This document shows, piece after piece, positions 1 through 22,259 of a stretch of 22,259 nt of DNA. The stretch covers positions 1-22,259 of IMG/VR virus record IMGVR_UViG_3300042549_003079. The stretch is one strand, 5' to 3'. This DNA is from a virus. The notes under the pieces are model-generated. The model searched no databases, had not been told where the DNA came from, and saw only the letters and a program-made list of their open reading frames with translations. Numbering within the stretch: position 1 is the stretch's first letter; each line of letters begins with the position of its first letter. A program made the translations under genes and the position numbers.

Positions 1-1925
1 TGTGTCACAAGGTTGGGGTTGGCACCACCAAGATTTAACACGCCGCTCAAGGCATTTAGACCATTGTTGATTGCTCCGCCACCTGTGGTAAGATAGGTAT
101 TGCCTGCGGCTCCGCCTGACACATTGACAAAACTGCTGATACCGTGAACTCTTGATCCAGCTGCTGTGATGTTGCCATCTAAACTGGCTGCGGCCCAGGT
201 GGTCAATGCTCCACTGACCACTGCGGCATTGTTCTTGGTCCAACTATCCATTATGGCCACACGCGGACCACGCAATACATTGCTGGGATCCCAGGCTAGG
301 ATTGAAGTGTTGCCTGCCACGCCCGAACCTATCAGCACACGGCCACCTGCGGCTGCGGTAGTTGTTGACACATCTGGCACAAACACCACATCAGTAGCTA
401 TGTTCTTGCCTGACACCACAATGTTGCCTGTGGCTGAAGCAGTGGCATTGGCAGTGCCTATGATGGTTTGTTGGTCAGATGATATGTTGCCTGTGGTGTT
501 AATATTGCCAGCAGTGATATTACCTGTTGTGACAATGGTGTTAGACCCAAACCCGTTGCCTAAGAAGTTGGCCACATTGGCATTGCCATAAGTGCCAGCA
601 GCAGATGTTAGAATGTTTACGCCATTGGCATAGTTGATGGCACTAGTATTGCCTGGCAAGGTCAGGTTGCCGTTGGCATTGTTGAATATCCAGCCATCAT
701 TGGCCACCGATGGGCTGTACAATTGAATTATGCCATTGGCACCGTCAGCAACCACCAAAGCATTGCCAATAGTATTGCCAGTGTTGTAACTGCCCATGTA
801 CAAAGGATTTCCAGCAAAACTAACAAGTGTGCTGCCGCCCAGCAAGGTTGTGCCTTGAATATTTAGATTACTTGCTAGATCAATGTTTCCTGCGCTGCTG
901 ATTTTTCCGCTAGAGATAACATTGCCACTTGTGACGTTGCCTGTGGTTGAAATTGTGTTTGAACCAAACGCAGCCAGCAAAGACGACACGTTTGAGTTAC
1001 CGTAACTGCCGCCAGGCAAATTGGTAATCAAACTGCCATCACCAATAAAGTATCCTGCTGTGATATTTCCGCTTGTGGATATGGGATTGGTTGCAAAAGC
1101 TGCTAGATTGGCTGCCACATTGGCATTGCCATATGTGGCAGGCAGCCCCGTAAGTTGTGATCCATTGCCTAGAAAGAATCCACCTGACACATTGGCTGTT
1201 GTGGTTATGTTACCTGTGCTGGAAATAGTGTTTGAGCCAAATGCTGCCATGAGTGATGTGACATTGGCATTTGAATACGTGGCTGGCAATCCTGTGAGTT
1301 GTGATCCGTTGCCTAGAATGAATCCACCTGACACATTGGCTGTAGTTGTGATGTTGCCTGTTGAACTGATTGTATTTGATCCCAGAGCAGCCAACAATGT
1401 TGTGACATTGGCATTGCCGTATGTGGCAGGCAAGCCAGTGAGTTGTGAACCATTACCTAAAAAGTAATTGGCCTGCACATTGCCTGTGACACTTAACAAA
1501 TTGGTTGAGTCGTTGAATGTGAAATCAGCACTGGCACCTGCATTGCCGTTGTTGTTGAACAGAACTTGTGTGTTTGATCCAGGCACTGTTAGGTTGCCTG
1601 TGATGTTGCCAGCAAAGTTACCTACAAAATATCCATCAGTGACCACGTTGCCAGTGGCAGAAATTGTTGTGGCAGTGACTGCTCCACCCACTAGATTGCC
1701 AGTAACTGTGCCAGCTGTGACATTGCCGGCTGTGACATTGCCAGACACACTGAGTGAGCTGCCAGTAATGGCGCCAGTGGCAGTGATGTTGCCCACTGTG
1801 TTGGCACCATCTGTGCCCACACTCAGCAGGCTCACAACATTGGCATTGCCATAGGCTCCTTGCGGCACCACTGATCCTGCACCAGAGTACAGTGTGGTAA
1901 AGTTTTTACTTGAAGTTGTTGACAT
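1..1925 (-). CDS. Repetitive tail fibre / appendage protein (C-terminus beyond window)
   Basis: The frame is open from an ATG at 1925 to the left edge, giving at least 641 residues with no stop. AAGGA lies about 10 bases before the start, just after the adaptor stop. The protein is dominated by Gly, Asn, Thr, Ser and Val, with the recurrent motifs LGNGSQLTGLP, YGNANV, GSNTIS and STGNIT, typical of beta-structured fibre proteins in environmental phage genomes. Its middle contains 48-residue tandem repeats. After these comes a less repetitive stretch (around residues 430-640) with segments such as AWDPSN and GPRVAIMDSW that may start a globular domain. Its place at the end of the head-tail gene series fits a host-contact fibre or a structural appendage. 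No chaperone or pyocin-knob domain is visible, and the C-terminus that would carry receptor binding is outside the window. The role is inferred from composition and position. Confidence 0.75.
   Translation of the reverse strand, partial: MSTTSSKNFTTLYSGAGSVVPQGAYGNANVVSLLSVGTDGANTVGNITATGAITGSSLSVSGNVTAGNVTAGTVTGNLVGGAVTATTISATGNVVTDGYFVGNFAGNITGNLTVPGSNTQVLFNNNGNAGASADFTFNDSTNLLSVTGNVQANYFLGNGSQLTGLPATYGNANVTTLLAALGSNTISSTGNITTTANVSGGFILGNGSQLTGLPATYSNANVTSLMAAFGSNTISSTGNITTTANVSGGFFLGNGSQLTGLPATYGNANVAANLAAFATNPISTSGNITAGYFIGDGSLITNLPGGSYGNSNVSSLLAAFGSNTISTTGNVTSGNVISSGKISSAGNIDLASNLNIQGTTLLGGSTLVSFAGNPLYMGSYNTGNTIGNALVVADGANGIIQLYSPSVANDGWIFNNANGNLTLPGNTSAINYANGVNILTSAAGTYGNANVANFLGNGFGSNTIVTTGNITAGNINTTGNISSDQQTIIGTANATASATGNIVVSGKNIATDVVFVPDVSTTTAAAGGRVLIGSGVAGNTSILAWDPSNVLRGPRVAIMDSWTKNNAAVVSGALTTWAAASLDGNITAAGSRVHGISSFVNVSGGAAGNTYLTTGGGAINNGLNALSGVLNLGGANPNLVT
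1030..1460 (-). repeat. 144-bp tandem repeats inside the fibre gene
   Basis: Two near-identical units lie at 1317-1460 and 1173-1316. The shared string agttgtga recurs at 1153, 1297 and 1441, exactly 144 bases (48 codons) apart. A third, diverged and slightly shorter unit follows towards 1030. Each unit encodes LGNGSQLTGLP, then Y(G/S)NANV, GSNTIS, STGNIT and VSGGF. The high DNA identity of the first two units suggests recent duplication or recombination. Confidence 0.85.
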
Positions 1926-1937
1926 CTCGGCGTGTCC

Positions 1938-2927
1938 TTATTTGATGTTGTATTGGCGATACTGGCGCGGTTGCCATACTGATGTAAAGCGTGTGTGGCC
2001 GCCTGACCACTTGCCTTTGTTGTTTTGATCTTCCACTTGATTCCAAGCATTGTCAAATTTGGCGCCGTATACCGCAGCATCTTCTGGATTGTGGCGTTTG
2101 ATGTAGTATTCACGCAAGGTAGCATACACATAGCCTTCTGGCCATGTCTGCAACACAGCGTTTGATTGTATGGTCTGGTCAGCCAGCGAAATATTGGTTA
2201 TGGTGCCTGCAACAGGAGTAGTTCCGCCTGTGGCTATGAATGTGATACTAGTATTGCTCACCACAGTGTCCACTGTGTACACACCTGCACCACCCAATGA
2301 TCCTGTGCCGTTGGTGGCAGTGATGATGTCGCCTGGAGCAAGTCCTGTTGTGGTGCTCATGCCTGTGATGGTGGCTTGCCAAGGTGAGCCGGCGCCCACA
2401 ATTGAACCCACTGTGCCTGTGGTTGAAATCAGTTCATCATTAACAGGTGAGAACAACAAGGGCCAGGCCTTGTAGTAATACAAGTTGATTAGATCGCCTT
2501 GAGCAATGTAAGGCAAGAAGTGATACTTGTCAGCCACTTCTGAGAACTTGCCACGAATCACAGCAGGCACGTTCACAGGTGAAAGATATAGTTGAGCAAT
2601 CATGCCCTGTGTGATGATGTCTCTGTCACCAATACGGTCATACACAATCCATGGACCTGTTTGGCTTGATTGTTGCCCGCCTGGATTGCCTTGTTTGAAA
2701 AACAAGATGGGCTTGTTCATGTCATCGGGAATGGGAATGTAACCTTCAGAATCAGCCACGCCAATGTTTTCGGCAGCATAGGGATCAGAGCGTAGTGCAG
2801 GTAACTCAACGTTACGCATTGATAGTTCTGCTAGAAAGATACACTGCTTGACTTCAGCGTCATTGGTTGAACCAGTAAAGTCCTTGATATAAGATACCAG
2901 CGCATCGCCTGTGGGGATTACAAACAT
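1938..2927 (-). CDS. Head-tail adaptor-like protein with an inserted beta domain
   Basis: This 329-residue protein has the pattern of phage head-to-tail adaptors of the SU10/gp6-like type. The N-terminal part (roughly 1-165) includes FLAELSMRNVELP and the YIAQGDLINLYYYKAWPLL segment. The C-terminal part (about 250-329) includes LQTWPEGYVYATLREYYIKR. Between them, about residues 168-248, sits a Gly/Thr-rich block (TGTVGS, TGMSTTTGL, GDIITATNGTGS, ATGGTTPVAGT) that looks like a separate beta domain seen in other aquatic phage structural proteins. It breaks the adaptor between the helices that normally adjoin. The gene lies between the 195-residue gene and the fibre gene, where a connector that closes the portal is expected. 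The adaptor call rests on remembered family patterns, not on a search. Confidence 0.65.
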   Translation of the reverse strand: MFVIPTGDALVSYIKDFTGSTNDAEVKQCIFLAELSMRNVELPALRSDPYAAENIGVADSEGYIPIPDDMNKPILFFKQGNPGGQQSSQTGPWIVYDRIGDRDIITQGMIAQLYLSPVNVPAVIRGKFSEVADKYHFLPYIAQGDLINLYYYKAWPLLFSPVNDELISTTGTVGSIVGAGSPWQATITGMSTTTGLAPGDIITATNGTGSLGGAGVYTVDTVVSNTSITFIATGGTTPVAGTITNISLADQTIQSNAVLQTWPEGYVYATLREYYIKRHNPEDAAVYGAKFDNAWNQVEDQNNKGKWSGGHTRFTSVWQPRQYRQYNIK

Positions 2928-2930
2928 GTT

Positions 2931-3518
2931 TTAAATTCCTTTGAAAAAGCGTTTTTCGCCTGCTCGTGTGGGATAAGGCACATCAACAGGTATAGGCAGC
3001 TTTCCGCCTGGATAGCACACGTACTGATTGTACTCGCGTTCTACTACCCGGTAGAATTGTGCTTTTAAATTACGATCATGTTTGATGGCTGCCCAAGGCA
3101 TGCCACCAAAATACTGATCACTGATACGGATGCTCACAACATTGGGCAAGTCCATCCATTTGTAGGTGAGTTTGCCGTCATCGCCAATGGGTGCAAGTGG
3201 ATCATTGTGTCCGGCTTCCACTGCTTTGCGATAGGCCTGACAGCGTCGTGCCACTGCTTCAGCATTCTTTTGTTCACGACGGATGTAGAACTTGCCATCT
3301 TCACGACCTGTGGTGGTTATGATGTTTTGACTGCCACTCAAACTGGTGCGTTTCCAGTCGCCTTTCATGGCATTGTATAGTTTGTCGTTTTTCAGCAGCA
3401 CATCTGCTATGCCATTGTGGTTGGTGACTGTGCCACCGTGGTCTTGACGCCAGTAGTCGTAATTTCGTTCAGGATCAGTGTCGCTGAGGTATTCGGGTTT
3501 GTTTAGATCATCACTCAT
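2931..3518 (-). CDS. Conserved-looking structural-region protein of unknown function (195 aa)
   Basis: I do not recognise a family. The product is hydrophilic and mixed-charge. It has a Tyr/Trp/Asp-rich N-terminus (SDTDPERNYDYWRQDHGG), a Lys/Arg-rich middle and a C-terminal stretch rich in aromatic residues and prolines (YPGGKLPIPVDVPYPTRAG). There is no signal peptide or membrane segment. It sits between the capsid gene terminator and the adaptor gene, only three bases before the latter, so it is probably a head-completion or virion protein. The ATG at 3518 has no Shine-Dalgarno sequence. Instead CACTAAATA ends five bases upstream, so translation may begin on a leaderless or very short-leader transcript. 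Confidence 0.7.
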   Translation of the reverse strand: MSDDLNKPEYLSDTDPERNYDYWRQDHGGTVTNHNGIADVLLKNDKLYNAMKGDWKRTSLSGSQNIITTTGREDGKFYIRREQKNAEAVARRCQAYRKAVEAGHNDPLAPIGDDGKLTYKWMDLPNVVSIRISDQYFGGMPWAAIKHDRNLKAQFYRVVEREYNQYVCYPGGKLPIPVDVPYPTRAGEKRFFKGI

Positions 3519-3523
3519 GCAAG

Positions 3524-3532
3524 TATTTAGTG
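3524..3532 (-). promoter_or_regulatory. Candidate late promoter, CACTAAATA
   Basis: The minus strand reads CACTAAATA directly before the 195-residue gene and after the capsid terminator. The motif recurs in three other minus-strand gene-start regions and resembles the NATAAATA/CTAAATA late promoters of T4-type cyanophages. The promoter function is inferred. Confidence 0.45.
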
Positions 3533-3561
3533 TGACCCTGAAATACCAGGGCTAGTCATGA

Positions 3562-3583
3562 CAAAAGGGCCTGAGCCCTTTTG
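3562..3583 (-). terminator. Rho-independent terminator after the capsid gene
   Basis: A perfect 9-bp stem (CAAAAGGGC / GCCCTTTTG) with a 4-base loop lies 29 bases after the capsid stop codon. On the minus strand the descending arm ends in TTTTGT. The A-tract on the other arm makes it nearly symmetric, so it could also act on the plus strand. Confidence 0.8.
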
Positions 3584-3611
3584 TTGATTGATTTGCTCGC
3601 TAGGAGTAGAA

Positions 3612-5049
3612 TCAATAGCTGTCGCCAGCACCTGTGTTCACACGCTGAACAAATGTGCTTGTTCGTGCGCCTGATACAGCAGCGCCTGTTGCGGAGATGT
3701 TGTGTAGAACTCCGACGCCCGCAGGGTTCCTACAAATCAAGGTTCCTTCAAGAAGAAATTGATCCAGACTGGCGTCGGCGTTGCTAAAAACTTCATTATT
3801 AGGTCCTAGGTCACGCAAGGAGCCCCACTGTAGAACATCTTCGTTCATGAAGTAGATCTGATCGCTTACACCTGCTTGGTCCATGATCCAGGAATCATAG
3901 ATTTCGTATGTGTAGTTGAAGTCGCCTTCATAAGTCTGGATTGTGTCACCACGCTCAACGTTACGACGGTTGATGCTGGTGTTGGAGTTCACAATGTTGT
4001 CAGAGATCATGGTGCGCAGGCTGGTTGGAACAACCATGGTGCGGATCTTGGCATTGTAACGCTGTTCAGCAGTTGTTACCAATTGCTTGTACAACACAGG
4101 CTGGAACAATTGGTTGGTAAATGTTCCTGTGTAGAACTCAGTACCATTGGCGCTGATGTTCAAGTTACCAACGTTGGCAGTGCTAGAGTCAGAACTGGCG
4201 TTGTTGGTGTTTGTGGTGATGTTGGCTGTGCCACTATTGCTTGGGTTGAAACTGTGCGTTCCTGCGAAACTATTCAATGAACCCATACGACGACCGCCTG
4301 TTTGGGCAGTTGTTGGATTGGTAATAGCAGTACCAGATTGACCTGAATACTGTGTGCCGATTTGGTCAGCACGAACCAACTGCATTTCAACGTCGAACAT
4401 GAGTTCGATCAGCTGCTTGACTTCTTGGTATGCTTGTGGGTCACCACCAGCCTGCATCACAGCACGAGCTGTTCCTGAAGCTGCAATAGTTGTCTGGAAG
4501 ATCTGTGTGTAGTTGCCCAGGTTGTAACGCTGATTTGATTCTGCGTTTGATGTAGATACAGCAGCACCTTCGTCCACGGCTTGAGCAGCAGGCAGTCGAT
4601 AGATGTCATCTGTCCACAAAGGCAATGTTGAATTGACCTTGCGTTTTTTGCTCATACACATGTTGAGCACTGGTGTGTCGTCTTTTCATTTGTATTCGCG
4701 AAAAAATCGTTAGTTTCTTCACCGCCTTATCAGCTGCTGTATATTTCTATACAGATTAGACTATCTCACAATCCTTTACAGGATCCTTTGCACTTCGGAG
4801 CACTTGCCCCTACGACCTCGCGGTCTAGTCGTTACACCTTCCAACTTAGTTGGCTTGGCACGGTATTGTCTTCAACTTTACTTGCTAAGAGTTTCACCGT
4901 TTTCACAAAGTTATTCAATACACATTACTGTGTAAGGGCGCTCAAGAGTTAACGCGGTTGGATACGTCTAGATCCAGATCCTTGACAACGATGTCACTGC
5001 CGTATGCTGTAGTACCGTTACCAATTTGACTTGTTGTAATTTCTGCCAT
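3612..5049 (-). CDS. Major capsid protein, SU10/DUF5309-like, split by a group I intron
   Basis: The coding sequence is join(5049..4952, 4686..3612) on the minus strand, giving 390 residues. Exon 1 starts at an ATG with AGGAG seven bases upstream and encodes 32 residues (MAEITTSQIG to DVSNR) plus GT. Exon 2 supplies the third base of a valine codon and continues KDDTPVLNMCMSKK. Unspliced reading stops two codons after the GTT, giving only 35 residues. The joined N-terminus has the DTPVL segment and the W57-T-D-D motif typical of this HK97-fold family. The central NYTQIFQTT, a Glu/Asp-rich helix and GGRRMGSLNSF also fit. The gene follows portal and scaffold and ends at a strong terminator. A start at the GTG at 4670 would give a 352-residue truncated protein with no ribosome-binding site, so I reject it. 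Confidence 0.88.
4687..4951 (-). ncRNA. Group I self-splicing intron, 265 nt, no internal ORF
   Basis: The intron interrupts the capsid gene after codon 32. On the minus strand the classic R and S core elements are visible as AACGACTAGA (about 4832-4823) and GAGATAGTCTA (about 4767-4757); their GACTA and TAGTC arms form P7. P1 pairs exon GCGT with intron GCGC, placing the diagnostic U-G pair at the 5' splice site (4952/4951). P10 can form between AAGA at the start of exon 2 and TCTT in the guide sequence. The intron ends in G at 4687. P2 (TACACA/TGTGTA) and a 7-bp P9 hairpin with a GAAA loop (CTGTATA/TATACAG) are clear. P3 (CGGT/ACCG) is plausible, while P5, P6 and P8 were not resolved. It has no homing endonuclease gene. 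Splicing is inferred, but frame restoration at the paired ends supports it. Confidence 0.88.
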
Positions 5050-5073
5050 TTTATTCTCCTTGAATGTTGGCTA

Positions 5074-6225
5074 TTATCTTCTGCCGCCGCGTATTTGTTG
5101 TAAACGCTGCACCAGTAAGTTGTCTCCGGCTTTTTTATCGCCGGCTTTGGCTTGTTCACGAAGTTTGCTCATGCCATCTTCAGTTGATCGGTTTGTGGAT
5201 GATCCTTTGCGGCTGGTCAATGCTGCCATTGAACTGCCTGCTGATTTTGTGACAGGCTTGCCACGGTATTTTAAACCATCGCGCACCAAGGCCATCAAAC
5301 TCTCATCTGAACTGATCAAATCAATATTGGCAATGCCAGGAATAATCTCGCTATGTGCCTGTGGCCAAATCTTAGCAACCTTGTCACGCAGTTCGTTGTA
5401 GACATATTCGTTTCTCAACTCCTTGTCCTGGAACCCTTTGCGTGCGGCTTCTAATCTTTCGCTCACTTGATTTCTACGAACTTGTCTGAATTGATCCACT
5501 GCTGGTTTCAATTCACCAATAACACTTTGCTGTTGACGAATGTATTGTTCATTCTGTCTCATGCTGGCTTCAATTCTGGCACGTTGTCCAGGATCTTGCG
5601 TTTTAGCAAGTTGTTGTTGGAACGTGGTTTGGTAACCTTGCGTTTTAACAATCTCATCGTAGGCACCTTGCAAGCGTGGCTCTACAGTAAACTCCATAGC
5701 CAGTGTTAGTCCTTCTTGTTGTGCTCGCTGGGCTTGAAGATATTCATCAAACTCGGCTCGCTCAACCTTTAACTGGCGTGCATCTTCGTGTATTGCTCCA
5801 CCTTGACCTAGAATGGCAGCGGCTCGTTTGGCATCAATCACAACTTCTTTACCATTGCGGGTAAATTTGAATTTGGCATTGGGATTAGTCTCTGCAAATT
5901 CAATAAAGTCAATAAGATCATCTGCTGAACTATTTGAGTTGTCTGGGCTTACCTCTTCAGGGGCATCAGCGTTCAAATCGTCGCTTGCGTATTCTGTATC
6001 TTCAGTATCAGCAACTTCTGGCTCTACACTCTCGTGGGCCACAGGCTCGGAAGATTCCTCTTCTACTCCTGTTGCAGTCTGCTCGGTTGCACGAATTAGG
6101 TTACGCTCAGTATGCTCTCGCATGGCGGCCATCTTTTGTGCAATTGAGTCCAGGCTAGGGACTGCTGGGTTGTCATTGGCCGTAGTCACTGGGTCAGGAC
6201 TATTAGGCGTGATCATGGTTGTCAT
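5074..6225 (-). CDS. Scaffold-like capsid assembly protein
   Basis: A 383-residue hydrophilic protein between the portal block and the capsid gene, where scaffolds are encoded. A disordered, acidic N-terminal third (about 50-105, rich in Glu, Asp, Ser and Pro) is followed by KFKFTRNGKEVVIDAKRAAAIL. This is a short motif often seen in phage scaffolds of this type. A long Gln/Glu/Arg-rich region with coiled-coil character follows (about 150-290). A basic C-terminus ends in QQIRGGRR, suited to capsid binding. Start: ATG at 6225 follows AAGGAAATTTA; an upstream TTG at 6243 lies before the SD and is rejected. A CTAAATA motif lies about 50 bases upstream. The role comes from position and composition; no protease domain is apparent. 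Confidence 0.7.
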   Translation of the reverse strand: MTTMITPNSPDPVTTANDNPAVPSLDSIAQKMAAMREHTERNLIRATEQTATGVEEESSEPVAHESVEPEVADTEDTEYASDDLNADAPEEVSPDNSNSSADDLIDFIEFAETNPNAKFKFTRNGKEVVIDAKRAAAILGQGGAIHEDARQLKVERAEFDEYLQAQRAQQEGLTLAMEFTVEPRLQGAYDEIVKTQGYQTTFQQQLAKTQDPGQRARIEASMRQNEQYIRQQQSVIGELKPAVDQFRQVRRNQVSERLEAARKGFQDKELRNEYVYNELRDKVAKIWPQAHSEIIPGIANIDLISSDESLMALVRDGLKYRGKPVTKSAGSSMAALTSRKGSSTNRSTEDGMSKLREQAKAGDKKAGDNLLVQRLQQIRGGRR

Positions 6226-6272
6226 TAAATTTCCTTGTTTCAAATCGGGCCCTGGGGTTACCGTTGTAAAGA

Positions 6273-6281
6273 TATTTAGTC
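6273..6281 (-). promoter_or_regulatory. Candidate late promoter, GACTAAATA
   Basis: Minus-strand GACTAAATA lies in the short gap between the 113-residue gene and the scaffold gene. It is about 48 bases upstream of the scaffold ATG, leaving room for a normal leader with an AAGGA ribosome-binding site. It would drive scaffold and capsid. It shares ACTAAATA with the motifs at 3524, 8969 and 13976. Confidence 0.45.
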
Positions 6282-6301
6282 ACAATGACAAAAAGTCATG
6301 A

Positions 6302-6643
6302 TTATTGATTTTGGGTGTTTTCCCACTCTATAATTCTATTGCGCATCATCACTGCACGTTTCAGACTGGCTATGAATGCGTCCATGCCTGTGAGTTGATT
6401 GGCCACTGCTACTCTTCTAGCATTGTCGTCCGCTGAATGGCCCAGGATGGTGATTAGGCCATCCGCGAGATCAAACTTGAAGTGGTGCACAAAGAGAGCC
6501 AGTTCACGGTTCTTTAACAGTGCTTCTGCGTCACTTCCATACTTCTTGGCTTGATCCCTTTGTGCAGGTGTAAATTTCTTGTAGTTGTTTAGATCCACTG
6601 TCATGCGTGTGTTAAACGCCTCTACCACATCATCTTGTATCAT
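6302..6643 (-). CDS. Small head-module protein of unknown function (113 aa)
   Basis: I do not recognise a family. The protein is mostly helical in character, with no membrane segment: an N-terminal Asp/Asn/Lys-rich part (VDLNNYKKFTPAQRDQAKKY), then ALFVHHFKFDLADGLITILG, and a C-terminal KRAVMMRNRIIEWEN. The start ATG at 6643 is preceded by AAGGAACAGAT, a good ribosome-binding site. It sits 19 bases after the portal stop and before the scaffold, so a minor role in head assembly or packaging is likely. Confidence 0.75.
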   Translation of the reverse strand: MIQDDVVEAFNTRMTVDLNNYKKFTPAQRDQAKKYGSDAEALLKNRELALFVHHFKFDLADGLITILGHSADDNARRVAVANQLTGMDAFIASLKRAVMMRNRIIEWENTQNQ

Positions 6644-6662
6644 ATCTGTTCCTTAAAAATCT

Positions 6663-8945
6663 TTAACTGTAAACTTTGGGGTCTCCGGCTGCCATGCTCA
6701 TGAAGTCCAGTTGCGACTCTGCGTCCTCGCCTGCAACTTCTGCTTGTATTTGCTTGGCACGGGTGTCGTTTAGGTTGGCCTGGCTTAGGTCTTTCTTGTC
6801 TGCTGCACTTGGTTCACGTGTTTTGGCAGCTTGTTCAGCTTGATCAATCATGGTCTTGACTTCCGCATCACTTGGCAAGTAGGTATCGCAGTCTTTCACA
6901 CCCAGTTGATACAGTATGTCTTCAAACGGCTTCTTGACCTTCTTGAATATGTCCGGAGTTAGTGTGCCGGATTGAACCATGCCTTGTACTGTGTTGTACA
7001 GATCCTGCTGACACTTCTGAATAATCTGTGTGCGGGCCAGAGCATTCTCTTCTGACATCATGCCCAGCGCCAATTCAATGTGCACCTGTTTGCGATCACA
7101 AAAGTTCATGTCGTCAAAGGCTTGATAGTCCAGGTAAATGGGCAGTTTGTCTGGGTGTGAACTGGCAGCCAGTTTCTTTACACCGTAATCGTCGCCATAC
7201 TGGATTAGAGTGCGCCAGGTCAGCCACAGGGCTTCTCTCAAGCCTTCAGCACAGTTGCGAACTGTGTTGTCTTGTATGATTTGGTTGGGCGTAAGAGCCA
7301 TTTGTAGTTTGATACCGGAGTTGCCAGGTGCCATGACTTCGGGATTGAACACGTCTTGTGGTGTGGTCATGCCAATCATGCTCATGGTGTCCTGCTGAAT
7401 ACGGTTCATGGCCACTTCCAAGAACTGCAGGTTGCCACTTGGTGGTGGCACAGCATACACGTCTGTGGCAGGATTGAATTTGGAGTCCAAGATAAAGATG
7501 GCAGCTTCGCCATCCTGTAGCATTTCAAAGTCCAGTCTGTCGGGTTTAACACCCAATCTTGGCGTTGCTGTCAAGAGGCCCAACTGGATCTCGGCTCTGG
7601 CGGCCGATGTTGCGTATTCCTGCATGGGAATAACTGACTCAGCAATGCTCATGCCATAGAAGTTGCCTGGTAGTGGCTTGGGACACATGTTGGCCACAGG
7701 AATAAACTCCACTTCACGTGCGGAGATGATGTATGAACCACTATAGATCAGTTCAACTAGTTCTAATTCACCGTCACCGTCAATGTCATAACGGTTCCAA
7801 ACTGTGACAATACTTACTTGGCGACTGTCTGGATCTGCTGATGCCGCTGACGATACAGGAATACCCATAACTGGCACTGAGTCTCTGGCGTGAATGGCCA
7901 AGTTGTTCAACACTGAACCAGCTTGATAGGCACCATTCATGTTGTATTCAGCGTGTGTTCTAAATTCTTCCAGGTTGATATCTGGATACAGTTCAATGGC
8001 TTCTTGAATACTCATGGGATCATAGTAGCCACAGAAAGGTTGTTCACGCATTTCTGGCACAGTGGGATCACAGATCCAGTAGTGCTGTGCAATTGGGTGA
8101 AATTTGATGTTGATTGAATAGCCTGTGAGCTTGTATTTGGCTGAGTAGATGGTGTTTCTACTAATGGCATCGTCCAGCAATTGTGTCTGGTCATCCACAA
8201 CTGTGGCCACAGCAGCCGCACCGTTGGCAGCAATGTCTTCTGGCGTGACATCATCATCTAGTTCCTGCAAGCCATCAATGCGACTCTGCATCACTGACTT
8301 GAATTGTGTGTCTCGTTGTTCGGCAAGACCTTGACCCATTTCAGCTGCCACAGCTTCTAGGTCCACTGTGAGTCTACGACGACTCTGACGCAAGGCAGTG
8401 AGTCCTGATTCCGCTGCTTGTTGTTCAAACGCCCGCAGTTGATCACTTGTGCCTTCTGTTGTGACATAACGCACAATCTGTTCACGTATGGGCTTGATCA
8501 TCATCATGCCATTTTTGTGCATGGCAGCATCCATCACCCAGCGTTCCATGATAAAGTGCGGGTCATTCATTTGGTTCACAACCTTGCTAACCATCTCAGT
8601 GGCTTGACGTGCGGCTGCTTCGTCCTCTTCTGAATCTGGCACAAACTCAAAATTGATTTCACCGTTGGGCACCAGGCCCTTGGTGATCACAGCAGTGGCA
8701 TAGTCCACAGCAGGTTTTACACTCGGGTGAATATAATCTATGCCGTTTACGGGTGCAGTTGAGTCTGTTACAGCCAACACCAGGTAGTGGTAGTCACTGG
8801 CACGGTTCACTGCGTTCTTGGTGCCTAGGTAGCGTAGATATGAAGCCATCTTCACATCCATCTGATTTTTCATGCGCACAAAGTTGGCGTTTTGGCGACG
8901 GTTCTGGTTGATCTTTTCAACAGGTATATTTTTTATGTCAAGCAT
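6663..8945 (-). CDS. Portal protein, SU10/P22-like
   Basis: A 760-residue portal (dodecameric ring at the special capsid vertex through which DNA is packaged and ejected). Its length is in the range of large podovirus portals. Recognisable features are an N-terminal helical region, DYIHPSVKPAVDYATAVITKG, and the stretch VWNRYDIDGDGELELVELIYSG followed by VEFIPVANMCPKPLPGNFYG and MSIAESVIPMQEYAT. This is the usual order of a wing or clip beta segment followed by the helix leading into the crown or stem. NSGIKLQMALTPNQIIQDN lies further on, and the C-terminus is Ala/Gln/Lys-rich (TREPSAADKKDLSQANLNDT). The IDGDGELE stretch resembles an EF-hand loop, common at this place in portals. GAGGA lies nine bases before the ATG, and a CTAAATA motif lies 24 bases upstream. 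Confidence 0.88.
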   Translation of the reverse strand: MLDIKNIPVEKINQNRRQNANFVRMKNQMDVKMASYLRYLGTKNAVNRASDYHYLVLAVTDSTAPVNGIDYIHPSVKPAVDYATAVITKGLVPNGEINFEFVPDSEEDEAAARQATEMVSKVVNQMNDPHFIMERWVMDAAMHKNGMMMIKPIREQIVRYVTTEGTSDQLRAFEQQAAESGLTALRQSRRRLTVDLEAVAAEMGQGLAEQRDTQFKSVMQSRIDGLQELDDDVTPEDIAANGAAAVATVVDDQTQLLDDAISRNTIYSAKYKLTGYSINIKFHPIAQHYWICDPTVPEMREQPFCGYYDPMSIQEAIELYPDINLEEFRTHAEYNMNGAYQAGSVLNNLAIHARDSVPVMGIPVSSAASADPDSRQVSIVTVWNRYDIDGDGELELVELIYSGSYIISAREVEFIPVANMCPKPLPGNFYGMSIAESVIPMQEYATSAARAEIQLGLLTATPRLGVKPDRLDFEMLQDGEAAIFILDSKFNPATDVYAVPPPSGNLQFLEVAMNRIQQDTMSMIGMTTPQDVFNPEVMAPGNSGIKLQMALTPNQIIQDNTVRNCAEGLREALWLTWRTLIQYGDDYGVKKLAASSHPDKLPIYLDYQAFDDMNFCDRKQVHIELALGMMSEENALARTQIIQKCQQDLYNTVQGMVQSGTLTPDIFKKVKKPFEDILYQLGVKDCDTYLPSDAEVKTMIDQAEQAAKTREPSAADKKDLSQANLNDTRAKQIQAEVAGEDAESQLDFMSMAAGDPKVYS

Positions 8946-8968
8946 TGGGCTTTATCCTCAGGATACAT

Positions 8969-8977
8969 TATTTAGTG
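8969..8977 (-). promoter_or_regulatory. Candidate late promoter before portal, CACTAAATA
   Basis: Minus-strand CACTAAATA lies in the 52-base gap between the zinc-binding gene and the portal. It is followed by ATGTATCCTGAGGA, so a transcript starting a few bases downstream would keep the GAGGA ribosome-binding site. Of the four intergenic motif copies this has one of the best-placed leaders. Confidence 0.5.
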
Positions 8978-8997
8978 GTACCACCAAATCCCTGGGT

Positions 8998-9222
8998 TTA
9001 GTGTGTGATTATGATTTCAGGTGCTGGATCAGGATCTGCTGCTAGACAAGCACGACACTCCTGACCAAAGTCTTCAATCTCCAATGGCTCTATGCGTAGC
9101 CGCACGCCATTGCCATCTGCAAGGTCTATCAAGGCCAGGGCGTGTCGATGGCACAGCAACATTAGGCGTTGACCCATGTAGATTCTTGAGTGTGCAATAC
9201 CGTCGTCTTCAGGTTCTGTCAT
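8998..9222 (-). CDS. Small zinc-binding-like protein (74 aa)
   Basis: A short protein with two metal-ligand pairs: LLCHRHA near residues 23-28 and ECRAC near 57-61. This CxxC-like arrangement, separated by about 30 residues with a beta-rich middle, suggests one zinc site. Similar small proteins with LC..HA and C.AC are common in aquatic phage genomes, but their function is not known to me. The start ATG overlaps the stop of the preceding AT-hook gene (ATGA), and AAAGGAA provides a ribosome-binding site. It is translationally coupled to the packaging genes. Confidence 0.75.
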   Translation of the reverse strand: MTEPEDDGIAHSRIYMGQRLMLLCHRHALALIDLADGNGVRLRIEPLEIEDFGQECRACLAADPDPAPEIIITH

Positions 9223-9449
9223 ACTGATTCCTTTCTAGGGCGTCCACGTGGCTTACCTGTGTACACAGGTTTAGGTGCGTTGACATCAGGTTCAGGTACC
9301 AGTTCCATCTCGTCAAAGAACTCATCAACATCTGCCTCTGAGTTGGGATCCTTGCGGTGTCGCCGGCACCATTGTATGTGAATGCGTTCGCGTTCTTCAA
9401 GTGGTAGGAATTTGTACACTGACCAAGTGGGTAGTTTTGTTGTCATCAT
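9219..9449 (-). CDS. Small protein with C-terminal AT-hook
   Basis: A 76-residue protein starting at tandem ATGs (9449 and 9446) that overlap the TerL stop (ATGA). It begins MMTTKLPTWSVYKFLPLEE, has a Trp/Cys/His-containing helix (IHIQWCRRHRKDP) and an acidic stretch (EADVDEFFDEMELVPEPD). It ends with GKPRGRPRKESV, a canonical AT-hook core (RGRPRK) that binds the minor groove of AT-rich DNA. Its coupling to TerL suggests a packaging accessory or DNA-binding role, which is inference. A more upstream start is possible but would overlap TerL further. Confidence 0.75.
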   Translation of the reverse strand: MMTTKLPTWSVYKFLPLEERERIHIQWCRRHRKDPNSEADVDEFFDEMELVPEPDVNAPKPVYTGKPRGRPRKESV

Positions 9450-11056
9450 GTGTCCGGTGAGTAAGAGCGTTTCCACGCAGGCTTGGCGGATTCATCTCTA
9501 CGCACATATCTATCTCGTTGTGCTGCCATGCGTTGTTGTGGTGTTCTATTGTCCCAGGGTTCTGCCAAACCATTGAGACAACCCAGTATAGCATATCTTG
9601 CTGAATCAATACAGTCATCTGGGTCTGAGAATCTGCCCTGACTGTCCACATAGTAGTTGCGTGCTTCGTTTAGAAACTCTACACAATTCTCGTTTACCAT
9701 GAGGCTGCCCACTTCCAGCATCTGTCGCATCTGGTTGATGCCATAGCTCTTGTGATTGGTCACACGGCCTTCAGAGTCAGGTGGATTCATAATGGCCCGG
9801 CCATACACATTGAGTTCATATGATTCAAACAGTTCTCTTATGCTGGAACTGCTCATGGTGTATCTGCCAGCAGTGCTTGCGTCAGCAGGTAGCACAATAG
9901 GAGTGCCAAACACTTCAGGACGAAGTAAATGATTGATATACTGTGTGGGCACTGCTTCTTCAATGCCCTGCACCAGGATCTGTTTGTGTAGATATGCTGT
10001 TCGTTCATAAGGATCCCAATACATTAGGGAGATAACAGTCTTGTCGTTGACCAGGCCCAAGTCCAAAGCAATGATACGATGTATGTTGGGCAGGTTGCGG
10101 AAGTCAATCTCACTGGGCTTGTAGGTGGGCCATTCACGAACCTGAAACACAGCACCTTTGCCCTGAATGGGCTTGCCTTGCATGCGTGCTTCACGCTCGT
10201 GTGGGAGATAGTCACGCTCCAATTGATCTCTTGTGCTCTGTAACAGGAATGGTTCACCCCAGGGATCATATTCAGGCACGTCATCCCAGGCCACACGCAC
10301 ATAGTCATAACCCTCTTCACGATTCCAAAATTTTGATACCAAGCCGTTGAGTCCTTTGAGTGGCGTAAATGAGCACATGACCATACCTTGTGTGGTGGCA
10401 GTACGTGTGACTATCTCTGAAAAGAAGTCATCTGGTGGTTGCTCGTCAAACACTGCAAGGTTCAGTTTAAAACCCTGCAGCTGACGCACTTCCTGTGTGT
10501 AGTTGGCAAACAACAGGTAGCTCTTTGATCCTGACACATGGCGTATCTCTACACCAATACAGTTGGCACCATCTCCGCGCATGGTATCAACCACAATGGC
10601 ATCTCTTGGTATGGCTCCTGTGCCTAGTTGATCACGCAGTTTCACATCAGGTGTGCCCAACAGCTCTTGTTGTAGCACTAGAGCAACCTGACTCCAGCCT
10701 TCACCTGCCACCATCACTGTAATGGGCTTGTCAAACCTGTGTCCAGTCCACCACGCAGGATACTGTCCTGTGAGATGGTAGGCAGTTTCATAACAGGTGC
10801 TTACGGTCTTACCAATACGATTGGCAGCAAGTATGCCTCTGCGATCTGTGGTGGTGCGAAAGAATTTCTTCTGATGTTCAAACGGACGAAAGTATTTGAG
10901 TCCATTGTAGCGCATGTCATCAGCCACAGCAATTGTCAGGTCCTGTAGATGTGCCTGAACATCTGCTGTGAGCGTGGGCCAGGCTTGATGTGGGATTGAG
11001 TTTGAATCCATGACCCAGCGCAGGGCTCTACGCATTAGGATAACAGGATCAAGCAT
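9446..11056 (-). CDS. terL: Terminase large subunit (ATPase and nuclease)
   Basis: A 536-residue DNA-packaging motor. The N-terminal ATPase domain shows HQKKFFR before a Walker A motif, LAANRIGKT (residues 76-84). Walker B follows as LAVFDE (200-205) with catalytic Glu205, then the coupling motif SFTPL (229-233). The RNase H-like nuclease domain has candidate metal-binding acidic residues in LDLG (D332), PADAS (D392) and DPDDCIDSARYA (around D480-D484). All key motifs look intact. It cleaves concatemeric DNA and pumps it through the portal. Both ends are coupled: TAATG with the upstream 106-residue gene, and ATGA with the downstream AT-hook gene. No intein or intron is visible here, unlike the capsid gene. 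Confidence 0.93.
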   Translation of the reverse strand: MLDPVILMRRALRWVMDSNSIPHQAWPTLTADVQAHLQDLTIAVADDMRYNGLKYFRPFEHQKKFFRTTTDRRGILAANRIGKTVSTCYETAYHLTGQYPAWWTGHRFDKPITVMVAGEGWSQVALVLQQELLGTPDVKLRDQLGTGAIPRDAIVVDTMRGDGANCIGVEIRHVSGSKSYLLFANYTQEVRQLQGFKLNLAVFDEQPPDDFFSEIVTRTATTQGMVMCSFTPLKGLNGLVSKFWNREEGYDYVRVAWDDVPEYDPWGEPFLLQSTRDQLERDYLPHEREARMQGKPIQGKGAVFQVREWPTYKPSEIDFRNLPNIHRIIALDLGLVNDKTVISLMYWDPYERTAYLHKQILVQGIEEAVPTQYINHLLRPEVFGTPIVLPADASTAGRYTMSSSSIRELFESYELNVYGRAIMNPPDSEGRVTNHKSYGINQMRQMLEVGSLMVNENCVEFLNEARNYYVDSQGRFSDPDDCIDSARYAILGCLNGLAEPWDNRTPQQRMAAQRDRYVRRDESAKPAWKRSYSPDT

Positions 11057-11376
11057 TATTCTACATCAGGTAGTCGCCAGTCTCTACGCACTTCATTTAG
11101 ATTTTTCAGTGCGTGTGATAGGGCAAATATTTCATCTGCAGAGGCTGGCCATGTGTCTGGTTGGTCCATTACAAAGGTCGGGGGCTTGGTTAGACATGCT
11201 TGTAGTCGTTCCGAGATCAAGCGCATGTGGTGTTCAATCTGATTGGGAAAACGCTGTGTAAACGCTTCACGGTTCACAGCATTGACCTTTTGTAGGATCT
11301 TGGTGTCGTCCGCACGTCGTGATTCCACTGCGTTGTGAATGATACCATCTCTCACTTGAGGAGTAGGTTGTGTCAT
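11056..11376 (-). CDS. Small protein directly before TerL; candidate small terminase subunit
   Basis: A 106-residue, mostly helical protein (QVRDGIIHNAVESRRADDTK, AFTQRFPNQIEHHMRLISER, DEIFALSHALKNLNEVRRDW). Its start is the ATG at 11376, forming TAATG with the upstream stop, and it ends in TAATG with TerL. This double coupling next to TerL is the usual place for a small terminase subunit, and the size is in the range. No helix-turn-helix is obvious, and a second protein at 13975-14349 has a better DNA-binding N-terminus, so the assignment is tentative. Confidence 0.6.
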   Translation of the reverse strand: MTQPTPQVRDGIIHNAVESRRADDTKILQKVNAVNREAFTQRFPNQIEHHMRLISERLQACLTKPPTFVMDQPDTWPASADEIFALSHALKNLNEVRRDWRLPDVE

Positions 11377-12167
11377 TATGATTCCAGGTCCCAGGGATTG
11401 ATAGCGGCCTTGTGGTCCAGGCTGATGAAGTCTCTGTCCACATAACGCACCCATTGATTGGTTGTGTTGTAACGGAAGGTCTGCATCATGGCACGTAGTC
11501 GTCGACCAATGGGAGTGAGTGTGCCATCACTACGCTGCACAATCTGTTCACCTGTTCTAGGATCTACCCAGCGAATGATCTCGGGACGTACCTTGCCCCA
11601 CTTGTCAATCTTTTCACCGTAGGGTCGTGGTTCAATAGGACCAATCACTTCATAGGTGATCATGCCATTCTTGTACTTCTTGAATGTGCAGTGCATCTTG
11701 CGACCTTGAGAGTGATACTCCGCATCAGAGTGTGGCACAAACGCAGTGAAGAATTCATTCTGTAGGTCTGCACGGCCGGGGATTGACGGATCACGTGATG
11801 GCAAGGTCTTCATGGGCTCTTCCGGCACAAGGTCAGTCTTGTCCAGGTAAGGATTGTCCTTGCCAATGAACTTTTGGTCAACATTCACACCATTCAAGGT
11901 GTCCATGGCTATTTGGTATTTGAGTTTGTTGGCACGACCTTTGAGGTTCAGCACAATGCCTGTTTCATCATACACAAAGCGTTCCAAGTCCTTGGCAGTG
12001 GGGAAGTCTGTCATGAGACCTTCTAGATCGAATTCACGATCCATGGGTGCTGGCTCTGCTGGCTTCTTGAGTTTTGTGGGTCGGACTTCTGGTTCAACTG
12101 GTGTCACAGTGTCTGCTGCGTCATCCCAGATGTTTTCTTTGTCGTTGGCGATGGGTTTTTTGTTCAT
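11376..12167 (-). CDS. Unknown protein (263 aa) upstream of terminase genes
   Basis: I do not recognise a named family. The first 45 residues are disordered and Pro/Lys/Glu-rich. The next part contains FDLEGLMTDFPTAKDLERFVYDETGIVLNLKGR and NKLKYQIAMDTLNG. The C-terminal half is beta-rich with KMHCTFKKYKNGMITYEVIG and WVDPRTGEQIVQRSDGTLTPIG. Start: ATG at 12167, preceded by AAGGAAAAG. An in-frame upstream start would run into the hairpin at 12193-12218 and is less likely. The gene is coupled (TAATG) to the next, so it probably works in packaging or head assembly. Confidence 0.75.
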   Translation of the reverse strand: MNKKPIANDKENIWDDAADTVTPVEPEVRPTKLKKPAEPAPMDREFDLEGLMTDFPTAKDLERFVYDETGIVLNLKGRANKLKYQIAMDTLNGVNVDQKFIGKDNPYLDKTDLVPEEPMKTLPSRDPSIPGRADLQNEFFTAFVPHSDAEYHSQGRKMHCTFKKYKNGMITYEVIGPIEPRPYGEKIDKWGKVRPEIIRWVDPRTGEQIVQRSDGTLTPIGRRLRAMMQTFRYNTTNQWVRYVDRDFISLDHKAAINPWDLES

Positions 12168-12192
12168 GTCTTTTCCTTGTCTCGAACATAAA

Positions 12193-12218
12193 CTTGAACA
12201 CACCCTTGTGTGTTCAAG
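12193..12218 (-). terminator. Strong intergenic hairpin, possible terminator
   Basis: A perfect 11-bp stem (CTTGAACACAC / GTGTGTTCAAG) with a 4-base loop lies between the 108-residue gene and the 263-residue gene. On the minus strand only a short TTTATG follows, so it is a weak terminator. It may instead stabilise or process the mRNA. Confidence 0.5.
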
Positions 12219-12228
12219 TGGGGGTTAA

Positions 12229-12555
12229 TCAATAACCGGAACTGGCGCCTAAGGCACCCTTGCGAGCGGCTGCAGACTTCTGTTGACGAGCAGCGTTGCC
12301 TTTTGTGGGGCCACGACCAACATTGACCTTGGGCTTGAGTGGCTCCACTGCTGGATCTCTTACTGATCGCATGAGTTCGCCTCTGCGTGCCACTGCGTCT
12401 GTTACCATGTTGGCCAGTGCTGATTTCTCTGAACCAGACTTTGACTTCTCGCTCATGAAGTCAGCACGTTTGCTTCCAGGGTTCTCATTGCCTGTTGTGG
12501 GACCACGCTTTTGGTTGATCTCTCGGGCTTGCATGTTTTTGGTTGATGTTCTCAT
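12229..12555 (-). CDS. Small basic protein with RGPTxGN motifs (108 aa)
   Basis: Low-complexity, strongly basic and probably disordered. It contains KRGPTTGNENPGSKRADF near the N-terminus and NVGRGPTKGNAARQQKSAAA near the C-terminus, i.e. two copies of R-G-P-T-x-G-N. The protein encoded at 12937-13404 has a third, GRGPTVGN. The middle (ALANMVTDAVARRGELMRSV) is helical. The start ATG at 12555 is preceded by AAGGTGAACAAC; a GTG nine bases upstream overlaps the SD. Related motifs occur in small phage proteins, but I do not know their role. Nucleic-acid binding or virion packing is possible. Confidence 0.65.
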   Translation of the reverse strand: MRTSTKNMQAREINQKRGPTTGNENPGSKRADFMSEKSKSGSEKSALANMVTDAVARRGELMRSVRDPAVEPLKPKVNVGRGPTKGNAARQQKSAAARKGALGASSGY

Positions 12556-12569
12556 GTTGTTCACCTTGA

Positions 12570-12923
12570 TTATTTTAACAGCACGCCGGGCGTGATGTAC
12601 ACTGAGCCTGTGCCTGAATGGCCAGCAGCACTCACATAGATGTTGCCGGTAAGATTGGCAGCGTTGGGTATGGCCAACATGGCATAACCATATGGTGGAA
12701 TCACAGCGCCCAAGCCGTCTGCACCGCTTGTGGGCACAATGGCATTGGTATCAGAGGCATCAAACGAAATGTTCACAGCCACGATGTTGGCAGCGTCTTC
12801 GTTCACACAATACAACACATCAGGCATACCGTTGTTGCCTGTGGTTATGGTGATTGAAGTGTCAGTGGAGTCGCCTGCGTAGTCTACCACAGCAGAACGA
12901 CCAATAGGAGTAAATGGAACCAT
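12570..12923 (-). CDS. Beta-rich virion protein, candidate capsid decoration protein (117 aa)
   Basis: The sequence alternates hydrophobic and Ser/Thr residues in a way that suggests a beta-sandwich: STDTSITITTGNNGMPDVLY, AANIVAVNISFDA, VIPPYGYAMLAIP, NLTGNIYVSAAGHSGTGSVYITPG. It has few charged residues and no signal peptide. Small proteins of this kind in phage head modules often decorate capsids, but no specific family was recognised. AAGGA lies about ten bases upstream of the ATG at 12923. Confidence 0.65.
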   Translation of the reverse strand: MVPFTPIGRSAVVDYAGDSTDTSITITTGNNGMPDVLYCVNEDAANIVAVNISFDASDTNAIVPTSGADGLGAVIPPYGYAMLAIPNAANLTGNIYVSAAGHSGTGSVYITPGVLLK

Positions 12924-12936
12924 TTTGTTCTAGTCC

Positions 12937-13404
12937 TTAGTATTGGCTCTTGGGGCCGTAGTTGATGCCACCTGTTGAGCCTGGGGCCACTGGACGGCTG
13001 CCTCGGGTCACAGCGCCATAACTGGTGCCACCACTCTGACCCACGCGAATGCTGTCAGGGTTGGAGGGCTTCTTCACAGCTGTCATACCAGAGCCACGTA
13101 CTTGTGCTCCACGGTTGATGTTGTCACGCACACTACCTTGCTTTGGTAGTGCAGGTGTGGCTGCTGTTGGTGGTCTACGGTCTGAGTCCTTGGTCACTGA
13201 AGCACCTAAATTCTTTGGTGTGTCACACATGCCGTTGTTGCCCACAGTGGGTCCACGACCTTTGTTCACAAGCCTGCCATCGTTCATGTGGCCTGACCAC
13301 TTGTTCACATGCACACCACCACGCACCGAGCCTGTGCTTTCACGGCCAGCACCATCAAAGCCTAGACCTTGATCCATTTGTGTTTTTGAGTTGGGTCTCA
13401 TCAT
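12937..13404 (-). CDS. Gly-rich low-complexity protein with GRGPTVGN motif (155 aa)
   Basis: Rich in Gly, Ser, Arg, Pro and Asn along its whole length and probably disordered, e.g. GLGFDGAGRESTGSVRGGVHV, GTSYGAVTRGSRPVAPGS and the terminal GGINYGPKSQY. It carries the same R-G-P-T-x-G-N motif as the protein at 12229-12555. The start ATG (13404) overlaps the stop of the preceding 57-residue gene (ATGA). Its ribosome-binding site lies inside that gene's last codons. Function unknown. Confidence 0.65.
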   Translation of the reverse strand: MMRPNSKTQMDQGLGFDGAGRESTGSVRGGVHVNKWSGHMNDGRLVNKGRGPTVGNNGMCDTPKNLGASVTKDSDRRPPTAATPALPKQGSVRDNINRGAQVRGSGMTAVKKPSNPDSIRVGQSGGTSYGAVTRGSRPVAPGSTGGINYGPKSQY

Positions 13405-13574
13405 TTTGTTTTTCCTTTTGATTTGGAGGCCAAGGCAGCTTTCATGCTTTCTTTGCGATTGCCATTTTTATTTACATCCATGAAGTCTGGCTTGGCACCA
13501 GCTGCTGCTCGGGTTGTTTTTTTCTTTGCATTGGCAGCTGTTCTTGCGCCACGCTGGGGTAGACTTTTCATCAT
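13401..13574 (-). CDS. 57-residue basic protein with an EF-hand-like loop
   Basis: This gene is below usual length cut-offs but well supported: it begins at ATGATG overlapping the upstream stop and ends in TGA overlapping the next ATG. The N-terminal half is Lys/Arg/Ala-rich (RGARTAANAKKKTTRAAA). The C-terminal half has PDFMDVNKNGNRKESMKAAL. The D-x-N-x-N-G-N spacing is like a single calcium-binding loop and recurs in small phage proteins. It ends KSKGKTK. Function unknown. Confidence 0.7.
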   Translation of the reverse strand: MMKSLPQRGARTAANAKKKTTRAAAGAKPDFMDVNKNGNRKESMKAALASKSKGKTK

Positions 13575-13744
13575 TTTGTTTTTCCTTTTGGTCCAGGTTT
13601 CTTCACTGTGAGAGCACTGCGTCGAAAGGCTTCTGCGGTGGGTGCACCTTTAGAGCCTGTCTTTCTCATGCGTTCCTCTGAGCCTGCCGCGATACGCTCA
13701 CGCTTGGCTCTGATGTTGGCATACAATCCAGGTTTCTCTTTCAT
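13571..13744 (-). CDS. 57-residue conserved small phage protein (KPGLYANI family)
   Basis: Begins MKEKPGLYANIRAKRERI, then AGSEERMRKTGSKGAP, and ends GPKGKTK. This pattern is widespread in small proteins of environmental tailed phages, though their function is unknown to me. The chosen ATG (13744) lies one base after the stop of the DUF6321-like gene. An upstream start would overlap that gene. The last codons (KGKTK) also hold the ribosome-binding site of the next gene. Confidence 0.75.
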   Translation of the reverse strand: MKEKPGLYANIRAKRERIAAGSEERMRKTGSKGAPTAEAFRRSALTVKKPGPKGKTK

Positions 13745-13745
13745 G

Positions 13746-13970
13746 TCAACACTTCCATCTTGCTCGAGCGGCTCGACCACGCTCACCAGTCCAGCTCTTG
13801 CTTCTAGCACAGAAACTGTCATGGCGTGGGCCTGTTGCGGTAGGTGCCTTTAGGTTGCTGCCTGTCTCACGATTGTACTTGGCACGACCCTTGGCTGTCA
13901 AACCTGCGCCTTTGCTGACAGGCAGTTTCTCACCACGCTTGACACTGAGTTTGACGTTTTTCTTTGGCAT
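13746..13970 (-). CDS. DUF6321-like small basic protein (74 aa)
   Basis: Starts MPKKNVKLSVKRGEKLPVSK and contains GLTAKGRAKYNRETGSNL, APTATGPRHDSFCARSKSW, and a GERGRAARARWKC C-terminus. This order of motifs matches what I recall of DUF6321, a family of small phage proteins; the conserved F-C-A-R and terminal R-W-x-C cysteines could bind metal. The ATG at 13970 has no Shine-Dalgarno sequence; CACTAAATA ends five bases upstream, as for the gene starting at 3518. In-frame starts upstream would overlap the previous gene. Confidence 0.75.
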   Translation of the reverse strand: MPKKNVKLSVKRGEKLPVSKGAGLTAKGRAKYNRETGSNLKAPTATGPRHDSFCARSKSWTGERGRAARARWKC

Positions 13971-13974
13971 GTGT

Positions 13975-14349
13975 TTATTTAGTGTTTGACGCAATTTCGT
14001 TTAGCTTGGCCAAGGCCGCTGTGAAGGCAGCTTGTTTGGTGGCCACAACGTCTTCTGTGGAGTTCACATCTATTTCGACCTTTTCAGCGATGAGTTTGTT
14101 CATGAACGCTTTGTCGTAATCTCTCACGCCTTGCCAGTCAGATCTTGATATGGCACCCACATAGTTGTGTGCCAGGAGCTCACCATAGCTCTTGCCTGCT
14201 GCCAGTTCAATGTTGGCCATAAGGTCGTCTAGAGTGACCTTGGTGGTTGAACCTTTGGGACGGCCAGAACCTGGACGGTAACCACCACGACTAGACACCT
14301 TGGGTCCTTTTTTGCGGGCGGGTTTTTCTGATTGAGTTTCCGTTGTCAT
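13975..14349 (-). CDS. Small DNA-binding-like protein, candidate small terminase subunit
   Basis: A 124-residue protein whose disordered basic N-terminus contains RGGYRPGSGRPKGSTTK, the G-R-P-K-G-S type of motif that opens many phage small terminase subunits. A helical body follows (VTLDDLMANIELAAGKSYGELL, DYDKAFMNKLIAEKVEIDV, KQAAFTAALAKLNEI). It could recognise the packaging site, though it lies 3 kb upstream of TerL with eight genes between. The 106-residue gene beside TerL is the rival candidate. The ATG at 14349 follows a stop by four bases and has no clear SD. Confidence 0.6.
   Translation of the reverse strand: MTTETQSEKPARKKGPKVSSRGGYRPGSGRPKGSTTKVTLDDLMANIELAAGKSYGELLAHNYVGAISRSDWQGVRDYDKAFMNKLIAEKVEIDVNSTEDVVATKQAAFTAALAKLNEIASNTK
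13976..13984 (-). promoter_or_regulatory. CACTAAATA before the DUF6321-like gene
   Basis: Minus-strand CACTAAATA ends five bases before the ATG at 13970 and overlaps the stop of the upstream gene. Its spacing to the start equals that at 3524-3532. Because it overlaps coding sequence, chance is harder to exclude than for the other copies. Confidence 0.35.
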
Positions 14350-14353
14350 ATGT

Positions 14354-14701
14354 TTACTTATGCGATTGTGCAAATACTATGGGCGGTTGCATGGGTGTTG
14401 ACAATTTGGCGTCCGCATAGTGTTTTAATTGCAGTTCAAACCACAACTGGCATTCACGTTCCTTCACACCTGACCGTTCCGCAATTAGAGCAAGCCTGGC
14501 AAACTCACGCTGTGCATCTGATGGCACTGTGATCGCATGTGCTGCTTGAACCCAGGTGCCAAATTCAGCATCGCTGGTGATCCACATTTGATCGCCTGCT
14601 CTAAATATCACAGGTGCAGTCTTTGCAGGTGTGCTAATCAAACGACCACCCCACCGCTTGATCTCTGCTATTTCTTTCTTTCGTAATCTAGCTTGTCCCA
14701 T
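14354..14701 (-). CDS. Small phage protein of unknown function (115 aa)
   Basis: Begins MGQARLRKKEIAEIKRWGG, a common opening of small phage proteins, then has a mixed body (FRAGDQMWITSDAEFGTWVQ, REFARLALIAERSGVKEREC, ELQLKHYAD). No catalytic motif was recognised. The ATG at 14701 is preceded by AGGAG with six-base spacing and overlaps the upstream gene by 14 bases. An upstream start would put the ribosome-binding site inside coding sequence. Confidence 0.7.
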   Translation of the reverse strand: MGQARLRKKEIAEIKRWGGRLISTPAKTAPVIFRAGDQMWITSDAEFGTWVQAAHAITVPSDAQREFARLALIAERSGVKERECQLWFELQLKHYADAKLSTPMQPPIVFAQSHK

Positions 14702-14969
14702 GATCCGCTCCTGGTATGCATCTGACTGAGAAGTCTTGAGAGTGAAACAACTGATTGAGTTTCTCAGCTTGTGTTCTAGCTGTGGTTTCACTGGTCCAAC
14801 CATTGCGACGATAACGATTGTGGTTGTCTTGATAGTTGTCTGTGTTTTTGATCTGGCACATGCGGCCTTGATAGGTCATGACCCACCAGGCATCCAGAAT
14901 CATTATATGCGCAGTTTTCCTTGAGGTCATGCTCATGGATCCTGCTTGTGGTAGTGCTGTTCTCATCAT
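14688..14969 (-). CDS. Small unknown protein (93 aa)
   Basis: The core is DAWWVMTYQGRMCQIKNTDN, then YRRNGWTSETTARTQAEKLN and a short basic tail with RCIPGADHG. This W-x-x-x-Y-x-G-R and NGW...AEKLN pattern is seen in small phage proteins, but the function is unknown. The ATGATG start at 14969 has GGGAG just upstream; an internal ATG before ILDAWW is an alternative. Its end overlaps the next gene by 14 bases. Confidence 0.65.
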   Translation of the reverse strand: MMRTALPQAGSMSMTSRKTAHIMILDAWWVMTYQGRMCQIKNTDNYQDNHNRYRRNGWTSETTARTQAEKLNQLFHSQDFSVRCIPGADHGTS

Positions 14970-15106
14970 GTATTTACTCCCAGGTTAAATATCGTCATGA
15001 AACGCACCATCACCAGCCAAGTATATCGCCGCAGACTGGATCGCACACAGCCTTCCATGCGATCCAACGAATGGGTAGCCACTGTGGCACATGTAGAACG
15101 TCGCAT
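14966..15106 (-). CDS. Possible 46-residue gene in the 14970-15143 gap
   Basis: The gap between two clear genes holds a short minus-strand frame that ends in TGA overlapping the next ATG (ATGA), the coupling used throughout this region. The product is basic (CVRSSLRRYTWLVMVRF) with a short hydrophobic patch. There is no ribosome-binding site, and a plus-strand frame from 14997 competes. Low confidence. Confidence 0.25.
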   Translation of the reverse strand: MRRSTCATVATHSLDRMEGCVRSSLRRYTWLVMVRFMTIFNLGVNT

Positions 15107-15143
15107 CTCAGATCAACAACTTCGGGAGTTTGAACTCCTGTGC

Positions 15144-15512
15144 TCACGGCTGGGCCGCCCAGCTATCATCCAGCACAACATCTCTGGCACCTTGACCAAG
15201 ACTGCTGTGAGTTCCACGACGTCTAACACCATGACTGCTTCTGGTGATCACAATCACGTTGGAATCACTCCAGGCATGAGCACAGTCACGACGAGTGATA
15301 CACAGTGACTCGGCTGTTCTGCCACGCAGGTGCCAGCGACCTGCCCAGTGCGCCTGCCATTCCGCAAAGGTCAGCTGCCAGGGTTCTGATCTAAAACGTG
15401 CTTGATTACGGCACTGTATGAATGCACGATACTGCTCGTGTGTGGTGACATCTGTGCCTGTGACCCAGGTCTGGGGTCTGGGTCCACGTGCGGGATTAAT
15501 TGGTTTTGCCAT
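15144..15512 (-). CDS. Conserved small phage protein of unknown function (122 aa)
   Basis: Matches the layout of a small protein widespread in tailed phages: RGPRPQTWVTGTD, then H-x-x-Y-x-A-F with RNQARFRSEPWQLTFAEWQ, WHLRGRTAESLCITRRDCAH and W-S-D-S-N-V-I-V-I-T-R. The conserved R-G-R, T-R-x-D and W...N residues are all present, but I know no assigned function. The C-terminal tail (about 100-122) is more variable. AAGGAATCAAAACA precedes the ATG at 15512. It is the first gene after the repeat-rich gap and may be controlled from it. Confidence 0.75.
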   Translation of the reverse strand: MAKPINPARGPRPQTWVTGTDVTTHEQYRAFIQCRNQARFRSEPWQLTFAEWQAHWAGRWHLRGRTAESLCITRRDCAHAWSDSNVIVITRSSHGVRRRGTHSSLGQGARDVVLDDSWAAQP

Positions 15513-15549
15513 TGTTTTGATTCCTTAAAAGTTGTTGATTTTGGTCAGT

Positions 15550-15715
15550 GTAGACTGTAGACAGTAGACAGCACGAATACGCAAGAACACATAAAAACAT
15601 AAGAAAATATATATAAAATCTCGTTTATATGTAACCGCGTCTACGTGTCTACTTTGTCTACAACCACCCTGCATTCTGCGTTCGCTAGGCCGTCTGACTT
15701 ATTTTTAGTGTAGAC
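15550..15715. repeat. GTAGAC repeats around an AT-rich core: candidate replication origin or operator
   Basis: The 217-base gene-free gap (15513-15729) has seven copies of GTAGAC. Three are in tandem at exact 7-base steps (15550, 15557, 15564). Three lie in the opposite orientation (15639, 15647, 15656). One more lies at 15710, and an eighth within the end of the DUF3987 gene (15776). Between the opposed groups is an AT-rich stretch (about 15590-15630) containing ATATATATAAAA. Opposed repeat clusters around an easily melted core, beside a primase and a helicase-like gene, fit an origin. They could instead be operator sites; both are inferences. Confidence 0.6.
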
Positions 15716-15729
15716 CAGCGTTGACAAAA

Positions 15730-17169
15730 TCATTCTGGTTGTGCTACGCTGTATTGCGTTTTTTCGCGTCCATTTGTAGACACAACACTGGCCACATTCA
15801 CCAGGCCATCGCGTACCAATTCTTCTAAAATTTCATCGCGTTCTGCTGTAGTAAGCTCACGGAACCATCTCACAAACTGAGTCAATTCTCGTTTGGTGCC
15901 CGCAAAGTTCTTTTGCCGCATCCAAGCCAGCAAGCGTTGTGTGGCAGTGGCCTGTTGTGGATTGCGTGTGGTAATGCCCAGTTCCAGGTTCACACGCTGT
16001 TCTGTAAAGTAGTCCATGAGGTCCACTGCTGCCAAGGCTGTGTTCTGATCCACAACAACTCGTTGTTCAAAAGCTGCCAGGGTGCCTGCAATGCGTAACG
16101 CATGCTCATACAAGCGTTCAGCAAAGCCTGCCCAATTGTGCAAATCATGTTGTGCTCTACTGCGATTGGCGTTGATGTATATTTCAAACACTTCACGTGC
16201 TTCGGGTGATATTGAGATAGTGTGTCTATCCAGTTCAAAATGTCTGTCTGCTAACAAGTGTAATCTTGCTGAAATCAAGTGATCAATGTGATCATGAAAT
16301 GGATCCAGTTTAGCTCGAAGTTGTGCAATGTGTTGCATGCCTGTGTCTGTTAAGTCAGTGAGTGTGTCTTCAGTGCGTTCGGCCTGGGTGATTAGAATAC
16401 GATGCACAAAGCCCTGACTGGAGTACATGGGATTGTTCAAGAACTCTCTAATGGTTTCTTCCTGTAAGAAGAACATCATGTTCACTGCTCTGTTGTGCAA
16501 GCGCACATTGTTGTCCTGTATGCCTGTTTGGCGTTCAATCACAGTGCCATCCCACATTGATGTCAGTGCGGCTGACATTTCAATTGATCGGCTTTGGTCA
16601 CGACCACCTTGGAAACTGTGACTGTTGAACATCTCACCGGCTTCGGCTGAAAACAAGCCCACAAATGGCTGTCCACGTAACTGATCTATGATGCCGTTTA
16701 GAGTGGCTTTTTTCAGTCTGTAATTGGCAGTTTCTCTAGGACGCACTTCAGCAGGAGGTGTAGGTACTATGGTAGGATTGCCAGGAATCTGCACAGCCGT
16801 TGCATGACTCTCCATGTCCTTTTCATACTGCTTGAGTGCTTTTTGATACACACTGTTTTCAACTTTCACACGCACTGGTTCATCCTTCAGCATGTCCCAA
16901 CGACGCTTTTCAAAACGTTCAATGCCCACTGATACTTCATTGTAGTTGGTGCTCTTGCGCATGCCTGTGGGCAACATACACAAGATGTACAGGCTCAAAG
17001 GAATCTCACCAAACAGGATTGAATCTATCCGGTAGTGTGGCATCACTGCCAGGTTCACTATGCCCAACACAGCAGGCATGGCCAAGGCATCTGGTGTGTT
17101 GTGCAAGTCCTGTAGTGTTTGTATTGCTGACCGCATCAAGGGCGGTAATCTATCAAATCTCTTGTCCAT
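15730..17169 (-). CDS. DUF3987-like helicase/ATPase of the replication module
   Basis: A 479-residue protein with the DUF3987 layout: an N-terminal PAVLGIVNLAVMPHYRID helix pair, then PLSLYILCMLPTGMRKST (about residues 56-74). In DUF3987 this last segment is a degenerate P-loop of G-x-R-K-S type. Further parts are VGLFSAEAGEMFNSHSF, SMWDGTVIERQTG, RAVNMMFFLQEE and FVHRILITQAERT. The C-terminal 100 residues, with AWMRQKNFAGTKRELTQF and REKTQYSV, look like a winged helix for DNA binding. Such proteins often lie beside primases in mobile elements and are thought to act as replicative helicases. The start at 17169 has AAGGA nine bases upstream; the ATG at 17178 abuts the SD. The gap to the primase stop is one base. 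Confidence 0.75.
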   Translation of the reverse strand: MDKRFDRLPPLMRSAIQTLQDLHNTPDALAMPAVLGIVNLAVMPHYRIDSILFGEIPLSLYILCMLPTGMRKSTNYNEVSVGIERFEKRRWDMLKDEPVRVKVENSVYQKALKQYEKDMESHATAVQIPGNPTIVPTPPAEVRPRETANYRLKKATLNGIIDQLRGQPFVGLFSAEAGEMFNSHSFQGGRDQSRSIEMSAALTSMWDGTVIERQTGIQDNNVRLHNRAVNMMFFLQEETIREFLNNPMYSSQGFVHRILITQAERTEDTLTDLTDTGMQHIAQLRAKLDPFHDHIDHLISARLHLLADRHFELDRHTISISPEAREVFEIYINANRSRAQHDLHNWAGFAERLYEHALRIAGTLAAFEQRVVVDQNTALAAVDLMDYFTEQRVNLELGITTRNPQQATATQRLLAWMRQKNFAGTKRELTQFVRWFRELTTAERDEILEELVRDGLVNVASVVSTNGREKTQYSVAQPE

Positions 17170-17170
17170 A

Positions 17171-18175
17171 TCAATCATTCCTTATCATGCGTCTAATTGC
17201 CGCTAAATCTCTGCGATCTTGAGCTAACACTGCTCGATTGGTCAACACTATGTTGCCGTTGTCAAGCACTTGCCGATCTGCTGCAATGTCTCTGCGCAAA
17301 CAGTCCTGCCCGTGTCTTTGTTTTAAAAACCATATCACAGTGCCCATGGTGATGCGGCCACCGGGTCGGCCATCTGCCCAGACCTGAGCTGCCATGGCCG
17401 GAGTCTTTTGACTCATCATGCCCCCTGTCACATACTGGTAATCACTCACGGCAAAGCCTCCTGCTTTGAGACCCCAGCCAATGTCACGCCATTTGGTATA
17501 CTCACCCACGTGTGTGGTCTTCAACAGATCCAAGATGCGTTGGCGTGTCCAGTCATCCAAGGGCTGATGTTCCACAACAGAGTTGCGTGACATTTCGGCA
17601 GCTTCCCAGGCATTGTACTGATCAATCAGTTGAGTCACTGCTGAATCTGGAAACACTGTGTCAGTGCGTTCGCACAGCACACAGCCAGGTGATCCGTAGA
17701 AAATTCTAGTGGCATCTTTACAGGCAGCATCTGCTTGTGTGTAACGTCTCATGAGCATCTTGTTCAGTTTCACAACGTTAGAGGCCGTAGTCAGTGGAGT
17801 CTCTAATCTAAACATTATGCGGAACCTGTGTGCATCATCTCTGTGACTGGGAGTGGCATAAAAGCCTGCGGCATACTGATTGTAGAACTTGTCTTCAAAC
17901 AGTTCAGGAATGGTCATGCCAGAATCAATATCAACCATGATCAAGTCTCTGCTGACAAAGTTGTCCTCTTTGCGATTGTCACAGGTCAACTCTGCTGAAG
18001 TGGCAAGTCCATCCACTGTGATTAATTCAAACACTGTGGGCCAGTCGGCTTCAAGATTTTCCCAACCCCATCCTAGGTTCACTCGCTGATTGTTGTGCTG
18101 ATAGTAGGGCCGGCCAGTTTCATCTTGAAGTTTCTGGGGCTTGCCTCTGATCACAGTGTGATAACTCAATTTCAT
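17171..18175 (-). CDS. Primase of the archaeo-eukaryotic type (prim-pol-like)
   Basis: A 334-residue protein with the layout of AEP primases of phages and plasmids. The metal-binding pair is IMVDIDSG (D82, D84), followed by FYATPSHRDDAHRFRIMFRLETPL (about 105-128), which holds the S-x-H and nucleotide-binding basic residues. DATRIFYGSPG (about 155-165) comes next. The C-terminal part includes GEYTKWRDIGWGLKAGGFAV, which resembles a PriCT domain. It would make primers or short DNA at the fork together with the adjacent DUF3987 protein. Start: the ATG at 18175 has AGGAAAATGAAC upstream; an ATG six bases earlier is too close to the SD. Its 5' end overlaps the 55-residue gene by 56 bases. Confidence 0.75.
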   Translation of the reverse strand: MKLSYHTVIRGKPQKLQDETGRPYYQHNNQRVNLGWGWENLEADWPTVFELITVDGLATSAELTCDNRKEDNFVSRDLIMVDIDSGMTIPELFEDKFYNQYAAGFYATPSHRDDAHRFRIMFRLETPLTTASNVVKLNKMLMRRYTQADAACKDATRIFYGSPGCVLCERTDTVFPDSAVTQLIDQYNAWEAAEMSRNSVVEHQPLDDWTRQRILDLLKTTHVGEYTKWRDIGWGLKAGGFAVSDYQYVTGGMMSQKTPAMAAQVWADGRPGGRITMGTVIWFLKQRHGQDCLRRDIAADRQVLDNGNIVLTNRAVLAQDRRDLAAIRRMIRND

Positions 18176-18287
18176 GTTCATTTTCCTTTTGATGTTTCAA
18201 TTCTAACCATGCTTGTTCAAATGCCTGCATCAAGCTGTGTATGCTTTCATGTGGCATTTTCAAATCATCTGGATCTGGAGTTTTCAT
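18120..18287 (-). CDS. Small 55-residue protein overlapping the primase start
   Basis: This short frame begins at an ATG that overlaps the stop of the previous gene (ATGA) and extends 56 bases into the primase gene in another frame. It is mostly helical (PDPDDLKMPHESIHSLMQAF, EQAWLELKHQKENEHEIEL). The AAAAGGA inside it is the primase ribosome-binding site, so its translation is likely coupled to primase synthesis. Function unknown; support comes from coupling and composition. Confidence 0.55.
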   Translation of the reverse strand: MKTPDPDDLKMPHESIHSLMQAFEQAWLELKHQKENEHEIELSHCDQRQAPETSR

Positions 18288-18520
18288 GGTGTATGTGTGC
18301 CTGCTGTGGTGTGTCGTGCTTGTAGTCGTTTCAACACATCTTTTACCTTGGTTTCATCAGCATAATCCATGTGATCAATCCGCACCACAGGAGCTTGTGC
18401 TTTCCAAGGATCCCGCAGCACTGCCAAGGTGCCTTCAGGTGAGTGCAACCACTCCTGGTGGTTATGCACCACAGTGTTGAACTGTTCGTAGAATAGCTTG
18501 TGTTTTTCGTAATCTGTCAT
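18284..18520 (-). CDS. Small unknown protein (78 aa), early cluster
   Basis: A charged, helical protein (MTDYEKHKLFYEQFNTVVHN, then HSPEGTLAVLRDPWKAQ, VKDVLKRLQARH). No family was recognised. The ATG at 18520 is chosen over 18526 because AAAGGAG lies at the right distance from it, and it forms ATGA with the preceding stop. It may share the transcript with the primase genes. Confidence 0.6.
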   Translation of the reverse strand: MTDYEKHKLFYEQFNTVVHNHQEWLHSPEGTLAVLRDPWKAQAPVVRIDHMDYADETKVKDVLKRLQARHTTAGTHTP

Positions 18521-18741
18521 TTCCATGCTCCTTTAGGTGATACTTCATACTTGTTGTATCCAGGGTGAGCCAGCAATCTTTTTTTCAAAATATAATTCAA
18601 GCAAGATTCTGGTATGTTCTCATATTTGATAACTTGCCTTAAACTTTCGGCCAGGTCACAAGGACGAGTAAAATTTAACTGGTTTAATGGAGCACCATAT
18701 AGTGCTAACATTATTTTGATTTCATCTACATTGGTTGTCAT
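18517..18741 (-). CDS. Small unknown protein (74 aa), early cluster
   Basis: A neutral to basic protein: MTTNVDEIKIMLALYGAP, FTRPCDLAESLRQVIKYE, then SCLNYILKKRLLAHPGYNKY. Helical in character, with no recognised motif. The start follows a GAAA-loop hairpin (18751-18766) by nine bases and has no strong SD, so the hairpin could affect its translation. Its stop overlaps the next start. Confidence 0.6.
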   Translation of the reverse strand: MTTNVDEIKIMLALYGAPLNQLNFTRPCDLAESLRQVIKYENIPESCLNYILKKRLLAHPGYNKYEVSPKGAWK

Positions 18742-18750
18742 GTCATTATC

Positions 18751-18766
18751 AGCCCCTTTCGGGGCT
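18751..18766 (-). promoter_or_regulatory. GAAA-tetraloop hairpin between two early genes
   Basis: On the minus strand AGCCCC-GAAA-GGGGCT forms a 6-bp GC-rich stem with a stable GNRA loop, eight bases after one gene's stop and nine before the next start. No T-tract follows on the minus strand, so a processing, stability or translational-control role is likelier than termination. On the plus strand the stem is followed by a T/C-rich run and could stop antisense transcription. Confidence 0.45.
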
Positions 18767-18774
18767 GCTCTTTC

Positions 18775-19053
18775 TTATTTTGTTTCTTCAACTTCCATCA
18801 TTATAACGATTTGAGCTGCTTTGTGTAATGGAAGTCCTTTTGATGTCTTCCATTCGTTGCCTTGTCGTTTTAGATTCTGAATTTTTGTTTCTAGATCTTT
18901 GGTAAGTTTGGCATCCATCAAACCGTTGCGTTGAATAAGTTGCCTTAACTCTTCTAAATCTAAATCGTGTTTTTCAATAATTTCATTGTAGTCAATGATG
19001 TGAATACCATTTTCTAACAATGCGCCAGTGATTACTTTTGCTAACTTTGACAT
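18775..19053 (-). CDS. Unknown small protein at the head of the early cluster (92 aa)
   Basis: Begins MSKLAKVITGALLENGIHI, has a helical Glu/Asp/Leu-rich section (DYNEIIEKHDLDLEELRQLI) and a Lys-rich middle. It ends with AAQIVIMMEVEETK. It is more AT-rich than its neighbours, hinting at a separate origin. The ATG at 19053 suits the AAAGGA upstream; the ATG at 19059 is too close to it. It is the first gene after the minus-strand promoter at 19084-19112. No family recognised. Confidence 0.65.
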   Translation of the reverse strand: MSKLAKVITGALLENGIHIIDYNEIIEKHDLDLEELRQLIQRNGLMDAKLTKDLETKIQNLKRQGNEWKTSKGLPLHKAAQIVIMMEVEETK

Positions 19054-19083
19054 ATACATGGTCCTTTTCTAGTGTATGTGTTA

Positions 19084-19112
19084 ATTATAACACTAATCTA
19101 TTTAGCACACAA
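19084..19112 (-). promoter_or_regulatory. Sigma70-like promoter for the early minus-strand cluster
   Basis: On the minus strand a perfect TATAAT (19084-19089) lies 17 bases after TTGTGT (19107-19112), and the ATG at 19053 follows with a normal leader. The -35 is weak (TTG only). A host-type promoter here fits early expression of the small genes, primase and helicase-like protein. Confidence 0.6.
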
Positions 19113-19167
19113 GTCTAAAAGGCAAGATTTAGCGGTGTTTTTTGCCAATTTTGTTTTGCCAAAAGCA

Positions 19168-19196
19168 TTGACTGTGATCACTAAAAAACATATACT
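19168..19196 (+). promoter_or_regulatory. Sigma70-like promoter for the plus-strand island
   Basis: TTGACT (19168-19173) and TATACT (19191-19196) are separated by exactly 17 bases, close to ideal for a housekeeping sigma factor. Transcription would start near 19203 and read through the structured leader into the genes at 19396 and 19572. A CATAAATA at 19221-19228, similar to T4-type late promoters, might add late transcription on the same strand. Confidence 0.65.
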
Positions 19197-19239
19197 AAAC
19201 ACTGAGTATTTTGTGTCATGCATAAATATTTTTGTCAGC

Positions 19240-19345
19240 AACAGGGACACCCGAAAGGGTGTTAAACGCAGAGAGAGGTTGGCTCTCCACTCAAAGAGTC
19301 GCTTTCGTAAGATAGCCGTTTCAAGAGTCCTTTTCAAGTTAGTAA
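19240..19345 (+). ncRNA. Hairpin-rich leader or candidate structured RNA
   Basis: The gene-free stretch 19054-19395 holds, besides two promoters, a segment with several hairpins in the plus sense: ACACCC-GAAA-GGGTGT (19247-19262), GAGAG/CTCTC (19271-19287) and ACTC-AAA-GAGT (about 19289-19299). GGCT/AGCC (19281-19284 / 19314-19317) may close the last part. Several stems exclude each other, as in switching leaders. I could not assign it to a known RNA class, and no ribosome-binding site or convincing gene occupies it. Confidence 0.4.
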
Positions 19346-19395
19346 CCATTGCCATGGTCGCGTCACCCCAACCCCCTGTTGCTGATTTTTATGTT

Positions 19396-19584
19396 ATGAT
19401 CTACACATTTGATTCTGAACACTGGTGGCAATGGCTAGACCTCAACGTACCCGATTTTGCCTACACCACACGTGCCCATCCTGATGAGTATCAACACATC
19501 ATAGTTGACATCTCTGATCCCATTTACAACGCACTATTATTTCATTCAGACATAGCCTGGCTGGAGCCCTTGTGGATGCACTAG
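19396..19584 (+). CDS. Small unknown protein upstream of the GNAT-like gene (62 aa)
   Basis: The likely product starts MIYTFDSEHWWQWLDLNVP and ends LLFHSDIAWLEPLWMH; it is rich in Trp, Asp and aromatic residues. Longer in-frame starts exist (19354, 19072) but run through the structured leader and lack a ribosome-binding site; the chosen ATG also lacks a clear SD. The stop overlaps the GTG start of the next gene by 13 bases, indicating coupling. I do not recognise a family; it may be a partner of the GNAT-like protein. Confidence 0.55.
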   Translation: MIYTFDSEHWWQWLDLNVPDFAYTTRAHPDEYQHIIVDISDPIYNALLFHSDIAWLEPLWMH

Positions 19585-20066
19585 CCTACACCTGGAGGCC
19601 TGCTGGCGGGCAGGATGTGCCAGACATTGTCACAATGGCACAGAATCATTTTGAATCAGAAATTGACCAAATCTTTTGTCCAGATCCCATTGCGTACTCA
19701 CGCAACATTACTCTAGCAGTGGTACAGCAATTCTATGCGCCGTTAACTCAGTTGGTAAGTGTTGCACGAACGCCACACAATCAACTACTTGCCTACACCT
19801 GGGCCGAACGCAATCAACGAGCACCTTGGTCAGATGACGAAATGACAGTGATCAAAATGGCACATGTGGACATGACTCAGAGTTCTAAACTGCGTGTGAG
19901 ATTGGTCACAGACATGATTGATCTTTGGGAGACATGGGCCAGAACAGCAGGCGTGCCCATCATATGCTCCACAACCATGCGTGGAGATCAGGCAGCGTTT
20001 CTACGCATACATTCACGACGTGGATATGATGTGCGCGGCAGCTATGCCTACAAGAAATTAAAATAA
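19572..20066 (+). CDS. GNAT-like acetyltransferase-fold protein
   Basis: A 164-residue protein starting at GTG (19572) or ATG at 19576 in another frame; the GTG gives VDALAYTWRPAGGQDVPDI. The layout fits a GNAT fold: an N-terminal YTWRPAGGQDVPDIVTMAQNH, central strands (LAYTWAERNQ, MTVIKMAHVDM), then RVRLVTDMIDLWETWARTAG, PIICSTTM and AAFLRIHSRRGYDVRGSYAY. The acetyl-CoA loop (usually Q/R-x-x-G-x-G/A) is degenerate (SSKLRVRL), so activity is uncertain. Similar proteins occur in phage virion or structural regions. It is followed by two terminators. Confidence 0.65.
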   Translation: MDALAYTWRPAGGQDVPDIVTMAQNHFESEIDQIFCPDPIAYSRNITLAVVQQFYAPLTQLVSVARTPHNQLLAYTWAERNQRAPWSDDEMTVIKMAHVDMTQSSKLRVRLVTDMIDLWETWARTAGVPIICSTTMRGDQAAFLRIHSRRGYDVRGSYAYKKLK

Positions 20067-20085
20067 CCACAGATCTTGTGGTTTT
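20065..20085 (+). terminator. Terminator after the GNAT-like gene
   Basis: A 7-bp stem (AACCACA / TGTGGTT) with a 5-base loop starts inside the stop codon of the GNAT-like gene and is followed by TTAG, with T82-T85 forming the U-rich end. A modest intrinsic terminator on the plus strand. Confidence 0.65.
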
Positions 20086-20131
20086 AGTTGACACAGCTAA
20101 GGCCTTGGGCGCTGGACATGCATTTTACCTC

Positions 20132-20171
20132 AAAAACCCCTGCACAGCGGTGCCGTGCAACACGGTTTTTT
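20132..20171. terminator. Bidirectional terminator between converging genes
   Basis: On the plus strand CCGTG-CAA-CACGG (20153-20165) is followed by six T (20166-20171). On the minus strand an 8-bp stem with an ACC loop (TGCACGGC / GCTGTGCA, 20141-20159) is followed by GGGG and five T (20132-20136). The overlapping hairpins serve the converging GNAT-like and Dps-like genes. Confidence 0.75.
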
Positions 20172-20192
20172 CAAGGTTTTTGGAGAGCTGGT

Positions 20193-20624
20193 TCAGTCTA
20201 AGGTGCTGGAAAGCATCCAGATTGACTTGGCAATGTCCAAGATTTGATCCTGTGCGTAGTTGCTTATTTCCGCGTGACCTTCTGAATCAGCCACTGCCAT
20301 GAGTTCTTCATAGCATGCTTTGAGTAATTCCAGGTCTTCACGAACAGATTCAAGTAATTCATCTGCGTCTCCTTCTATGTCACTGTCTGATATTTCGCTG
20401 CAGGCCAACACTTCTGTGATGCTCACAGGCATAAACGCATCTAGAGTACGCAAGAGTTCTGCAAGCACATCAATCTCGGCTTGACGTCGTTCATACACAC
20501 CCTGAAGCAGTTTGTGATCTGATCGAAAGTTGCGACCCATGATGTTCACATGTGCTGTGTGGCTGCGATAGTATGTGACAAAGTTGTCACAGAACACCTG
20601 TGTTAGTTGTTGTTGTGTGGTCAT
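20193..20624 (-). CDS. Dps-like ferritin-fold protein
   Basis: A 143-residue protein with the Dps/ferritin four-helix pattern: NFVTYYRSHTAHVNIMGRNF, HKLLQGVYERRQAEIDVLAE, then an acidic second half. Compared with the E. coli Dps ferroxidase site (H51, H63, D67, D78, E82), His25, His37, Asp52 and Glu56 fall at the same spacings; the D67 equivalent is Gln41. Dps oxidises and stores iron and protects DNA from peroxide damage in a 12-mer shell. Here it lies at the end of a virion-protein operon, coupled by ATGA to the upstream gene. A phage role (DNA protection in the infected cell or virion) is inference. There is no long Lys-rich DNA-binding tail. Confidence 0.75.
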   Translation of the reverse strand: MTTQQQLTQVFCDNFVTYYRSHTAHVNIMGRNFRSDHKLLQGVYERRQAEIDVLAELLRTLDAFMPVSITEVLACSEISDSDIEGDADELLESVREDLELLKACYEELMAVADSEGHAEISNYAQDQILDIAKSIWMLSSTLD

Positions 20625-21394
20625 TGTTGTGGTCTTTGTAAAACTCGTTTGGCGGCTTCTTGTCTGATCATTTCATCAATGCTCAAATAATTGGCCATTG
20701 CTGCGCCAGCACCCAACACATTAGGCACAACACCTGTGACAGCACCAATTGTGCCTTGTGCGCCAGGAACCAAGGATATACCTGGTGCGTTTATGGCCGC
20801 AGTGCGGAATGTCTGTGCGCCTTGTTGTGCTCCGGCTCCGTAGTTTTCAGATCTAGCACCACCCAGGGCAGCCGCACCTGTTTGAGCACCCATAATGCCT
20901 GTGCCTATGCCTGCTGTGCGTTGAGCTACATTTTTAACTGTTTGACCAAACCCAGGTGCGGCTTGTGCTACACGGTTGGCTTCATCAGAATTGCGTAGAG
21001 CTTGAAATGTGTTCATTTTGCCTGGACTCATCATGGCGCCCACAGCTTTTTGTCCAGCTTTTGCTGCCAAACGATATGGGTTTACAAGTCCTGCTACATC
21101 ACCAGCTGTGGTAGCCATGGGATATTCTTGACGCACAGCATCAATGTTAGGGCCCAGGCCCATCCCTCGCGCTGCCATTTCAGGCAATCCAAAACCCAAG
21201 CTGTTTACAGTACTAGCCACAAATGGCATCACCGGACCGCCAGGCATAGTGCCATCTGGTGCAGCCTGGGGCTGTGCTGAGACTGACTGACGTTTAAGAC
21301 CTGATTCTTGCAGTTTCTTGTTGATTTCTTGTTCACTAGCATCGTCATCAAACAATGCTGTGCGTCCATCTTCCAACATAATTTCTTTGGCCAT
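20621..21394 (-). CDS. Ala/Gly-rich virion protein (257 aa), likely internal or tail-associated
   Basis: Begins MAKEIMLEDGRTALFDDDASEQEINKKLQESG, a short domain also seen at the start of other phage virion proteins (G-R-x-x-x-F-D-D-D-A-S). A long low-charge Ala/Gly/Pro section follows with repeated weakly amphipathic, membrane-like segments (VMPFVASTVNSLGFGLPEMAARG, AGIGTGIMGAQTGAAALGG, TIGAVTGVVPNVLGAGAAMANY) and a basic C-terminus. This composition suits internal virion or ejection proteins that insert in membranes during DNA entry. No enzyme motif is seen. The TAATG coupling ties it to the preceding gene. Family unrecognised. Confidence 0.6.
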   Translation of the reverse strand: MAKEIMLEDGRTALFDDDASEQEINKKLQESGLKRQSVSAQPQAAPDGTMPGGPVMPFVASTVNSLGFGLPEMAARGMGLGPNIDAVRQEYPMATTAGDVAGLVNPYRLAAKAGQKAVGAMMSPGKMNTFQALRNSDEANRVAQAAPGFGQTVKNVAQRTAGIGTGIMGAQTGAAALGGARSENYGAGAQQGAQTFRTAAINAPGISLVPGAQGTIGAVTGVVPNVLGAGAAMANYLSIDEMIRQEAAKRVLQRPQQ

Positions 21395-22259
21395 TATTGA
21401 TTACTCCTAAAGTCCACTACACCACCGCGTCTAATGGCTTCAAGTTTTGGAACCAAATCTTGATAAATCTTGTCACCAATAGTGTCATCAAATCGGCTGC
21501 GAAGCAGTGCAGGATTCTGTGTGGGATCCGCACTTGCCAAATAACGAGCAAAACGTTGATTGTACAGAATTTGTGCTCGAGCAATTTCAACCTGTGTACG
21601 AGCAGCTTGCGGTGTGTTACGCAAGTTTGCTGCCAAAGCGTCAACAACTCGCTGACTTTCACGCTCAGTGTTGAGTTGACTTGCTGTGAGTCCGCTTTGT
21701 GTGATGCCAGCCACTTCTAGTTTGCGCAAGTCATTGACCAAGTTCTGGAACTCAGTTTTGTCTTGCGGTCTAATACGTGCGGCATTGCTTAGGTCTTCCA
21801 GGCGTTTTTGTTTTTCTGAGTCTTGTGCTACCACAAATGCAGTAAATGCTGGTGATTGCAACGAGTTGGCAAAGTCAGGACGCTGTTCCAGTGTTTTGCT
21901 AATTCTATCAATAGTGCTTATCAATTGCGGTGCATTTGCAGAAGCAGTGGCTGCTGCCGCAGCAGCTTTTGAATTGATATCAATAAACGCTCTTGGTATA
22001 GATTCGCCAGTCTGAATACGCTCTTTGGCTGCAGCTTCGTTAGTACGTTGGCGGCTTTCTCTTGCTCCAGGAGTGTCACCACCCGGAACCACACTCAATC
22101 GCACACCACCACCTGGGGCAGTTTGAGCAGTGACAGGTGCAGGCGGTCTTTGTGTTTGTGCTTGTGCTTGACCTGCTGGTTGTGCTTGTGCTTGACCTGC
22201 TGGTTGTGCTTGTGCTTGACCTGCTGGTTGTGCTTGTGCTTGACCTGCTGGAGCCGCAC
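21394..22259 (-). CDS. Gln/Ala-rich virion protein, N-terminus beyond window
   Basis: The frame is open through the right edge, so the start is missing; at least 287 residues are visible. It begins with PAGQAQAQ repeats, then a Pro/Gly linker with VRLSVVPGGDTPGARESR. The main body is helical (KERIQTGESIPRAFIDINSK, DRISKTLEQRPDF, TEFQNLVNDLRKLEVAGI, RTQVEIARAQILYNQRF). It resembles tail or internal virion proteins in which a repeat linker precedes a helical region, and an N-terminal enzymatic domain could lie upstream. A GTG at 22104 is internal and not the start. Coupled by TAATG to the next gene. Confidence 0.6.
   Translation of the reverse strand, partial: AAPAGQAQAQPAGQAQAQPAGQAQAQPAGQAQAQTQRPPAPVTAQTAPGGGVRLSVVPGGDTPGARESRQRTNEAAAKERIQTGESIPRAFIDINSKAAAAAATASANAPQLISTIDRISKTLEQRPDFANSLQSPAFTAFVVAQDSEKQKRLEDLSNAARIRPQDKTEFQNLVNDLRKLEVAGITQSGLTASQLNTERESQRVVDALAANLRNTPQAARTQVEIARAQILYNQRFARYLASADPTQNPALLRSRFDDTIGDKIYQDLVPKLEAIRRGGVVDFRSNQ
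22157..22252 (-). repeat. 24-bp tandem repeats encoding PAGQAQAQ
   Basis: Four copies of a 24-base unit with near-perfect identity; the string acctgctgg recurs at 22171, 22195, 22219 and 22243. On the minus strand they encode repeated P-A-G-Q-A-Q-A-Q, a flexible linker. The repeats may continue past the window end. Confidence 0.85.

Follow-up and report, generated by a model that had tools for sequence, protein, structure and literature searches.

A probable replication origin with convergent iterons next to the DUF3987 helicase gene of a tailed phage

Short iterons at the origin of P4 are recognised by the alpha protein, a primase-helicase initiator in which primase and helicase are fused, and P4 replication involves ori plus the distant crr site. 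A 2018 description regarded the origin layout of phage-inducible chromosomal islands (PICIs) as unlike that of any other replicon then known, and in PICIs cloned pri-rep-ori segments with this arrangement are capable of autonomous replication (Fillol-Salom et al. 2018, PMC6092414). AEP primases associate with exchangeable ATPase domains, DUF3987, VirE (VapE) or DUF927, which are predicted helicases; the helicase prediction for DUF3987 was made independently of our analysis, and the winged-helix C termini of primase-helicases were suggested to recognise origins (Kazlauskas et al. 2018, PMC5862659). A literature search for DUF3987 together with iterons, or for GTAGAC, found nothing relevant.

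The window analysed here is the whole 22,259-base stretch of an IMG/VR virus record. Since this contig is a fragment, further origins may be present elsewhere in the genome. The window encodes a terminase large subunit, an SU10-type portal and an SU10-type major capsid protein, and these genes mark it as a piece of a tailed-phage genome. MW202484, the nearest complete phage record (50% identity for the terminase, 45% for the portal), is annotated without a primase or helicase of the type described below. The capsid gene appears to be interrupted by a Group I intron (4737-4961, minus strand; Rfam RF00028, 64.8 bits), which sits between a short upstream exon starting MAEITTSQIGNGTTAYGSDIVV and the main capsid ORF (3612-4670). 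A Ferritin-like/Dps-type protein is encoded at 20193-20624 on the minus strand (PF00210, E 5.5e-14; PHROG 'DNA binding protein'), and an 84% identical copy is found in L047. The features of the array and its surroundings are as follows:

15144-15512, minus strand: ORF of 122 aa on the far side of the array, downstream of the candidate origin
15550-15569, plus strand: iteron arm A, GTAGAC three times at 15550, 15557 and 15564 (7-bp steps)
15570-15638, no strand assigned: AT-rich core (71% AT) separating the converging arms
15615-15626, minus strand: core motif AAACGAGATTTT, with AAAC[GA]A[GA]ATT common to all eight DUF3987 loci
15639-15661, minus strand: iteron arm B, GTAGAC three times at 15639, 15647 and 15656 (8- and 9-bp steps)
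15664-15692, minus strand: 29-bp block CGGCCTAGCGAACGCAGAATGCAGGGTGG adjoining arm B, identical in L001/L002
15710-15715, plus strand: outlying GTAGAC copy, intergenic
15730-17178, minus strand: DUF3987 protein of 482 aa, predicted replicative helicase/initiator (PF13148, PHROG phrog_2373)
15733-15996, minus strand: C-terminal winged-helix domain of the DUF3987 protein (AlphaFold2), proposed to bind the iterons
15776-15781, plus strand: outlying GTAGAC copy within the 3' end of the DUF3987 gene
17171-18181, minus strand: primase gene that overlaps the DUF3987 gene; C terminus PriCT-2-like (PriCT_2, PHROG DNA primase)

The order at the array is thus primase, DUF3987 helicase and, immediately 3', the array. 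GTAGAC occurs eight times within 232 bases (15550-15781), five times on the plus strand and three times on the minus strand, and arms A and B converge across the 69-bp core. This bears out the earlier note, which had described eight copies in about 230 bases, three of them in tandem at exact 7-base steps and three facing the opposite way across an AT-rich tract. Its siting of the array in a gap beside the primase/helicase genes was right as to adjacency, but the array is not purely intergenic: the copy at 15776 lies within the DUF3987 coding sequence, so that the feature overlaps this gene. Elsewhere in the 22.3-kb window, where the same note had suggested counting GTAGAC, five copies are found, which is about chance level (expectation for the whole window 6.12). 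A turn of the GC skew, also looked for at its suggestion, was not seen at the array.

A Poisson estimate for at least eight copies in 232 bp at the window rate is about 6e-15, a value that ignores the choice of the hexamer. Since a second cluster of eight identical hexamers is present near 22156, and order-1 Markov sequences have best hexamer clusters of usually 4-5 and rarely 6-9 copies, the copy number alone is less telling than the arrangement. We therefore refer to a convergent-arm score, which requires a 6- or 7-mer to occur in 2+2 copies or more, in arms 40-130 bp apart. The window array reached 24 (3+3 around the core), and a score of at least 18 was obtained for 7 of 13 regions 3' of helicase genes of differing types, compared to none of 593 other 550-bp tiles of these contigs. 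No such arrangement arose in 100 shuffles of the region.

A search of IMG/VR with GTAGACNGTAGACNGTAGAC returned 23 stretches, which were mostly unrelated, degenerate heptamer runs. Tandem GTAGACN triplets in stretches without this helicase raise the idea that the window array, too, is a functionless product of slippage. Those 23 stretches lack both this helicase and this primase and mostly have no flanked core, while the spacing in the window varies (7, 8 and 9 bp), the arms are inverted and the arrangement outlasts changes of the repeat sequence; we regard slippage as scarcely credible. The degenerate tandem heptamers of these viral contigs (L004-L026) are of the type GTAGACN/GTAGGCN; a contig often has several of these runs, and in some cases they face one another. 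At 1448-1623 of L022, very AT-rich DNA is flanked by GTAGAC-type repeats, which is possibly another origin of this kind.

Within the core, positions 15591-15630 form the least stable 40-mer of the whole window, as calculated from nearest-neighbour energies. No DnaA box (TTWTNCACA, at most one mismatch) was found in 15401-15900; this is compatible with a self-sufficient initiator and gives no support of its own.

Related phages were then compared, as the earlier note had also proposed, and the same architecture recurs at the same position in the other DUF3987 loci found in IMG/VR. Eight distinct loci of this kind, perhaps representing five independent lineages, were recovered, all on contigs that are fragments; alignment-based scans returned only the same loci from viral contigs and none from genome contigs. 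In L001/L002, with a helicase 86% identical to that of the window, the 3+3 GTAGAC copies, including arm B, and the core are nearly unchanged, while spacing and flanks differ. The bases on the far side of the 29-bp block (15664-15692) diverge in these two loci. L003 (helicase 56% identical) has the same core at the same place, flanked by GTGGAC-AAA-GTTGAC-AAA-GTGAC and its inverse, a perfect inverted repeat of 21 bp. The arms consist of GTTGAC in L035, of GTAG/GTAGC in L037, L051 and L052, and of a mixture of GTAGC and GTAGAC in L053. A counterpart of arm A is present in L001, L003, L035, L037 and L051-L053. Three sites per arm are found in the window, L001 and L042, and nearly three elsewhere.

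Each of the eight DUF3987 loci has the motif AAAC[GA]A[GA]ATT shortly after the helicase-proximal arm, at a similar offset and flanked on either side by repeat arms; the nine regions with a VapE-like or DUF5906 helicase lack it. In 510 kb of fetched DNA the motif has 22 matches, including those eight. As it is shared by loci with differing repeats, the comparison points to a core that stays conserved whereas the repeats drift (GTAGAC, GTTGAC/GTGGAC, GTAGC). Arrays of short repeats may also act as plasmid-type partition sites, and a site of this type, or another structural repeat that lies beside the helicase by chance, might be considered. An origin accounts better for the single unstable core with its fixed motif, for the inverted arms and for the link with the helicase, and no partition genes were recognised among the scanned window ORFs, which makes a partition site or chance repeat highly improbable.

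A scan with the primase motif VDIDSGMT led to further relatives (40-77% identical). VapE-like helicases are encoded in L033, L034, L040 and L045 (L043 matches L034), and DUF5906 helicases in L036, L038 and L042 (L046 is like L042). In many of these loci the helicase gene is again followed directly 3' by AT-rich DNA enclosed by inverted repeats, which read TGCGACTACTAA, CGTAACA, GTGTAG or TTTACAGCAAC. GTNGAC was absent from the nine VapE-like and DUF5906 regions, except for one copy in L040. Arms were weak or unscored in L040, L045, L037 and L038, and no array was scored directly 3' of the VapE helicase gene in six cultured phage records.

An exchange is seen in L033/L043, with a terminase 92% and a primase 76% identical to those of the window, yet with a VapE-like helicase and inverted repeats of TGCGACTACTAA. 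In L033 the portal (86%) and the downstream 122-aa gene (53%) are likewise shared with the window, and helicase and repeats are replaced. Conversely, L052/L053 possess a DUF3987 helicase with the DUF3987-type core and GTAGC/GTAGAC repeats despite another primase, which did not match a profile of the window primase family and gave weak matches to PHROG primase and origin-binding entries. Together, these two cases show that the iteron and core sequences go with the helicase type; they follow neither the primase nor the downstream gene nor the terminase.

This comparison also bears on two other functions of the array. Packaging (pac/cos) sites, which the terminase recognises, may be marked by short repeats close to the packaging genes; the array is about 4.5 kb away from terL and travels with the helicase, and the almost identical terminases of L033/L043 go along with unrelated repeats, so that a packaging site is very hard to defend. 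The earlier note had offered, besides an iteron origin, an operator array for a phage regulator, which would act on GTAGAC to control an operon starting with the 122-aa gene. Arm A indeed lies 38-58 bp upstream of the ATG of this gene, and the core contains a weak promoter-like site (9/12), but promoter-like sites are not more frequent than in shuffles. The 122-aa gene is kept within the lineage regardless of the helicase and origin type, for example in L033/L034/L043 with wholly changed repeats, and it was not found beside the array in L003, L035 and L037, where the array persists. Since the array tracks the helicase instead of the downstream gene or the terminase, the operator reading is weakened and we consider it unlikely. 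The iteron origin, in turn, is strongly supported by the comparison of relatives; chance-level GTAGAC in the rest of the window and an arrangement kept in relatives are what one would expect of an origin.

The DUF3987 protein matches PF13148 above the curated cut-off (E 8e-36, 124.5 bits versus 27) and the PHROG DNA helicase family phrog_2373. All eight DUF3987 proteins contain PT[GA]xxK[ST]T, in part because this motif was used as search query; the lysine and the serine/threonine of the P-loop are kept, and the second glycine of the standard Walker A motif is absent. AlphaFold2 predicted the last 88 residues to form a winged helix (H-E-H-H-H-E-E, pLDDT 81, five natural sequences). The full-length model had a pLDDT of 34 (three sequences); the C-terminal domain alone was modelled well. 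Its structural matches are general winged-helix proteins, including DNA-bound repressors and the Bacillus replication terminator protein, and as no single match stands out, we claim only the winged-helix fold. We infer that this winged helix reads GTAGAC, and the sequence comparisons indicate that the DUF3987 helicase would be the protein that recognises the repeats. A tblastn search with the DUF3987 protein revealed no relative in 50,697 phage records. Plasmid relatives are 21-25% identical among the matches listed, and an array of this kind was absent from both of the two that were inspected.

The primase, which we take to be of the AEP type, matches PHROG DNA primase, and its PriCT_2 match (20.7 bits) is just under the cut-off of 22, which the L036 homolog passes. 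The MVDIDSGM motif, a putative hhDxD-type catalytic motif, is conserved. In L036, L040, L042, L045 and L046 the primase gene is preceded, at a distance of a few hundred bases, by ORFs with FYVG...N...R..EH, which by eye resemble GIY-YIG endonucleases. Among the relatives, primase identity ends about 40 residues before the C terminus, and the tails differ by helicase type; for this reason the exchanged cassette seems to comprise the primase tail, the helicase and the origin. It is possible that the array is bound by the primase tail, as these last approximately 40 residues change together with the helicase.

Our preferred reading is that the array is very probably the replication origin of the phage, with iterons bound by the winged helix of DUF3987, paired helicase loading and a bidirectional start. 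The DUF3987 protein, a product of the adjacent primase-helicase operon, would bind the GTAGAC iterons via its C-terminal domain, and the inverted arms with three iterons each would place two helicase assemblies face to face. These assemblies may open the AT-rich core; the two helicases would then pass outward and the companion primase would lay primers, leading to bidirectional replication.

A broader proposal is that DUF3987 is an origin-recognising helicase and that PICI-type origins serve tailed phages as exchangeable units, in which helicase, matching iterons, core and primase tail are replaced together, between unrelated helicase types and at a constant site in the genome; we see about equal grounds for accepting and doubting it. 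If it holds, PICI-type origins are a general phage design and not a speciality of satellites, and ordinary tailed phages share an origin layout that had been reported from phage-inducible islands alone. DUF3987, a family without tested function, would gain a specific DNA target and a role as initiator, and the helicase-iteron pairs (GTAGAC, GTTGAC, GTAGC and others) would provide a natural series for studying the evolution of specificity.

Repeats of comparable arrangement are present in two cultured phages. E. coli phage Bas97 (L057, PQ850606) has convergent GGTGAC copies, 3+3 with more outside, around a 101-bp stretch at about 5534-5700, some 2 kb 3' of the primase-VapE gene. Acinetobacter phage Loki (L050, LN890663) has convergent AATAGT repeats around an AT-rich stretch at about 8978-9113, between divergent genes and upstream of the primase/DUF3987 gene. 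In view of these two phages, the convergent-arm design may be more widespread among phages than has been appreciated.

Among the described systems, the PLE satellite origin shares iterons bound by the element's own initiator, a binding that is proposed for the window; unlike here, this initiator is RepA, a RepA_N-family protein and not a helicase, and the iterons are semi-palindromic and lie in a large non-coding region (PMC7145576). Iteron plasmid origins of the DnaA-dependent type differ from the window, which has no adjoining DnaA box. The primase-helicases analysed by Kazlauskas et al. (2018, PMC5862659) were described with no mention of iterons, whereas in the phages compared here a defined cis-acting sequence is exchanged along with the helicase type, and separate genes encode the primase and the helicase. 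The closest likeness is to the PICI/SaPI origins (PMC6092414), in which two iteron sets also flank an AT-rich region, primase, initiator helicase and origin follow in the same order with the origin immediately 3' of the initiator gene, and the repeat sequence varies between elements. Unlike these satellites, the window comes from a tailed phage that itself encodes capsid, portal and terminase, its helicase is of the DUF3987 type and its core motif is strongly conserved. By analogy, the window origin would work like a PICI origin, and with virion genes of its own on the contig it is nevertheless no PICI.
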